Assembly: GCA_946544235.1 (NCBI GenBank)
Contig: CAMNMC010000105.1
Span: 1-64,000 of the forward strand
DNA from: an uncultured Lachnospiraceae bacterium
GTDB lineage: Bacteria > Bacillota > Clostridia > Lachnospirales > Lachnospiraceae
Length of the DNA stretch: 64,000 nt
Direction: 5' to 3'
This document shows, one piece after another, positions 1 to 64,000 of this stretch. A program made the position numbers and the translations under genes. The notes under the pieces are model-generated. The model was not told where the DNA came from, did not search any database, and saw only the letters and a list, made by a program, of their open reading frames with translations. Every line of letters starts with the position of its first letter. Positions within the stretch are counted from its first letter, which is position 1.

Positions 1-627
1 CTGCCTCCCATCAAGCTCAGCCTTCAGTGCTTCAAGTCCCTTCTTATACTCATCAATAAGATTAAGAGTCCTCTTAAGCTCCTTCTCTTTATCGACTATG
101 CTCCTGTAAGTTGCATCAATATCATCTCTGTTTCTTTCGATATTGGCTATAAGAACACTGGTGTGATCATCTATCTCAGCCATCTTGCTCTCTGTCTTCT
201 CATCAAGCTCATTAAGCCTGGTCGCACCTGTATTATCTATTCCTGCAAGGACCTTATTACCGGCATTCTCAATCTCAATGATCTTGCTCTGTCCTGCATC
301 ATCTATCTTGGAGATATTATCTTCAACCTTCTGATCCATCGTCTGAAGCTTGTTGTTGAACTTCTCCAAGGCCTTCTTATTCTCCTTATCGATCATATCG
401 TTATTACTCTTGATCTTATTTGCGATTTCCTTCTCGATCATCGGCTTAAGGTTTTTTGACTTTCCGCTGATGGATTTATTGATGTAATCATCAACCAATT
501 TATCGATATTCTGCTTTTTGTCATCAGGAAGATCAGTTATCTCCTCTTCTTTTCCATTCATGATAAAACAGCTTGCGATCAGAAATGCAACCGCTATGAT
601 AATAAGAACTATGAGTACTGCTGTCAT
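1..627 (-). CDS. Membrane-anchored coiled-coil protein, 3' end beyond window
   Basis: This open frame is not in the ORF track because its stop lies outside the window. It starts at ATG 627 behind GAGGAG, and 209 codons are visible. The first about 22 residues (MTAVLIVLIIIAVAFLIASC) form one hydrophobic segment ending in Cys, so a membrane anchor is likely. The remainder is highly charged and rich in Lys, Glu, Asp, Ile and Asn with heptad-like spacing, so it should form a long coiled coil. I do not recognise a catalytic domain. In related motile Lachnospiraceae the genes beyond topA-codY are often flagellar, so an accessory role there is possible, but nothing in the visible sequence proves it. 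The frame is certain; the function is unknown. Confidence 0.7.
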   Translation of the reverse strand, partial: MTAVLIVLIIIAVAFLIASCFIMNGKEEEITDLPDDKKQNIDKLVDDYINKSISGKSKNLKPMIEKEIANKIKSNNDMIDKENKKALEKFNNKLQTMDQKVEDNISKIDDAGQSKIIEIENAGNKVLAGIDNTGATRLNELDEKTESKMAEIDDHTSVLIANIERNRDDIDATYRSIVDKEKELKRTLNLIDEYKKGLEALKAELDGRQ

Positions 628-817
628 TTTTCACTTCTCCTCTTAAATCTTATATTTCTTATACTCCGGATGCCGCCGCGCACCCGTTTTTTGCCACAAA
701 TACATTAAAGCATTTTTTAATATATTTTGCCACATTTTTATTATATTTTTTATTATTTCTTCAGAATCCGAAGACCCGATGTATATCATCTCGCAGACTC
801 CGAATAAAACAGCCTCT

Positions 818-1579
818 TTAAATGCCTAACTCTTCAAATATCGCATCATTGATTATGCGGATATAGGTTCCTCTCATACCCTGGGAACGTGACTCGATGA
901 TACCCGCTCCCTCAAGCTTTTTAAGTGCATTTACTATTATGGATCTGGTTATGCGGTATTTTGTTGCAACTCTGCTTGCAACCAGAAGTCCCTCTTTCTT
1001 GTCCATCTCCTTAAATACACAGACCATGGCATCCTTCTCGGAAACGGAAAGCGACTCTGTTGCAGATTTCACCATAATATGCTTTCTTCTCTCGTCCTCA
1101 TCCTCTTCGTAGATGGCTCTCATCATTTCCAGTTCGATAACGGTATTCATATATTCGCTGAATATGATGTCATCCACAGAGAAGGAGTCCTTCTCCCTGT
1201 AAATAAAGGTAGTTCCAAGTCTTTCGCCTGCAAAATCGACAGGCATGACAATAGCTGAAAAATCCTTATCACTCGCCTTCTCGAACCCAAGCGTCATCAG
1301 ATTGACGTTTTCCTTGGTCGACAGAACAGACAGGAATCTTTCATTAAGACTTTCATCAATAACCTCACCGATATTATCGGCAAGGAGCTCATGAATAGCT
1401 TTAAGCTTGTCATTACCGTATATTCCCAGAACCTTACCTTTAAGGCTGACAACCATCACATTGGCATTAAGTATCTCTCCCGCACATTTGCAGATATCAT
1501 TAAATACAACCTTGTACGAAGAATTATTATGCAGGAGCTTATTCAGTTTTCTTGTTTTATCCAGCAGCTGAACGCTCAA
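818..1579 (-). CDS. codY: GTP-sensing global transcriptional repressor CodY
   Basis: CodY is a cytosolic dimer that binds branched-chain amino acids and GTP and represses amino-acid biosynthesis genes, typically including ilv and leu genes like those in this window. The N-terminal half is the GAF effector domain. The C-terminal winged helix carries the family signature ITRSIIVNALKKLEGAGIIE, followed by SRSQGMRGTYI. I place the start at TTG 1579 (MSVQLLDKTRKLN), because GAGGTGATC lies 8 nt upstream and family members begin this way. The track's GTG at 1588 sits inside that ribosome binding site. The product is 253 aa, close to the usual 255-260. A terminator-like hairpin lies just upstream of the start. 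Confidence 0.95.
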   Translation of the reverse strand: MSVQLLDKTRKLNKLLHNNSSYKVVFNDICKCAGEILNANVMVVSLKGKVLGIYGNDKLKAIHELLADNIGEVIDESLNERFLSVLSTKENVNLMTLGFEKASDKDFSAIVMPVDFAGERLGTTFIYREKDSFSVDDIIFSEYMNTVIELEMMRAIYEEDEDERRKHIMVKSATESLSVSEKDAMVCVFKEMDKKEGLLVASRVATKYRITRSIIVNALKKLEGAGIIESRSQGMRGTYIRIINDAIFEELGI

Positions 1580-1610
1580 ACGGATCACCTCATTCTAAAA
1601 TATATGTGCA

Positions 1611-1646
1611 TAAAAAGAGCCAAATGCCGACGCGACCTTTGACTCT
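1611..1646 (-). terminator. Intrinsic terminator-like hairpin between topA and codY
   Basis: On the minus strand AGAGTCAAAGG pairs with the later CATTTGGCTCT, with wobble and one mismatch, and TTTTTATG follows. It lies 66 nt after the topA stop and about 32 nt before the codY TTG. It may end topA transcription, or act as an attenuator in the codY leader, because a promoter-like sequence sits upstream of it. Confidence 0.65.
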
Positions 1647-1665
1647 CTGTTTTATTGACATATAC

Positions 1666-1694
1666 AATTTAACATATCAGAACATGAAAAACAA
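1666..1694 (-). promoter_or_regulatory. codY: Possible codY promoter
   Basis: On the minus strand TTGTTT is followed after 17 nt by TAAATT. The predicted transcript would start near 1659 and run through the hairpin at 1616-1646 before reaching codY. The hexamers are only moderate matches to the housekeeping consensus. Confidence 0.35.
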
Positions 1695-1712
1695 CTTAAT
1701 TGTCAAACAAAT

Positions 1713-3689
1713 TTAATTGTTTTCAGACTTTTTATCACTGGACGGTCTGGTCCATGACATATAATCACATTCAGGGAAATCTATACAGCCATAGAATCTT
1801 CTTCCCTTCTTGGTTCTTCTGACGATCAGATCCTTACCGCACTTAGGACATGCCACTCCTATCTTCTCGAGATAAGGCTTGGTATTCTTGCACTCAGGGA
1901 AGCCAGGGCAGGCAAGGAATTTGCCGTGAGGGCCATATTTAATGACCATCATTCTTCCGCATTCCTCACACTGAGTATCAGAAACCTCATCAGCTATATG
2001 TACATTTTCAAGAACTTTTTCGGCATTTTTAACTGCTATATCAAGATCAGGATAGAAATTCCTGACAACCACCTTCCAGTCGATCACGCCCTCGCCGATA
2101 CTGTCCAGAAGACTTTCCATATTGGCAGTAAACTCTGTATTTATGATAACAGGAAATGCCTTTTCCATGATACCGTTTACAGCCTCACCAAGCTCGGTTA
2201 CATAGAGATTCTTCTCTTCCTTGATGATATATCTGCGGTTCATTATGACAGAAATAGTCGGTGCATAGGTTGAAGGACGGCCGATACCGTTTTCCTCCAT
2301 GGTTCTTACAAGAAGAGCCTCTGTATAATGAGCCGGCGGCTGAGTGAAATGCTGCTTCGGATCAAAATAGTCAAGCTTCAGCACGGTTCCCTTCTGAAGA
2401 GCATCTATACTCTTGTTCTTTATATCCTTTTCCTCACTGTCGGACTTATAAACCTTCATAAAGCCTTCGAAGGAAAGTGCGCTTGTATTTGCCTTGAAGG
2501 ATGCATCTCCTGCTTTAACCGTTACAGCCACAGTTTTATAAACAGCCGGTTTCATCCTGCTGGCGAGAAATCTGTTATAGATAAGCTGATAGAGCCTGAA
2601 GAGATCTCTTGAAACACTGTCCTTAAGATTCTCAGGTTTAATATCTATATTTGTAGGTCTTATAGCCTCGTGGGCATCCTGTATCCTCTTGCCCTTATTT
2701 CCGTCTCTGCTCTCCTCGGCAACATAGTCCGCACCATAGTTAGCAGTGATAAAATCTCTTGCAGCCTTGTCTGCCTCTTCGGAAATTCTGACAGAATCGG
2801 TACGCAGGTAGGTAATGAGACCGATGGTTCCCTTACCCTTGACATCAACACCTTCATAGAGCTCCTGTGCAAGCTTCATGGTCTTGGAGGTTGAAAAATT
2901 AAGTCTTGACGACGCATCCTGCTGAAGTGTACTGGTTGTGAAAGGAAGCGGTGCCTTTCTGGTCCTTGTTCCCTCCTTAACCTCACTTACCAGAAATTCT
3001 GCCTTGCCGGCATCCTGCATTATCCTGTCAGCCTCTTCCTTTGAAGCGATATCTCCGGAATAATGAAAAGCTATACTGCTCTTTGATCCCGGAACCTCGA
3101 GAAGACTGTCAAGTGTCCAGTATTCTTCAGGAACAAATGCATTTATCTCATTTTCCCTGTCACATATCATCTTAAGCGCTGCAGACTGTACACGACCTGC
3201 CGAAAGCCCTCTCTTAACCTTCTGCCAGAGAAGCGGACTTATCTCATAACCAACAAGTCTGTCAAGAACACGTCTTGCCTGCTGAGCATCAACAAGACTC
3301 ATATCTATCTCACGCGCATTTTTGATTGATTCCTTAACCGCACTCTTAGTGATCTCGTTGAAGGTAATTCTTTTATATTTCTTATCCTCAAGCTTAAGTG
3401 CGATTGCCAGATGATATGAAATAGCCTCTCCTTCACGGTCAGGGTCAGTTGCGAGATATATCTTATCTGCTTTCTTAACCTCTTTACGAAGCGCAGCAAG
3501 AACATCACCCTTACCCCTTATGGTGATGTACTGTGGTTCGAAATCATTTTCGATATCTATACCCATTTTACTCTTCGGAAGATCCCTTACATGGCCGTAT
3601 GAAGCTATGACCTCGTAGTCCTTTCCGAGAAACTTTTTTATTGTTTTTGCCTTAGCCGGTGACTCGACTATAACAAGATTTTTTGCCAT
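1713..3689 (-). CDS. topA: DNA topoisomerase I (type IA)
   Basis: This enzyme relaxes negatively supercoiled DNA through a transient 5'-phosphotyrosine bond. The start is ATG 3689 (MAKNLVIVESPAKAKTI) behind GAGGGG; the track's 22 extra residues lack a ribosome site and are discarded, giving 658 aa. The N-terminal Toprim fold carries the acidic metal motif TDPDREGEA at about residues 81-89. The active-site tyrosine is in ITYLRTDS at about residue 294. The C-terminus has two complete four-cysteine zinc ribbons, beginning CEECG and CPKCG. Placement beside dprA/comM and codY is common in Clostridia. It has its own promoter at 3786-3814. Confidence 0.97.
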   Translation of the reverse strand: MAKNLVIVESPAKAKTIKKFLGKDYEVIASYGHVRDLPKSKMGIDIENDFEPQYITIRGKGDVLAALRKEVKKADKIYLATDPDREGEAISYHLAIALKLEDKKYKRITFNEITKSAVKESIKNAREIDMSLVDAQQARRVLDRLVGYEISPLLWQKVKRGLSAGRVQSAALKMICDRENEINAFVPEEYWTLDSLLEVPGSKSSIAFHYSGDIASKEEADRIMQDAGKAEFLVSEVKEGTRTRKAPLPFTTSTLQQDASSRLNFSTSKTMKLAQELYEGVDVKGKGTIGLITYLRTDSVRISEEADKAARDFITANYGADYVAEESRDGNKGKRIQDAHEAIRPTNIDIKPENLKDSVSRDLFRLYQLIYNRFLASRMKPAVYKTVAVTVKAGDASFKANTSALSFEGFMKVYKSDSEEKDIKNKSIDALQKGTVLKLDYFDPKQHFTQPPAHYTEALLVRTMEENGIGRPSTYAPTISVIMNRRYIIKEEKNLYVTELGEAVNGIMEKAFPVIINTEFTANMESLLDSIGEGVIDWKVVVRNFYPDLDIAVKNAEKVLENVHIADEVSDTQCEECGRMMVIKYGPHGKFLACPGFPECKNTKPYLEKIGVACPKCGKDLIVRRTKKGRRFYGCIDFPECDYMSWTRPSSDKKSENN

Positions 3690-3785
3690 TATCCAAACCC
3701 CTCTATGATTAAAAATCCTTGTAAAATATGCTGTTATAAATACTTCCGGCACCACATAGTGCCTTTCCCTTCGTTACGATTGCAT

Positions 3786-3814
3786 AATATACAACAAATT
3801 TTTTCATAATGCAA
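3786..3814 (-). promoter_or_regulatory. topA: topA promoter
   Basis: On the minus strand TTGCAT and TATATT are separated by exactly 17 nt, about 95 nt upstream of the topA start. Both hexamers are good matches to the sigma-A consensus. Confidence 0.65.
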
Positions 3815-3855
3815 GAGAGTTTTTTCTATATTATATATCAGCCTGCCACCATCTG

Positions 3856-3890
3856 CCTGTCATCTAAGCTGATTGACACATGATGACAGG
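3856..3890 (-). repeat. Inverted repeat after dprA
   Basis: CCTGTCATC and GATGACAGG form a perfect 9-bp stem with a 17-nt loop, 12 nt past the dprA stop. There is no U-run on the minus strand, so it is at best a weak terminator or a 3'-end stabilising hairpin. Confidence 0.5.
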
Positions 3891-3902
3891 TCAGGTTTTT
3901 GA

Positions 3903-5114
3903 TCAGCGAATCGTCCTTTGATAGTAGCCTCTTTCGACTTCTGCTATAAGTCCCAGACTCTTCAGTTTTATCAGTCCTGCAATACACATAGCCAGTCCTA
4001 TCCCCGACATTTTAACTATATCATCGATAAAAATCGGATCACTTGAAATGCACTCATAAATCTTCTCTTCAGCCACACTAAACTGTGTAAGCAGTCCTCT
4101 TTCACAGATTCTTCCTCCGGACGTATTATCGCCGGTATAATTATTTGTCACTTTATTTCTTCTACTGCCGGACACAGCTCCGGTCAGACTTTCTTTCTTT
4201 TCTTTATTCGCACAGTGTTGTTCATATTGCGATACTCCCATCAGATCTTCAAGGATCACATCCACATCATCAACCAGAGTTGCACCATTCCTGATAAGCC
4301 TGTTGGTCCCTGCACTCAGCGGATCGTTCAGCCTTCCCGGAACGGCATATATATTTCTCCCCTGAAGGAGAGCCTGATCTGCAGTTATGAGAGACCCGCT
4401 TCTCTCGCGTGCTTCAACAACTATCGTTCCCTGACACAAACCGCTTATGATACGGTTACGTAGTGGAAAATTATAGGCAAACGACGGTATATCAAGTCCA
4501 TTCTCGGAGATCACCAGATGCTCCTCATACATTTTTCTGTAAAGAAGCTCATTCCCCTTCGGGTAAATATAGTTGATCCCGCAGCCCGATACTCCTATGG
4601 TCTTACCGCCGCCTTTGATCGCGCCTTTATGTGAAGCAGTATCTATGCCATACGCAAGGCCGCTCACAACGACCACCCCTGCCTTAGCCAGCCCTGATGC
4701 AATATGCTGAGCCGCCTCTCTTCCATATTCGGTAGCCTGTCTGGAGCCGACCATGGCGATCATATATGGCATGTTTAAGATATCAGGCTGACCCTTATAG
4801 AAAATAATCCTTGGCGGATCAATGATCGACTTAAGTCTCTCCGGATATTCCGGATCATCAAGCATGATATATCCATAGCCTTCTTCCTTAATCCTCTCTT
4901 TATATCTATACACTCTTTCCTCAATATCATCTCCACTGAGGAGCTGTCCGAGCTTTTCCGCCATATTTCCCGTTATAAGAAGCTTAAACTCCTCCGCGTC
5001 CGCTTTGCATACCGCCCGGGCACTGCCAAAATGCTCTATAAGCGTAGATAAACTGACCGTTCCGAGTTCATTTATCCCCGCCAGAAACAGCAGATAATCG
5101 CGTTCCGTTATCAT
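3903..5114 (-). CDS. dprA: DNA-processing protein DprA/Smf
   Basis: DprA binds incoming single-stranded DNA during transformation and loads RecA. The 403-aa protein has an N-terminal helical domain (about residues 1-100), then the Rossmann-like DprA core with MVGSRQATEYG (about 121-131) and SGLAYGIDTASH (about 151-162). It ends with a small winged-helix-like domain (about 345-400). A poorly conserved linker rich in Asn, Lys and Gly precedes that last domain. The start ATG overlaps the comM stop in an ATGA arrangement, so the two genes are translationally coupled. Only part of a competence set is visible here, so transformability cannot be concluded. Confidence 0.95.
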   Translation of the reverse strand: MITERDYLLFLAGINELGTVSLSTLIEHFGSARAVCKADAEEFKLLITGNMAEKLGQLLSGDDIEERVYRYKERIKEEGYGYIMLDDPEYPERLKSIIDPPRIIFYKGQPDILNMPYMIAMVGSRQATEYGREAAQHIASGLAKAGVVVVSGLAYGIDTASHKGAIKGGGKTIGVSGCGINYIYPKGNELLYRKMYEEHLVISENGLDIPSFAYNFPLRNRIISGLCQGTIVVEARERSGSLITADQALLQGRNIYAVPGRLNDPLSAGTNRLIRNGATLVDDVDVILEDLMGVSQYEQHCANKEKKESLTGAVSGSRRNKVTNNYTGDNTSGGRICERGLLTQFSVAEEKIYECISSDPIFIDDIVKMSGIGLAMCIAGLIKLKSLGLIAEVERGYYQRTIR

Positions 5115-6673
5115 ATATCATCACCCGTCCTTTCCTCCATGGCTGTATTACGATAAAACATCGCTTCATAGACATCCTCTTCACTTATTTCCTCATGATC
5201 ATTAAGATCTGCCACTGTTCTGGCAAGCTTCTTTATTCGGAAATACCCTCTCGCCGAAAGCTGAGATTTCTCAAATTCGTTTTTAAGGAGTCGCTCGCCG
5301 GAGGATGCTATGTGAATGTATTTTCCCAGAAGCTCCTGACGCAGTTCGGAATTATAATTAAACTGTTCATCTCTGTATCGGTAAAGCTGACGTTCTCTGG
5401 CGGCAAGTATCATATTTCTCATCTCCCCGGATGAAAGTGTCGGAGTATCATCCGAAAGAGCACTGTACGGAACCGGACGGACAAGCAGCCTGATATCTAT
5501 TCTGTCCATTATAGGAAAGCTTATCTTATTCCTGAAGGCTCTGATCTCACGCTCCGAACAGTGGCACAGCCTTCTGTCGGGATAATGTCCGCACGGACAT
5601 GGATTACTCGCAGCAACCAGCATGAATTCAGCAGGAAAATCATAGACAGCGTGCAGCCTCGAGATTGTGACCCTCTTATCCTCCATCGGCTGACGCAGGC
5701 ATTCTATAACATTCTTTTTATACTCGGGAAGCTCATCCAGAAAGAGCACTCCCCTGTGTGAGAGGCTCACCTCGCCGGGCTTCGGCACAATGCCTCCGCC
5801 CATAAGTGCAGTCGAAGTGACAGTGTGATGAGGGCTTCTGAAGGGTCTCCTTGAGATAAGTCCTTCCGTATTTTTAGTCAGTCCTGCGATACTGTATATC
5901 TTTGTAAGCTCAATACTCTCATCAAAACCGAGGGGCGGCATGATTCCCGGAATACATTTGGCAATCATGGATTTACCCGAACCTGCCGCGCCATTCATAA
6001 GTATATTATGGAAGCCCGACACAGCCAGCATAACTCCTCTCTTCATACTGTCCTGCCCTTTGACTGAAAGCATGTCATGTTCTGCCCGAAGCTGCCTGCT
6101 TGCGTTATCATCAGGGGTGTTCATCGTTACCCCGCCCTTTCTGATAATAACCGCATCCTTTTTTCCTTCACACAGATAGTCCACCAGCGCTGCTATATCA
6201 TCCATACCAAATATGGTTATACCTTCTACGAGAGCCGCCTCACTAATATTTCCGCAAGGCAGGATTACTTTTTTTATCCCTTGCTTTGAGGCATAGTGAA
6301 CTATTGGAAGAACGCCCTCTACAGGCTTGATCTCGCCTGAAAGTCCCAGTTCTCCCAGAATAATAGTGTTTTCAAGTTTGTTTTCGGGAATGATCTGCAT
6401 CGAAACAAGAATAGCTGATGCTATTGCCAGATCATAGACTGCTCCGTCCTTTTTTACATCTGCCGGCGATAGATTAACGGTTATCCTGCTGGCCGGAAGG
6501 ACAAAGCCTGAATTTTTGAGCGCGGTTCTCACTCTCTCACCCGACTCCCTGACAGATGATGCAAGGTAGCCCACAAGAGACAGAACCGGCAGTCCGGGAC
6601 TAATGTCTGCTTCAACATTTACCAGCATCCCATCAATACCGAGTGTCATACCACTGATTACTTTACTGTACAT
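5111..6673 (-). CDS. comM: YifB/ComM family Mg-chelatase-like AAA+ ATPase
   Basis: ComM is an AAA+ helicase-like protein that, in characterised bacteria, promotes branch migration during natural transformation. The start is ATG 6673 (MYSKVISGMTLGIDG) behind AAGGAG; the 49-residue extension in the track covers the promoter region and is rejected. The length of 520 aa matches the family. The N-terminal domain has the Lon-protease-like fold typical of YifB. Walker A is NGAAGSGKS at about residues 227-235, followed by the Walker B LFLDELPEY and the C-terminal magnesium-chelatase helical domain. It is transcribed ahead of dprA with a 4-nt overlap. Confidence 0.95.
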   Translation of the reverse strand: MYSKVISGMTLGIDGMLVNVEADISPGLPVLSLVGYLASSVRESGERVRTALKNSGFVLPASRITVNLSPADVKKDGAVYDLAIASAILVSMQIIPENKLENTIILGELGLSGEIKPVEGVLPIVHYASKQGIKKVILPCGNISEAALVEGITIFGMDDIAALVDYLCEGKKDAVIIRKGGVTMNTPDDNASRQLRAEHDMLSVKGQDSMKRGVMLAVSGFHNILMNGAAGSGKSMIAKCIPGIMPPLGFDESIELTKIYSIAGLTKNTEGLISRRPFRSPHHTVTSTALMGGGIVPKPGEVSLSHRGVLFLDELPEYKKNVIECLRQPMEDKRVTISRLHAVYDFPAEFMLVAASNPCPCGHYPDRRLCHCSEREIRAFRNKISFPIMDRIDIRLLVRPVPYSALSDDTPTLSSGEMRNMILAARERQLYRYRDEQFNYNSELRQELLGKYIHIASSGERLLKNEFEKSQLSARGYFRIKKLARTVADLNDHEEISEEDVYEAMFYRNTAMEERTGDDI

Positions 6674-6720
6674 TTTTTCTCCTTCCGCCTCTCCGGTGCA
6701 GTGAAGAAAAATGTATTTAA

Positions 6721-6749
6721 AATATAACAGAAAAAACAAAAAAGAGCAA
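6721..6749 (-). promoter_or_regulatory. comM: comM-dprA promoter with extended -10
   Basis: On the minus strand TTGCTC and TATATT are 17 nt apart, and TG plus one base precedes TATATT (extended -10). It lies about 48 nt from the comM start and overlaps the T-run of the terminator at 6731-6797. Confidence 0.55.
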
Positions 6750-6797
6750 ATCGGGAAGGTCGCAGTTTTGTGGCGCAACAAACCGAAGCTCTTTTTT
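6731..6797 (-). terminator. Intrinsic terminator after flavin reductase gene
   Basis: On the minus strand AAAAAAGAGC pairs with GCTCTTTTTT. Inside are the smaller pairs TCGG/CCGA and TTTGT/ACAAA, and TTTTTTGTTTTTTC follows. It closes the G3E-flavin reductase unit. The A-run on the other side makes it potentially bidirectional. Confidence 0.75.
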
Positions 6798-6845
6798 ATT
6801 ATCTGATTACCATCTGCCATAATCTTAACAGATGTAAAGTTTAAA

Positions 6846-7409
6846 TTATCGTTTTCTCACAGAGTATCCGAACGAACCCAGCTTCTCGCCCAGTGTGAAA
6901 TACTCACCATGCGAGTAAACCATAAGCCCTGAGGCATTCAGGTCGAATTTACCTGTTTCATCCATAAACTCATTACTTGCAGATACCGAAACGACCTCTG
7001 CGATGAACATATCATGCGAACCGAGCGGTATTATCTCCTTAACCTTGCAGGCGATGCAAAGAGGGCTCTCATCAATTCCCGGACATGACACACCCTTTAC
7101 TTCGACCGGTGTAAGCTTCATCTCAGCAAATTTATCAGTATCCTTTCCGGACTTCACTCCGCAATAATCGGTTGCGAAGGTGAGTTTATCATTTACAAGA
7201 TTGATAACAAACTCTCCGGTTTCTTTGATTATATCATATGAATATCTTGACGGACGGATTGATATGCTGACCATTGCAGGGTCTGAACATATGGTTCCCG
7301 CCCAGGCTATTGTAAGGGCATTTGGCTTCTCGCCCGGTCTCCGGCAGCTTACAAGAACCGCAGGGAGCGGGTAGAGCATGTTGCCCGGCTTAAATTCTGC
7401 TCTGGACAT
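6846..7409 (-). CDS. Flavin reductase-like (FMN-binding split barrel) protein
   Basis: The protein has the DIM6/NTAB flavin reductase fold, which binds FMN and usually reduces it or passes electrons from NAD(P)H. The recognisable pattern is PLPAVLVSCRRPGEKPNALT near the N-terminus, then WAGTICSDPAMVSISIRPSRYS, a mid-domain GVKSGKDTDKF motif, and the FIAEVV strand. The start is ATG 7409 (MSRAEFKPGNM) with AGAGAGGA upstream; the TTG at 7454 in the track overlaps the preceding gene and has no ribosome site. The product is 187 aa. It is the last gene after two G3E GTPases, which suggests a shared role in metal or redox handling, but the substrate is not readable from sequence. Confidence 0.85.
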   Translation of the reverse strand: MSRAEFKPGNMLYPLPAVLVSCRRPGEKPNALTIAWAGTICSDPAMVSISIRPSRYSYDIIKETGEFVINLVNDKLTFATDYCGVKSGKDTDKFAEMKLTPVEVKGVSCPGIDESPLCIACKVKEIIPLGSHDMFIAEVVSVSASNEFMDETGKFDLNASGLMVYSHGEYFTLGEKLGSFGYSVRKR

Positions 7410-7450
7410 ATATCCTCTCTTTCTATTCCCACGCCTCGTCTCACTTAATA

Positions 7451-8401
7451 TCAATAATTAAAGTATACCAGTTCCTCACTGGCCGGAGATGTCTTCGAAA
7501 CACTGTCGGCGTAGATTACAGGGCCGTCGCCCTCGAATTCAGGATAGAATTCTTTCTCGATCGTACCTTCAACGATAACCCAGTCGCGGTCCTTCAGAGA
7601 CTTAGCGCCGCCATAGTAGCACTTAAAGCCTACAAAGGCAACATCCGCTGCACAGCAGGTCATTGCGAAACGGCCCGGAACAAATTCATTTGCGCCGTAG
7701 GTGCTTGGCTTATGAACCATTGCCTTGAATTTGATCTTCTTGCCGAGATATTTGTCAGGATTATCTGCAGCATCGATGTAGAACAGACCAAAATCCTCCT
7801 CATCAAAGGTGATGAGCGGACCATCCGTATCGAAAGGAAGCTCAGCCTCCTCCTCGTCAGCATCAGCGACACCGTCTTTGTTTTCAAATATAACCTGAGC
7901 ACGTCTGTTTACAGCTCTTATACTTCTTCTGTATTCAGCCTTCTTGGTATTCTCATCACAGCGATTGAAGATGATCATATCGGCATTCTTAAGCTGATCC
8001 ATGATGATCTTCTTCATGTTACTGATATAAACATCAAAGGTCGATGCATCCACGAAAGAAAGCACCTGAACAACTGTCCAGCCCTTTGGAACACGGATAT
8101 TAAATATCCTGTCAAGCTCCCACATGCCGTTGTACTCGATCATAACCAGCTCCGGCTTAACCCTCGCACTGATATTAAGGAGATTCTCGGCATTCAGAGT
8201 TTCCTCGGTGATGAACTCGACAAATATATTCTTCTTTGCCAGAGCTTCGATATCATATTCTTCCTCTCCGTCCTCGCAGACAAGGAGAAGTGTTTTCTGT
8301 CCGTCAGTAAATGAACGGTCTATCAGAGTTTCCTTGGCAAATCTGGTCTTGCCGCTGCCAAGAAAGCCCATAAATACATAAACAGGAATTTCCTTATTCA
8401 T
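7451..8401 (-). CDS. G3E-like GTPase with C-terminal TIGR03943/DUF1980-like domain
   Basis: The N-terminal part is a CobW/G3E-type P-loop GTPase with GFLGSGKT at residues 12-19 and a guanine-specificity-like FNRCDE. It lacks the CxCC metal motif of its neighbour. The C-terminal third (about 205-316) resembles the OB-like domain of the TIGR03943 (DUF1980) family, with the stretch FVPGRFAMTCCAADVAFVGF and a WVIVEGTIE strand. The start is ATG 8401 (MNKEIPVYVF) after GTGAGGA, giving 316 aa. A metal-trafficking role is inferred from the two domain families; the metal is unknown. It lies 21 nt downstream of the His-rich CobW gene, clearly one operon. Confidence 0.75.
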   Translation of the reverse strand: MNKEIPVYVFMGFLGSGKTRFAKETLIDRSFTDGQKTLLLVCEDGEEEYDIEALAKKNIFVEFITEETLNAENLLNISARVKPELVMIEYNGMWELDRIFNIRVPKGWTVVQVLSFVDASTFDVYISNMKKIIMDQLKNADMIIFNRCDENTKKAEYRRSIRAVNRRAQVIFENKDGVADADEEEAELPFDTDGPLITFDEEDFGLFYIDAADNPDKYLGKKIKFKAMVHKPSTYGANEFVPGRFAMTCCAADVAFVGFKCYYGGAKSLKDRDWVIVEGTIEKEFYPEFEGDGPVIYADSVSKTSPASEELVYFNY

Positions 8402-8422
8402 ATTTTTCCTCACATTATAATA

Positions 8423-9619
8423 CTAGTTTACACCAAAGAGTTCAGCAATCTTAGCTTCATCCAGCTTGCTGCCGATAACGCAGAGCTTTCCGGTATAGTC
8501 AGCAACGCCCTCTCTTACCTCATACTCGCCCGGCACAAGGTCAAACTCAAGCCACTTGCCCTCCTTGTTAGGGATGATTCCCTTGGCACGAAGGATGATA
8601 CCGAACTCATTGTCCTCTTCAACTGCAAGCTTATCAAGTATAGCCTTGAGATCTGACTCATCATATTTGTGAGCTGTCTCTCTGCCCCAGCTTGTAAATA
8701 TCTCATCTGCATCATGTCCGTGATGATGGTGATGATGTCCGCAGCTGCATACTCCGTTCTCATCATAGTGATGGTGATGCTCGTGTTCATCGTCATCATC
8801 ATCATCATCATCATCGTCGTGGTGATGGTGGTGATGTTCATGCTCCTCGTCATCATCGTCGTCATGATGGTGGTGATGTTCATGCTCGTCGTCATCATCG
8901 TCATCGTCGTCATCATGATGATGTCCGCAGCTGCATACTCCATTCTCATCATAATGATGGTGATGATGGTGATCATCCTTCTCAGGATCATATTTGAAAT
9001 TCTTCATGATATCTTCTATAGATGAAGAATGCTCAATAGCATCAAGTATAACCGTACCATCGATCTGATCCCAAGGTGTTGTGATGATCCTTGCGTCAGC
9101 GTTATGCTCCTTGATCATATTTACGACCTCAAGAAGCTTCTCTTCGGTCGCATTCTGGCTTCTGCTGAGAACCACGGTTCCGCAGGCCTCTATCTGATTC
9201 AGGAAAAACTCACCAAAGTTCTTGATATACATCTTAGCCTTGGTAACATCAACGACAGTTGTTGCGCTGTTAAGCTTGATATCGACATCAGCCGATGCTT
9301 TCTCAACCGCCTTGATAACGTCTGAAAGCTTACCAACACCCGATGGCTCGATAATAACTCTGTCCGGCTTATATTCACTTACAACCTTCTTAAGAGCCTC
9401 TCCGAAATCGCCAACAAGTGAACAGCAGATGCAACCTGAATTCATCTCGGTGATTTCGATTCCTGCCTCCTTAAGGAAGCCTCCGTCTATTCCTATCTCA
9501 CCAAATTCATTTTCAATAAGTACAACCTTCTCATTCTTAAAAGCATCCGCAATAAGCTTCTTGATAAGTGTTGTCTTGCCGGCTCCGAGAAAGCCTGAAA
9601 TAATATCGATCTTTGACAT
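8423..9619 (-). CDS. CobW/COG0523 GTPase with long His/Asp-rich metal-binding tract
   Basis: COG0523 GTPases are metallochaperones or metal-allocation factors, often for zinc. Visible features are the P-loop GFLGAGKTT (9-17), the CICC metal motif (63-66), the central GTPase fold and a C-terminal CobW domain (about 305-398). Between them, residues about 215-303 form an extreme tract of alternating poly-His and poly-Asp blocks. The short module YDENGVCSCGHH appears at both ends of the tract. The usual NKxD guanine motif is replaced by LSRSQN. The start ATG 9619 follows GGAGGAATAG. It heads a three-gene operon with its own promoter. Confidence 0.9.
   Translation of the reverse strand: MSKIDIISGFLGAGKTTLIKKLIADAFKNEKVVLIENEFGEIGIDGGFLKEAGIEITEMNSGCICCSLVGDFGEALKKVVSEYKPDRVIIEPSGVGKLSDVIKAVEKASADVDIKLNSATTVVDVTKAKMYIKNFGEFFLNQIEACGTVVLSRSQNATEEKLLEVVNMIKEHNADARIITTPWDQIDGTVILDAIEHSSSIEDIMKNFKYDPEKDDHHHHHHYDENGVCSCGHHHDDDDDDDDDEHEHHHHHDDDDDEEHEHHHHHHDDDDDDDDDDEHEHHHHYDENGVCSCGHHHHHHGHDADEIFTSWGRETAHKYDESDLKAILDKLAVEEDNEFGIILRAKGIIPNKEGKWLEFDLVPGEYEVREGVADYTGKLCVIGSKLDEAKIAELFGVN
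8695..8985 (-). repeat. CAT/GAT trinucleotide low-complexity tract inside the CobW gene
   Basis: On the plus strand the DNA is almost only ATG, ATC, GTG and CGT triplet runs, encoding His and Asp. Blocks are repeated in tandem, and a module of about 36 bp is duplicated at both ends. Such tracts can gain or lose whole codons by slippage without losing frame. Confidence 0.85.
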
Positions 9620-9746
9620 TTTCTTCTATTCCTCCATTCTGATATCTTCAGTATGATCGCTGTACATCCCTTTGGAAAACTTATTTATTCATCAAAATAT
9701 ATATTTTACTTACATCATATAATATTTTTCTGATTTCACGCTTAAT

Positions 9747-9775
9747 GTTATAGCAAAAATCATCATAAAATGCAA
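9747..9775 (-). promoter_or_regulatory. Promoter of the CobW operon
   Basis: On the minus strand TTGCAT and TATAAC are separated by 17 nt. The implied start of transcription is about 120 nt upstream of the CobW ATG. No Zur or Fur operator palindrome was recognised nearby. Confidence 0.6.
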
Positions 9776-9839
9776 GAGATTTGCAAAACTCATCACGTAA
9801 ACAATACAATTATTCCCAACATGGCTGTTTCATCAATAA

Positions 9840-9908
9840 CTGTATCGTGTATCATATATCGTTTATCATGTATCGCTATCATATATCATTTATCATTTAT
9901 CGTTTATC
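9840..9908. repeat. Degenerate 7-8 bp tandem repeat (TATCATT/TATCGTT)
   Basis: About nine copies of TATC followed by 3-4 variable bases (TATCATT, TATCGTTT, TATCATGT) sit between the stop of the S4-domain gene and the CobW promoter. The rest of the 298-nt gap is AT-rich, with only the CobW promoter recognised. Confidence 0.8.
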
Positions 9909-9917
9909 CAGTAAACT

Positions 9918-10664
9918 TTATCTGTAAATTTCAACAGTAACAGACAGTCTGTCCTTCTTCGTCCTGCCATTTTCAGAAATAAAAACAAACTTGCCATATC
10001 CTCTTACTGAAACTCTGTCACCATCAATAAGACTCTTCTCCTTCTTGGCAGCCGTTCGTCCACTGATAAAAACACGTCCGTCAGATATAAGTTCCGCCGC
10101 CGCTTCTCTGGACATCCCGAAGACTCTTGCGATCACCGCATCCAGTCTGTTTGAGCTTATAACCAGCTGTTTCTCTTCTCTGACAGCACGGGCGTCCTCC
10201 GGAAGTTCATCCACAACAGAAACATCAACCGATGTATGCTTAACCGAGAGCAGGTTTTCCATGATATATTCCGCCATATGCTCCGCCACAAAAACGTATG
10301 CCGCTTCATTTTTATCTGCACTTACGACAATATCTCCGATCATTTCCCTCGTAATACCGAGATTCATCAAAGCACCCAGAAAGTCCCTGTGAGTCAGTTT
10401 ATCTGCAAACTTCAAAGCACGGGGCTTTATCCTGATCAGCCTGACAGGCGGTTCTTCATTATATCCGCTAAGTTCTTCACTGCCAAATATAACTATCCTT
10501 CTCTCAGCGTCCGGATAACCTCCATATATCCTGTAAGGCACACCCAGCTTATCGGCATAATCAAGAAATGAGGCAAGGTCACCTTGCCCCATAAAATCCG
10601 TATATGTATATCTTCCCGAACGGAGTGACCTTTCGGCCAGCTCCGTTATTCTGTTTTTATCCAT
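9918..10664 (-). CDS. YlmH-family S4-domain RNA-binding protein
   Basis: The 248-aa protein matches the YlmH family: an N-terminal two-part domain with HRDFLGALMNLGITREMIGD, then a C-terminal S4 RNA-binding domain (about 175-245) with SNRLDAVIARVFGMSR and ISGRTAAKKEK. Characterised YlmH binds ribosome-associated RNA and helps rescue stalled 50S subunits; in Gram-positives it often sits near division genes, but not here. The start ATG 10664 overlaps the end of the mechanosensitive channel gene by 8 nt, with GAGGTTAAGG as the likely ribosome site. The 17-residue extension in the track is a readthrough of that overlap. Confidence 0.85.
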   Translation of the reverse strand: MDKNRITELAERSLRSGRYTYTDFMGQGDLASFLDYADKLGVPYRIYGGYPDAERRIVIFGSEELSGYNEEPPVRLIRIKPRALKFADKLTHRDFLGALMNLGITREMIGDIVVSADKNEAAYVFVAEHMAEYIMENLLSVKHTSVDVSVVDELPEDARAVREEKQLVISSNRLDAVIARVFGMSREAAAELISDGRVFISGRTAAKKEKSLIDGDRVSVRGYGKFVFISENGRTKKDRLSVTVEIYR

Positions 10665-11535
10665 GATTAACCTTAACCTCAAGCTGGTTGAATGGGATGG
10701 TAATTCCCTCTTCATCCAGTCTCTTCTTGATATTTTCCGTTGCTGCCCATTTAGCAGGGAAATAGTTACTGCTCTTAACCCAGAATCTTACAGCAAACAG
10801 TACAGAACTATCCTTGAAATCATCAACAAAGCTTGTAACCTCTCTCTCCTCGATGATGTATTCGTTGTCCTGAACTGCTTCTTCAAGTATCCGTCTGACT
10901 CTGCTCATATTTTCTCTGTAAGCAATACCGACCTTAACCTCGACCACTCTTTCGCCAAGCTGAGAATAATTAACGATTGATGTATTGGACAGGTTGCCGT
11001 TCGGAATAACAACGATCCTGTTATCAATGGTTCTGAGCTTCGTGTAAAATATATCTATGCCGACAACAGTACCCTCGCACTTTGAATTGTTTTCCATGAT
11101 GTAATCGCCGACATCGAAAGGCTTAAGTATAAGTATCAGCACGCCGCCGGCAAGGTTTGAAAGGCTGCCCTGAAGAGCAAGACCTATCGTTATACCTGAG
11201 GCTCCGAGAAGTGTTACAAAAGAAGTAACCTGGAATCCCAGCAGTGCCGCCGCAGAGATATATAACAGCACATAAAGTACTATCCTGAAGAATGAGATAA
11301 GAAATCCCGCAACACTCTCGGATATCTTTCTTCTCTCAAAGGCTTTTTTTGTTATCTTCAGAATAAGCTTGATAACCTTGCTTCCGATATACAGAAAGAG
11401 AAGCGTAAGCAGTATCAGAACGCCCTTGGCAACGATCCAGTCAAGAGCCTTATCGAACCACTTCTCAAGCTTATCATTCTTCTCATTCGCCTTTTCAATT
11501 ATTGTATCTGTAACTTCGTTGTATAAAAAAAACAT
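10657..11535 (-). CDS. Small-conductance mechanosensitive channel (MscS family)
   Basis: MscS channels open under membrane tension and release solutes during osmotic downshock. The 292-aa protein has an N-terminal amphipathic stretch and three membrane helices at about residues 36-55, 75-98 and 102-128. The pore helix carries the Gly/Ala-rich pattern GASGITIGLALQGSLSNLAG and is followed by the beta-domain entry PFDVGDYI. VVIPNGNLSNTSIVNYS marks the middle beta domain. GGTGATAGGG provides the ribosome site. It is translationally coupled to the downstream S4-domain gene. Confidence 0.93.
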   Translation of the reverse strand: MFFLYNEVTDTIIEKANEKNDKLEKWFDKALDWIVAKGVLILLTLLFLYIGSKVIKLILKITKKAFERRKISESVAGFLISFFRIVLYVLLYISAAALLGFQVTSFVTLLGASGITIGLALQGSLSNLAGGVLILILKPFDVGDYIMENNSKCEGTVVGIDIFYTKLRTIDNRIVVIPNGNLSNTSIVNYSQLGERVVEVKVGIAYRENMSRVRRILEEAVQDNEYIIEEREVTSFVDDFKDSSVLFAVRFWVKSSNYFPAKWAATENIKKRLDEEGITIPFNQLEVKVNHG

Positions 11536-11633
11536 ACCCTATCACCAACTTTTCATAGAACATCACAGTTGCATAAATACCAAACACTTATTATCTGACC
11601 CGCAGTCATCTAATACAGTTTTTCTTGTCAACA

Positions 11634-11694
11634 CACGCACATATATATCTGTACATATGTATTTACTACACTGAATCAGATATATATGTGCGTG
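11634..11694 (-). repeat. Perfect 17-bp inverted repeat between glgB and the MscS gene
   Basis: CACGCACATATATATCT and its exact reverse complement are separated by 27 nt. The structure starts 16 nt past the glgB stop on the minus strand. No U-run follows directly, so it does not look like a standard terminator. Arm length and loop size match the dispersed hairpin elements elsewhere in the window, but the loop sequence is different. Confidence 0.85.
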
Positions 11695-11710
11695 AATATA
11701 ATAGTTATAA

Positions 11711-13993
11711 TTATTTAGCTGCCTTCTTCTTGAAAACAGATACTGAAAGAGCAGGTACAGTGATCTGAATATACTGCTCTCTGTCATCTACCTTACCGGC
11801 TTTACTGAGTTTGGCAGTCTTGTTATTTCTTCCCTCGCCGCCGAACTTGGCATTATCACTTGAGAAGATTTCCTGCCACTTTCCGGCACTAGGAACGCCC
11901 AGCTTGTAATTCTTCTGCTCAACAGGTGTGAAGTTGCAGATAACAACAAGAGTATCCTCTTCCCTGCTGCTCTTTCTCTCATAAGAGACCACACTTCTGT
12001 TGGCATCATTTACGCTTATCCAGCTGAAGCCTTCCGGCTTTGAATCAAGCTCATAAAGAGCAGGTTCTGATTTGTAAAGCTTATTAAGCTGCTTAACGTA
12101 GGTCTGGATGTATTTATGAGCATCAAACTCAAAGAGTGACCAATCAAGCTCTGCTGACTCATTAAACTCTGTAAACTGAGCAAACTCCTGACCCATGAAA
12201 AGAAGCTTGCTGCCCGGATGTGTCATCATGAAACCATAAGCCACACGGAGATTAGAGAATTTGTCCTCATATCCTCCCGGCATCTTCTGAATCATTGAGC
12301 CCTTCTCATGAACAACCTCATCATGAGAAAGAACAAGAATAAATTTCTCGCTGAAGGCGTACATCATACTGAAGGTAAGCTCGTTATGGTGATATTTTCT
12401 GTAAAGAGGATCCAGCTTCATATATGAGAGGAAGTCGTTCATCCAGCCCATATTCCACTTATAATCAAAGCCCATTCCGCCCTCTTCAACGGAATGCGTC
12501 ATCATTGGCCATGCAGTTGATTCCTCGGCGATCATCATGACGCCAGGGAAGTTCTCCTTCATCTTGGTATTTACTTCCTTAATGAAATCGATTGCTTCAA
12601 GGTTCTCGTTGCCGCCGTATTTGTTTGCTCTCCACTCTCCGCCATTTCTTCCGTAATCAAGATACAGCATGGATGCAACAGCATCGACTCTGATACCGTC
12701 GATGTGATATTTATCTGCCCAGTAAAGTGCATTTGCCACGAGGAAGTTTCTTACCTCGTTTCTTCCGTAGTCGAATATGTATGTTCCCCAGTGAGGATGC
12801 TCTCCGCGAAGTGGATCTGCATTCTCATAAAGAGGCGTTCCGTCAAATCTTCCGAGACCATGATCATCCTTAGGGAAATGCGCAGGAACCCAATCGATTA
12901 TGACACCAATACCCTTGGTGTGCATATAGTCAACAAATCCCATGAATTCCGCAGGCGAACCATATCTTGAAGTCGGTGCATAGTAGCCCGTGATCTGATA
13001 ACCCCATGAAGGATCAAAAGGATGCTCCATTACAGGCATAAGCTCAACATAGTTATAGCCCATCTCCTGCATATAATCAGCGAGACGAATTGCAATCTCT
13101 CTGTAGCTGTAAAACTCTCTTCCATCATCAGGACGCTTCCATGAACCAAGGTGAACCTCGTAAATATTTAATGGTTTTTCCTTCGTCTCGGTTTTGGCAG
13201 CTGTTTCTACCGTCTTAGCTGTGTCTCCATCCTTCGTATCCGTCTTAACTGTTACTTCAACGGCTTTATCTCTTGCATCAATCCACTTCTTATCATGCCA
13301 GATATAAGCAAGATTTGTTACGCGGGATGCATTTGCAGGTCTGATCTCATTTGTAAATGCATATGGATCACTCTTAAGGAATACATCTCCAGCCTTGGAT
13401 CTGATCTCATATTTATAGATTTCATCCGTCAGATCTCCCGGAATGAAAAGCTCGAAGATGCCTGAATAATCAAGCTTTCTCATAGGATGACGTCTGCCGT
13501 CCCACTTATTGAAGTTTCCTACAACAGAAACACGCTCGGCATTTGGTGCCCAGACTGCGAAGAGCGTACCCTTCACACCGTCTACGACCATCGGATGTGC
13601 GCCAAGCTTCTCATATATTTCATAGTGTATGCCTTCATTGAATCTGCTGATATCGATAGGATCGATAACAGGCTCAAATACATAAGGATCTATGACCTTC
13701 TCTTCGGTTCCGTCCTCGTATTTGATATCAAGCATATAATCAAAGCTCTTTTTATCCTTGATGCATATCGAGAAGAAACCCTCAACCCTCTCCGATACGA
13801 GAGAATAATTCTTCTTTGCTTCAGTATCTATTACAGTTACAACCTTGGCTCCCGGTATATATGCATTAACATATACATCATCGATACACTCATGAATACC
13901 AAGTATATGATGAGGATTATCATGCTTTGCCTGTACGAGAGCTTCTACCTCCATCCAGTTAATTGCAAAAACCGCTCTTCGTTTTGATACCAT
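11711..13993 (-). CDS. glgB: 1,4-alpha-glucan branching enzyme (GH13)
   Basis: GlgB adds alpha-1,6 branches to glycogen. The start is ATG 13993 (MVSKRRAVFAINWMEVEAL) behind GAGAGGTG, giving 760 aa. An N-terminal beta domain (about 15-115) and a CBM48 (about 140-235) precede the GH13 barrel. Catalytic residues are readable as Asp437 in GIRVDAVA, Glu490 in MMIAEEST and Asp558 in LSHDEVVH. Residues about 244-274, between CBM48 and barrel, are a Thr/Lys/Asp/Glu-rich stretch (VKTDTKDGDTAKTVE and onward) that I do not expect in the family. No other glycogen gene is adjacent. Confidence 0.96.
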   Translation of the reverse strand: MVSKRRAVFAINWMEVEALVQAKHDNPHHILGIHECIDDVYVNAYIPGAKVVTVIDTEAKKNYSLVSERVEGFFSICIKDKKSFDYMLDIKYEDGTEEKVIDPYVFEPVIDPIDISRFNEGIHYEIYEKLGAHPMVVDGVKGTLFAVWAPNAERVSVVGNFNKWDGRRHPMRKLDYSGIFELFIPGDLTDEIYKYEIRSKAGDVFLKSDPYAFTNEIRPANASRVTNLAYIWHDKKWIDARDKAVEVTVKTDTKDGDTAKTVETAAKTETKEKPLNIYEVHLGSWKRPDDGREFYSYREIAIRLADYMQEMGYNYVELMPVMEHPFDPSWGYQITGYYAPTSRYGSPAEFMGFVDYMHTKGIGVIIDWVPAHFPKDDHGLGRFDGTPLYENADPLRGEHPHWGTYIFDYGRNEVRNFLVANALYWADKYHIDGIRVDAVASMLYLDYGRNGGEWRANKYGGNENLEAIDFIKEVNTKMKENFPGVMMIAEESTAWPMMTHSVEEGGMGFDYKWNMGWMNDFLSYMKLDPLYRKYHHNELTFSMMYAFSEKFILVLSHDEVVHEKGSMIQKMPGGYEDKFSNLRVAYGFMMTHPGSKLLFMGQEFAQFTEFNESAELDWSLFEFDAHKYIQTYVKQLNKLYKSEPALYELDSKPEGFSWISVNDANRSVVSYERKSSREEDTLVVICNFTPVEQKNYKLGVPSAGKWQEIFSSDNAKFGGEGRNNKTAKLSKAGKVDDREQYIQITVPALSVSVFKKKAAK

Positions 13994-14139
13994 CTTACAC
14001 CTCTCCATTATTCTATCATATAACAATGATCACCATGTTTACTGCAGTTCCGCCCGATTAATAATATTTAATATTAATCAGTGTCACTGTCTAACACATT
14101 ATGGTTTTTGTCCTATGATATAAATCTATTCAGTAATCA
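13994..14139 (-). other. glgB upstream region with AT-rich palindrome
   Basis: The gap contains the near-palindrome GATTAATATTAAATATTATTAATC (8-bp arms, centred near 14068) and TATGAT/TAGAAT-like hexamers, but no promoter pair I can defend. No terminator for the DUF1015 gene is evident. Confidence 0.3.
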
Positions 14140-15375
14140 TCAGTCCAGTTTATGTATAAAAAGTCCGCTTCTGAGCTTTGGCTCAAACCATGTTGACTTC
14201 GGTGGCATGAGCATCTTGTTGTCAGCGACATCAAAAAGCTCGGCTATTGAAGTCGGATACATTGAAAATGCAAGCTTCATATCGCTTTCAGACCTCTTCT
14301 CGAGTTCCTTAAGTCCTCTGATACCTCCGACAAAATCAACTCTCTTATCCACTCTCGGATCACCGATACCAAGAACAGGTCCGAGAATATAATCCTGAAG
14401 AAGTGAAACATCCAGTCCCTTTACAGGATCATCGTTTCTAAATTCCTTCTTCATTACAAGTTTATACCATTTTCCTGAAATGTACATACCGAAAACACCT
14501 TTTTCATCCGGCTGATATGCAGCATTTTCTTCTGTTACATCACATATCTCACTAAGCTTTGCAAAGAACTCTTCCTCTGAAAGTCCGTTAGTATCCTTAA
14601 CGACTCTGTTATACGGAAGAATCTTCAGCTCGCTGTCCGGGAAAAGAACTGAAAGGAAGAAGTTGAATTCCTCCTCACCGGTATAACCCGGATTCTCTTC
14701 TCTCTTTCTGAGGCCTACCTTAACTGCCGAAGCAGCTCTGTGATGTCCGTCAGCAATATATATCTTATCGGTCGCAGCAAACTCCGACCTGATATTTTCA
14801 ATATCATCTGCAGAATCGATCACCCATACATTGTGAGCAATTCCGTCATCTGAAACAAAGCTGTATAAAGGCTCATTCTTCTTTACTCTGTTAACAACCT
14901 CATCGATAGCTTCTCTGTCTCTGTATGCAAGGAAGATAGGACCCGTCTGAGCATTACAGGTATATACATGATTGATCCTGTCCGCTTCCTTCTCTGCACG
15001 TGTATTTTCATGCTTCATGATCACACCGTTCTGATAATCATCAATTGATGCTACCGCAACAATACCGGTCTGATGTCTTCCATCCATGATAAGCTCATAG
15101 ATATAATAAACAGCACCGTCTTCCTTAACGTATTCTCCATCTGTGATCATGCCGTCAAGAAGCTCTCTGGCCTTATCATAAACCTCAGGAGCATACATAT
15201 CATGATCCGGCTCAAACTGTGTCTCAGGTCTGTCTATACGTAAAAATGTGTATTTATCACCTTCAACAACCTCTCTGGCCTCTGCTCTGTTATATACATC
15301 ATATGGTAACGCTGCAATCTTGTCTGCAAGTCCTGCTGCAGGTCTAAAAGCTGCAAATGGTCTAACTTCTGCCAT
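14140..15375 (-). CDS. DUF1015 family protein
   Basis: The 411-aa protein belongs to the DUF1015 family. Recognisable stretches are the N-terminal RPFAAFRPAAGLADKIAALP, PYDVYNRAEA, HENTRAEKEADR and YIADGHHRAASA. The last holds a conserved His-rich motif that suggests a catalytic or nucleotide-binding pocket. Members are often adjacent to serA and serC in Clostridia, as here, so a role tied to serine metabolism is likely, but the reaction is not established from sequence. The start ATG 15375 follows GGAAGGAAGAAGGA. It comes after a terminator at 15404-15450, so it may have its own promoter or depend on readthrough. Confidence 0.85.
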   Translation of the reverse strand: MAEVRPFAAFRPAAGLADKIAALPYDVYNRAEAREVVEGDKYTFLRIDRPETQFEPDHDMYAPEVYDKARELLDGMITDGEYVKEDGAVYYIYELIMDGRHQTGIVAVASIDDYQNGVIMKHENTRAEKEADRINHVYTCNAQTGPIFLAYRDREAIDEVVNRVKKNEPLYSFVSDDGIAHNVWVIDSADDIENIRSEFAATDKIYIADGHHRAASAVKVGLRKREENPGYTGEEEFNFFLSVLFPDSELKILPYNRVVKDTNGLSEEEFFAKLSEICDVTEENAAYQPDEKGVFGMYISGKWYKLVMKKEFRNDDPVKGLDVSLLQDYILGPVLGIGDPRVDKRVDFVGGIRGLKELEKRSESDMKLAFSMYPTSIAELFDVADNKMLMPPKSTWFEPKLRSGLFIHKLD

Positions 15376-15403
15376 GTTCCTTCTTCCTTCCTGAATCAAG
15401 TTT

Positions 15404-15450
15404 TAAAAAAACGGCTGCATTCGTGCTTAAACACCAACGCAGCCTTTTTA
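15404..15450 (-). terminator. Intrinsic terminator between P-loop kinase-like gene and DUF1015 gene
   Basis: On the minus strand GGCTGC pairs with GCAGCC (stem-loop 15413-15444), with an extension TTGGTG/CACGAA containing one mismatch. A run of seven T follows. An A-run on the other side makes it potentially bidirectional. Confidence 0.8.
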
Positions 15451-16017
15451 TTAACCTCTTATAAATTTAACCGCCCCGGCAATCGATGCCTTAAAATCTT
15501 CTTCTGTATTATTATTAAATACATAAAGCTCCGGAATATTCTCCGGCTTATTAAAATTCTGGGTTGCAACATATTCATCCCAGTGCTCAAGCTTCCAGAT
15601 GTCTCTGTCGGAATTCCTGCTTATCATTCTCTGATGAGCAATCTCAATGTCTGTGTGAACCCAGATAACCGCAAGTTCAGCACCCTTCTCAGCGAGCTTC
15701 TCGCGAAGGCTCTTAAGGTAATCATCGTCTCTTATCTCTTCTGTAAACGGGGCATTGATAAGAACTGTGTCATTGTACTCAAGCGCATCAAAAGCAAGGT
15801 CAAGAACTGCATAATACTCATAATCCCTGATCTCTTTCTGGAAGAAATCAGATGATCTGTTATATTCCTGTCCTGCAACCTTGAAAATCTGCTTTGATAG
15901 AACGATCAGAGTATCCTTGTCAAGGTATACGCAGTTCGTAAGTGCTTTAGCGAGCTTCTTTGAAATAAATGTTTTCCCACAAGCCGGCGGAGAAGTAACT
16001 AATACTAGCTTCTTCAT
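15451..16017 (-). CDS. P-loop ATPase/kinase-like protein
   Basis: The 188-aa protein begins MKKLVLVTSPPACGKTF, a Walker A motif on the first strand. The rest fits the small-molecule kinase/AAA_33 fold: an LDKDTL motif after the second strand, an INAPF strand and a VIWVHTD strand followed by RMISRNSDRD. That last part resembles the LID arginines of nucleoside or metabolite kinases. The substrate cannot be told. A good ribosome site (GGGAGG) precedes ATG 16017. It follows asd by 84 nt on the minus strand and is terminated at 15404-15450. Confidence 0.75.
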   Translation of the reverse strand: MKKLVLVTSPPACGKTFISKKLAKALTNCVYLDKDTLIVLSKQIFKVAGQEYNRSSDFFQKEIRDYEYYAVLDLAFDALEYNDTVLINAPFTEEIRDDDYLKSLREKLAEKGAELAVIWVHTDIEIAHQRMISRNSDRDIWKLEHWDEYVATQNFNKPENIPELYVFNNNTEEDFKASIAGAVKFIRG

Positions 16018-16101
16018 TCGACTTTACCTCCCTATCTATCAACTATCCATCTCAAATAAAACTATTTGGATTAAATTCGCAAAGTGTATTATAACACACT
16101 T

Positions 16102-17190
16102 TTACTTCTTTTGTATATAGTCTTTTGCACAAAGTAACTCAGCTGATAAAACTGCTCCACCTGCAGCGCCTCTGAGTGTATTGTGCGAAAGTCCTACAAA
16201 CTTGTAATCAAATATGCTGTCCTCTCTGAGACGTCCCATTGAAACGCCCATGCCGTTCTCATAATCAACATCGAGAGAAACCTGAGGTCTGTTATCATCC
16301 TCAAGATACTGGATAAACTGCTTTGGAGCTGAAGGAAGATTCAGCTTCTGTGGCTCGCCGCTGAAGCTCGTCCATCTGTCGATGATCTCTTCCTTAGTTG
16401 GCTTCTTGCCGAAGTTAACGAAAACAGTTGCTGTATGTCCATTAAGAACAGGAACTCTGATACACTGGCTTGTGATCTTAGGACCGTTCTCACATTTCTT
16501 GATAACTCCGTCCTCAACCTTACCCCAGATTCTGAGCGGCTCCTGCTCACTCTTCTCTTCTTCACCACCGATATATGGAATGATATTTCCTACCATTTCC
16601 GGCCAATCCTTGAAAGTCTTGCCGGCACCTGAGATAGCCTGGTATGTTGAAACAACTACCTCCTTAGGCTCAAACTCCTTGAGTGCGAAAAGTGCAGGGG
16701 CATAGCTCTGGATAGAACAGTTTGGCTTAACAGCGATGAAGCCCCTCTTTGTTCCGAGTCTTTCTCTCTGATACTTGATAACCTCATAGTGCTCAGGATT
16801 GAGTTCAGGAACTACCATAGGTACATCAGGTGTCCATCTGTGGGCGCTGTTATTTGAAACAACAGGTGTCTCTGTCTTGGCATAAGCCTCTTCTATAGCT
16901 TTGATCTCTTCCTTAGACATATCAACTGCACTAAATACGAAATCAACTGTTGCTGCAACCTTTTCAACCTCATTTACATTATAAAGATTAAGCCCCTTAA
17001 CAGCCTCAGGGATCGGAGTATCCATCTTCCATCTTCCTTCAACTGCTTCTTCATATGTTTTACCTTCGCTTCTTGGGCTTGCGGCTACAGTCACCACTTC
17101 AAACCAAGGATGGTTCTCAAGTATAGAGATAAATCTCTGGCCAACCATACCCGTAGCTCCGAGTATACCTACTTTAAATTTCTCGCTCAT
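16102..17190 (-). CDS. asd: Aspartate-semialdehyde dehydrogenase
   Basis: Asd reduces aspartyl phosphate to the semialdehyde, a branch point to lysine, threonine, methionine and isoleucine. The NADP-binding [13 protein letters not shown] opens the protein. The catalytic Cys is in VKPNCSIQ (about residue 158) and the active-site His in VLNGHTATV (about 252). The long form with SNNSAHRW and the AISGAGKTF segment resembles the archaeal/fungal type rather than the E. coli type. I choose ATG 17190 because AGAGAGGA is 9 nt upstream; the track's ATG at 17199 abuts the ribosome site. The product is 362 aa. It is downstream of serA. Confidence 0.95.
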
Positions 17191-17273
17191 TATGTTCATT
17201 CCTCTCTATTATGCTGTATTTAAAGCATAACCTGATGAGCAGACGGCCGAAGCCGTCTTACTCTTTCCGTTCA

Positions 17274-18437
17274 TTATTTAACTATTCTTACTCTTACAAC
17301 GCCATCGATAGCTGCGATATGTGCTGCCATCTCTTCTGTAGCCTTAGCGCCGATATCGAGGATTGTGTATGCAAAGTCACCCTTTGACTTGCTTACCATC
17401 TCAGATACGTTGATGCCTTCCTTAGCGAAAAGACCTGTAAACTGAGTAAGCATGTTAGGTATATTCTTATGGCATACTGTGATTCTTGACTCAGCCTCAC
17501 ATACACCTGCTTCGCAGCGTGGGTAGTTAACTGAGTTAACAACATTACCGTTCTCGATGAAATCACGGATCTCCTTAACAGCCATAACTGCACAGTTATC
17601 CTCTGATTCCTCTGTAGAAGCTCCAAGGTGAGGTGTACAAACAACACCCTTGTGACCTGCAACTGTCGGGTTAGCAAAGTCAGTAACGTATTTCTTAACA
17701 TGTCCCTCGTCGATAGCCTCAAGAAGAGCCTTCTCGTCGATGAGGATATCTCTTGCGAAGTTAAGTACAACTACTCCGTCCTTCATACGGCTGATAGCAT
17801 CAGCGTTGATCATACCCTTTGTTGAATCAAGAAGTGGAACGTGTACTGTGATGTAATCGCAGTTTGAATAAATATCATTTACATTTGTGATGTGCTTAAC
17901 GCTTCTTGAAAGCTTCCAAGCTGCATCAACTGATACATATGGATCATAACCGTAAACTTCCATACCGAGAGCTACTGCTGCGTTAGCAACAAGAGCACCT
18001 ATGGCACCAAGTCCGATTACTCCAAGCTTCTTGCCCTGAATCTCGTTTCCGGCAAAAGCCTTCTTCTTTTTCTCAGCAGTCTTGCCGATCTCAGCATCAT
18101 CCTTATTTTCAACTACCCAGTTTGCACCGCCTACGATATCTCTTGAACCAAGAAGAAGTCCTGCGATAACAAGCTCCTTAACGCCGTTAGCGTTAGCACC
18201 AGGTGTGTTAAATACAACGATACCTTTCTCTGCATATGCATCGATAGGAATATTATTTACTCCTGCACCTGCACGAGCAACTGCGAGAAGCTTATCTGAA
18301 ACAGCGAGATCATGCATTGCTGCACTTCTTACTAGTACAACGTCAGCCTCGTTGAATTCTTCTGTGATCTGATAATCATTTGATAAGAGATCCGTACCGC
18401 ACTTGGCAATAGGATTGAGACAATTTACTTTCGTCAT
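17274..18437 (-). CDS. serA: D-3-phosphoglycerate dehydrogenase
   Basis: SerA oxidises 3-phosphoglycerate to 3-phosphohydroxypyruvate using NAD, the first step of serine synthesis. The 387-aa protein has the split catalytic domain, the nucleotide fold GVIGLGAIGALV (about 139-150), the catalytic histidine in CTPHLGAST and a C-terminal ACT domain (about 315-387) that usually mediates serine feedback. AAGGAGATTAC precedes ATG 18437. The gene lies 353 nt downstream of serC, an interval filled by a 95-bp tandem repeat. It is followed by asd. Confidence 0.96.
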   Translation of the reverse strand: MTKVNCLNPIAKCGTDLLSNDYQITEEFNEADVVLVRSAAMHDLAVSDKLLAVARAGAGVNNIPIDAYAEKGIVVFNTPGANANGVKELVIAGLLLGSRDIVGGANWVVENKDDAEIGKTAEKKKKAFAGNEIQGKKLGVIGLGAIGALVANAAVALGMEVYGYDPYVSVDAAWKLSRSVKHITNVNDIYSNCDYITVHVPLLDSTKGMINADAISRMKDGVVVLNFARDILIDEKALLEAIDEGHVKKYVTDFANPTVAGHKGVVCTPHLGASTEESEDNCAVMAVKEIRDFIENGNVVNSVNYPRCEAGVCEAESRITVCHKNIPNMLTQFTGLFAKEGINVSEMVSKSKGDFAYTILDIGAKATEEMAAHIAAIDGVVRVRIVK

Positions 18438-18487
18438 TTTTGTAATCTCCTTATATTATAGAGCTGTTTTATTTATATAGTCCGTTC

Positions 18488-18546
18488 GTGATCAGGATAT
18501 GTGTTCAGTTGTAGCAAGAATACGCCTTCACACATATCCTGATCAC
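18488..18546. repeat. Dispersed hairpin element, copy 1 (16-bp arms)
   Basis: GTGATCAGGATATGTG and its exact reverse complement flank a 27-nt loop containing GTTGTAGCAAGAATACGCC. The loop is shared with copies near 18600, 18695, 41244 and 42763 and, inverted and diverged, 37270, while the arms differ. This copy is the right-hand boundary structure upstream of serA on the minus strand. Confidence 0.9.
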
Positions 18547-18753
18547 TCACTCATTGGCTTCAATATTGGATATAATCCATCCAGAATATGTATATGCATT
18601 CAGTTGTAGCAAGAATACGCCTTCACACACATCCTGAGCACTCACTCATTGGCTTCAATATTGGATATAATCCATCCAGAATATGTATATGCATTCGGTT
18701 GTAGTATGAATACGCCTTCACACACATCCTGATCACTCACTCAATGGTTATTT
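18506..18753. repeat. 95-bp tandem direct repeat, about 2.6 copies, in the serC-serA gap
   Basis: The 353-nt gap between serC and serA is mostly this repeat. Units begin at 18506, 18601 and 18696 (period exactly 95), the third ending near 18753. Each unit contains the conserved loop of the dispersed hairpin element, then CACACATCCTGA, CACTCACTCATTGG and the shared stretch up to TATGTATATGCATTC. Unit 2 is nearly identical to unit 1. Unit 3 has a few changes in its core (TTGTAGTATGAATACG). The only hairpin with perfect arms is at 18488-18546; loops of units 2 and 3 (18599-18625, 18694-18720) have weakly paired flanks. Confidence 0.92.
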
Positions 18754-18790
18754 CTATTTAATACTATCGTATTTAAAATGCGAAAGTAAA

Positions 18791-19873
18791 TTATGAGTTA
18801 GCTTCCTCGAATGCCTTCATGAACTCAACGAGCTTCTCAACGCCTTCGATTGGCATAGCATTGTAGATAGATGCACGCATACCGCCAACTGATCTGTGAC
18901 CCTTAAGGTTAACAAATCCGGCTGCTGTAGCTTCCTTTACAAACTTAGCATCAAGCTCATCGTTACCTGTAACGAATGGTACGTTCATGAGTGAACGATC
19001 CTTCTTAACTACTGTTCCTCTAAACATCTTAGACTCATCAAGGAAGTCATAAAGGATCTTAGCCTTCTTCTCGTTGTGAGCCTTCATAGCCTTAAGGCCG
19101 CCCATAGACTTAACCCACTTGAATACAAGTCCGCAGATGTAAATACCATAGCATGGAGGTGTATTGTAAAGTGACTCGGCATCAGCCTGTGTCTTGTACT
19201 TAAGCATTGTAGGAACGAACTCAGGAAGGTCATCTCTGATGAGGTCTTCTCTGATGATAACAACTACAACACCTGCAGGACCAACGTTCTTCTGAACACC
19301 GAAGTAGATAAGACCGTAGTCGCTTACATTTACAGGCTGTGAAAGAATGTCTGATGACATATCAGCTACAAGGATCTTGCCCTTAGTATTTGGAAGCTCC
19401 TTGAAAGCTGTTCCGTAGATTGTATTGTTATGGCAGATATATACATAATCAGCATCATCATCGATTGGAAGATCTGAACAGTCAGGGATGTACGAGAAAG
19501 TCTTGTCCTCTGATGAAGCAACTGCAACTGCCTTGCCGTATTTCTTAGCTTCCTGATAAGCCTTCTTAGCCCACTGTCCTGTGATGATGTAATCAGCCAC
19601 ACCATTCTTCATGAGGTTCATAGGTACTGCTGCGAACTGCTGAGATGCTCCACCCTGAAGGAAAAGTACCTTATAATTGTCAGGGATCTCCATAAGCTCT
19701 CTTAAGTCCTTTTCAGCTTCCTTGATGATAGCGTCGTAAGTCTTGGATCTGTGACTCATCTCCATAACGCTCTGTCCTGAGCCCTGATAATCAAGCATCT
19801 CATCTGCTGCCTGCTTAAGGACAACCTCAGGTAAAATTGATGGTCCAGCTGAAAAGTTATACACTCTTGCCAT
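18791..19873 (-). CDS. serC: Phosphoserine aminotransferase
   Basis: SerC transaminates 3-phosphohydroxypyruvate with glutamate to phosphoserine. The 360-aa protein begins ARVYNFSAGPSILP, the family hallmark, and has FLQGGASQQFAA around the phosphate-binding region. The PLP lysine is at about residue 195 in YFGVQKNVGPAG, and the C-terminal motif GGMRASIYNAMP is complete. TATGGAGGAATT precedes ATG 19873. It is first of a serC-serA-asd set. No phosphoserine phosphatase gene is adjacent. Confidence 0.97.
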   Translation of the reverse strand: MARVYNFSAGPSILPEVVLKQAADEMLDYQGSGQSVMEMSHRSKTYDAIIKEAEKDLRELMEIPDNYKVLFLQGGASQQFAAVPMNLMKNGVADYIITGQWAKKAYQEAKKYGKAVAVASSEDKTFSYIPDCSDLPIDDDADYVYICHNNTIYGTAFKELPNTKGKILVADMSSDILSQPVNVSDYGLIYFGVQKNVGPAGVVVVIIREDLIRDDLPEFVPTMLKYKTQADAESLYNTPPCYGIYICGLVFKWVKSMGGLKAMKAHNEKKAKILYDFLDESKMFRGTVVKKDRSLMNVPFVTGNDELDAKFVKEATAAGFVNLKGHRSVGGMRASIYNAMPIEGVEKLVEFMKAFEEANS

Positions 19874-19925
19874 TTTTTAATTCCTCCATAAAAATATATT
19901 CGTTAATATAATTACCGTGTCATGC

Positions 19926-19938
19926 GGAGTCTGACTCC
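19926..19938. promoter_or_regulatory. Operator-like palindrome in the serC leader
   Basis: GGAGTC-T-GACTCC is a perfect 6-bp-arm palindrome about 53 nt upstream of the serC start. It could be a regulator site or a small leader hairpin; no regulator is assignable. Confidence 0.3.
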
Positions 19939-20059
19939 ATGTTAAATAGAATGTTATCTATTATGCTACACTTATTTCTAAAAATCTACTATTTTTTAAA
20001 TTTTTTTGTAAATACAGGTAACTGCTCTGCCCGCAGTTTTGCTCCGGTTTTTACCGGTA

Positions 20060-21742
20060 TTATTTCTTCAGCTCAGCCTCAGAATCGAAGCAGGTTTCGA
20101 TAGCAGCGCCAGGTGCAACCATTGGCCAAACCTTGTCATCCTGATTGATAACGCACTCGATGAGGTAAGCTCCCTCGCCGTTTATAGCTTCTCTGATTGC
20201 CTTCTCAAACTCTTCTACTGTTGTAGCTCTGAGTCCCTTTGCTCCGAGAGCATCAGCAACCTTTACGAAATCAACCTTATCGTTGAGAATTGTATTTGAA
20301 TATCTCTTGTCATAGAACAGTGTCTGCCACTGTCTTACCATACCGAGAACATGATTGTTGATAACAACTTCAATAACATGTGTGTTGTATCTTGCTGCTG
20401 TTGCAAGCTCGTTCATGTTCATTCTGAAGCATCCGTCACCGGCAATATTTATAACAGTCTTGTCAGGACAGCCTATCTTGGCACCGATAGCAGCTCCTAG
20501 ACCGTAGCCCATTGTTCCGAGACCGCCTGATGAAAGGAACTGTCTTGACTTCTTATACTTATAATACTGTGCAGCCCACATCTGATGCTGTCCAACATCT
20601 GTACAGATGATCGCATCACCATTAGTCTCTTCATATATCTTATTTATAACCGCAGGACCTGTAAGGTGCTCCATATCATATGTAAGAGGATACTGCTCTT
20701 TGATAGCCTTGATCTCATTCATCCACTCAGGATTCTTCTTTGCAGAGATCTTGGTATTGAGTGTCTTAAGAACCTCAACGGCATCTCCTACTATCTTGGC
20801 ATCAACCTCAATGTTCTTATCAATCTCAGCCGCATCGATATCGATGTGGATGATCTTTGCATTATTTGCAAACTTTGATGCATTTCCGATAACACGGTCA
20901 GAGAATCTTGCACCTACAACTACAAGAAGGTCAGCCTTGTTAACGCCAAAGTTTGAAGCCTTGGTACCATGCATACCGATCATTCCTGTATATCTCTCAC
21001 TTGTACCGTCAAATGCGCCCTTACCCATAAGAGTATCGCATACAGGAGCATCTATCTTCTCAACGAACTCCTTAAGTTCCTTCGATGCTCCGGAAAGTGT
21101 AGCACCACCACCTACTAAAACGAAAGGTTTCTTGGATGCATCAATTATATTTACAGCCTTCTCAACGTCATCACTCTTGATCGTTGATGTGACCCTTGCG
21201 ATAGGTTCAGGCTTATGATATTCATAATCAGCAAAACTTGCTGTAACGTCCTTGGTAATATCAACAAGAACAGGACCAGGTCTTCCGGTCTGTGCGATCT
21301 TGAATGCACGTCTGATGGTATCAGCCAGTTCGTGAACATTCTTAACAATAAAGCTATGCTTTGTTATAGGCATAACTACGCCTGCTATATCAACCTCCTG
21401 GAAGCTGTCCTTACCAAGGAGTGAAACGCCTACGTTAGCAGTGATCGCAACAAGCGGAATTGAATCCATATATGCTGTTGCAATACCTGTTACAAGGTTT
21501 GTTGCACCAGGGCCTGAGGTTGCCATACAAACGCCGACCTTGCCGGTAGCTCTTGCATAGCCGTCAGCTGCATGTGCTGCACCCTGCTCATGTGAAGTAA
21601 GTATATGTGTTATCTCGTCCGAATGCTTATAAAGTGCATCATAAACATTAAGGATCGTTCCTCCCGGATAACCAAATACGGTATCAACTCCCTGCTCTTT
21701 AAGGCATTCAATTACGATTTCTGATCCGTTTAACTGTTTCAT
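20060..21742 (-). CDS. ilvB: Acetolactate synthase large subunit, biosynthetic
   Basis: This TPP enzyme condenses pyruvate to acetolactate (or with 2-oxobutyrate) in branched-chain amino acid synthesis. The N-terminal domain has [15 protein letters not shown], the TPP-activating glutamate in [17 protein letters not shown] and [13 protein letters not shown]. The C-terminal domain has the Mg-TPP motif beginning [13 protein letters not shown] choose ATG 21742 ([10 protein letters not shown]) behind CAGGAG; the 46-residue extension in the track covers the leader. The length is 560 aa. No regulatory subunit ilvN and no ilvC is adjacent. A separate promoter lies in the gap after ilvD. Confidence 0.95.
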
Positions 21743-22056
21743 GTTTTTTCTCCTGTTTTTGTATATGTTAATATGTACCGTTTTTATGATAATGTGAATC
21801 GCTCCGTTTCTTCGAAACTCCCGCAATTCTGCTGACATTCGGAATCCACTGTTATCCTTCGAAAAGAGATTCTTCCTCATGTCCGGTGAGTAAAGCAGCC
21901 ATGCGGCAGATCATGAAATCATGACTGCCAGCCGGCTCTCAACTCTATCATCATATAATTTAACGAAAATACAATATTTGTCAATACCCGATATAACTAT
22001 TTAAGGTTATGGATTGATTATTTTCCGTTATATTTGTTCCGCTTAACAAGAAGCCT
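21743..22056 (-). promoter_or_regulatory. ilvB leader region (314 nt between ilvD and ilvB)
   Basis: On the minus strand the gap holds a promoter (21955-21984). It is followed by a leader of about 200 nt with the hairpin GGCAGTCATGA/TCATGATCTGCC (21905-21929) and an adjacent GC-rich stretch AGCCGGCT. I found no T-box sequence, no classic leader peptide rich in Leu/Val/Ile and no U-run terminator. The reading frame of ilvB stays open back to 21880, so an N-terminally extended product is formally possible. Confidence 0.4.
21955..21984 (-). promoter_or_regulatory. ilvB: ilvB promoter overlapping a weak CodY-box-like sequence
   Basis: On the minus strand TTGACA is followed after 18 nt by AATTAT. 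Between them TATTTTCGTTAAATT matches the CodY consensus AATTTTCNGAAAATT at 11 of 14 defined positions or fewer. Promoter confidence is moderate and operator confidence low. Confidence 0.5.
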
Positions 22057-23727
22057 TTACTGCTTTGGTATCTCAAGGATTGCTCCTCTGTTACCTGAAG
22101 TAACCATTGAAGCGTATCTTGCAAGATAGCCGGTCTTAACCTTAGGCTCGCGTGGTGTCCATGCAGCCTTTCTCTTAGCAAGCTCTTCGTCGGAAACCTT
22201 AAGGTTGATAGAGTAATTGTTGATATCGATTTCGATCATATCGCCTTCCTCAACAAGAGCGATAGGTCCGCCTACTGCAGCTTCAGGTGAAACATGTCCG
22301 ATAGAAGCTCCACGGCTTGCGCCTGAGAAACGTCCGTCTGTGATAAGAGCAACTGTTGAACCAAGTCCCATACCTGCAATAGCTGATGTAGGATTGAGCA
22401 TCTCTCTCATACCAGGGCCGCCCTTAGGTCCTTCGTAACGTATAACAACCACATCGCCTTCTACGATTTTGCCGCCAAGGATTGCTGCGATAGCATCCTC
22501 CTCAGAATCAAATACTCTTGCAGGTCCTTCATGCTTAAGCATCTCAGGAACAACCGCTGAACGTTTAACAACCGAACCATCCGGTGCAAGGTTACCCTTG
22601 AGTACTGCAAGTCCGCCTGTTCTGCTGTATGGATTATCTGTAGGTCTGATAACCTCAGGGTTTCTGTTTACGCTGTTCTTTACAGCTTCACCTATTGTCT
22701 TGCCGGTTACTGTCATGCAGTTTTCATTTATAAGTCCGAGATCACAGAGCTCCTTAACAACTGCATATACACCACCTGCTTCATTAAGGTCTTCCATATA
22801 TGTAGGACCTGCAGGTGCAAGGTGGCAGAGGTTAGGTGTCTTCTCGCTTATTGGATTTGCAAATGAGATATCGAAGTCAAAGCCGATCTCATGAGCGATT
22901 GCCGGAAGATGAAGCATTGAGTTTGTTGAGCATCCGAGTGCCATATCTACTGTAAGCGCATTGAGGATAGCATCCTTTGTGATGATATCACGCGGACGGA
23001 TATTTTTCTCAAGCATATCCATTACAGCGTAGCCTGCCTTCTTTGCAAGTCTGAGACGCTCTGAATATACGGCAGGGATTGTTCCGTTTCCCGGAAGACC
23101 CATACCGAGAACCTCTGTAAGACAGTTCATTGAGTTGGCTGTGTACATACCTGAGCATGAACCACAGGTTGGGCAGACTTTCTCTTCGAACTCTACTACA
23201 TCCTCATCTGTGATCTTGCCGGCAGTTCTCTCTCCTACCGCCTCGAACATTGATGAAAGACTTCTCTTTCTTCCGTGGATATGTCCTGCAAGCATAGGAC
23301 CGCCTGAAACAAATACAGTAGGTACATTTACTCTTGCTGCTGCCATAAGAAGACCAGGCACGTTCTTGTCACAGTTAGGGATCATGACAAGTGCATCAAA
23401 CTGGTGAGCTATAGCCATAGCCTCTGTTGAATCAGCTATAAGATCTCTTGTTACAAGAGAATATTTCATTCCGATGTGTCCCATTGCAATACCGTCACAA
23501 ACAGCGATTGCCGGGAACATAACAGGTGTTCCGCCTGCTTCTGCTACGCCGAGCTTTACAGCCTCAGCAATCTTGTCCAGGTTCATATGTCCCGGAACGA
23601 TCTCGTTGTAGGAACAAACGATTCCTACCATAGGTTTTCTTATCTCTTCTGCAGTATAGCCAAGTGCGTTCAGAAGTGAACGTGCAGGTGCCTGCTGCAG
23701 ACCGCATTTCATATTATCACTTTTCAT
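22057..23727 (-). CDS. ilvD: Dihydroxy-acid dehydratase
   Basis: IlvD dehydrates 2,3-dihydroxy acids to 2-oxo acids in valine, isoleucine and leucine synthesis using an Fe-S cluster. The 556-aa protein has [16 protein letters not shown] and the cysteine motif [18 protein letters not shown], as well as the C-terminal [22 protein letters not shown] 23727 follows AAGAGGAGATC. It is 49 nt downstream of leuB in the leuCDB-ilvDB series. Confidence 0.97.
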
Positions 23728-23776
23728 AACCTGATCTCCTCTTTATTATTTCAAACATTATTTAGTCTGTCATATA

Positions 23777-24859
23777 TTAAACTCTCTCTGCGATGAGTGT
23801 TCCCATTTCATCTGTTTTGACCTGTGGTTCGCCCGGTTTTGCGATATCGATCGTACGGTATCCCTCTTCGAGAACCTGCTTAACAGCGTTTTCAATCGCA
23901 TCAGCTTCCTTATCCAGATCAAATGTATACCTGAGCATCATTGCAGCAGAAAGGATGGTTGCGATAGGGTTCGCAATATTCTTACCTGCTATATCAGGTG
24001 CAGATCCGCCCGATGGCTCATACAGACCGAACTTCGTTTCGTTGAGTGATGCAGAAGGAAGCATTCCGATAGAACCTGTGATCATTGACGCTTCATCGGA
24101 AAGGATATCGCCGAACATATTCTCTGTAAGCATTACATCGAACTGTGCAGGATCCTTAACGAGCTGCATTGCCGCATTGTCCACAAGCATTACTGTGAAT
24201 TCTACTTCCGGATAATCAGCTGCTACTTCTGTAACAATCTTTCTCCAGAGTCTTGATGAATCAAGAACGTTTGCCTTATCTACAAGTGTTACCTTCTTAC
24301 GACGCTTCATAGCGATATCGAAGCCCTTGATAGCGATACGGCGTATTTCCTTCTCTGTATAGGTAAGTGTATCGACTGCTGTCATTACACCGTCTATTTC
24401 CTTTGTGTATCTCTCACCGAAGTAAAGGCCGCCTGTAAGCTCTCTCATGATCATCATGTCGAAGCCTGCTGCTGCAACCGACTCCTTAAGAGGACAAGCC
24501 TCCTTAAGCTCTGGATAGAGATATGCAGGACGAAGGTTTGCAAAAAGTCCAAGCTCCTTACGGATCTTCAGAAGACCTGCTTCAGGTCTCTTGTTAGGTG
24601 GAAGCTTGTACCAAGGAGAGGTCTGTGTATTTCCACCGATCGATCCAAGGAGTACAGCATCCTTCGACTTTGCGATCGCTACAGTTTCATCTGTAAGTGG
24701 ATCGCCGTATTTATCGATTGAGCAGCCGCCCATAAGGATCTGCTCATAATTAAATGTATGTCCAAATTTCTTTCCGACAGCATCGAGAACCTTCATAGCC
24801 TCTGTTACTATCTCAGGTCCGATTCCGTCTCCCTTAATAACCGCAAGATTACAAATCAT
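23777..24859 (-). CDS. leuB: 3-isopropylmalate dehydrogenase
   Basis: LeuB oxidatively decarboxylates 3-isopropylmalate with NAD in leucine synthesis. The 360-aa protein starts NLAVIKGDGIGPEIV and carries the substrate-binding arginines in KLPPNKRPEAGLLKIRKEL. YFGERYT, TLVDKANVLDSSRLWR and the Asp pair in MFGDILSDEASM (metal binding) are also present. GGAG lies 11 nt before the ATG. It is 50 nt after leuD on the minus strand. Confidence 0.97.
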   Translation of the reverse strand: MICNLAVIKGDGIGPEIVTEAMKVLDAVGKKFGHTFNYEQILMGGCSIDKYGDPLTDETVAIAKSKDAVLLGSIGGNTQTSPWYKLPPNKRPEAGLLKIRKELGLFANLRPAYLYPELKEACPLKESVAAAGFDMMIMRELTGGLYFGERYTKEIDGVMTAVDTLTYTEKEIRRIAIKGFDIAMKRRKKVTLVDKANVLDSSRLWRKIVTEVAADYPEVEFTVMLVDNAAMQLVKDPAQFDVMLTENMFGDILSDEASMITGSIGMLPSASLNETKFGLYEPSGGSAPDIAGKNIANPIATILSAAMMLRYTFDLDKEADAIENAVKQVLEEGYRTIDIAKPGEPQVKTDEMGTLIAERV

Positions 24860-24909
24860 TTTTTACCAGTCTCCATTTCTATTATCGGCCGTGATATTTT
24901 CGCCGATCA

Positions 24910-25401
24910 TTACTCTGCTTTTGAATTAATATAATTGATAAGGCCGCCCTTAGAGATAAGATTTTGCATAAATGGAGGGAAAGCCTGTCCCTGATATGTT
25001 TTGCCTGTTGTTTCGTCGGTGATCACACCCGAATCAAAATCTATATCAACTATATCTCCTGCCTTGATCTCATTTGCAGCTTCCTCACATTCAATGATAG
25101 GAAGTCCGATGTTGATGGCATTTCTGTAAAATATTCTTGCAAATGTATCTGCTATAACGCAGCTGATACCTGATGCCTTGATGGCGATCGGTGCATGCTC
25201 TCTTGAAGAACCACAGCCGAAGTTCTTGCCGGCAACCATGATATCTCCTGCCTTAACTCTGTTTACGAATTCTGCGTCGATATCCTCCATACACTTCTTG
25301 GCAAGCTCTGCCGGGTCTGCTGTATTAAGATATCTTGCAGGAATGATAACGTCTGTATCAACATTATCGCCATATTTATGTACTGTTCCGTGTGCTTTCA
25401 T
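24910..25401 (-). CDS. leuD: 3-isopropylmalate dehydratase small subunit
   Basis: LeuD is the swivelling-domain subunit that, with LeuC, isomerises 2- to 3-isopropylmalate. The 163-aa protein is the short, clostridial/archaeal type. It shows the [14 protein letters not shown] entry, [16 protein letters not shown] and [23 protein letters not shown] precedes ATG 25401, 13 nt after the leuC stop. Confidence 0.97.
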
Positions 25402-25414
25402 GACGTTCTCCTCC

Positions 25415-26680
25415 TTATTTCAAAAGCTCTTCAGGACTGCTGATCTTACCTGTGACAGCTGAAGCAGCTGCAACTGCCGGGCTGGCAAGATAAATCTCTG
25501 AATCGATAGCTCCCATACGTCCTACAAAGTTACGGTTTGTTGTTGAAACCGCCTTCTCACCATGAGCAAGGATACCCATATGGCCTCCAAGACATGGACC
25601 GCAGGTAGGTGTAGAAACGATAGCTCCTGCATTTACAAATATCTCAGCAAGACCTTCCTTGATCATCTGAAGGTAAACATCCTGAGTTCCCGGAATAATG
25701 ATAACTCTCACATCCTCAGCACATTTACGTCCGTTAAGTATATCAGCTGCGATACGCATATCTGAAATACGTCCGTTTGTACAAGAACCGATAACTACCT
25801 GATCGATCTTGATATCACCGATCTCATCGATAGTCTTTGTATTCTCCGGAAGATGAGGGAATGATACAGTAGGACGAAGTGTCGAAAGATCGATAGTATA
25901 TGTCTCATCATATACTGCATCAGGATCTGCTTCGTAAGCAGTGTACTCTCTTACCGAATGCTCCTTCATATATTCTATAGTCTGCTCGTCAACAGGGAAG
26001 ATACCGTTCTTAGCGCCTGCTTCGATAGCCATATTTGCGATTGTAAATCTGTCATCCATAGTAAGCTCTGCGATACCATCGCCAACGAACTCCATAGATC
26101 TGTATCTTGCACCATCAACGCCGATCATACCGATGATATGAAGGATGACATCCTTACCGCTGATCCACTCAGCCTTCTTGCCTGTGATGATGAATTTGAT
26201 AGCTGACGGAACTCTGAACCATGTCTGTCCTGTAACCATACCGCAGGCCATATCAGTTGATCCTACACCTGTTGAGAATGCGCCAAGCGCACCGTATGTA
26301 CATGTGTGTGAATCCGCACCGATAACCGCATCACCCGCTACTACAAGACCTTTCTCAGGAAGGAGCGCATGTTCGATACCCATCTGTCCAACGTCAAAAT
26401 AGTTTGTAATGTTATTTGCTCTTGCAAAGTCCCTTACCTGCTTAACGTGCTCTGCACTCTTAATATCCTTATTAGGTGTGAAATGATCCATAACAAGAGC
26501 TATCTTGTCCTTATCAAATACATCCTTCTTCTTAAATTTACTCAGTTCATTGATGGCAACAGGTGTTGTAACATCATTTCCGAGAACAAGATCTAACTTT
26601 GCCTCGATCAGATCGCCTGCTGCAACGCTTAGAAGTCCCGCATGAGCTGCAAGTATCTTCTGTGTCATCGTCATTCCCAT
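25415..26680 (-). CDS. leuC: 3-isopropylmalate dehydratase large subunit
   Basis: LeuC is the 4Fe-4S subunit of isopropylmalate isomerase. In the 421-aa protein the cluster cysteines appear in [12 protein letters not shown] and [13 protein letters not shown], and the aconitase-type [15 protein letters not shown] is present. The start ATG 26680 (MGMTMTQK) sits 8 nt after GGGAGG and is preferred to the two ATGs just inside. It is the first gene of the leu-ilv series and faces a LysR regulator across 199 nt. Confidence 0.97.
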
Positions 26681-26792
26681 CTTATTTTCCTCCCTTTATA
26701 AAATGATCAAACCGGATGATAACTTAAGTCCTGCCACAGTCTTTTCGTAGCAGCTACCGTGCATTGATTGCACTTATCCGATTATATTGCTG

Positions 26793-26861
26793 TTGATTAT
26801 AGCATCAAACATGTTATAATAAAAATATATATTAATTATCTTTATCATAACTTATAGTTAT
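26793..26861. promoter_or_regulatory. Divergent leuC/LysR promoter region with T-N11-A operator
   Basis: On plus, TTGATT (26793-26798), 16 nt, then TATAAT (26815-26820) gives a promoter for the LysR gene. On minus, TATAAT (26796-26801) with only a poor -35 could serve leuC, as expected for an activator-dependent promoter. ATAACT-TAT-AGTTAT (26847-26861) is a perfect dyad containing T-N11-A, the LysR-type binding pattern. Confidence 0.6.
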
Positions 26862-26879
26862 ACTTCATGGAGGTTCACA

Positions 26880-27908
26880 ATGCTCGGAAACCTGAATTAT
26901 TATAATGTATTTATCACGGTTGCTCGTACCGGCAGTATCAGCCGTGCAGCAGACAAGCTATTCATAAGCCAGCCGGCCGTAAGTAAATCCATAAAGAGTC
27001 TCGAGGAACAGCTTGGTACTGTCCTCTTCGAAAGAAACAAAAAAGGGGTTAAACTTACCGCTGAAGGCAGGCTCCTTTACGAACATGTTGAAAGCGCTTT
27101 TTCCAGCATTGAAAATGCTGAGGATGATATAGCCGGTTCTGCTAATTCCTCAGGAATTGAACTTCGTATCGGAGTCAGCACCTCTCTCTGCCGTTATGTG
27201 CTTCTTGATTATCTGAGAGACTATATAAACGATCATCCAAACGTTAATATAAACATCGACTGTCACGCGACCTTAAACACCATACCTCTCGTTGCCGATG
27301 GCACTTTGGACCTTGGATTGATATGTAAAACAGACCTGCCCAGCGGAGTATCTTATGTAAACCTCAAAGAGATTCATGATGTCTTTGTTACAAACAAAAC
27401 TTATCTTGATAAACTAAAGAGTGATCACGAAAAACCGGCAGCTGTATCAAACCCTTATCTTATGATGGGAAACTTTACCGGTATTATTGAAGAGAGTTCT
27501 CGCGAAAACACCATCACAGCTACGAAATTGCCTGATACCGGTAACCATTCTGGTGACGTGCTTGATCGCACCACTCTTTCAACCCGCGACATCCTCGAGA
27601 CCGGTAATCTCATGCTGCTTGAAAAAGGCAATATAACCCGCCGTCATATTGACAATTATCTTTTCGAGAAAGGAATCGAGCCTTCCCGCATATTAGAGGT
27701 AAACAATATGGATCTTCTGATTGACTTTGCTGCTATCGGAATGGGCGTATCCTGTGTTGTAAAGGAATTTGCAGAGGACAAGCTTCGTGACGGCAGTCTC
27801 GTAACCCTGCCGCTCTCCTCACCGCTTCAACCACGAAAGATCGGCTTTATCTACAAAAGAAAAAGACATGAAATCACGTCTTTTCTTGAGGAATACGTAT
27901 TTAATTAG
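26880..27908 (+). CDS. LysR-type transcriptional regulator, probable regulator of leuC operon
   Basis: The N-terminal winged helix is typical: FITVARTGSISRAADKLFIS (about 11-30) with QPAVSKSIKSLEEQLG, then LFERNKKGVKLTAEG. A periplasmic-binding-like effector domain follows. At 342 aa it is longer than most family members (about 300). The excess is a polar stretch at about residues 175-235 rich in Ser, Thr and Asn. GGAGG lies 6 nt before the ATG. Divergence from leuC and a T-N11-A dyad between them argue for control of leucine synthesis, but the ligand is unknown. Confidence 0.9.
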   Translation: MLGNLNYYNVFITVARTGSISRAADKLFISQPAVSKSIKSLEEQLGTVLFERNKKGVKLTAEGRLLYEHVESAFSSIENAEDDIAGSANSSGIELRIGVSTSLCRYVLLDYLRDYINDHPNVNINIDCHATLNTIPLVADGTLDLGLICKTDLPSGVSYVNLKEIHDVFVTNKTYLDKLKSDHEKPAAVSNPYLMMGNFTGIIEESSRENTITATKLPDTGNHSGDVLDRTTLSTRDILETGNLMLLEKGNITRRHIDNYLFEKGIEPSRILEVNNMDLLIDFAAIGMGVSCVVKEFAEDKLRDGSLVTLPLSSPLQPRKIGFIYKRKRHEITSFLEEYVFN

Positions 27909-28218
27909 TTCAACTGATTCCGAAGCTCCGCCCTGTCATCCTCGCTAATACTCATTATTTCCATAGCCTCTTTATATGGTTCTTTAACATTTTTGTTTTT
28001 ACGCTCTCTGATTCTCTGACACAGCTCGCTGTATTCCCATAGAATGTGACAGTTTTTCAGCAGAGAATTATCCTCTTTGCCCACCTTTGAATTGATATTA
28101 ACTACCGTAACAGTTAATTCCACCTCACCAGCTCTTTTGCGTTACTGATCGCACCATCCCATTTTTGAAACAGGTCAACAAATACACTGTCCCTTACTTT
28201 ACGGTTTTCATTCGACAT
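27905..28218 (-). pseudogene. Remnant of Rpn/PD-(D/E)XK recombination-promoting nuclease (transposase-like)
   Basis: A good ribosome site (AAGGAG) precedes ATG 28218, which encodes MSNENRKVRDSVFVDLF, a typical start of Rpn-type PD-(D/E)XK proteins of Lachnospiraceae. The frame then runs only 17 more residues, to a stop near 28117. In another frame (the track ORF ending at 27905) the protein continues ELTVTVVNINSKVG, LLKNCHILWEYSEL and IRERKNKNV, resembling the C-terminal part of the same family. About 150-200 central residues with the nuclease core are missing. I read it as one gene broken by an internal deletion and a frameshift. The remnant ends inside the last codons of the LysR gene on the other strand. 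Confidence 0.6.
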
Positions 28219-28435
28219 ATTCTGTTTCTCCTTTTTTATAGAAAAAAACAAAATATATCTAAATGAATTCCTCATAATCATAATATCGCTTACGAAAAAG
28301 CTGTATCAAGCAACAATTTGAAGCATCTACAATGCAAATCTGAACTTTCTGTGACCGCTGCAACAGACTGAAGCAAAAAGCAACAGATTGTTGCGCGAGA
28401 TACAATCTCACGATCATAAATCGAGATTTTCTATC

Positions 28436-28472
28436 ACACAAAAAATCAAGTGCTTGCGAAATGCAAGCACCT
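28436..28472 (-). terminator. Intrinsic terminator after the Thr-rich lipoprotein gene
   Basis: On the minus strand GTGCTTGC-ATTTC-GCAAGCAC (28450-28470) is a perfect 8-bp stem extended by G-T and A-T pairs. GATTTTTTG follows. It begins 23 nt past the lipoprotein stop. The remaining 220 nt to the Rpn remnant holds the palindrome GCAACAGATTGTTGC and no convincing gene. Confidence 0.8.
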
Positions 28473-28492
28473 GATAAAAACACGTTCATTAT

Positions 28493-29797
28493 TTAATACG
28501 CCGAATCAGCATCATAGACTCCATAGCCCAAATACTTGAACTGCTTTATTTCTGTAATCCTTCCGTTACCGTCAGTTGTAACATAGCAGAGACACGGCTG
28601 ATAGCAGCCGCTGTTTGCCTTATCTTCGGCACCCTTTATCTCATAGGTCGGAGCATATATACTCATTGGATCACTTGATCTGATATACGTGAGTACATGA
28701 AGCTCCTCACCATACCAGTTATCCGTCATATTAATTACATCCATCGGCTGAAGGTTTACACTCGAACCACTGTCGAACCATTTAAACGCATAGAAGCTCT
28801 GCCCCTTCTTCAGCAGGCTGTCATTCATCTCTGCTGTGATCACAGGTGCATCCTCATCCTTTCGAAATACCCACATATTTTCCCACGCTGTATTTTCGTA
28901 GTCGAGTCCGTAATATGCAAACTGCGATTCACCATTTCCGGTTTCTCTGATGCCAAATACCTTACCTCTGTTAGTCACAGCGGTCATAAGCTGAATGGTT
29001 GCTCTTGAATCCGTAATGCTCTGGTCCATGCCTGATGCATAATCCACCTGAACATTCATAAAATTGGTGTAATCTCTTCCATCCTGGAACAGACTTTCAA
29101 AATCTGTATAGGCATAAATATAAATATCATTTTCTTCTCTTGAAAGCTCTATAAAGCTTGTATTTTTATCCCAGAGAATAGTACTGCCGGGTCTTGTAGT
29201 GATCGGATTGCCTCCGACAACCATCGTCCATGAACCATCCAGATATTCACGCATCTTATCTTCCGTACTGACATCAATATCCTTCAGCTCGGCAGGCTCC
29301 TGTGTCGCACTTTCCGTTGTTGTCTCAGTTGTTGTTTTGGTTGTCTTCTCCGTGGTAGACTCTGTCGTCGTCTTGGTGGTCTTCTCAGTTGTTGACTCTG
29401 TCGTAGTTTCTGTCGTCGTCTTGGTAGTCTTCTCGGTTGTTGACTCTGTCGCAGATGCTGTCGTCAGATCCGTTGTTGTCTGTTCTGTGGTTGTCTCCGT
29501 ACTGCTGTTTGAACCTGACTCCGTTGTAACCTCAGTCGATGACGTATCCGTTGACGCTTCCGACGAACTGCCTGTTGACGTATCGGCAGTATCCCCGGTA
29601 GTTTCCTGTGTATCTGTCGTGTCCGAACCTGTTGTCGCCTCTGTTACCGCTCCGGTTGTTGCTTCAGTTGTCGATACTGTAGCAACCGAGCTTGTTCTTT
29701 CAATCTTCTTAACGCCGCTCTGCTCATCATCCTTGCCGCAGCCGGCTGCAAGCATAAGTGTAAGCATCAAAGTCCCCGCTGTTATCTTCTTCCTCAA
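28493..29797 (-). CDS. Secreted lipoprotein with long Thr/Ser/Glu-rich linker
   Basis: The start is TTG 29797 with AGGAGG six bases upstream. The signal peptide ends in the lipobox LAAGC, giving a lipidated Cys20. Residues about 35-168 are a stalk of Thr, Ser, Glu and Lys with near-exact repeats of TTEKTTKTTTE, probably extended and perhaps glycosylated across the cell wall. The C-terminal about 260 residues form a globular domain with WTMVVGGNP, IYIYAYTDFESLF and YYGLDYENTAWENMW. I do not recognise this domain. It may be an extracytoplasmic sensor or binding module. It follows the moxR operon on the same strand and ends at a clear terminator. Confidence 0.8.
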   Translation of the reverse strand: MRKKITAGTLMLTLMLAAGCGKDDEQSGVKKIERTSSVATVSTTEATTGAVTEATTGSDTTDTQETTGDTADTSTGSSSEASTDTSSTEVTTESGSNSSTETTTEQTTTDLTTASATESTTEKTTKTTTETTTESTTEKTTKTTTESTTEKTTKTTTETTTESATQEPAELKDIDVSTEDKMREYLDGSWTMVVGGNPITTRPGSTILWDKNTSFIELSREENDIYIYAYTDFESLFQDGRDYTNFMNVQVDYASGMDQSITDSRATIQLMTAVTNRGKVFGIRETGNGESQFAYYGLDYENTAWENMWVFRKDEDAPVITAEMNDSLLKKGQSFYAFKWFDSGSSVNLQPMDVINMTDNWYGEELHVLTYIRSSDPMSIYAPTYEIKGAEDKANSGCYQPCLCYVTTDGNGRITEIKQFKYLGYGVYDADSAY

Positions 29798-29941
29798 ACT
29801 TTCCCTCCTGTCACTATATGACCATAATCATCTAACGTAATTCCGTAATAATATATACATTAATTATCCGTTATTTCGAATGATCCATTCATGATATCTC
29901 TATTGATTCACTCCTATCACTCCTGGATATTTTATCTGCGT

Positions 29942-31189
29942 TCATTCGCCCCTGTAATATTTCACCTTTGAAGCAGATTTCTTCATCTCAGAAAGTGTCT
30001 TTCTGTCCGGAACCATTTCACTGTATCTCAGTTTATTATACAACTCAGTGATCTCACTTAAATCATATACTGAATTCTCACTTATCTTGTCCCTTATGTC
30101 AAGTGTTGTATCATATTCTTCCGGAACATAAGGTCTGCCTGTCTTAAGAACAGTATCTCTGTAGACCCTCCTGGCTCTTTCATCGAGAGACATCCTCTCC
30201 TTCATGACGGTCACAAAGCCCTTACGTTTCTCCTTCTGATCATGAGGTATTTCAACTATCTGCTCAACTATGTCCGAAGGCATCCTTCTCTTCGCTATGA
30301 TAAATCTTACGATCCTTCTGACCAGATAATAAACAAATACAGCCGCCAGTATTATTATCGCAATAACAACTATGGTAGTCATACTGTCAGCAAAGCTGTT
30401 ATCCTCAACAAGCTGTTTAACCTCTTCCCTGCTCTTCGCAGCCTGATTTTTAACGGAGCCGCCTGAAAGTGCTGACATGAGCAGTGTATAAATAAATTTG
30501 ATACACAGCATGAAGAGCCTGAGCACTGTCAGAAGCCCTTTAAAGAAGCCCCTCATCAATATATCAAGCTTAAATATATATGATATTGCAATTGATATCA
30601 GTGTGATCACTATGATACCTGATACGATGATCGAATTGACACTCATCATCCTTCTGACAGGCAGATCATTAATATCCTTGGTTCTGTCGAAATAATCATA
30701 AACACCATCGAGATAGATCACGATAAGATAGGTTATGAACAGCATTACAGGAATTAAATATGCTGTAAAAAGCATTTCCTTATTGTTCATATAAAGGCCA
30801 AATGCATACATTACCATTCCCGCAAGGAACATCGGCCACGGTATCTCATCCAGCCGCCTCAGTCTTCCGCCGTTTCTGTTATATCTCATCGCAAAGATCA
30901 TGATGACAAATACAGTTACAGCAATGACGGTCTTCTCCGCCGTTGTTTTCTCTATATAAATTACTCCTGCTATCATCGCAACATGCGTGAAGAACAGTAT
31001 AATGTTATTTCCGGTTTTCTCCCTCATGAGCCATGAAATGCTCATAACTGCCGCAAAGATCAGATAATTCTCCGCTGAAAGGCTGCCCTGTCTCAGAAGG
31101 TAAAGGGCAAAGGTTGCGAAGAAGGCTACCAGAAGATAATAGTAAAGCAGCCGCACAAGTTTTCGTGCTGCTTCTATTTTAGTCTTCAT
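29942..31189 (-). CDS. Multi-pass membrane protein of the moxR-DUF58 operon
   Basis: The 415-aa protein has about seven to eight predicted membrane helices between residues 12 and 315. These include LLYYYLLVAFFATFALYLL near the N-terminus and TTIVVIAIIILAAVFVYYLV at about 282-301. A cytoplasmic C-terminal domain (about 320-415) contains DERARRVYRDTVLKTGRPY. This matches the C-terminal DUF4129-like tail often found on transglutaminase proteins in MoxR operons, but no transglutaminase Cys-His-Asp core is seen. It overlaps the DUF58 gene by 11 nt, with GGAGGTGATG as ribosome site. Confidence 0.7.
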   Translation of the reverse strand: MKTKIEAARKLVRLLYYYLLVAFFATFALYLLRQGSLSAENYLIFAAVMSISWLMREKTGNNIILFFTHVAMIAGVIYIEKTTAEKTVIAVTVFVIMIFAMRYNRNGGRLRRLDEIPWPMFLAGMVMYAFGLYMNNKEMLFTAYLIPVMLFITYLIVIYLDGVYDYFDRTKDINDLPVRRMMSVNSIIVSGIIVITLISIAISYIFKLDILMRGFFKGLLTVLRLFMLCIKFIYTLLMSALSGGSVKNQAAKSREEVKQLVEDNSFADSMTTIVVIAIIILAAVFVYYLVRRIVRFIIAKRRMPSDIVEQIVEIPHDQKEKRKGFVTVMKERMSLDERARRVYRDTVLKTGRPYVPEEYDTTLDIRDKISENSVYDLSEITELYNKLRYSEMVPDRKTLSEMKKSASKVKYYRGE

Positions 31190-32363
31190 CCATCATCACC
31201 TCCAGCCCATACATCCCTTTCCTCGGGTTATTAAAGCCAAAAGTATCATAATATGGAACTACCATTGCTGCACCGATATCCCTCTGCTGCATCCTGCGAA
31301 GTCTTTCGGCAATATCAGCCTTATGATATGGTGAGATGATAAGATAAAATACATTTTCCTCTGCTCTCTTTATCTCAGCATCGAGAAGGCGCAGAAATTC
31401 ATCCTTACCCGAAGAAGCAAGGATTGACGAAAGAACCTTATCTATGGTCAGCGCGTGGGACATATCAGAGCCCTTGCCAACCGGCGGAAGGTTCACATGA
31501 TCCTCAGTTATACGGAAGCTGACGCTTTTCATATTTTCCATAGTATCAAACAGCCTGCCGCTCTTTCTTGTCATGCCGTTTGTCACCAGCGAAACTCCGG
31601 TCTTCTTCTTCAGTAAATCTCTGGATATCGAACTTGCGAGTGATATGGAGGTTTCGAGAAGTCTCGTCGGATGGATCATATTTTCGGTATCGAGATTGAG
31701 AAGAATACGCACCTCACGATCCATGGTATGATCATAAAGATTGACCATGAGCTCACTTCTCTTGGCAGACTGACGCCAGTTGATGCTTCTCATCCCGTCA
31801 AAGCTGGTATAATCCCTGATGCCTCTGAAGGTCATATTATCCTCGATCAGACTGTTTCTGGCAGCGATCTCGCCCATTATACCTCTCATCAGTTCGTCAT
31901 ATTCACTTGATCTTATTTTCTGTGGAAATACATACAGAAGGGAATTTTGTTCAAGCTGCTTTGCGAAGGTGGAAATAAGGAAGAACTCCTTGACGTGCAC
32001 CGTACAGCTCGGAATATCATAAACTCCCCTTTTGGTTCCGTGAAAGGAATGCCTTCTTATGATCCTCTGATTACCGAGGATCGAGAAGGCATCATTTTTA
32101 TAATAGAGATCCGTCACGGCGGAATTCTCATTTTCATCAAATACAAAGGATCTGTCTACCGAATATTTCAGATGAAATACCGGAAGCGGAAGCAGCTTTC
32201 TGTTTTCTATCTCAAGGGTCAGGGTTGCGTCCTCACCACATTCCAGGTGATTTTTGTCAAAACTAAGTTTAGCCAGAAGGCCCCTGTCCCAATGTCTCCT
32301 GTACATATTTCTCTGAAATGCAAATATGAAACAAAAAATAAGGAAAGCTATAAGTAAACTCAC
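31179..32363 (-). CDS. DUF58 domain protein
   Basis: DUF58 proteins partner with MoxR AAA+ ATPases and a membrane protein in maturation systems whose substrates are mostly unknown. The start is GTG 32363 (MSLLIAFL), overlapping the moxR stop by 3 nt, with GGAGAAC upstream; the track's 21-residue extension runs through moxR. The product is 394 aa. It has an N-terminal hydrophobic segment, a beta-rich region and the hallmark RGIRDYTSFDGMRSINWRQS followed by AKRSELMVNLYD (about 200-240). The C-terminal half is vWA-like. Confidence 0.88.
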   Translation of the reverse strand: MSLLIAFLIFCFIFAFQRNMYRRHWDRGLLAKLSFDKNHLECGEDATLTLEIENRKLLPLPVFHLKYSVDRSFVFDENENSAVTDLYYKNDAFSILGNQRIIRRHSFHGTKRGVYDIPSCTVHVKEFFLISTFAKQLEQNSLLYVFPQKIRSSEYDELMRGIMGEIAARNSLIEDNMTFRGIRDYTSFDGMRSINWRQSAKRSELMVNLYDHTMDREVRILLNLDTENMIHPTRLLETSISLASSISRDLLKKKTGVSLVTNGMTRKSGRLFDTMENMKSVSFRITEDHVNLPPVGKGSDMSHALTIDKVLSSILASSGKDEFLRLLDAEIKRAEENVFYLIISPYHKADIAERLRRMQQRDIGAAMVVPYYDTFGFNNPRKGMYGLEVMMDED

Positions 32364-33304
32364 TTTGTCCAGTTCTCCGTAGGTACTGCTACTGATCTGA
32401 TAACCTCGTCTATGACAGCCTTGCATTCACCGATGGACTGAACGCCCGAAGCGGTGATCACTCTGTGTCCGAAAACATAAGGTGCAAGGAATCTTACATC
32501 ATCCGGCTTAACATAGTCACGTCCCGAGATTGCGGCAAACGCCTGTGACATTCTCATAAGAGCAAGACTTGCTCTCGGACTCACGCCTGCTATAAGCTTC
32601 GATGAATTCCTTGTTGCTGCTGCTATGTCAACTATATATTCTTCAATACATCTGTGAACAAAAACAGTCTTGATATTATCAGCCGCGCTGAGTATATCCT
32701 CACAGTTGCATACGGCCGATATCAGGAGGAGCGGATCATCGGTCTTGTATCTCTCAAGAACAGCTGTCTCCTCTTCTCTTGTAAGGCTGTCCATAGATAG
32801 TCTGATCATAAAACGGTCCAGCTGAGCCTCCGGAAGCGGATAGGTTCCGGTCGTTTCGATCGGATTTTCGGTTGCAATTACAAGAAACGGTTTCGGAAGC
32901 GGTATCGTCTCACGGTCTATGGTGCAGTTTCTCTCCTCCATCGCTTCAAGCAGGCTGGACTGTGTCCTCGGAGTTGCACGGTTGATCTCATCAGCGAGAA
33001 GTATATTTGTAAATACAGGTCCCTTGACCAGATGAAATTCCTCATCCTTCCTGCTGAAAACATTGATACCCGTAATATCCTGTGGCATCAGATCGGGTGT
33101 GAACTGAACACGCTTCATCTCTCCGTCAATACTCTTCGCGATGCACTTCGCAAGAGTTGTCTTGCCTGTACCGGGATTGTCCTCCAATAAAACATGTCCC
33201 CCTGCAAGGATAGCAGCAAATATGAGGGAGAAGGTTTCATCCCTTCCGATGATGCACTTTCTGACGTTCTCTAATACCTTAAGATACGTTTCTCTGACTT
33301 CCAT
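32360..33304 (-). CDS. MoxR-type AAA+ ATPase
   Basis: The 314-aa protein is a complete MoxR ATPase: Walker A EDNPGTGKTT (41-50), Walker B ILLADEINRA, sensor 1 IATENPIETTGTYPLPEAQ and the arginine-containing LDRFMIRL. A C-terminal lid ends in DDVRFLAPYVFGHR. Such ATPases act as chaperones for the co-encoded DUF58 and membrane proteins. It is the first gene of the operon. The ribosome site is weak (AAGGTATT). A possible promoter TTGGTT-17-TATTAG lies upstream. Confidence 0.93.
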   Translation of the reverse strand: MEVRETYLKVLENVRKCIIGRDETFSLIFAAILAGGHVLLEDNPGTGKTTLAKCIAKSIDGEMKRVQFTPDLMPQDITGINVFSRKDEEFHLVKGPVFTNILLADEINRATPRTQSSLLEAMEERNCTIDRETIPLPKPFLVIATENPIETTGTYPLPEAQLDRFMIRLSMDSLTREEETAVLERYKTDDPLLLISAVCNCEDILSAADNIKTVFVHRCIEEYIVDIAAATRNSSKLIAGVSPRASLALMRMSQAFAAISGRDYVKPDDVRFLAPYVFGHRVITASGVQSIGECKAVIDEVIRSVAVPTENWTK

Positions 33305-33420
33305 AAAAATACCTTTTTATCACTAATATATATCAATATTGAATTAACCAATTATTGTTTTGTTAATACACAGCCGAATTGAGATAATATATAATCCGCA
33401 TACTGCTGCAGCTGCTCAAC
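33305..33420 (-). other. Gap between purL and the moxR operon
   Basis: AT-rich sequence with a weak promoter candidate for moxR (on minus TTGGTT, 17 nt, TATTAG). No intrinsic terminator for purL was seen, so readthrough is possible. Confidence 0.25.
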
Positions 33421-36400
33421 TTAACTAAAGTATTCAACACCTGACTCGAAGATCTGCTGATCCTTCTCTCCGAAGATATTGATATAGCATGCTGTTGAGC
33501 GTCTCTCTGAGTGACCCATCTTACCGAGGATACGTCCGGTAGCGTCTGTGATACCTTCGATAGCCATGTATGATGCGTTAATGTTGTACTCTTCATCCAT
33601 TGTAGGATTACCGTTAAGGTCAACGTACTGAGTCGCAACCTGTCCGTTCTCGAAGAGTTTCTTAAGCCACTCATCATTTGCAACGAAACGGCCTTCACCG
33701 TGTGACATTGCGATTGAATAAATACCGCCGAGTTCTGCACGTCTCAGCCATGGTGACTTATTTGAAACAACCTTTGTATAAGCCATCTTAGACTGGTGAC
33801 GTCCGATAGAGTTACGTGCAAGTGTAGGACTGTTCTCGCTCTGAGGTCTTACTTCACCGTATGGAAGAAGTCCAAGCTTGAGGAGTGCCTGGAATCCGTT
33901 ACAGATACCGAGTACAAGTCCGTCTCTTTCATTTATGAGTTTCATAAGCTCATCTGCAATCTTCTGATTTCTGAATGCTGTTGCGATGAACTTACCTGAA
34001 CCGTCAGGCTCGTCACCTGCAGAGAATCCGCCAGGGAACATAACGATCTGTGACTGGCTGATAGCCTTGCTGAATGCATCAACCGACTCTCTGATTCCGT
34101 CAGCGTCCATATTGTTAAGAACTATAGTTGTAACCTCTGCGCCTGCTCTCTCAAATGCATGAGCTGAATCGTATTCGCAGTTGGTTCCCGGGAATACAGG
34201 AATAAATACATGTGGCTTTGCAACCTTGTTCTTTGCAACAAGAATTGTCTTGGCATCGAACAGTCCTGTTTCAATCTTCTTATCTTCTACATTTGATCTT
34301 GTAGGGAATACTTTTTCAAGCTTTCCTGTCCAGATAGCAACTGCCTCATCAACTGAAAGCTTGCTGCTTCCGTAGCTGAAGAAACCGTCATCTGTAACTT
34401 CACCGATAACTGTATATGGTGCGCTGAGCTTCTCAAGATTTTCAGGCTCTATCTCAACTATGATTGAACCGTAATCTCTGCTGATAAGATCTTCTTTTGA
34501 AAGAACCTTGTCATCAAGCCGAGCGCCGTATTTATTACCAAATGCCATCTTGCTGACAGCCTCAATAACACCACCGAAGCCTACTGCGAAGGATGACTCG
34601 ATGAGATCTGCTTCAACATCACTTCTCAGCTTAGCATATTTCTCAAGAACATCATTATAATCAGGAACAAGGAAGCTGTCCTTATTTACATCGAGCTTAA
34701 GGATAAGGTTGCCCGGCTTCTTAAACTCGGTTGTTACTATATTCATATAGCTGTTGATATCAACGGCAAATGAGCAGAGTGTCGGAGGAACATCAATATC
34801 GTTGAATGATCCTGACATACTGTCCTTACCACCGATTGATGGAAGTCCGAGACCGATCTGTGCACTGTATGAACCAAGGAGAGCTGCGAGAGGCTTGCCC
34901 CAGCGTGTCGGATCCTCAGTCATTCTTTCAAAATACTCCTGGAAGGTAAGTCTGATCTTGCTTACATCACCACCGGCTGCAGCGATCTTAGCTACTGAAT
35001 GAAGCACTGCATAGATAGCTCCGTGATATGGGCTCCAGCTTGAAAGATATGGATCAAGACCGTAGCTCATCATGGTTACTGTATCTGTCTTGCCCTTAAG
35101 AACAGGGAGCTTTGCTGTCATTGTCTGGATAGGTGAAAGCTGGTATTTTCCACCATAAGGCATGGTAACTGTACCTGCACCGATGGTTGAGTCAAACATC
35201 TCAACAAGACCCTTCTGTGAACATACATTAAGGTCTGCAAGAACTGCCTTCCAGATGTCAGCTGCATCTGCTGTATCGTCAAGACCGAAAGCTGAAGCCT
35301 TCTTAGTCTCTGTGAAATAATCATCTCCTGAAGGAGTCTCAACAACTGCTGTTGTCTCCTGATGAGCTCCGTTTGTGTCGAGGAAGGCACGGCTGAGATC
35401 AACTATTGTCTTGCCTCTCCACTTCATAACAAGACGAGGGTTCTCTGTAACAGTAGCAACCTTAACTGCTTCGAGGTTCTCCTCTCTTGCATAGTCAAGG
35501 ATCTTGTCCGCATCTGCAGGATCAACAACGAGTGCCATTCTCTCCTGAGATTCTGAGATAGCAAGCTCTGTACCGTCGAGACCTGCGTATTTCTTAGGAA
35601 CAAGATCAAGATTGATATCAAGACCTGCTGCAAGCTCACCGATAGCTACCGATACACCGCCTGCACCGAAGTCGTTACATTTCTTTATAAGTGAAGCAAC
35701 CTCTTCTCTTCTGAAGAGTCTCTGAAGCTTTCTCTCTGTAGGGGCATTTCCCTTCTGAACCTCAGCACCGCATGTTGTAAGCGATTCAGAGGTATGAGCC
35801 TTTGAAGAACCTGTTGCACCGCCGCAGCCATCACGTCCTGTACGTCCGCCGAGGAGGATGATAACATCACCCGGATCAGAGGTAAGTCTCTTAACATTCT
35901 TCTTAGGAGCTGCACCGATAACTGCACCGATCTCCATACGCTTTGCAACGTAGTTTGGATGATAAACCTCATTTACGATACCTGTAGCAAGACCGATCTG
36001 GTTACCGTATGAAGAATATCCTTCTGCTGCTGTTCTTACGATCTTTCTCTGTGGAAGCTTGCCCGGCATAGTCTCCTTAAGTGACTTTGTAGGATCAGCT
36101 GCACCTGTAACACGCATTGCCTGATATACATATGTACGTCCTGACAGCGGATCACGGATAGCACCACCGAGACAGGTAGCCGCACCACCGAATGGCTCGA
36201 TCTCTGTAGGATGGTTATGTGTCTCATTCTTGAAGCTTACCAGCCAGTCCTCTGTCACGCCGTCGATGGTAACAGGAACAACGATGGTACATGCATTTAT
36301 CTCGTCTGACTCATCAAGGTCAGCAAGCTTACCATCGGCTTTAAGCTTCTTCATGCCCATAAGAGCTATATCCATAAGGCAGATGAACTTGTCGTTACGA

Positions 36401-37197
36401 TCCTTGTAAATAACTGCTCTGTCAGCCTTGTATTTTTCGAAGGTCTGCTCGATGGCATCCTTGAAGAATCCGTCGGTGAATTTAACATCTGTAAGCTCTG
36501 TCGCAAATGTAGTATGACGGCAGTGATCTGACCAGTAGGTATCAAGAACTCTGATCTCGGTCATTGAAGGGTCACGGTTTTCTTCGCCGTTAAAATATTT
36601 CTGAATATGAAGGAAATCCTTAAAGGTCATTGCAAGTCCGAGACTGTCATAGAGAGCCTTAAGCTCTGCCTCTGGCATGTCCTTAAAGCCATCAAAGATC
36701 TTAACATCTTCCGGCTCCGGATGCTGCATAACAAGAGTATCAGGCTTAACCTCGTCTGTAATCCTTGAATCTACAGGGTTTACAACATATTCCTCGATAG
36801 CCTTCTTATCATCCTCTGAAAGCTCTCCGGAAATAACATAGGTTACTGCAGATCTGATGATAGGCTCCTCGTTCTCATTGAGAAGCTTAACACACTGCTC
36901 TGCCGAATCCGCTCTCTGGTCAAACTGTCCAGGAAGAAATTCAGTTGCAAATACGAAATCGCCATCCTCCTTCGGGAAGCTCTCCTCGTAAACTATATCA
37001 ACAGGCGGCTCTGAAAATACAGTAGGAATAGCCTTCTTATAGGTATCCTCTGTAACATCTTCAATGTCGTATCTCACAAGCTCACGAACCGTGATATGCT
37101 TTAATCCGAGATACTCCCTGAACTGCTGCTGAAGGTCCTTTGCCCTTACAGCATAATCCTGTTTCTTCTCCACATAGATTCTTCTTACGTTACTCAT
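33421..37197 (-). CDS. purL: Phosphoribosylformylglycinamidine synthase (single-chain PurL)
   Basis: This enzyme converts FGAR and glutamine to FGAM in purine synthesis. At 1258 aa it is the large fused form, with the glutaminase domain at the C-terminus. Seen are the N-terminal PurS-like part, two AIR-synthase-like ATP modules with WSDHCRHTTF, FKNETHNHPTEIEPFGGAAT, GRDGCGGATGSS and IGGKDSMSGSF, and the glutaminase nucleophile in LGICNGFQALLKLG. The start ATG 37197 (MSNVRRIYVEKK) follows GGAGG; the upstream in-frame ATG lies in that ribosome site. It is preceded by a copy of the dispersed hairpin element. Confidence 0.96.
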   Translation of the reverse strand: MSNVRRIYVEKKQDYAVRAKDLQQQFREYLGLKHITVRELVRYDIEDVTEDTYKKAIPTVFSEPPVDIVYEESFPKEDGDFVFATEFLPGQFDQRADSAEQCVKLLNENEEPIIRSAVTYVISGELSEDDKKAIEEYVVNPVDSRITDEVKPDTLVMQHPEPEDVKIFDGFKDMPEAELKALYDSLGLAMTFKDFLHIQKYFNGEENRDPSMTEIRVLDTYWSDHCRHTTFATELTDVKFTDGFFKDAIEQTFEKYKADRAVIYKDRNDKFICLMDIALMGMKKLKADGKLADLDESDEINACTIVVPVTIDGVTEDWLVSFKNETHNHPTEIEPFGGAATCLGGAIRDPLSGRTYVYQAMRVTGAADPTKSLKETMPGKLPQRKIVRTAAEGYSSYGNQIGLATGIVNEVYHPNYVAKRMEIGAVIGAAPKKNVKRLTSDPGDVIILLGGRTGRDGCGGATGSSKAHTSESLTTCGAEVQKGNAPTERKLQRLFRREEVASLIKKCNDFGAGGVSVAIGELAAGLDINLDLVPKKYAGLDGTELAISESQERMALVVDPADADKILDYAREENLEAVKVATVTENPRLVMKWRGKTIVDLSRAFLDTNGAHQETTAVVETPSGDDYFTETKKASAFGLDDTADAADIWKAVLADLNVCSQKGLVEMFDSTIGAGTVTMPYGGKYQLSPIQTMTAKLPVLKGKTDTVTMMSYGLDPYLSSWSPYHGAIYAVLHSVAKIAAAGGDVSKIRLTFQEYFERMTEDPTRWGKPLAALLGSYSAQIGLGLPSIGGKDSMSGSFNDIDVPPTLCSFAVDINSYMNIVTTEFKKPGNLILKLDVNKDSFLVPDYNDVLEKYAKLRSDVEADLIESSFAVGFGGVIEAVSKMAFGNKYGARLDDKVLSKEDLISRDYGSIIVEIEPENLEKLSAPYTVIGEVTDDGFFSYGSSKLSVDEAVAIWTGKLEKVFPTRSNVEDKKIETGLFDAKTILVAKNKVAKPHVFIPVFPGTNCEYDSAHAFERAGAEVTTIVLNNMDADGIRESVDAFSKAISQSQIVMFPGGFSAGDEPDGSGKFIATAFRNQKIADELMKLINERDGLVLGICNGFQALLKLGLLPYGEVRPQSENSPTLARNSIGRHQSKMAYTKVVSNKSPWLRRAELGGIYSIAMSHGEGRFVANDEWLKKLFENGQVATQYVDLNGNPTMDEEYNINASYMAIEGITDATGRILGKMGHSERRSTACYINIFGEKDQQIFESGVEYFS

Positions 37198-37255
37198 TTT
37201 GTCCTCCATATGATAAATAAAAATTGTTAGCTTGTAATAATCCTCGCAGAGTATG

Positions 37256-37309
37256 CACCAGTATACCTCTGAAGGAGTATTTGGCTACAACTGAAGAGGT
37301 ATACTGGTG
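37256..37309. repeat. Dispersed hairpin element, inverted variant, upstream of purL
   Basis: CACCAGTATACCTC and GAGGTATACTGGTG (14 bp, perfect) flank a 26-nt loop that, read on the minus strand, contains CAGTTGTAGCCAAATACTCC, a diverged form of the shared core. A half copy (TATACCCTTAGTTGTA) follows at 37310-37325 in the opposite orientation. Confidence 0.8.
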
Positions 37310-37328
37310 TATACCCTTAGTTGTATGA

Positions 37329-38264
37329 TTACTTGTGTAGCTTTCTAATGATCTTGTAGATTACAACGTTCTGGAAAACCATCGGTTTGTCATGTACAAA
37401 GAATATAATTCCGCTGGTCGGCGCAAGCACGGTGGAAATAACATTTCCTGTCATAGGATCGATTATCTCCGCGAGCCTCTGGCCACGTGTTACCTCTTCA
37501 TTGGTTCCCACATATCTTCTGAAGAAGCCTGCCTCATCAGATCTGATGGAAAGCATCTTCTCCTCATCCATAACGGTTGATATGTAACCGCCCTGGCAGT
37601 TATATTTGATGATACCCATTCTTGAAAGGAATCTGAGAACCGCGGAAACAGCTGTCTCTGCATAGCCTTCATGGATACGCTCGGTTCCTCCGGAATAGAT
37701 CGAGAAAACCTCGGTTCCGGCCTTCTGCCAGTTATTTGCGAGAGTGATTGCCTCGTAAGGTCTTCCCTCACTCATAAGAACATACGGCATTCCGAAGAGA
37801 TTTGCAAGGTTTGTTGCTTCACTTTCGAGTGACATCATCCTTATATGAGGTATGAACTGTCCCTGAAGATAGAAGCTTCTGAACTGAATTCCGTAGGAAT
37901 ATTTGCTTGCAACCTCAAGCGTGGCATAGGCTATACGGCTTGTCGCCGGTCCGCTCGGATTGCCCGGAAACTGTCTGTTGATATCAGAATCATCCGACAG
38001 CCAGTATTTCTTACTTGCATTCATCGCACTGTAATTAAGCGACGGAATGACCATAACCTGCTTCCCGGAAACTATATTTCCCTCTTCCTCAAGCCTTGCA
38101 AGCTTTTTAGAAAGAAGTGAGCAGATAAAAAGCTGCTGGAACTCATGTCCACGAAGGGCGCCGACTATGCAGGCCGACTTCTCTCCTCTGCCATATGTAT
38201 ATCCATAAACCGAATACTCGCCCCTGAAGGCCGTATTCATCGTATATAGCGTTTCTTTTGTCAT
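37329..38264 (-). CDS. AstE/AspA-like (M14 family) protein with degenerate zinc site
   Basis: The 311-aa protein has the succinylglutamate desuccinylase/aspartoacylase layout: GALRGHE (35-41) at the metal-site position, DINRQFPG (94-101) as the substrate arginine motif and a C-terminal beta domain (about 235-311). The usual GxHGxE histidine is Arg38, and the second zinc histidine aligns with Phe in IQFRSFYLQ. Only the glutamate remains, so classical zinc catalysis looks doubtful. ATG 38264 follows GGGGAG. It is in tandem with a paralogue upstream, 68 nt apart, so the two could act as a pair. Confidence 0.78.
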   Translation of the reverse strand: MTKETLYTMNTAFRGEYSVYGYTYGRGEKSACIVGALRGHEFQQLFICSLLSKKLARLEEEGNIVSGKQVMVIPSLNYSAMNASKKYWLSDDSDINRQFPGNPSGPATSRIAYATLEVASKYSYGIQFRSFYLQGQFIPHIRMMSLESEATNLANLFGMPYVLMSEGRPYEAITLANNWQKAGTEVFSIYSGGTERIHEGYAETAVSAVLRFLSRMGIIKYNCQGGYISTVMDEEKMLSIRSDEAGFFRRYVGTNEEVTRGQRLAEIIDPMTGNVISTVLAPTSGIIFFVHDKPMVFQNVVIYKIIRKLHK

Positions 38265-38332
38265 TAATGTTCTCCCCAACTACAACTATTTTTGAACTAT
38301 CAGCTTCTGCTGATCTCTCGTAACCATTTCTC

Positions 38333-39262
38333 TTACTTGAGTCCGACTATCCTCGCGAGAAGCGAGCCTTCCTCGATTGCCGGATACTCTCTCATTCCGG
38401 TGATCATTCCGTTGATCGGAGCCTTTATGATCTCATCAACCGATCCGGTAATAACATTGACTACTCTTCCGATCTCGTCGTTTTCTTTAACTATGTCATG
38501 CACGGAAGTATTTGGAATAAATATACCGCTGCTCTCCGAATTGATATATACCATATCGCTGTCATGAACCACAAACGGATCTCTGATCTGTGCTATTTCG
38601 CCCTTCCATATCCCCATATATTTCATAAGAGCAAATATACCGTCAACGATCTGATTGCAGTATTTCTGATCGATCTTAAATGCATAGCTCGACTCACAGA
38701 CGCAGCATTTAACGCCTATCTTGTTCAGCTCGTAGGCAAGACTTCCCTTCTTAACCTGTGTTGAAGGGTGTACCCAGATCATGTCTGTGTTGAGATGCTC
38801 TGCGTAAGGCATGATCAGATGCTCGACATCATCATTCATTCTTATCTGGGGTATCTCATTAAGATACATATCACTTCCGTGAACATCGAGGCAGAAATCC
38901 GCACCTTCAATATCCCTCATCACCTTATAGGCTGCATACTCTCCCATGGCTCCTGTTTCAGAACCCGGAAAGAGCTCGTTCATATTTAACTCCGGTCCCG
39001 GAATCTCTCTGACACCGGCCTCAAGCCCCATAGGATTGAGCGCCGGATAAATATCAACTATACCTGTAAGATCCTCATAGCTGTTCTTAATTCTTCTTAT
39101 GGTTTCATAACAGATGTACTGTCCCTGCAGTTCATCTCCGTAAATACCGGATACGATGCAGAGTCTTTTTGCTCCCCTTGAATAATCCGGTTCAAGACGG
39201 TTCTTCTTAATCTTCAGTGTTTCACCTACCATGAGGTTCACTGATACTACTGTGTCAATCAT
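38333..39262 (-). CDS. AstE/AspA-like (M14 family) protein, paralogue
   Basis: This 309-aa protein is a diverged paralogue of the next gene. The zinc motif reads GIYGDE (39-44), with Tyr in place of the first His but the Glu kept. DVHGSD (126-131) keeps the other His and its Asp. The NRxFPG motif is changed to NMNELFPG. The C-terminal about 80 residues (from IRDPFVVHDSD) form a biotinyl-lipoyl-like hybrid motif ending in INGMITGMREYPAI. The family hydrolyses N-acyl amino acids or related amides; the substrate is unknown. GGGGATTAC precedes the ATG. It starts 86 nt after the recN stop. Confidence 0.78.
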   Translation of the reverse strand: MIDTVVSVNLMVGETLKIKKNRLEPDYSRGAKRLCIVSGIYGDELQGQYICYETIRRIKNSYEDLTGIVDIYPALNPMGLEAGVREIPGPELNMNELFPGSETGAMGEYAAYKVMRDIEGADFCLDVHGSDMYLNEIPQIRMNDDVEHLIMPYAEHLNTDMIWVHPSTQVKKGSLAYELNKIGVKCCVCESSYAFKIDQKYCNQIVDGIFALMKYMGIWKGEIAQIRDPFVVHDSDMVYINSESSGIFIPNTSVHDIVKENDEIGRVVNVITGSVDEIIKAPINGMITGMREYPAIEEGSLLARIVGLK

Positions 39263-39348
39263 ATTGTAATCCCCTAATATTTAATCAATTGATTCATGTA
39301 TAACCACTGATATTATCAGCTGATGTAATGATTCTGAATAGCCAGATT

Positions 39349-41052
39349 CTACTGCAGCATCTCTCTTGCCGCAGAAATAACGGCCTCAGAAACACTGTCG
39401 CCGCCGAGAAGTCTTGCAAGCTCCATGACCTTTTCTTCCCCATCAATAGGTCTGATGCCTGTAAAGGTTCTTCCTCCCTCAACGGTTTTCTCGATAAGAT
39501 AGCTTCTGTCAGCCTTCGCAGCGATCTGCGGCAGATGCGTGATCGAGATGATCTGATGAGTTTCTGCAAGCCCCTTCATCATCTCAGCGACCTTCTGCGC
39601 CGTGATACCGCTTATACCGGTATCAACCTCATCGAAAATAAGTGTAGGCGTTTTCCAGGTGTCTGCAAGAACAGATTTTATCGCAAGCATTATTCTTGAA
39701 AGTTCACCTCCGGATGCCACCATATGAAGTGGCTTCGGAGTCTCTCCCACATTGGTTGAGATCATAAAGCAGATACTGTCTCTGCCATCTGCAGTGCACT
39801 CCTTCTGTTCTTCAAAATTCATATAAAATATAACTTCATTGAAATTAAGAGACTTAAGTGCCTCGGTTATGCTCTGCGACAGCTCCTCAGCCTTTTTCTT
39901 TCTTGCTTCAGTCAGCAGACTGCATTTAGCTGAGAGTTCCTTATACAGCACCTCATCCTGCTTCTGCAGACGGATAAGGTTTTCCTCATAATCCTCAAGC
40001 TCCATTAGTTCTGACTTAATAGCATCAAGCTGTGCAAGTATATCATCTGTAGTTCTTCCGTATTTTGCCTTAAGACCGTTGATCAGATTGAGTCTCTGCT
40101 CTGTCTCGGTGAAGGCTTTTTCATCAAAGCTTGCGCTTCCGATATATTCACTGAGTGAATGATTGAATTCATTCAGTATTGCTTCGATGTCCGTAAGCTG
40201 GCTGATAAGCGGCTCTGCGTCTCTGTCCAGCCTTTCTACGGTCTTAAGCTTCTGAAGTGACCGGCTTATCTGACTGCCTGCGGAATCCGAGGCATCATAG
40301 CCGGTACAGCTGTATACACTTTCCGCTGCCTCACAGATCTCCTTGCTGTTGTTCATCTTCGTATAGAGCGCTTCAAGTTCCTCATCCTCACCCGGAAGAA
40401 GTCTGGCGCTTTCAATCTCATTTTCCTCGAATTTAAGGAAATCTATACGTTTAGCTCTTTCGGAAGCAGATGTATTCATCCTTCCGAGTTTTGTATGATT
40501 CTCCATATAGAGGCTGTAGGCTTCATGTACGTCTGCCTTAAGCCTAAGCAGCTCCTTACTTGAAGAATCCAGTATTTCTATATGGTTTTCTTCGTGAAGA
40601 AGCGTCGTCTGCTCGTGCTGTGCATGAAGATTGATGAGTGTTTCGGCAAGCTCCTTTATCTGTTTTGCAGTGACCGTCTCGCCGTTAACGCGATTGATCG
40701 TGCGATCATTCGAAAGCTTTCTCGAAATAGTAAGTATTCCGTCCTCTGAGGCTTTAATAAACTCTGAGGTATCATCCGACTTATCATCATCCGTAGTTTT
40801 CTCCCGGGATGAATCCATATCATAATTCTTTAAAATATCCTGTACATTAAATGTAAGCTCTACAAGCCCTTCCTTCGCAGGATCACGAAGCAGTTCTCTG
40901 CTGAACTTTCCTCCGAGTCCGATACCGATCGAGCCGATGATGATCGACTTTCCGGCTCCGGTCTCACCTGTAAGAATGTTCAGTCCTTTTTCAAAATCAA
41001 TATCCAGCTCATCAATAAGAGCCAGATTTTTTATGTGCAAATTGATCAGCAT
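39349..41052 (-). CDS. recN: DNA repair protein RecN
   Basis: RecN is an SMC-like ATPase acting early at double-strand breaks. The start ATG 41052 (MLINLHIKNLALIDELD) has GGAG nine bases upstream, giving 567 aa. Walker A is TGETGAGKSIIIG (28-40). Two coiled-coil arms lie around residues 160-230 and 270-390. The signature ASGGELSRIMLAIK precedes Walker B TLIFDEVDTGISG and the distal SITHLPQIAAKADR. It is the last gene of the asp23-recN operon. The gap upstream holds a cluster of hairpins. Confidence 0.96.
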   Translation of the reverse strand: MLINLHIKNLALIDELDIDFEKGLNILTGETGAGKSIIIGSIGIGLGGKFSRELLRDPAKEGLVELTFNVQDILKNYDMDSSREKTTDDDKSDDTSEFIKASEDGILTISRKLSNDRTINRVNGETVTAKQIKELAETLINLHAQHEQTTLLHEENHIEILDSSSKELLRLKADVHEAYSLYMENHTKLGRMNTSASERAKRIDFLKFEENEIESARLLPGEDEELEALYTKMNNSKEICEAAESVYSCTGYDASDSAGSQISRSLQKLKTVERLDRDAEPLISQLTDIEAILNEFNHSLSEYIGSASFDEKAFTETEQRLNLINGLKAKYGRTTDDILAQLDAIKSELMELEDYEENLIRLQKQDEVLYKELSAKCSLLTEARKKKAEELSQSITEALKSLNFNEVIFYMNFEEQKECTADGRDSICFMISTNVGETPKPLHMVASGGELSRIMLAIKSVLADTWKTPTLIFDEVDTGISGITAQKVAEMMKGLAETHQIISITHLPQIAAKADRSYLIEKTVEGGRTFTGIRPIDGEEKVMELARLLGGDSVSEAVISAAREMLQ

Positions 41053-41130
41053 TTGTTCACTCTCCATACCTCATCCGCACTGGAAATATCTTGTTTGTTT
41101 TTCTCAGTGCATATATACCCCTTCGCGTGC

Positions 41131-41238
41131 CATAATTCTGCAAGCAGAATTATGCATACATCATTTCATGACGTATGTAGCATGCTTCGCATGCTGCATC
41201 ATTCGCTTCGCTCATGATAGCAATATGCTTCGCATATT
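41131..41238. repeat. Cluster of five adjacent small hairpins, four with TTC/GAA loops
   Basis: Between recN and argR, without spacers longer than a few bases, lie five hairpins. They are CATAATTCTGC-AA-GCAGAATTATG (41131-41154, perfect 11 bp), CATACATCAT-TTC-ATGACGTATG (41155-41177, one mismatch), TAGCATGC-TTC-GCATGCTG (41178-41196), ATCATTCGC-TTC-GCTCATGAT (41198-41218, two mismatches) and AATATGC-TTC-GCATATT (41222-41238, perfect). On the minus strand three contain GCGAAGC. Confidence 0.88.
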
Positions 41239-41243
41239 ACTAC

Positions 41244-41279
41244 TTAGTTGTAGCAAGAATACGCCTTCAAGGGCATATC
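41244..41279. repeat. Dispersed hairpin element core without intact adjacent left arm
   Basis: The shared core GTTGTAGCAAGAATACGCC is present (loop 41244-41269), followed by AGGGCATATC. The best partner for that right arm is ATATACCCCTT at 41113-41123, on the other side of the five-hairpin cluster. The cluster may therefore lie inside the element. The pairing is imperfect. Confidence 0.7.
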
Positions 41280-41302
41280 TTTACGATTAAACTTTTCTTT
41301 AA

Positions 41303-41752
41303 TCACACAAGTTTCCTGCGGATGGCCTTGATTACGCTATCGGTATATGTGTGCGATCTGACGGCGAGGAAGATGGTATCATCGCCGGCAATACAACCGA
41401 TCAGTCCTTCTATTTCCATATTGTCCAGTGCCGCTGCCACAGCCATGGCCACTCCGGAAACAGTTTTGATAACAATAAGATTCTCTGCCGGTTCTATGGA
41501 CAAAATTCCCGACCTGAGAACCGATTTATAAGAATCACTGCTTACGGCAGCGTTCTCATTCCTTGCAGTATACCGCTGGCCTCTTCCCGGAAGATTTTCC
41601 TTCTTCAGGCCAAGCGCACGGATATCTCTTGAAACTGTCGCCTGGGTAACATCATAACCGTATTTTCCAAGCTCGTCCTTCAGTTCCTCCTGAGTTTCGA
41701 TATCCTTCATTCCGATTATTTCAATTATCTTCTTCTGTCTTGAATTCTTCAT
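41303..41752 (-). CDS. argR: Arginine repressor ArgR/AhrC
   Basis: ArgR represses arginine biosynthesis as an arginine-bound hexamer. The 149-aa protein has the N-terminal winged helix with TQATVSRDIRALGL (about 36-49). The C-terminal oligomerisation and arginine-binding domain contains IEGLIGCIAGDDTIFLAVRS. GGAG lies before ATG 41752. The usual Firmicutes neighbours nadK and recN flank it. Confidence 0.96.
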   Translation of the reverse strand: MKNSRQKKIIEIIGMKDIETQEELKDELGKYGYDVTQATVSRDIRALGLKKENLPGRGQRYTARNENAAVSSDSYKSVLRSGILSIEPAENLIVIKTVSGVAMAVAAALDNMEIEGLIGCIAGDDTIFLAVRSHTYTDSVIKAIRRKLV

Positions 41753-41871
41753 TTTAACTCCATTTCAGGATAATCCCTTTAATCCCCGTACAGTTTATTT
41801 CAATATCACTATACTATGATCACTACAGCTGCCTCTGTCGCTGTAAATGATCGATCACTATATCAATACTA

Positions 41872-42723
41872 TCATCCGAGTTTACTTCTGAGAATATCAT
41901 AAAAATTCCTGTCAGAAACAGATATAAACTTGACGGTTTCGTCCATAACACTTATGTCACACTTGCAGGACTCGGATATACTGACATCCTTATAACCGTC
42001 ATACGAAACAAGTGCACTGCTGCCTTCCTTCTCACTCTTCTCCACGACCTCGATACTGATACGGTCAGTATCCGCAAACACAAAGCTCTTGCCAGTAAGT
42101 GAATGCGGAGCGATAGGTGTCAGGATTATATTTCTGGCTGTCGGCGAAACAAGCGGTCCTCCTGCCGAAAGATTATATGCGGTTGAACCGGTTGGTGTTG
42201 AGATTATCACACCGTCAGCCTTATAGGTTTCAAAAAACTGCCCGTTTACAAATATATTCAGCATGATTATGCGGAGCTTGCCATCTCTGTAAATAACTAT
42301 ATCATTGATTGCTGTGTATCTCTCCTCGCTGTCCTCCCGGCATATCTTACCCTCAAGCACCATCTTGTCTACCATGTTGTAGTCGCCTGACATGAGACGG
42401 TCTATAAGTTCCTCCGCACGGGAGAAATCCGTTTCAGCAAGAAAGCCTACGGTTCCGAGATTGATTCCGGTAAGCGGAAGCTTGTATTTTGAAGTGGTGT
42501 GGGCTGCACGGAGCATGGTTCCGTCGCCTCCGAGCACTATGACAGCTTCCTTATCCCTGATAAGATCACTTCTTACGCTGCCGCCCTCGGTATCCTGGTC
42601 ACCGCTTGCCACGCTGACAACGCCGCCTCTCTCGCGGATAATGTCTGCGACACGGTTGGTTAGCGTGCGGTCGCTGTCTTTTATGCTGTTTACATATATC
42701 AGAAACTTAGTTAGTTTTTTCAT
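41872..42723 (-). CDS. nadK: NAD kinase
   Basis: NadK phosphorylates NAD to NADP. The 283-aa protein contains the diagnostic GGDGTML (65-71), the NLGTVGFLAE loop and TPTGSTAYNLSAGGPLVSP. The ribosome site is weak (GCAGGTAC). It lies between tlyA and argR in the operon, and a hairpin element with 23-bp arms sits just upstream of its start. Confidence 0.96.
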   Translation of the reverse strand: MKKLTKFLIYVNSIKDSDRTLTNRVADIIRERGGVVSVASGDQDTEGGSVRSDLIRDKEAVIVLGGDGTMLRAAHTTSKYKLPLTGINLGTVGFLAETDFSRAEELIDRLMSGDYNMVDKMVLEGKICREDSEERYTAINDIVIYRDGKLRIIMLNIFVNGQFFETYKADGVIISTPTGSTAYNLSAGGPLVSPTARNIILTPIAPHSLTGKSFVFADTDRISIEVVEKSEKEGSSALVSYDGYKDVSISESCKCDISVMDETVKFISVSDRNFYDILRSKLG

Positions 42724-42739
42724 TTTTGTACCTGCGGAC

Positions 42740-42812
42740 GGATTCAGTAATAGCTATACCCCTTCAGTTGTAGCAAGAATACGCCTTCAGGGGTATAGCT
42801 ATTACTGAATCC
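42740..42812. repeat. Dispersed hairpin element with perfect 23-bp arms
   Basis: The arms, ending inward in AGCTATACCCC and beginning GGGGTATAGCT, are perfectly complementary over 23 bp. They enclose the 27-nt loop with GTTGTAGCAAGAATACGCC. This is the best-preserved copy in the window. It fills most of the tlyA-nadK gap, with the nadK start 17 nt beyond it. Confidence 0.95.
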
Positions 42813-42852
42813 TGTTTATGGAAAAATCACATAATTATATTTGTTTTACTAT

Positions 42853-43668
42853 CTATTCAACTTTATCTAAGACCTTGTGGCTTTCTTCTACTACCTTATC
42901 GACACTCTCATCACTTATTATCACATCGCCTTGAGATGCGGATTTGCGGAGTTGGAGGAGGTATTCGATATTGCCTTCGGGACCTTTGACGGGTGAAAAG
43001 TCGAGGTTCAGGATCTGAAAACCATTCTGTGAGGCGAAGCTTATTACTTCTTTGATAACGTCCTTATGGACTGACTTGTCACGAACAACGCCCTTCTTAC
43101 CTACCTTTTCACGGCCTGCTTCAAACTGTGGTTTTATGAGGCAGACTATCTCGCCCTCATCCTTAAGCAGCTCTCTGACCGGAATAAGTACCTTAGTCAG
43201 CGAAATAAAGGAAACGTCAATTGAAGCAAAATCAAGAACATCATTTATATCTTCCGGAGTGACATATCTGATATTTGTCTTCTCCATACAGACTACTCTC
43301 TCATCATTTCTGAGCTTCCAGTCCAGCTGGCCATGACCGACATCAACGCTGTATACCTTGACTGCACCGTTCTGAAGCATACAGTCCGTAAAGCCGCCGG
43401 TTGAAGCACCGACATCCATACAGACAGTTCCGTCAAGCGTAATATCGAAGTTCTGCATAGCCTTCTCAAGCTTGAGGCCTCCGCGGCTGACGTATTTTAA
43501 AGTCTTACCTCGAACCTCTATCACAGCCGTTTCTTCAAAGGTGCTGCCGGCTTTATCCTCTTTGTTATTATCTACATATACTATTCCTGCCATTATGAGG
43601 CGCTTTGCCTTCTCCCTTGAGTCGGCAAGTCCTTTCTCAAACAGCAGTACGTCAAGTCTCTTCTTCAT
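42853..43668 (-). CDS. tlyA: TlyA-family rRNA 2'-O-methyltransferase (S4 + FtsJ-like)
   Basis: TlyA proteins methylate cytidine 2'-OH in 16S and 23S rRNA. The 271-aa protein has an N-terminal S4 domain (KKRLDVLLFEKGLADSREKA) and the linker YVSRGGLKLEKA. The SAM-binding fold with MDVGASTGGFTDCML follows, and the catalytic lysine region CLIKPQFEAGR is complete. The ribosome site is weak (GGTGATAAATAAGA), which suggests coupling to upstream translation. Confidence 0.93.
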   Translation of the reverse strand: MKKRLDVLLFEKGLADSREKAKRLIMAGIVYVDNNKEDKAGSTFEETAVIEVRGKTLKYVSRGGLKLEKAMQNFDITLDGTVCMDVGASTGGFTDCMLQNGAVKVYSVDVGHGQLDWKLRNDERVVCMEKTNIRYVTPEDINDVLDFASIDVSFISLTKVLIPVRELLKDEGEIVCLIKPQFEAGREKVGKKGVVRDKSVHKDVIKEVISFASQNGFQILNLDFSPVKGPEGNIEYLLQLRKSASQGDVIISDESVDKVVEESHKVLDKVE

Positions 43669-43798
43669 TCTTATTTATCACCATCATCTTTTTATTATAT
43701 ACAAATAATCAACGATGTGTTTCCTATCAATCATTTTTCATTATGATATAACAATCTCTCAGTCTGCAAAACCATCTCGCATCATACGCGTGATATCA

Positions 43799-45856
43799 TT
43801 AAAGCATACTCGTTATTTTTTCATACATGCAATCTGCAGAGATTCCGAGCATCTCGCGAAGCTCATCTACCGAGCCCTGCGGAACACTCTCAACCTTAAT
43901 ACAGAAGTTTATTATCTTCGGTATCCTTATGTCGGTCTGGGATGAACCCAGCTCGTATTTTTCACCGTTCAGAAGCTTGGACAGTTCATCCTGGATCACT
44001 GCAACGGCACGTTCTCCGTAGCTTCCGGCCTCGCAGGTTTCTTCCGCAAATGCGATTATGTCAAACTTACCCGTTATATCTCGGAGAAGCGTTTCATCGA
44101 TAGGCTTGATAAAACGCGCATTAATAAACAGCGGAGTGATTCCTGCTTCAGCTATAAGTCTGTCGCGTGTTTTAACCGCTTCTTCAACCATATTTCCGCA
44201 GGCAATAAGTGCTACTCTCTTCTTAGGAAGCACTTCCAGGCCTGCCTGGTCATCATTTGCTTCAGATGAATTGTTCCTGTTATCGGATCTTTCTGCATGA
44301 TCCGAAATGGTTGAACCTGATGATTCAGCATTTACTGTATTTCTATTATCTGCAAAACCGATCTCGCCGGATATTATTTCAGACTTTCCGGTCATCAGAT
44401 CAGCGCAGCAATTTGTAAGCCCTTTATAGGCATAGCCACGGCTGTATTTTATCGCAACCGGTCCCTCCTGCTGTACTGCAAAATCAAAAGCATTGCAAAG
44501 CTCAGCCGCATTCTTCGGTTCGATAACGATGAGTCCCGGCATATCGGCAAGATATGCGTCATCATAAATACCCTGATGCGTCTCACCATCGCGGCCGACT
44601 ATTCCCGAACGGTCTATCGCAAATATAACGTGCAGCCCCTGAAGGCATACGTCGTGAAGTATCTGATCGTAAGCTCTCTGAAGGAAGGACGAATAAATTG
44701 CAACCACCGGAATATATCCTCCGGCAGCAAGTCCTGCCGCAAAGGTCACCGCATGCTGTTCGGCAATCCCGACATCAAAGGTTCTTTCAGGAAAACTCTT
44801 CTGAAAATACGAAACTCCGGTACCATGAGCCATGGCAGCCGTGATAGCAACTATTTTATCATTTTCCTCACCGAGACTGCAGAGCTTCTTGCCAAATACG
44901 TCGGTATAAGTCGCTCTTGTCTTTCTGACTAAACTGCGTCCGGTTTCTATATCAAAAGGATCTACCCCATGGAAATGCTCAGGATATTTTTCTGCATATT
45001 TATAGCCTGATCCCTTGGTTGTTTTAACATGAACAAGTATAGGCTTGTTAAGCCTGAAGGCCTTGCGGAAGGTCTTGGTCATCTCCTTTATGTTGTGGCC
45101 GTCTACCGGACCGATATAGGTGATTCCCATTTCCTCAACGAAGCTTCCCTGAACAAAGAGACCTTTAAGACTGTCCTTGGATTTCTTCAGACCCTTGGCT
45201 ACCTTGGCACCGACATCAGGGATACTCATCAGCACATTTTCAAGTCCGGATTTGAACTCATTATAAGATTCACCGACTCTCATTCTGTTTAAATATTTGG
45301 AAACCCCTCCGACATTACGGTCGATGGACATTTCATTATCATTAAGTACTATCACAAGGCTGGATTTCAGCTGAGAAAGCTGATTAAATGCCTCGTAAAC
45401 CATACCGCCGGTCATAGAGCCGTCGCCGATCACGGCGCATATCTTCTCATTTCCGCCACGAAGATCTCGGGCCGCTGCCAGTCCGACTGCAGCGGAAATA
45501 CTGGTCGAGCTGTGGCCTGTATCAAAAGCATCACAGGGATTCTCTCTCCTCTTCGGAAAACCGCTGAGCCCTCCCTGCTGACGAAGGGTATCAAACTCCT
45601 TCCTTCTGCCTGTTAAAATCTTGTGCGTATAGGCCTGATGACCAACATCAAATATCAGTTTATCCTCAGGAAAATCCATACATCTGTGAAGAGCCATGGT
45701 GAGTTCGACCACGCCAAGATTGGCGGCCAGATGCCCGCCATTTTCACTGACTTTTTCTATTATGAAGCTGCGTATCTCGGAGGCAAGCTCATCGAGGCTC
45801 TCATCCGGAAGCAGCTTGATGTCGTTTGGGTGTTTTATGTCTTTCAATAAACTCAT
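43799..45856 (-). CDS. dxs: 1-deoxy-D-xylulose-5-phosphate synthase
   Basis: Dxs condenses pyruvate and glyceraldehyde 3-phosphate, entering the MEP isoprenoid pathway. The protein has GGHLAANLGVVELTMALH, the TPP motif GDGSMTGGMVYEAFN, the glutamate-containing VGIAEQHAVTFAAGLA and DRSGIVGRDGETHQG. At 685 aa it is longer than most (about 620). The excess is mainly a Asn/Ser/Asp-rich insertion at about residues 489-542 (e.g. NRNTVNAESSGSTISDHAER) between the pyrimidine-binding and C-terminal domains. GGAG precedes the ATG. It follows ispA by 102 nt. Confidence 0.95.
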   Translation of the reverse strand: MSLLKDIKHPNDIKLLPDESLDELASEIRSFIIEKVSENGGHLAANLGVVELTMALHRCMDFPEDKLIFDVGHQAYTHKILTGRRKEFDTLRQQGGLSGFPKRRENPCDAFDTGHSSTSISAAVGLAAARDLRGGNEKICAVIGDGSMTGGMVYEAFNQLSQLKSSLVIVLNDNEMSIDRNVGGVSKYLNRMRVGESYNEFKSGLENVLMSIPDVGAKVAKGLKKSKDSLKGLFVQGSFVEEMGITYIGPVDGHNIKEMTKTFRKAFRLNKPILVHVKTTKGSGYKYAEKYPEHFHGVDPFDIETGRSLVRKTRATYTDVFGKKLCSLGEENDKIVAITAAMAHGTGVSYFQKSFPERTFDVGIAEQHAVTFAAGLAAGGYIPVVAIYSSFLQRAYDQILHDVCLQGLHVIFAIDRSGIVGRDGETHQGIYDDAYLADMPGLIVIEPKNAAELCNAFDFAVQQEGPVAIKYSRGYAYKGLTNCCADLMTGKSEIISGEIGFADNRNTVNAESSGSTISDHAERSDNRNNSSEANDDQAGLEVLPKKRVALIACGNMVEEAVKTRDRLIAEAGITPLFINARFIKPIDETLLRDITGKFDIIAFAEETCEAGSYGERAVAVIQDELSKLLNGEKYELGSSQTDIRIPKIINFCIKVESVPQGSVDELREMLGISADCMYEKITSML

Positions 45857-45958
45857 TAGGATATGTCTCCAATAGAATATGTGTTAAAGCTGACGACAAA
45901 TAATCCATTAATAAATATTTATTTTCAATAAATCATTATCTATAAAATTCTTTTGATT

Positions 45959-47146
45959 TTATTTTTTTCTGTCTATCAGTTGCTTGACCAGATTAACCAG
46001 TAGTTTCAAATAGACATTCTCACTCTCAGCGACGGTGTCTACGCCGTTTGACTTAGCAGCCTTGGCGGTAAATGCAGAGTAGGTTTCATTAATAAGCGTG
46101 ATGGCAAGATCAGAAGCCTGCTTAACGTATTCCGAAGCCTTGTCGAGGCCGTAAATAGTTACGAAGGTTACCTTTCCGTTTTTCTCATCCTGACTCACGT
46201 CTTTGCCAAGCTCCTCAGGGTTTCCGGTGACATCAAGTATATCATCCTGAACCTGAAATGCCATTCCGATATAATATGCGGCATTCTGAAGCTTGTCAAG
46301 CTCTTCACCGGACACTCCGGCAAGCGTTGCACCGATAGTCATCGCACATTCAAGAAGTGCTGCTGTTTTATTTGAATAAATATATGAAAGCTGTTTTGCA
46401 GTAGGCTTCTTGCCGGTCAGAACCACATCAGCCGTCTGTCCGCCAAGCATTCCGTAAATACCCGGCTTGGATGCAAGTATGAACATAGCTTTTTCAACAT
46501 CAGTATCACCCGGACAGTAAATAAAGCTCTTAACAGCAGTTTCATAAGCATAATTAAGCAGACCGTCTCCTGCAAGGATGGCGATATCTTCACCAAACGC
46601 CTTATGGACGGTCGGTTTGCCGCGCCTCATCTCATCATTATCAAGTGCAGGCAGATCGTCATGTATAAGCGAATATGTATGGATCATCTCGAGTGCAGCC
46701 ATGAAATAATCTATAGCCTTATCGTGAGAACCCGGACCTCCGAAATCAATATTCTTATCGGGTGCTTTATCTGCTACACCGCCTTTATCTTCTGCCTTGT
46801 TCAGAACAGAAAAAGCCTTGTAGGTAAGATACATCAGAAGCGGTCTTACTCTCTTGCCGCCTGCTTCCACAGCGTATACCATGGCATCTCTTACCTTATC
46901 GGACATTCCGTCAGCCTCAGGAAGATTACTCATAACGATATCCTCAATGTAAGCACGGATGTCATCAAGTTTGACTGTTTTCTTTTTTGATGTCATCTTG
47001 CTGCCTGCTGCAGTTGATTTTTTTGATGACGCTTTTTTCTTTGTCTCGGTTGTTTTTGTCGTTTTAGCAGTTCCAGCCGCCTTGGTTGTTCCGGCTGTTT
47101 TGGTTGTTTTTGTTTTGCTGTTCTTACTGTCTGTTTTATCGGCCAT
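45959..47146 (-). CDS. ispA: Polyprenyl (geranyl/farnesyl) diphosphate synthase with Lys/Thr-rich N-terminal tail
   Basis: IspA makes geranyl and farnesyl diphosphate from IPP and DMAPP. Motifs are EAGGKRVRPLL, the first aspartate-rich DDLPALDNDEMRRG (from 163), GLLNYAYE and the second DDILDVTG. I choose ATG 47146 (MADKTDSKNS) with GGGGAGG five bases upstream, giving 395 aa. Residues 1-58 are a histone-H1-like tail of Lys, Thr, Ala and Ser (e.g. KTTKTTETKKKASSKKS), absent from usual IspA (about 295 aa). A second insertion lies at about 116-142. Family members at this locus normally lack both. Confidence 0.93.
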   Translation of the reverse strand: MADKTDSKNSKTKTTKTAGTTKAAGTAKTTKTTETKKKASSKKSTAAGSKMTSKKKTVKLDDIRAYIEDIVMSNLPEADGMSDKVRDAMVYAVEAGGKRVRPLLMYLTYKAFSVLNKAEDKGGVADKAPDKNIDFGGPGSHDKAIDYFMAALEMIHTYSLIHDDLPALDNDEMRRGKPTVHKAFGEDIAILAGDGLLNYAYETAVKSFIYCPGDTDVEKAMFILASKPGIYGMLGGQTADVVLTGKKPTAKQLSYIYSNKTAALLECAMTIGATLAGVSGEELDKLQNAAYYIGMAFQVQDDILDVTGNPEELGKDVSQDEKNGKVTFVTIYGLDKASEYVKQASDLAITLINETYSAFTAKAAKSNGVDTVAESENVYLKLLVNLVKQLIDRKK

Positions 47147-47270
47147 ATATGCCTCCCCGTGAACGATTATTTCCCGCTCGTTCAAGTTTATTTAATGTAT
47201 GTGATTTAAATCTCAACTACTATATTTATAATCCGATTTAATTATTATCCTATGGATTCGAGAACTCAAT

Positions 47271-47498
47271 TCAATTCTCATCCTCTGCATTGAGGATCTT
47301 GATTTCCTTCTCGACACCTTCCAGGTTGTCTCTGCATTTTTCGGAGAGAACAACACCTTCCTTATAGAGCTCCATCGCATCACTCAGCTTGGTCTCCGGC
47401 TCCTCGAGAGCCCTGATGATCTCTTCAATCCTCGCAAAGGCATCCTCTACGATGAACTTCTCTTCCTCATTTGTTTCTTTAATCTTTTTCTCGGCCAT
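47271..47498 (-). CDS. xseB: Exodeoxyribonuclease VII small subunit
   Basis: XseB pairs with XseA to degrade single-stranded DNA. The 75-aa protein shows the family pattern FARIEEIIRALEEPETKLSD followed by AMELYKEGVVLSEKCRDNLE. GAGGATAG precedes the ATG. It lies 106 nt after xseA, with a hairpin between them. Confidence 0.95.
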   Translation of the reverse strand: MAEKKIKETNEEEKFIVEDAFARIEEIIRALEEPETKLSDAMELYKEGVVLSEKCRDNLEGVEKEIKILNAEDEN

Positions 47499-47559
47499 CT
47501 TCTATCCTCTGTCCTGAATCTGATTTATATAAATCTATATTTGTCTATATATCTATAAA

Positions 47560-47592
47560 GACCATTCCGATGCTGTCGAGCATCATGGTCAG
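47560..47592 (-). repeat. Hairpin between xseA and xseB
   Basis: GACCAT-GATGCT-CGAC-AGCATC-GGA-ATGGTC on the minus strand forms a stem of two 6-bp blocks with a 3-nt bulge. There is only a weak T-run, so it is more likely an attenuator or processing site than a full terminator. Confidence 0.6.
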
Positions 47593-47604
47593 AATTAATC
47601 CGCC

Positions 47605-48873
47605 TTAGTTATCGGAAACGCTCACAACATCTGCATTTACCGTTCCGTCTGAGAGAGTTACGGAAATCCTGTTACCTGCGGAAACTTCCTTCACACTCCT
47701 CAGCGGTTTCTCATCATGTGTGATATATCCGAAACCGTTTATCAGCTTAGCCGTCGGCGAAAGTGCATGCAGCCTTGTGACATCGATCTCATAGCGGTGA
47801 AGCGTGTCACGATATTTGTTATTTGCAGCCGACTTAAGATTGTCGTGAAGCATATTTTCCTTAAGAGCTGCCGCATCAAACTTCTGCCTGATAAGTGTTG
47901 TCATGCTGTCTCTGTAATCCACTAGCCTCTGCTGCTTCTCGATAAGTATTCGCTCCGGATTCTTCTTTTCAAGCTTGGCGCGTAATACCTGAAGTCGTGT
48001 ACTGACTATGTTCAGCCTGTTGGAAATATCACTGTCCAGTCTGCTTCGATAGCTTCTGAGCTGTCTGATGGAGGTCATAACATCCGAAACCGCGATCTCT
48101 GCTGCGGCTGACGGTGTCGGTGCACGCATATCTGCAACGTAATCAGCTATTGTGTTATCAACCTCGTGGCCGGTACCGGAAATGATCGGCGTTTTGGCTT
48201 CAAATATTGCCCTGGCGACTATCTCCTCGTTGAAGGCCCAGAGATCCTCGATGGAACCGCCTCCCCGGCCTACGATAATGATATCAAGCCCCATTTTATC
48301 AAGAGTCTTTATACCCTTGACAATAGTCTCGGCCGCGCCCTCACCCTGAACCTTTGCAGGATAGAGGATCAGCTGAACGAATGGATTCCTGCGTTTTGAA
48401 ACATTAATGATATCCTGTATGGCCGCTCCCGTTGGAGCCGTTACGATTCCGATATTTTTAGCGAACTGCGGTATCTTCTTCTTAGCTTCAAAATCAAAGA
48501 GCCCTTCATTATAAAGCTTCTCTTTAAGCTTCAGAAACTCAGCATTGAGCTTTCCTTCCTTGTCCTCAGCAAGGATGATCTCTGTCGCATAAAGCTGAAC
48601 GGAGCTGGTTTTCTCATACATACCGATGCTGCATTTCATTACTACAGCCTGTCCGTCCTGAAGCTGGAACTTAAGCCCCCGTGGCCGGTTACCTTTAAAC
48701 ATGACAGCAGGCATGGAGCCTGTCTCATCTTTTAAAGAAAAATAGATGTGCCCCATGCTGTGGTATTTGCAATTTGAAATTTCACCCGTAACATACATGC
48801 TCCCGAGAAAAATATCATTCTCCAGAAGATTCTTTGTATGCTTTATTACCTGTCCGACTGTGTAAGTTTTCAA
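47605..48873 (-). CDS. xseA: Exodeoxyribonuclease VII large subunit
   Basis: XseA carries the catalytic core. The 422-aa protein begins with an OB fold (YTVGQVIKHTKNLLENDI, GEISNCKYHSMGHIYFSLKD). It continues with the nuclease domain (IVTAPTGAAIQDIINVSKRR, IIVGRGGGSIEDLWAFNEE, TPIISGTGHEVDNTIADYVA) and a helical C-terminus. The start is TTG 48873, with AAGGA ten bases upstream; the N-terminus fits the family. The gap of 119 nt from nusB is unremarkable. Confidence 0.95.
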   Translation of the reverse strand: MKTYTVGQVIKHTKNLLENDIFLGSMYVTGEISNCKYHSMGHIYFSLKDETGSMPAVMFKGNRPRGLKFQLQDGQAVVMKCSIGMYEKTSSVQLYATEIILAEDKEGKLNAEFLKLKEKLYNEGLFDFEAKKKIPQFAKNIGIVTAPTGAAIQDIINVSKRRNPFVQLILYPAKVQGEGAAETIVKGIKTLDKMGLDIIIVGRGGGSIEDLWAFNEEIVARAIFEAKTPIISGTGHEVDNTIADYVADMRAPTPSAAAEIAVSDVMTSIRQLRSYRSRLDSDISNRLNIVSTRLQVLRAKLEKKNPERILIEKQQRLVDYRDSMTTLIRQKFDAAALKENMLHDNLKSAANNKYRDTLHRYEIDVTRLHALSPTAKLINGFGYITHDEKPLRSVKEVSAGNRISVTLSDGTVNADVVSVSDN

Positions 48874-48992
48874 TTTATGTGCGTCCTTATCCGGTGTACG
48901 ATACTGCTATAGTAAATTGAACCGATTACAGTGAATTGATAAATCCTGTCCGATCATTACGAAATATCGGTTCATCTTATCCTGTCTTCGTA

Positions 48993-49460
48993 CTACGATG
49001 CAAATGACGAAAGGATTCCGTTGATAAATGCTCCCGCTTCAGGTTCGCAGTATTTCTTGGAAAGTTCGAGTGCTTCATTTACCGCAACCTTGAATGGAAT
49101 ATCATCATCAAACCTGATCTCGTAAACCGCAACCCGAAGGATGGCAAGCTCTGCTCTGCCTATACGCTTTATGCTCCAGCCCTTTGAAGCACCTTCGATC
49201 AGCTTATCGATCTCATCCTTTTTCTCCAGGATATCGTCTGATTTATTCTTGATATAAGCTATATCTCTTGCTTCTTCAGCCTCGATATCATTTTCTTCAG
49301 TTGCTGCATCGCTGTCACTTTTGGCAGCGCCGACTTTATCAACGCCCTCGTCAATATCCTTTATGTATTCCTGTACCTGCTCAGGCATCTCCTCATCTGC
49401 AAAAAATGATGCTCTGAACACTATTTTAAAAATATTCTCTCTTAATTTGCTTCTGGTCAT
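48993..49460 (-). CDS. nusB: Transcription antitermination factor NusB
   Basis: NusB binds boxA RNA with S10 and supports rRNA antitermination. The 155-aa protein has RSKLRENIFKIVFRASF at its start and the C-terminal hallmark PFKVAVNEALELSKKYCE followed by GAFINGILSS. Residues about 36-66 are an acidic Asp/Glu/Ala/Ser-rich insertion (e.g. AAKSDSDAATEENDIEAEE) in the loop between the early helices. AAGGA precedes ATG 49460, 35 nt after the Asp23 gene. Confidence 0.94.
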   Translation of the reverse strand: MTRSKLRENIFKIVFRASFFADEEMPEQVQEYIKDIDEGVDKVGAAKSDSDAATEENDIEAEEARDIAYIKNKSDDILEKKDEIDKLIEGASKGWSIKRIGRAELAILRVAVYEIRFDDDIPFKVAVNEALELSKKYCEPEAGAFINGILSSFAS

Positions 49461-49495
49461 TGTTTTTCCTTAGTTATTATTTATTGTTATTATAA

Positions 49496-49978
49496 TTATT
49501 TATCATCCGCGTCCATGTCGATTCCGGACACTCTTACGTTTACGGTGCTGACCTTAAGTCCGGTCATCGTATTTACGTTGGTCTTAACTCTGTCCTGAAC
49601 GTTCTTCGACACCTCAACTATATTATAGCCAATCTTAACCTCAATTGAAACATCAACAGAAATCTCATTACCGCTGAAATTAAGCCTGATACCCTTCGAC
49701 AGACTCTTCCTTCCAAGCTTTGTGATAAGCTCTCTGGTTATGTTTCCGGTAAGCCTTGCGACACCCTCTATCTCCATTACAGCAAGTCCGGCAATACTCG
49801 AAACCACATCATTAGCGATCTGGATCACGCCCTCGCCATCAGACTTGATGGACATAAGCTCACCGGCTCTGTCGCCGGATTTTGATGCCGCAGCTGCATT
49901 TCTGCCGCCGACAGACTTATCCTGATCAGCCTGTTCCTGCGCCGCAGCCACCTTCCTTTTTTTCTCTTTATCTGTCAT
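49496..49978 (-). CDS. Asp23/Gls24 family protein
   Basis: Asp23-like proteins are envelope-stress associated in Gram-positives and nearly always precede nusB. The start ATG 49978 (MTDKEKKRKVAAAQEQ) has GGAGGG upstream; the 17-residue extension in the track has no site. The product is 160 aa. The core (about 58-150) has GVIQIANDVVSSIAGLAVME, GVARLTG and VSIEVKIGYNIVEVSKNVQ. The first 45 residues are Lys/Ala/Gln-rich and probably disordered. It is the first gene of the large operon read from the promoter at 50148-50176. Confidence 0.9.
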   Translation of the reverse strand: MTDKEKKRKVAAAQEQADQDKSVGGRNAAAASKSGDRAGELMSIKSDGEGVIQIANDVVSSIAGLAVMEIEGVARLTGNITRELITKLGRKSLSKGIRLNFSGNEISVDVSIEVKIGYNIVEVSKNVQDRVKTNVNTMTGLKVSTVNVRVSGIDMDADDK

Positions 49979-50147
49979 CTGGTTTCCCTCCGTATGTATA
50001 TATTTCATAGAATAATGCAAAATATGCATCAGCCAGCCGTATCACGCGATGTAAAAACAAGTCCATTCATTTATATAAGCTCTTTATGTTCCTGCCTCGA
50101 ATTCTTCTTCTGGTCTTATCGTAGATAAAAATTTTTTAAATGAGATT

Positions 50148-50176
50148 GTTATACTCACGCCTCTATCTTACCACAA
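50148..50176 (-). promoter_or_regulatory. Promoter of the asp23-nusB-...-recN operon
   Basis: On the minus strand TTGTGG and TATAAC are 17 nt apart, with about 160 nt of leader before the Asp23 start. Together with the divergent promoter at 50217-50245 it accounts for the 324-nt gap between the Asp23 gene and the YfhO-like gene. No other feature was seen there. Confidence 0.6.
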
Positions 50177-50216
50177 CTCAAGGTGTAAATCACTAATAAG
50201 TTTTTTAAGTTTTTTT

Positions 50217-50245
50217 GAGACAAAATGGGTGGATTGTGATATAAT
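50217..50245 (+). promoter_or_regulatory. Promoter of the YfhO-like gene with extended -10
   Basis: GAGACA, 17 nt, then TATAAT preceded by TGA (TGnTATAAT). It lies 57 nt upstream of the ATG, downstream of a run of T residues. Confidence 0.65.
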
Positions 50246-50302
50246 TTTAAAGGTTATATGCCGTTTTTTACGGTTAAATGATGTGTGGAGGAAATACTTG
50301 TA

Positions 50303-53300
50303 ATGAAGGATACAAAAAGCAGCAATAATACAGCCATTGATACAACGAAAGAGAATAATAAATCAATCAAAAAGAAAGACAAAAACACTAAAGAAGGACT
50401 GCCAAAGAAGCACGAAAAAAGTCTTCTATACGTACTTGCCTTTGCCATACCATTTGCAGTTGCTCTGATCGCACTTGCCATGGGAGGCTTTGCTCCGTTC
50501 GGAGATAAGGATGTTCTGACAACCGGCGGCTTTGAAAAATACAGATATTTTCTTAATGATCTGCATGACAAGGTGAATGAAGGGACGATAAACACTACAG
50601 GTCTGGTATCATCACAGGGATACAGTGTATCCTCTTTCTGGGCTTATTACCTTTCAGATCCGACCAACCTCATCACTCTGCTCTTCTCCAAGGACAGTAT
50701 GGCAGATGTGCTGAATCTTTTATATGCCATAAAGCTTGGTCTTGCAGGTCTCTTCTTCAGCTTCTTCCTTTCTTACAGAAGACGTATTTCTGCAGAAAAG
50801 AAGCTCGTTATGGAAGGCGAAAGAGCTGATATCATAACCACCTACAGAGAGAAGATAGCCGCTAAAAAGAAGGCAAAGCTTGTTGCGAAGAGTGGTGCCA
50901 AGAATGCCAAGAACCAGCAGTTTGATGTTAAGCTGGGAGGAACTGATGACCCTGAGGGCGGCGCGCTTCTCTTCCTTAAGAAGTTTGATATGATCACTCT
51001 CGCTCTTTCAGTTACCTATGCACTTTCAGCATATATGCTCGGAAGCGGACTTAATGTTACATGGCTCGGCGCTGTAGCTGTATTTCCGCTTGTAATGCTC
51101 GGCATAGATAAGCTTGTCAACGAAAAGAAATGGCTCTTCTACACGCTTTCTCTTGCCGTATCCTTCTATATGAATTTCTATATAACGATCATTGTATTTA
51201 TCTTCACTTTTGTTTATTTCTTCCTTCAGGATTACAGAGATACAAGACATATCGTTACTACAACACTTTATAAAATAATGAGTGATATATTGGCGATCGG
51301 AACCGCGTCTCTTGTAATAGTTACATCGATGAGAAGCAGTCTGATGAGCAGTATGCTTTCACTTGAGTTTCCTTATGCAGAATCCAGTGTCAAGATATTT
51401 GACGTCATCAAGTATCAGCTTGCCGGTGTTAAGCCTGATGCCGCAACAAAAGGTTCAGACGGCGTAATGATCTATGCAGGTATATTTGTCCTGCTGCTCA
51501 TTTTCATGTATGCACAGAACGGCAACATCAATCTGAATACACGTATCAGGAACATTATTCTTACATCTGTTCTTTATGTTGCAACCTTCCAGACCACACT
51601 AAATTATCTCTTTAATGGTTTCTACTATACTAGTACAAATTCAACAGTTTTCGGATTCATACTTATATTCATGCTGCTCCAGATAGCAGAAAGCGTTCTG
51701 ACAAATATCGAGCATCAGAGAGGCACAACAGTCACAGTATCATTTATCATTTTACTGGGGCTTATCTTTGCGTCACTCTCACTTTCATCAAACTATACTT
51801 CAATGTCACCTTTCATGACGAGTCTTGAGCTTGCTGCATTATATTTCTTCATAGTAATCCTTTACAGAAATGACAGTATGACTCACATACTCTTCAAGAC
51901 TGTTTTCGGTCTTGCTGTTATAGCTGAAATAGCCGTATCCTTCGTAAATGGTCTCAGCAGTTCAGGAAAGAAATCAATAACTTACGCTGAGACAGACGTT
52001 GCAAGATACGAAGCTGCCGAAGATCACATCCATGAAACAGATCCAAATGCAAAGGTGGATGTATTTATAGATGGTCAGAGTTCTTCAAATCCAGTTACAA
52101 ACATGCTTGCCGGCATAGATTACGTTATAGCACTTGAAGGTACAGATCATATTGTAGATTACCTCGACCACCAGGAAACCTACAACGGAATTGAAATATA
52201 TAAGAACAGAGTCTCTGTTGATAATGGTTTCTTTGTAGACGAAGAAGTCAAAGATATTGCTTTTGATGACGAAGAAGTATTTAAATCATTGAATCTTCTA
52301 ACAAAATCACTTGGAGACGTAGAATGCTTCGATCTGCTTTCCGGTAGTTTTTCTGCCGAACGTGTTTTTAAAGTTGAAAATGATGATTTTATTGAGACGC
52401 GTGATCTCAGGCTCACTTTTGTAACTCCAACAACAGGACGTCTTTACGCTACAATCCTTGGAGATGTGGTCTGTCTTGGCGAAAAATTTTACGATCAGAC
52501 AACCATGTTTGTTTATACTCCTCACAACAAACCATCTATTTACCTGCTCACGCAATGCAGCTATGCAAATATTAATGTCTCTGAATATGACAAACTGTTC
52601 GATTCGATCAGGGTTAATGCCTCTGCCTATACAAATGACAGCAGACATATTTCCTACAATGCTGAATCAGATGGTTATATTGCTCTTCCATATGATCCGG
52701 ATTCCGGTTATGAAATATCGGATGCTGCTTATATCAGAATTCTTGATACAGAATACTGTCTTGTTCCGGTTAAGGCCGGTTCAAATGATATCAGTTTAGA
52801 GGTTGATAACTGTTCTATGGTTACAGCCATAATTCTGACTGTCATTTCTGTAATCTGTCTTATCGCCGTGGCAATGCTCGTCAGGTCAAAAATAGCCGGC
52901 AAATCCGAAGTTACGGAAAAGAATGGGGAATCAGTCAGATTCGGACGTCTTATATCCTTTGCTTCATCAAACAGAGTTTACATACTTTTATTTGCGATCA
53001 CAAGTATGGTCTTCTGTATGCTGCTCTTTCTCAGATCAACAACACCATTTGGTAAAGGACTGTTCCTTACACATGACGGAATGCATCAGTCTTATCCAAA
53101 TATAACCGGAACCATCAAATCATTATTCAGTGGTGATTTCAGCCTTGTTGATTATCATGTTGGAGCAGGAATAGATAATTATGTAGCAAACTTCCCGCTG
53201 ATCATAATACCTGTTTATTATTTAGTTGCACTATTCCCACTGTCAAAAATGCAGCTTTGTTTCACTCTGATCAGTTATATCACTTTTCTTCTTCCGGGAA

Positions 53301-55603
53301 TGGCTCTGCTGGTATATCTCACACACAGACCGCGCGGAAAGAAACTCGAGAAAACAAATCTCCTTCTGTTACCACTTGCGCTTGCATATAACCTTTCAGC
53401 CTTTGTAGTATCATATATTTCACACGTAGGCTTCGTTCAGCTGGCTATTCTCTTCCCGCTCTTCATTCTTGCCTTTGAGAGACTGATATATAACAAGAAA
53501 TATCTTATGTACGTGATAATACTCTCTTATATGATGGTATGGGGTGTATATTATGCCTTTATGGTTGCTGAATTCACCGTGCTTTATTTCCTTTGTTCCG
53601 AATTTGATGGTGTTAAGGATTTCTTCGTAAAAGGCATCCGAACACTCATCTATTCAATTGTGTCTGCAGGACTCGCTATGGTAATGATACTTCCATATTA
53701 TCTTTCAACACTTTCATCACCATACAAGGGACTTGACAGTTCAGTGCCGGGATTCAGCTTTGTTCCTGAATTCTTTAATATCTTTGACTTTATGAAGACA
53801 GGCTCTAAAGCTGTTATCATTACCGAACATGATTGGCATGTTAACCTTTACTGTGGCTTACTGATATTCCTTCTGATTCCAGTCTATGCTTTCATAAAGA
53901 ATATTAAGCCATCCATTCGCATCAGAAAACTTGTTTTGGCCGTATTTTTGTTCATATCATTCGGAAATCCTTTCCTGAACTTCGTACTTCATGGTTTCCA
54001 CGTACAGTCTAAGGTTCCTAACAGATTTTCATTATTCCTTATATTCCTGATCATTACCATGGTTTACGATATAATAGTTAATGCTTCAGATTATAAGCTT
54101 ACGTTCCCGGCATTTTCCGGTATGGTAGCTCTCGGAGCAGCTTTATCAGTTATCTTCATCATGAATGATAAAGGTACGTTGAACCTTTCAACAAAGGTCA
54201 GCATCACTTATATAGTGATCTACCTGGCTATATTTACACTTGTAAAAGTAAAAAAGAAACATCTAAATATTATGAAGCCATTATCACTGCTTCTGATATC
54301 AGAGCTTCTGTTTTCAACTTTCTATCTAACAAGACATGATATTCTCGGATCACATTATACATCTGAAGATAAGTCATATTATACAGCCGAGAAGCTTATT
54401 GAAAATAATGATCTGGACAAATACCATGATCGAACAGAATACCTGTCATCTCATCTTAACAGTTCGATGTTCCTCGGTACTGAGTCCGTTTCTATTTTCC
54501 ATTCAAATATGACTTCTGCAAATATCGATTTCGCCAGAATACATGGTTTAGGTGTTGCACCAATAACCAATAATATTAATTATACTCTTACCAACCCTAT
54601 AGCTGATCTCTTCCTGAATGTAAGATACCACATAATTAACGATTACTTTGAAGATAATCTTACCTACAGCTATATGAAGGAAATCGACTCATCTTCTAAC
54701 CTGACGTTATATGAGAATCCATATGCTGTTTCATTTGGTTTCTTTATTGATAAAAACAACATCTATAACAAACTCAATGATGGCTCTATTTATAATGATC
54801 AACCATTCGTGAGTCTCATGGATACTCAGAATCTCATTGCTCGTGAGATGACCGGTTCAGATTTGTACGATCTTATCGAGATAGAAACCGAACTTGAGAA
54901 TGTGACCGAAAAATCCTCATACATCATGACAGATGATTCTGAATTTGATGATCCAAATAACGAAGAACCTGTTGCTCATGTTAAGGTTGTCCTTGGTGAG
55001 GACATTACGGGCGATATCTATGTAAGTTTTGGATTCTTTGCATATCTTACTGATAAGGAAACAACAGATGTAAAAGAAATATACTTTGATATTGACGCTG
55101 ACAGGTATTATACATATTCAGGCAGCACCTTCTATCTTGCAAAGCTGAATGAGGATACTCTGGCAAAGATGCATGAAACTCTTTCCATAGCACCTCTTAC
55201 CGACATCAAAGACACCTTCAATTCTATCAGCGGAAATATAAACGCACCTTCTGACGGTACAGTTTACATCTCCCTTCCATATCAGGATGGATGGACAGCA
55301 ACCGTTGACGGCAAGGATGTAGAGATAGTTGAATTTCTTGAAGGAATCGGAATTCCGGTCAGTGCAGGTCAGCATAAGATTACTATCAGTTATATGACTC
55401 CGGGACTTAAAGCCGGTGGACTTATCAGTCTTATCACTCTCATACTCTTCATCGGTTTTATAATATTTGATCGCAAGGTTCTTTCAAAACGTAAAAACGA
55501 TGAGGATACGACTGATGAAGATGAATCTGTCAAAGACGAATCTGTTGATTGTAATTCAGATGATAGCGCCTCTGAGGCAGCTGAGGTCAGCAATGAGGCA
55601 TAA
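50303..55603 (+). CDS. Double-length YfhO-type membrane protein (tandem duplication)
   Basis: YfhO proteins are multi-pass GT-C-like membrane proteins linked to lipid-carrier or glycolipid glycosylation in Gram-positives. This 1766-aa protein contains two copies. Copy 1 (about 40-855) has FAIPFAVALIALAMGGFAP and TTGGFEKYRYFLNDLHD, and ends in a beta domain plus helix. Copy 2 (about 885-1740) has THDGMHQSYPNITGTIKSLF and AGIDNYVANFPLIIIPVYYL, and the C-terminal DGWTATVDGKDVEI with PVSAGQHKITISYMTPGLKA typical of YfhO. Copy 1 carries a Lys-rich cytoplasmic loop (about 160-215). The tail is acidic. The start is ATG 50303 rather than GTG 50285, with GGAGG upstream. It is monocistronic or followed by efp. 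Confidence 0.85.
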   Translation: MKDTKSSNNTAIDTTKENNKSIKKKDKNTKEGLPKKHEKSLLYVLAFAIPFAVALIALAMGGFAPFGDKDVLTTGGFEKYRYFLNDLHDKVNEGTINTTGLVSSQGYSVSSFWAYYLSDPTNLITLLFSKDSMADVLNLLYAIKLGLAGLFFSFFLSYRRRISAEKKLVMEGERADIITTYREKIAAKKKAKLVAKSGAKNAKNQQFDVKLGGTDDPEGGALLFLKKFDMITLALSVTYALSAYMLGSGLNVTWLGAVAVFPLVMLGIDKLVNEKKWLFYTLSLAVSFYMNFYITIIVFIFTFVYFFLQDYRDTRHIVTTTLYKIMSDILAIGTASLVIVTSMRSSLMSSMLSLEFPYAESSVKIFDVIKYQLAGVKPDAATKGSDGVMIYAGIFVLLLIFMYAQNGNINLNTRIRNIILTSVLYVATFQTTLNYLFNGFYYTSTNSTVFGFILIFMLLQIAESVLTNIEHQRGTTVTVSFIILLGLIFASLSLSSNYTSMSPFMTSLELAALYFFIVILYRNDSMTHILFKTVFGLAVIAEIAVSFVNGLSSSGKKSITYAETDVARYEAAEDHIHETDPNAKVDVFIDGQSSSNPVTNMLAGIDYVIALEGTDHIVDYLDHQETYNGIEIYKNRVSVDNGFFVDEEVKDIAFDDEEVFKSLNLLTKSLGDVECFDLLSGSFSAERVFKVENDDFIETRDLRLTFVTPTTGRLYATILGDVVCLGEKFYDQTTMFVYTPHNKPSIYLLTQCSYANINVSEYDKLFDSIRVNASAYTNDSRHISYNAESDGYIALPYDPDSGYEISDAAYIRILDTEYCLVPVKAGSNDISLEVDNCSMVTAIILTVISVICLIAVAMLVRSKIAGKSEVTEKNGESVRFGRLISFASSNRVYILLFAITSMVFCMLLFLRSTTPFGKGLFLTHDGMHQSYPNITGTIKSLFSGDFSLVDYHVGAGIDNYVANFPLIIIPVYYLVALFPLSKMQLCFTLISYITFLLPGMALLVYLTHRPRGKKLEKTNLLLLPLALAYNLSAFVVSYISHVGFVQLAILFPLFILAFERLIYNKKYLMYVIILSYMMVWGVYYAFMVAEFTVLYFLCSEFDGVKDFFVKGIRTLIYSIVSAGLAMVMILPYYLSTLSSPYKGLDSSVPGFSFVPEFFNIFDFMKTGSKAVIITEHDWHVNLYCGLLIFLLIPVYAFIKNIKPSIRIRKLVLAVFLFISFGNPFLNFVLHGFHVQSKVPNRFSLFLIFLIITMVYDIIVNASDYKLTFPAFSGMVALGAALSVIFIMNDKGTLNLSTKVSITYIVIYLAIFTLVKVKKKHLNIMKPLSLLLISELLFSTFYLTRHDILGSHYTSEDKSYYTAEKLIENNDLDKYHDRTEYLSSHLNSSMFLGTESVSIFHSNMTSANIDFARIHGLGVAPITNNINYTLTNPIADLFLNVRYHIINDYFEDNLTYSYMKEIDSSSNLTLYENPYAVSFGFFIDKNNIYNKLNDGSIYNDQPFVSLMDTQNLIAREMTGSDLYDLIEIETELENVTEKSSYIMTDDSEFDDPNNEEPVAHVKVVLGEDITGDIYVSFGFFAYLTDKETTDVKEIYFDIDADRYYTYSGSTFYLAKLNEDTLAKMHETLSIAPLTDIKDTFNSISGNINAPSDGTVYISLPYQDGWTATVDGKDVEIVEFLEGIGIPVSAGQHKITISYMTPGLKAGGLISLITLILFIGFIIFDRKVLSKRKNDEDTTDEDESVKDESVDCNSDDSASEAAEVSNEA

Positions 55604-55632
55604 AATATAAACAAATTATTGATAATTATTAG

Positions 55633-55661
55633 TTGAAATTATTTTTCAATTATATTAAAAT
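55633..55661 (+). promoter_or_regulatory. efp: efp promoter
   Basis: TTGAAA, 17 nt, TAAAAT, ending 32 nt before the efp ATG. It partly overlaps the small dyad TTGAAA-TTATT-TTTCAA. Confidence 0.55.
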
Positions 55662-55693
55662 ATTACAAGATATGTTTTCTAAGGAGGAAAAAT

Positions 55694-56251
55694 ATGATTT
55701 CAGCAGGTGAAATAAGAAATGGTGTAACCGTAGAGATTGAAGGAAATATCTTTCAGGTAATCGAATTCATGCATGTTAAGCCTGGTAAGGGTGCTGCATT
55801 TGTTAGAACAAAGCTTAAGAATATCAAGAGTGGCGGTGTTGTTGAGAAGACCTTCCGTCCAACAGAGAAGCTTGAGACAGCACATATCGATAAGAAGGAT
55901 ATGACATATTCATACAAGGATGGCGAACTCTTCTACTTCATGGATCCTGAAAGCTTCGAAATGATTCCTGTAAGTGAAGCACTTATCAAGGATGATATGA
56001 AGTTCGTTAAGGAGAATGAAAACTGTAAGATCAGCTCATACAAGGGTGAGGTGTTCTCAATTGAGCCACCTATCAACGTTACTCTTCTTGTAACAGAGTG
56101 CGAGCCTGGTGTAGCAGGAAATACAGCTACTAACGCTACAAAGCCTTGTACAGTTGAGACAGGAGCTACACTTAATGTACCTCTCTTCGTTAACCAGGGT
56201 GATTCAATTAAGATTGATACACGTACAGGCGAATATATGTCGAGAGTTTAA
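55694..56251 (+). CDS. efp: Elongation factor P
   Basis: EF-P enters the ribosomal E site and relieves stalling at polyproline. The 185-aa protein has the three beta barrels of the family. The tip loop is [12 protein letters not shown], with Lys32 at the position that is modified in some bacteria. A proline next to that loop (PGKG) is typical of many Firmicutes. The C-terminal signature [11 protein letters not shown] and the later [11 protein letters not shown] are intact. AAGGAGG precedes ATG 55694. Confidence 0.97.
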
Positions 56252-56297
56252 TATCACTAATGATATTAAGACTACCTGATATACATCTTGTATAAAT

Positions 56298-56333
56298 AAA
56301 AAAGACGATCATTTGATCAATGACCGTCTTTTT
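56298..56333 (+). terminator. Intrinsic terminator after efp
   Basis: AAAAAGACG and CGTCTTTTT pair, with inner ATCAT/ATGA pairs, followed by TATTTTGT. The A-run on the left also lets it serve the convergent minus-strand gene. Confidence 0.85.
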
Positions 56334-56461
56334 ATTTTGTTCAGAACCTCTGGTCTTTCATTAATGTTTACAGTAGTATTGCATATTGCATATTGCTAAG
56401 CTAATCGACTGGGTTTGCTGAAGTATCTTTCGGCGAGATTAGGCATATTTAAATTCGATAA

Positions 56462-57103
56462 CTATCTAACTACCTTCTCAAAATCTTCTTTAGGATGCTT
56501 GCAAATTGGGCAAATGAAGTCATCAGGAAGTTCTTCTCCCACGTATTCATATCCACAGATAGTGCAACGCCATATTGTCTCTCCCTTTGGTGTCTGTCCA
56601 ACAGCCTGTGGCTTTGGTTTAATATTGATCTGGTAATACTCATAAGTACATGATGGCACATCCGAAAGTACTGTCATAAAATCCGGTTTGCAAATAAATA
56701 GTGTATGCGAGCCAAGATCCACCGTACTTATAACACTTAATGAAAAGAAGGCATTTGTTCCTTTAACGATAAATGGAATACCATTATCAGCCATCTCATA
56801 ATTATCAGCAGGATAATCAGCTGCAAACTTGTCTACATCTCTTCCGGATTGGAATCCGAAATGCTTAAATACCTCAAAATCAGCGTCATTACTTAAAACA
56901 GATATGTTGCATTTACCTGTCTTGACTATCATATCATGTGTAAAATTAGCCTTATTTATAGCTACAGAAATCGTATTAGGGTCAGAAGCAACCTGAATAG
57001 CTGTATTTGTTATACATCCATTCATCTTAGTTCCGTTAACCGCTGTGCATACGAAAAGACCATAAGATAACTTATACATTGCTTTTGTGTTGTTCTCAGG
57101 CAT
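56462..57103 (-). CDS. Flavin reductase-rubredoxin fusion protein
   Basis: Residues 1-160 form an FMN-binding flavin reductase-like domain (KLSYGLFVCTAVNGTKMNGC, DPNTISVAINKANFTHDMI, HFGFQSGRDVDKF). Residues 174-213 form a complete rubredoxin with one iron site: Cys180, Cys183, Cys198 and Cys201 in WRCTICGYEYVGEE and DDFICPICK. Such fusions pass electrons from NAD(P)H or flavin to oxygen- or peroxide-reducing partners in anaerobes (high-molecular-weight rubredoxin type). AAGGGAGG precedes the ATG. Its neighbours do not clarify the partner. It is distinct from the flavin reductase at 6846. Confidence 0.92.
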   Translation of the reverse strand: MPENNTKAMYKLSYGLFVCTAVNGTKMNGCITNTAIQVASDPNTISVAINKANFTHDMIVKTGKCNISVLSNDADFEVFKHFGFQSGRDVDKFAADYPADNYEMADNGIPFIVKGTNAFFSLSVISTVDLGSHTLFICKPDFMTVLSDVPSCTYEYYQINIKPKPQAVGQTPKGETIWRCTICGYEYVGEELPDDFICPICKHPKEDFEKVVR

Positions 57104-57263
57104 TTTTTTGTTCCTCCCTTATAATACCAATATAACAGTAGAACTGATACAAATGAAAAATATTCACTTATTACTAATCTGCATAGCATAATTATATTAT
57201 TTATCAGCTGCTATTTCAATTATGAAATCTAAGGGATTATATATATTTGATCTTTCACATACT

Positions 57264-57297
57264 TAAAATTAGCCCCCGGGGAAAACCCCGAGGGCCA
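57264..57297 (-). terminator. Intrinsic terminator after the giant secreted protein gene
   Basis: On the minus strand GCCCTCGGGG-TTTT-CCCCGGGGGC (57272-57295) forms a near-perfect 10-bp GC stem followed by TAATTTT. It begins 39 nt past the stop of the 1980-aa gene. Confidence 0.88.
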
Positions 57298-57333
57298 TTA
57301 CTTTTGTTATTAATACTTTTGCAAGTATCTACA

Positions 57334-60300
57334 TTAAGTCAGATCATGAAGTTCAGGCTTAAGAATGATCTTAATTCTTGTGTAAATCGGATCACCCTTT
57401 GAAGGAATTACCTTTACAACGATATATGTATATTCATTATTGTAGAGATAGTTATCCTGAATCTCAAGCATTGATGGAGTAATCGTCGTACCATTAAGGT
57501 TATAAGGTGTACCCTTAAGAGCTGTATCCTCATCAATCCATAAGAGATATCCGGAAGCTATCCATGGATTCTCTGTCTTGCTATATGTACCAGACTTATT
57601 GAAATTCTTGTCATATACAAGTACATGCTTTCCATCTTCTGAATGATATTCATCATCCGGATTTACTTCATCATAATCAAGATCGTAGTAAGCTAAAACT
57701 TCTGCTATCTCAACTGAAGAATCTGATGTAAAGAGAGATGAGAACTTAGGAACTGAACCCTCTGTTATAGTCATCTTGTAACCAAGTGTACCATTCTCCT
57801 GTACAGTCTTATTTGTAAGACTTGAAGACTGAATAGTACCTGATGAGGTCACAACCTGTGATGAACTATGATCATAAAGGTCAAGAGTTGAATTCTTCGT
57901 ACTCTTACGTCCTGTGTTAAGAATAAGGTTAATGAAGAATCTACGCTCATCGTTATTCTCTCTCTTGTAACCTGTTACAACTGTACGTCCAGCACCAAGA
58001 TACGTTACTGTACCTGCATTGTTACCCTTTGGCTGATACTGGTATACAAAGTAATTGTTACCACCATCAAGAGGGTTTGCTGCATAGTTCGATGACATCG
58101 TACCGGATGTACCACCTGATAATGAATAGTATACAATGAGATTCTCATCAGCAACATTGATCGTAAAATCACCTTCAACTGTTGGTGTAACACGGAGATT
58201 AGCACCGATACTGAATGGATACATTGTAACTATACCTTCATTATTCTGTTCTGCGGCATTCGTTGCTACATAATTCTGTGCTGCAAACTGCATCATATCT
58301 TTTCTCGGATGGGTCTTTCCTTCCGCCTCAAGATTTGGATAATATAAGCTGTAATTAAATGTGGTTGACTTATCTGAATCAGATGTCTGACCAAGCGCCG
58401 TAGCATATGTTAGTTTTGAAGGATTAAGTGCAAGTGGAGCACTATTACCACCACCATTATCGCCTGAATTCTGTTCTTCTTTAATAATAGCATTCGAAAC
58501 AGTTATACTAACTGAAGATGTCCCTCCATTACCTGGAATAGAACCTTTTTCAGCTCCATTAACAAATACTCTTCCACCCGAACCATAATATTGATTTGAA
58601 CTAGTTGCTGTTATATTAATCTTAATATTATGTTTTCCGTAGTTTCCTTCATTACTGGTTCTGTTATCATAAGCTGTAATACTAAAGTCGCTTCCTATAT
58701 TACCATTGTAATTAATAGTAATATTTACTTCTGTAGCTGCTGTATCAACTGTATAAGTTCCGAGAGCTCCAGAATTCCAAGGATCCAATATATCTATTTT
58801 TATGGTTCCTTCATAAGTATCTTCTGATGTTGATACATCTGATCCACCACCTGATGTGATATCAGACTCAGGCTCTGAATAAGCATTCATACCAAAGTAC
58901 GATGAAAGCCTTTTAGTCATATTTGCAGTGGAATTTGTTGATCCATATTTATCACCGCCAGATGTAAGTGAATCATAGAAAAGCATTGTCTGACCACCAT
59001 CATTGATATATTTAATGATAGAATCAATAGCAGCGTCATTAAGATCACCACCAGCAAAGTTTTCAGCCGCACCAAAAACGATACAGTTATAATACTTTGC
59101 AAGTTCAAATTCACCTGAATCATTTACAGCTGCAAGCAGTGTATAATACTCAAACATCTTACGGAAGAACTGCTCATAAATCTTTCCATCACGCCAGTTT
59201 TGATATTCACTCGCATATCCGGCCGGTACATGTCCACCTGACTGATAGAGTGAGAAGAAATCATAATAAGGTCTGTCTGAGTAGTTATCAAAAGACAACT
59301 CATAATCTACTTCTCTGGCTAACACAGCACTACCGGATCTGTAACTGAGAAGAAGATTCTCGAGCTTACCTCCTGAGGTTGCAAAAACATCAAGAATTGT
59401 TTCGAAGTTAGAATACAGGATTTCAGAAAGCTTCTTTTCCTTGTACTCATTGACCCAGTTCGTTCTTTCTTCACCTGTAAGAGCCGGAGTAAGCTTATCA
59501 ACTTCTGCTTCAGCCTCAAGCTGTGCAGCTAATATTTGAGCGTTAGTTGGAGCAATACCGTAACCCATTGCATCTTTCCTGAACAAATACTTCTGAATGG
59601 CTGATTTTTCATTTGTTGTGAGTCCACCATTTTTCACTTCATTCTTGTATGTTCCATTAACAACCTTCACCATACCATTATAGGCATTCTGGAATTCAGA
59701 GGCTGCTATAGAGAATTTACTTCTTAAAGTCTTAATCTCAGAAGTATCTTTGCCATAATAAAGATCATTTATATCGTCAATTAGTTTCTCAAACTCACTG
59801 ATATAGATGATATTCATATTAACATCATAATCATTCTCAACTTCTCTGAACCAGTTTGTATTCCAGTCATCAAGCCCTGTCCAATTACCGGAATCTGTGG
59901 TGAGATCACTAAAATACTTAACTATTCCAAACCTGTGCTGATGTACACCCAGTCTAGTTGGTATACTAAATCCAAACTCTCCCGATGTACCATAATCCTG
60001 CATGCCTTCAAGATAAAGTGTACTGTCTGTATTCTGAGCACTGGAAATATAGTGTTTGATATTATTCTCTACAGTGGTGGTTTCGCCAACACTTGTCCAA
60101 CCGCCATCCATAGGATTTCTATCAGTGAAACCGGCAGTTAACTTTAATACGGAGTCATCTCCATACTTGTTAAGAGCAATTCTGTTACCATGAAGAACAA
60201 ATCTTGATTCCTGACATTCTGTACAGAGGAACAATGACAATTTACTGTTATCAGAACCGTTCTTCTCTTCCTGTGTACCATCCGGCATAATCTGAAGAAG

Positions 60301-63276
60301 ATTAACTTTAATCTTTTCCTGATTTGTTCTCTTAATCTTGAGACATCCTGTTGTTGATGCCTTTGAGCCTGAATTATTCTCAACCTCAAGTTTCCAATAT
60401 ACAACACCAAAGTAATCAGGATCAAATTTCTTTGAAAGCGTTCCCTTAGCGCCATCCTCTGTATCAACTATTTCATCAGCCTCGAAACGACTGTTTGCAT
60501 TATCATCGATATAGAGACGACCGGTAAATCCGGCTCCGCCAGCTGCTTCATAACTCCATCTTACAGTACGATCTGTTATCCAGGTTGACTCATCGCCTTC
60601 CTTGTACTGAACAGGAGCACTGGTAATAACAAGCTTAGGTCTCTTAGAGGAATCATTAAGTACTCTTCTAAGATCAGCTTCGTTTACGCTTGATGAATCA
60701 ATGGTAACAGGATTACCCATATAATCCTCGAGTTCATTACCACTAAATACAGTTACATAGCCATCATAAGTATTTCCGTACGCTCCTCCGGCATTCTGGA
60801 TCTTAACCTTGTCCTCAAAATTGAAGTTCCAAAGTATATTATCCTTACCGTTTGCATGATCAGTCTGACAAGCTGTAAGGAAACTATACATGTAAGAATC
60901 CGGATCAATTGCATTTCTTCTTGCAGAAGTCAAACCGGCGCATGCATCTTTACCGATTATAATCGGCATGCCGTTCTTCTTATACTCCATAAGCTCGTCA
61001 TACTTATTCTTGCTTATGTCATTACCCTCAAGGGTTCCTACTGAGCCATCGCTTGCGCCATATTTCTGCGAATAATCATAAGCATCACCATTTGTAAAAT
61101 ACATATTGTAGGTATCAAGACCAATGCTGGCAAGCTTTGATGAATGGTAAGCGTTTAGATTCTTAATTCCGGAATTATCGCCTCCAATATATATCGCATC
61201 AAAATTATCAAGAACCGTCTTCTTCGTACAATTAAATTCGTATGTTGACATATGTACAACATTAACTTCATTGTATTCAAGGCCAGTTGCATGAGCTATC
61301 TTGGCTTTTGAAAGTGTCCACGCATAATAATCGGTTACAGTTCCAAGCTGAGCACTTGTTATATTATCTCCGCTCTCAAGGAAAGTTGTAAGTGAATGTT
61401 CTCCATCAAACGATATCTCATCTGAGGTTGTATTATTTATAACTCCTTGATTTCTAATATAATACCAACTGTTATTTGCCGTATTTGCATATTCGCCTGA
61501 TGACATTGGTCGATCACGTCCGGTAACCTTAGCAAAAGTCATATTGGCAACATATGGATTGTTCTCAAGAGGATCAGTATATCCTTTTATATGATTACCG
61601 CCATCAATTTTAGCAAATTTTTTAGCAAGCGTTGTATCTATCGGATAAGCAGGCTGAATCTCAAGTACTGTGTACAGATTTGAGGAATCACCATTACCAC
61701 CACCGATACCTCTGTATGAAGCATAGTTGATGATATCTGCAATATCCTTGACAGCTTCCTTATTATTAGCTGACATATAAACCTTCATTCTCGAAGGACT
61801 GGTTACAAGAATATTATCATACTTACCAACTTCTGTTGAGGTCATAGTCTTTCCACAAACATAGAGGTAATTCTGACCATAATCTGTATCATTACTTACG
61901 CTGTTATCGATACTTCCGGTAGCAAGAGAGCTATCATAAAGTATACAAACATTACCCATCATAGCACTATACAGATTATTATAATTCTCCTGACTAAGCA
62001 TTGTTAATCCGGCTGCTGCCTCAACGATAACTATATCATATGCTGCATAATCTATAGTATCGAGTGCAGGATCACCACCATCATAATAATCATAGGTTAC
62101 AAATCCCGGTATATTCTTACGACTTGCATAAGCTGATCTGAGCGGAGAATCCTCCTTAATGCTATACAGATTCTTGGTATATACAGCTGCATCTGCTGTA
62201 GCCTTATCGATAAGTTTGATTTCATTACCATCCTTATCAACCGTATCAATAGCATATGTTTCTCTTGTATCAGCTGTTACAAGCTTGTAATTAAGGCCTT
62301 CCGGTGTACCATCGTTTAATGGCTCAAGACCGATCTTGGTAAGATCAGATATCTTCTTCTCAGAACCACCCTTTCCTATAACAAGGATACTTGCGGTGTT
62401 ACCAAGCTTATCGTTAAGCTTATAATACTCGCCGCCTTCAACTACATCCTTGACTGCATCACCTGATGTAGCTATCTCACCATCAGCAAGGTTTGTAAGA
62501 TCATAATTAGATAAAGAGCAAAGTCTTACCCATCTTGATTTTCTCGTAGAACCATCGATCTGAATATAGTAAGAGGTTTTATGTGTAAAGTAATCAAGTG
62601 GTGAAGTCTGTGTTGTAGGATTCCACTCAGTTGTGAAATACTTACCACCCTTCTTCTTAAAGCCATTTGTTGCAAGATCGCCATAAGAAGCAGAATTATC
62701 ATCAATTATTTCCTGTGTAGCAACAGGTCCATCGATGATGAATGGGACATAATCACCAACAGCAGCACTACAGAGCTGTAATTTGATCATCTCTGGGATA
62801 TCATTACTGTTCTTTCCGAAGAAATTGTACGGATCATTATGAACATATATGAGATCTGCCTTTGCTATTGCATCAATACAATTCTGGATTGCAGCATCAG
62901 ACATATTAACAGTATCATATGCCTTATAATCGATCATGCCTTCCTTCATTGACTGATCAGTGATTGTTTTGTATCCATTAAATACATATTCAGTAAATAT
63001 CTCTGAAGTATTTGATCCGCTCATTGCTGAATAGCTGCTGCTTGAACTGATCTCAACAATATGGAAATACGGATCAGAGCCACTATTTGAATTCTGTACT
63101 ATTCTATCAATATTGTAAATCGTTACAATATCGATATCCGGTTCAGCTTCAACAGTATTGGTAGTATCTCCGCCTCCGTCTGCCGCCATAGTGAATGAAA
63201 GTACAGTAACAAATGCGCATACAACTAACAGAAGTGATAAAGCTGCAACTAAAATCTTTTTATTAATTTTTCTCAT
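57334..63276 (-). CDS. Giant secreted protein, DUF5057-like
   Basis: The 1980-aa protein starts with a signal peptide or anchor (residues 1-32, LVAALSLLLVVCAFVTVLSF). It is then Ser/Asn/Asp/Tyr-rich with very few Cys. IDIVTIYNIDRIV and PYFHIVEISSSSS near the start recall DUF5057 proteins of Lachnospiraceae. I see three segments built like class-I glutamine-amidotransferase/ThuA folds. These are YDIVIVEAAAGLTML (about 414), DAIYIGGDNSGI (about 692) and YNCIVFGAAENFAGGD (about 1395) followed by INDGGQTMLFYDSL. Ig-like strands surround WSYEAAGGAGFTGRLYIDDN (about 910). No LPxTG or C-terminal membrane helix is visible. AAGGAAGGTGATAAC precedes ATG. The function is unknown. Confidence 0.72.
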   Translation of the reverse strand: MRKINKKILVAALSLLLVVCAFVTVLSFTMAADGGGDTTNTVEAEPDIDIVTIYNIDRIVQNSNSGSDPYFHIVEISSSSSYSAMSGSNTSEIFTEYVFNGYKTITDQSMKEGMIDYKAYDTVNMSDAAIQNCIDAIAKADLIYVHNDPYNFFGKNSNDIPEMIKLQLCSAAVGDYVPFIIDGPVATQEIIDDNSASYGDLATNGFKKKGGKYFTTEWNPTTQTSPLDYFTHKTSYYIQIDGSTRKSRWVRLCSLSNYDLTNLADGEIATSGDAVKDVVEGGEYYKLNDKLGNTASILVIGKGGSEKKISDLTKIGLEPLNDGTPEGLNYKLVTADTRETYAIDTVDKDGNEIKLIDKATADAAVYTKNLYSIKEDSPLRSAYASRKNIPGFVTYDYYDGGDPALDTIDYAAYDIVIVEAAAGLTMLSQENYNNLYSAMMGNVCILYDSSLATGSIDNSVSNDTDYGQNYLYVCGKTMTSTEVGKYDNILVTSPSRMKVYMSANNKEAVKDIADIINYASYRGIGGGNGDSSNLYTVLEIQPAYPIDTTLAKKFAKIDGGNHIKGYTDPLENNPYVANMTFAKVTGRDRPMSSGEYANTANNSWYYIRNQGVINNTTSDEISFDGEHSLTTFLESGDNITSAQLGTVTDYYAWTLSKAKIAHATGLEYNEVNVVHMSTYEFNCTKKTVLDNFDAIYIGGDNSGIKNLNAYHSSKLASIGLDTYNMYFTNGDAYDYSQKYGASDGSVGTLEGNDISKNKYDELMEYKKNGMPIIIGKDACAGLTSARRNAIDPDSYMYSFLTACQTDHANGKDNILWNFNFEDKVKIQNAGGAYGNTYDGYVTVFSGNELEDYMGNPVTIDSSSVNEADLRRVLNDSSKRPKLVITSAPVQYKEGDESTWITDRTVRWSYEAAGGAGFTGRLYIDDNANSRFEADEIVDTEDGAKGTLSKKFDPDYFGVVYWKLEVENNSGSKASTTGCLKIKRTNQEKIKVNLLQIMPDGTQEEKNGSDNSKLSLFLCTECQESRFVLHGNRIALNKYGDDSVLKLTAGFTDRNPMDGGWTSVGETTTVENNIKHYISSAQNTDSTLYLEGMQDYGTSGEFGFSIPTRLGVHQHRFGIVKYFSDLTTDSGNWTGLDDWNTNWFREVENDYDVNMNIIYISEFEKLIDDINDLYYGKDTSEIKTLRSKFSIAASEFQNAYNGMVKVVNGTYKNEVKNGGLTTNEKSAIQKYLFRKDAMGYGIAPTNAQILAAQLEAEAEVDKLTPALTGEERTNWVNEYKEKKLSEILYSNFETILDVFATSGGKLENLLLSYRSGSAVLAREVDYELSFDNYSDRPYYDFFSLYQSGGHVPAGYASEYQNWRDGKIYEQFFRKMFEYYTLLAAVNDSGEFELAKYYNCIVFGAAENFAGGDLNDAAIDSIIKYINDGGQTMLFYDSLTSGGDKYGSTNSTANMTKRLSSYFGMNAYSEPESDITSGGGSDVSTSEDTYEGTIKIDILDPWNSGALGTYTVDTAATEVNITINYNGNIGSDFSITAYDNRTSNEGNYGKHNIKINITATSSNQYYGSGGRVFVNGAEKGSIPGNGGTSSVSITVSNAIIKEEQNSGDNGGGNSAPLALNPSKLTYATALGQTSDSDKSTTFNYSLYYPNLEAEGKTHPRKDMMQFAAQNYVATNAAEQNNEGIVTMYPFSIGANLRVTPTVEGDFTINVADENLIVYYSLSGGTSGTMSSNYAANPLDGGNNYFVYQYQPKGNNAGTVTYLGAGRTVVTGYKRENNDERRFFINLILNTGRKSTKNSTLDLYDHSSSQVVTSSGTIQSSSLTNKTVQENGTLGYKMTITEGSVPKFSSLFTSDSSVEIAEVLAYYDLDYDEVNPDDEYHSEDGKHVLVYDKNFNKSGTYSKTENPWIASGYLLWIDEDTALKGTPYNLNGTTITPSMLEIQDNYLYNNEYTYIVVKVIPSKGDPIYTRIKIILKPELHDLT

Positions 63277-63294
63277 CTGTTATCACCTTCCTTT

Positions 63295-64000
63295 CTACTT
63301 AGGATCAACGAAGACGAATGAATTTCTAACATTTGTTATACCACTAACGTTATAGGTCATTCCGTTGTCTAAAAATCTTAATTCAAGACTGATACGCTGA
63401 TAATCAGAGTCAACTGTTGCTATCGCTGCACTAATCTGAGTTCCGGATGCAGTTTTAACATAGTTGAGCTTTGAAGTATAGAGGCAAGCCTCCTTCTCAG
63501 CCGCAGAACTCGAATCTGAATATGTTGCATCAAGAAGATTCATATATGTATAATCTCTGGTTATATAAATCTTATTGCCTTCAAATATGATCTCAGTTTT
63601 ACAGATATCATTTGTTGTACCAGCCGGTACAGTAACTCCATCATTGTATGCTGAATCATACGGAACACTGTATTTTACAGTAATCTTTTTAAGATAAAGC
63701 GTTCTATATACTGTGCTTGACTCACCACCGGATACTGTTGTTTTCTTCAGATAGAAATCAGAAACAGGACCACTTGATATCTTTGATCCATTATCCTCAA
63801 AGTTTTTCTCTGTTCCAACGGCCTCGCTCTTCTTAGCAAAGGTCATCTGATCAAATGTGAAACCTGATATTTCTTCTCCGGACTTCTTCTTCGGAAATAC
63901 TATTGCAGCTCCTGCCTGTGGAACATACGCAGTAATCTTGATTGAATTTGCCTGCATTATGATATCAGAGATATCATTGTAGGTTTCCTGTGCGGCATTC
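63295..64000 (-). CDS. Probable prepilin-like or surface protein, 5' end beyond window
   Basis: The frame is open to the window edge: codons before the track's ATG 63957 read NAAQETYNDISDIIMQANS without a stop. This stretch resembles the middle of the N-terminal helix region of type IV prepilin-like proteins, but the diagnostic cleavage site would lie outside. The visible 235 residues are beta-rich, with ITAYVPQAGAAIVFPKKKSG, TVYRTLYLKKITVKYSVP, TRDYTYMNLLDATYS and a final SGITNVRNSFVFVDPK. It is 18 nt upstream of the giant secreted gene and clearly co-transcribed with it. Confidence 0.6.
   Translation of the reverse strand, partial: NAAQETYNDISDIIMQANSIKITAYVPQAGAAIVFPKKKSGEEISGFTFDQMTFAKKSEAVGTEKNFEDNGSKISSGPVSDFYLKKTTVSGGESSTVYRTLYLKKITVKYSVPYDSAYNDGVTVPAGTTNDICKTEIIFEGNKIYITRDYTYMNLLDATYSDSSSAAEKEACLYTSKLNYVKTASGTQISAAIATVDSDYQRISLELRFLDNGMTYNVSGITNVRNSFVFVDPK

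Follow-up and report, generated by a model that had tools for sequence, protein, structure and literature searches.

A tandem YfhO protein of Lachnospiraceae with one predicted catalytic and one predicted non-catalytic GT-C module

The double YfhO gene and its two modules

The window analysed here is a stretch of 64,000 nucleotides from an uncultured Lachnospiraceae bacterium (assembly GCA_946544235.1, contig CAMNMC010000105.1). Positions 50303-55603 of its forward strand form one intact open reading frame (ORF) that encodes 1766 aa from an ATG and contains no internal stops. A GGAGG ribosome-binding site (about 50286) lies ahead of the ATG at 50303. The features of the gene are as follows.

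50217..50245, + strand: upstream promoter-like site, GAGACA-17-TATAAT with TG (consensus match only)
50303..55603, + strand: tandem YfhO protein, 1766 aa, a single ORF with PF09586 twice
50303..52942, + strand: N module, residues 1-880, predicted non-catalytic GT-C (PF09586, model; without the first-loop Asp, His and Arg)
52943..55600, + strand: C module, residues 881-1766, predicted catalytic GT-C (PF09586, model; first-loop Asp and HGxH...PNR present)
50495..50530, + strand: first-loop motif of the N module, PFGDKDVLTTGG, with Gly75 at the place expected for the catalytic Asp (Asp in 0/35 N modules)
53045..53080, + strand: first-loop motif of the C module, PFGKGLFLTHDG, with Asp925 (module Asp45; Asp in 36/37 C modules)
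51614..51649, + strand: N module counterpart of HGxH...PxR, NGFYYTSTNSTV, residues lost (module alignment)
53990..54025, + strand: HGFHVQSKVPNR motif of the C module, with His1230, His1233 and Arg1241 (Arg in 37/37 C modules, conserved in single YfhO)
50780..50953, + strand: Lys-rich insertion of the N module between TM2 and TM3, predicted cytoplasmic (model helices, composition; in most N modules)
52055..52804, + strand: beta domain near the C-terminal end of the N module, predicted to be extracellular (strands in model)
54431..55393, + strand: beta domain near the C-terminal end of the C module, predicted to be extracellular and containing VDG (strands in model)

TG-extended -10-like promoter matches near the double YfhO gene were no more frequent than in shuffled sequences. 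At the window locus, we recognised neither an adjoining gene for a CsbB-type GT-A or a GtrA protein nor any operon partner, and the GtrA and GT2 matches of this genome lie on other contigs. The three-component CsbB-GtcA-YfhO arrangement, in which a GT-A partner and a GtrA flippase stand alongside YfhO, was not recognised there. On the reverse strand, positions 56465-57103 encode a fusion of a flavin reductase domain with a rubredoxin-like one, and positions 57337-63276 encode a large DUF5057 protein that has a signal-like helix at its N terminus. The DUF5057 gene is found beside efp and the double YfhO gene in many relatives, and its product is a possible acceptor of the double YfhO.

The initial annotation described the protein as two complete but strongly diverged YfhO modules in one chain, and this description holds. 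Each half separately matched PF09586, with 181.8 bits for N and 302.1 bits for C (Pfam cut-off 28.5). A profile of N modules aligned with a profile of C modules over 763 columns (E 2.7e-72), which excludes chance and identifies both halves as full modules, homologous along their entire length. Inside one protein they are only about 18% identical. Structure prediction yielded a confident AlphaFold model of each half (pLDDT 81.0 for N and 83.8 for C; pTM 0.83 each). The models and Foldseek comparisons place both modules in the YfhO layout, a GT-C core with many transmembrane helices and a large extracellular domain before the last of these. The closest solved folds to the C model were AftD, ArnT with undecaprenyl phosphate bound, PglB and STT3; those to the N model were EmbC/EmbA-EmbB, PIG-U and STT3, and only one N hit fell below 1e-3. 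As the chains are long and flexible, the TM-scores are low, and the fold search therefore supports the GT-C class and nothing finer. A sequence search of the PDB returned no meaningful match.

Three sequence traits named in the initial annotation fared differently. What it called a pore-loop pattern is the PFG...D motif found in extracellular loop 1 of GT-C proteins. Copy 2 does have the VDG turn and copy 1 does not, but copy 1 of other genomes often has VNG or nothing at this place, and we rejected VDG loss as a diagnostic trait because it varies among N modules. The Lys-rich loop of copy 1 (residues about 160-217) is real, and as it follows TM2 it is predicted to be cytoplasmic. Most N modules have such a loop, which ends in 'kD.k.GG.e.P', and several do not.

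Active-site residues and constraint in the N and C modules

In the GT-C enzymes PimE, ArnT, ALG6 and PglB, the catalytic base occupies the place of the first-loop Asp; in PimE this is Asp58, and K195 and H322 hold the phosphate (PMC12041525). In YfhO, a conserved DXD motif was not found (PMC5836110). We read an alignment of 104 modules at two sites, the Asp of extracellular loop 1, which lies at PFG + 8 and is Asp925 in the C module, and the HGxH...PxR motif. By analogy with those GT-C enzymes, these would be the base and the phosphate ligands of YfhO, and the HGFHVQSKVPNR motif of the C module is the probable donor-phosphate site.

The loop Asp was present in 36 of the 37 C modules and in none of the 35 alignable N modules, where Gly (25), Ser (8) or Asn (2) stands in its place; a further N row has a gap. 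Among 30 rows of single YfhO proteins from Lachnospirales, 25 have the Asp, three have no letters in the column, and two are exceptions, one being a fragment of N type and the other a partial row that is misaligned; with these two set aside as misassigned, 25/25 alignable rows have it. The Arg of the second site (Arg361) is found in 37/37 C modules, 0/35 N modules and 28/30 single YfhO rows, the exceptions being the same two (28/28 without them). Seven residues, D45, C209, S238, H350, P359, R361 and H811, are conserved at 90% or more in both C modules and single YfhO and never occur in N modules, from which H353 is also nearly absent (6%). The rule held in loci fetched afterwards and not used for finding it: N modules had 0/13 at Asp, His and Arg, with three rows without letters at the Asp column, and C modules had 13/14 Asp, 14/14 His and 14/14 Arg. 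The residues expected for catalysis are thus kept in C and lost in N across about 50 modules of each type. Because the counted sequences are related, the loss of the loop Asp and of the His and Arg of the motif probably goes back to a single event in an ancestor, with no later reversal.

The N module is thereby a homologue within the YfhO family but not a canonical YfhO enzyme, as it has neither the loop Asp nor HGxH...PxR. N modules have near-invariant residues of their own (K69, D89, S118-D119, N122, G249, E509). They have also gained acidic residues, of which D119 is invariant and D70 is conserved at 90% or more, and a few have an Asp one residue after the expected place (loci L145 and L153 and the third module of L136).

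To the loss of catalytic residues and the retained fold of the model we can add constraint on the gene, a combination that fits a GT-C pseudoenzyme on the basis of sequence and model. With synonymous sites near saturation, dN/dS in closer pairs (Nei-Gojobori) was 0.09-0.19 for N and 0.06-0.13 for C, and these comparisons indicate that the N modules are under purifying selection. Pairwise identities of N and C correlate across 29 proteins (r=0.92), as expected of parts that are inherited together.

The initial annotation had proposed one catalytic and one supporting half. The conserved split of the predicted active site, including the held-out set, speaks for this proposal, but the basis given for it does not: the case rests on the first-loop Asp and HGxH...PxR and not on the loss of VDG or the Lys-rich loop.

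Distribution and history of the fusion

Full-length double proteins of 1435-1845 aa occur in many genomes of the same genus, and at least 33 of 61 of these genomes have a frame of more than 1400 aa. Named carriers are Eubacterium ruminantium ATCC 17233 and FB3002 and the Lachnospiraceae isolates YSB2008, AC2029 and AC2031. The gene is often found at one locus, as in the window, between asp23/nusB/xseA and efp. Outside the genus, we searched 249 other genomes of the family (mostly one per genus) with the N-module profile. Two further genera carry the fusion, as does a third in which a contig end truncates it; we therefore rejected a genus-restricted invention. In 294 other genomes of the order, the matches listed from beyond the genus, in a list that stopped at weak matches, were all frames with a single module and no more than 1150 aa, and no fused relative was found in the plasmids searched.

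The phylogeny has three clades, one of N modules, one of C modules and one of the single YfhO proteins of Lachnospirales. With wider sampling N and C each remain a single clade, and a grouping that holds N and C together, as an origin by internal duplication would have it, is at the edge of rejection (p-AU 0.049). Whether fused and split forms coexist had been raised as a question in the initial annotation; one apparently split pair was observed. This pair is in genome G346, where N and C are overlapping separate ORFs beside efp (L153, 895-3297 and 3272-5899). The junction lies in a run of eight A, and a real split, slippage and a sequencing error are all possible. As one base in this run decides the frame, the exception may be the erroneous one.

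Other arrangements of these modules were also observed. Triple YfhO proteins of about 2460 aa have the order N-C-N (L079, 2138-9538, the same as L040, 938-8338; and L136, 1018-8397), and both of their outer modules are without the loop Asp in the aligned column. One gene cluster (L042, G015:C39:55500-75000) holds two doubles and several single YfhO genes within 20 kb. The single YfhO of the genome studied here is an apparent GtrA-YfhO fusion, a flippase domain with a GT-C enzyme, divided between two contig ends of overlapping sequence (L004, 1036-1959, at the end of C81; L001, 1-2412, at the start of C91). A further form is a chimera in which a C-type YfhO module precedes a DUF6020-like membrane module (L117, 2495-6835; L156; L157; L073, 14780-17560). 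The YfhO modules of the L117, L156 and L157 chimeras have Asn, Asn or Ile for the loop Asp (lost in 3/3), and the DUF6020-like part keeps a DD motif. Pfam detects DUF6020 in the L073 copy only (2.2e-8).

Possible roles of the two modules

YfhO is required for lipoteichoic acid glycosylation in B. subtilis (PMC5836110). From YfhO genetics (PMC5836110), the GT-C mechanism and the residue pattern found here, we consider it probable, though well short of certain, that the protein is a catalytically asymmetric double, a live C-terminal transferase with an N-terminal GT-C pseudoenzyme as its helper, either a scaffold or an acceptor clamp. The C module would take a sugar from undecaprenyl-phosphate-sugar at the outer face of the membrane, with Asp925 as the base and the His and Arg of HGxH...PNR holding the phosphate, as in the analogous enzymes, and would pass it to an acceptor in the envelope. 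The N module would have lost the base and phosphate ligands while keeping the fold, the beta domain and its own conserved residues for structure and binding. The covalent linkage would fix helper and enzyme at 1:1, with the modules presumably packed side by side, as in the intramolecular heterodimer suggested by the initial annotation, and the N module would most likely hold or present the acceptor or stabilise the catalytic module.

The strongest rival is that both halves are catalytic and that the N module has a relocated active site, its acid moved to D70, D119 or the Asp at +9, with which it adds a second sugar in a two-step process like that of PgfM1 and PgfM2 but within one chain. In Streptococcus mutans these two proteins act at successive steps (PMC5856776), and D119 or D70, judged by their conservation, could have become a new catalytic centre in the N modules, a few of which carry the +9 Asp. 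However, N modules are also without His350, Pro359 and Arg361, D70 lies five residues early while the PFG anchor aligns without a gap, and the PgfM1/PgfM2 profiles score 38.7/45.8 bits with N against 97.6/139.2 with C. We regard this rival as unlikely, because the phosphate-site residues were lost simultaneously.

A less probable alternative, to which we give little weight, is that the N module handles lipid, for example by moving or delivering undecaprenyl-phosphate-sugar to C in place of a separate GtrA flippase. In its favour, this genome's single YfhO apparently carries a fused GtrA domain and the double protein has none, and N, which has lost the transfer residues, retains the membrane core and has acquired a basic, predicted cytoplasmic segment. 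Yet this segment is missing from several N modules, the fold searches with N found no resemblance to a flippase at a significant E, and the genome has another GtrA frame on contig C107.

That the N module is a functionless, decaying passenger is very improbable: its active-site residues are lost and its constraint is slightly weaker than that of C, but its low dN/dS, its own invariant residues, its full length in at least 33 genomes and the addition of a second N module in two triple proteins all argue for a function. An assembly or frame error that joins two genes, which would have undone the initial annotation, can be dismissed almost entirely. The two overlapping ORFs of G346 speak for it, but they lie at an eight-A run and may themselves be erroneous, and the frame is unbroken in many independent assemblies, among them E. 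ruminantium ATCC 17233 and the single-contig AC2029 and AC2031.

The asymmetric double can be compared with several known systems. The YfhO proteins of Bacillus, Listeria and Staphylococcus (PF09586), which act in CsbB-GtcA-YfhO teichoic acid glycosylation, belong by profile to the same family as both halves and share the GT-C fold with many transmembrane helices and a large extracellular domain before the last. Here, in contrast, there are two modules per chain, one of them without the Asp and HGxH...PxR, and a CsbB/GtrA partner is not recognised at the locus. PgfM1 and PgfM2 are likewise two YfhO-type proteins in one pathway, and the C half is nearer to PgfM2 (139 bits), but they are encoded by separate genes and both are thought to act in sugar addition; the best score, 139.2 bits, is far below the NCBIfam cut-offs of 1400 and 1500 for the equivalogs NF047589 and NF047590. 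Mycobacterial EmbA-EmbB, among the closest solved folds to N, are two related GT-C proteins paired at the envelope, although they are separate chains of another family and use a lipid-linked arabinose donor. PIG-U of the GPI transamidase retains the GT-C fold without glycosyl transfer (PMC12041525) and is a supporting subunit, but it is eukaryotic, a separate chain and part of an unrelated reaction. No description of tandem YfhO proteins or of bacterial GT-C pseudoenzymes was found in the literature searched, of which the coverage was incomplete. Judged from its sequence, the novelty of the double protein, which otherwise belongs to the known YfhO/GT-C kind, would be that a dead GT-C module is paired covalently with a live one, with a putative mechanism.

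More tentatively, and with slightly less than even confidence, we suggest that a GT-C pseudoenzyme placed covalently ahead of a live GT-C is a recurrent bacterial architecture, which would have arisen at least twice in these bacteria, in the N-C doubles and in the YfhO-DUF6020-like chimeras; the dead module would have taken on a new role, either clamping the acceptor or acting as an allosteric partner. Bacteria decorate their envelopes with GT-C enzymes, some of which are drug targets, and how these enzymes recognise their acceptors is poorly known; it has been speculated that some depend on another protein to bind the acceptor (PMC8035078). A natural protein that joins a predicted dead to a predicted live GT-C module, and that has persisted through deep divergence in cultured rumen bacteria, would offer a direct system for testing this idea.
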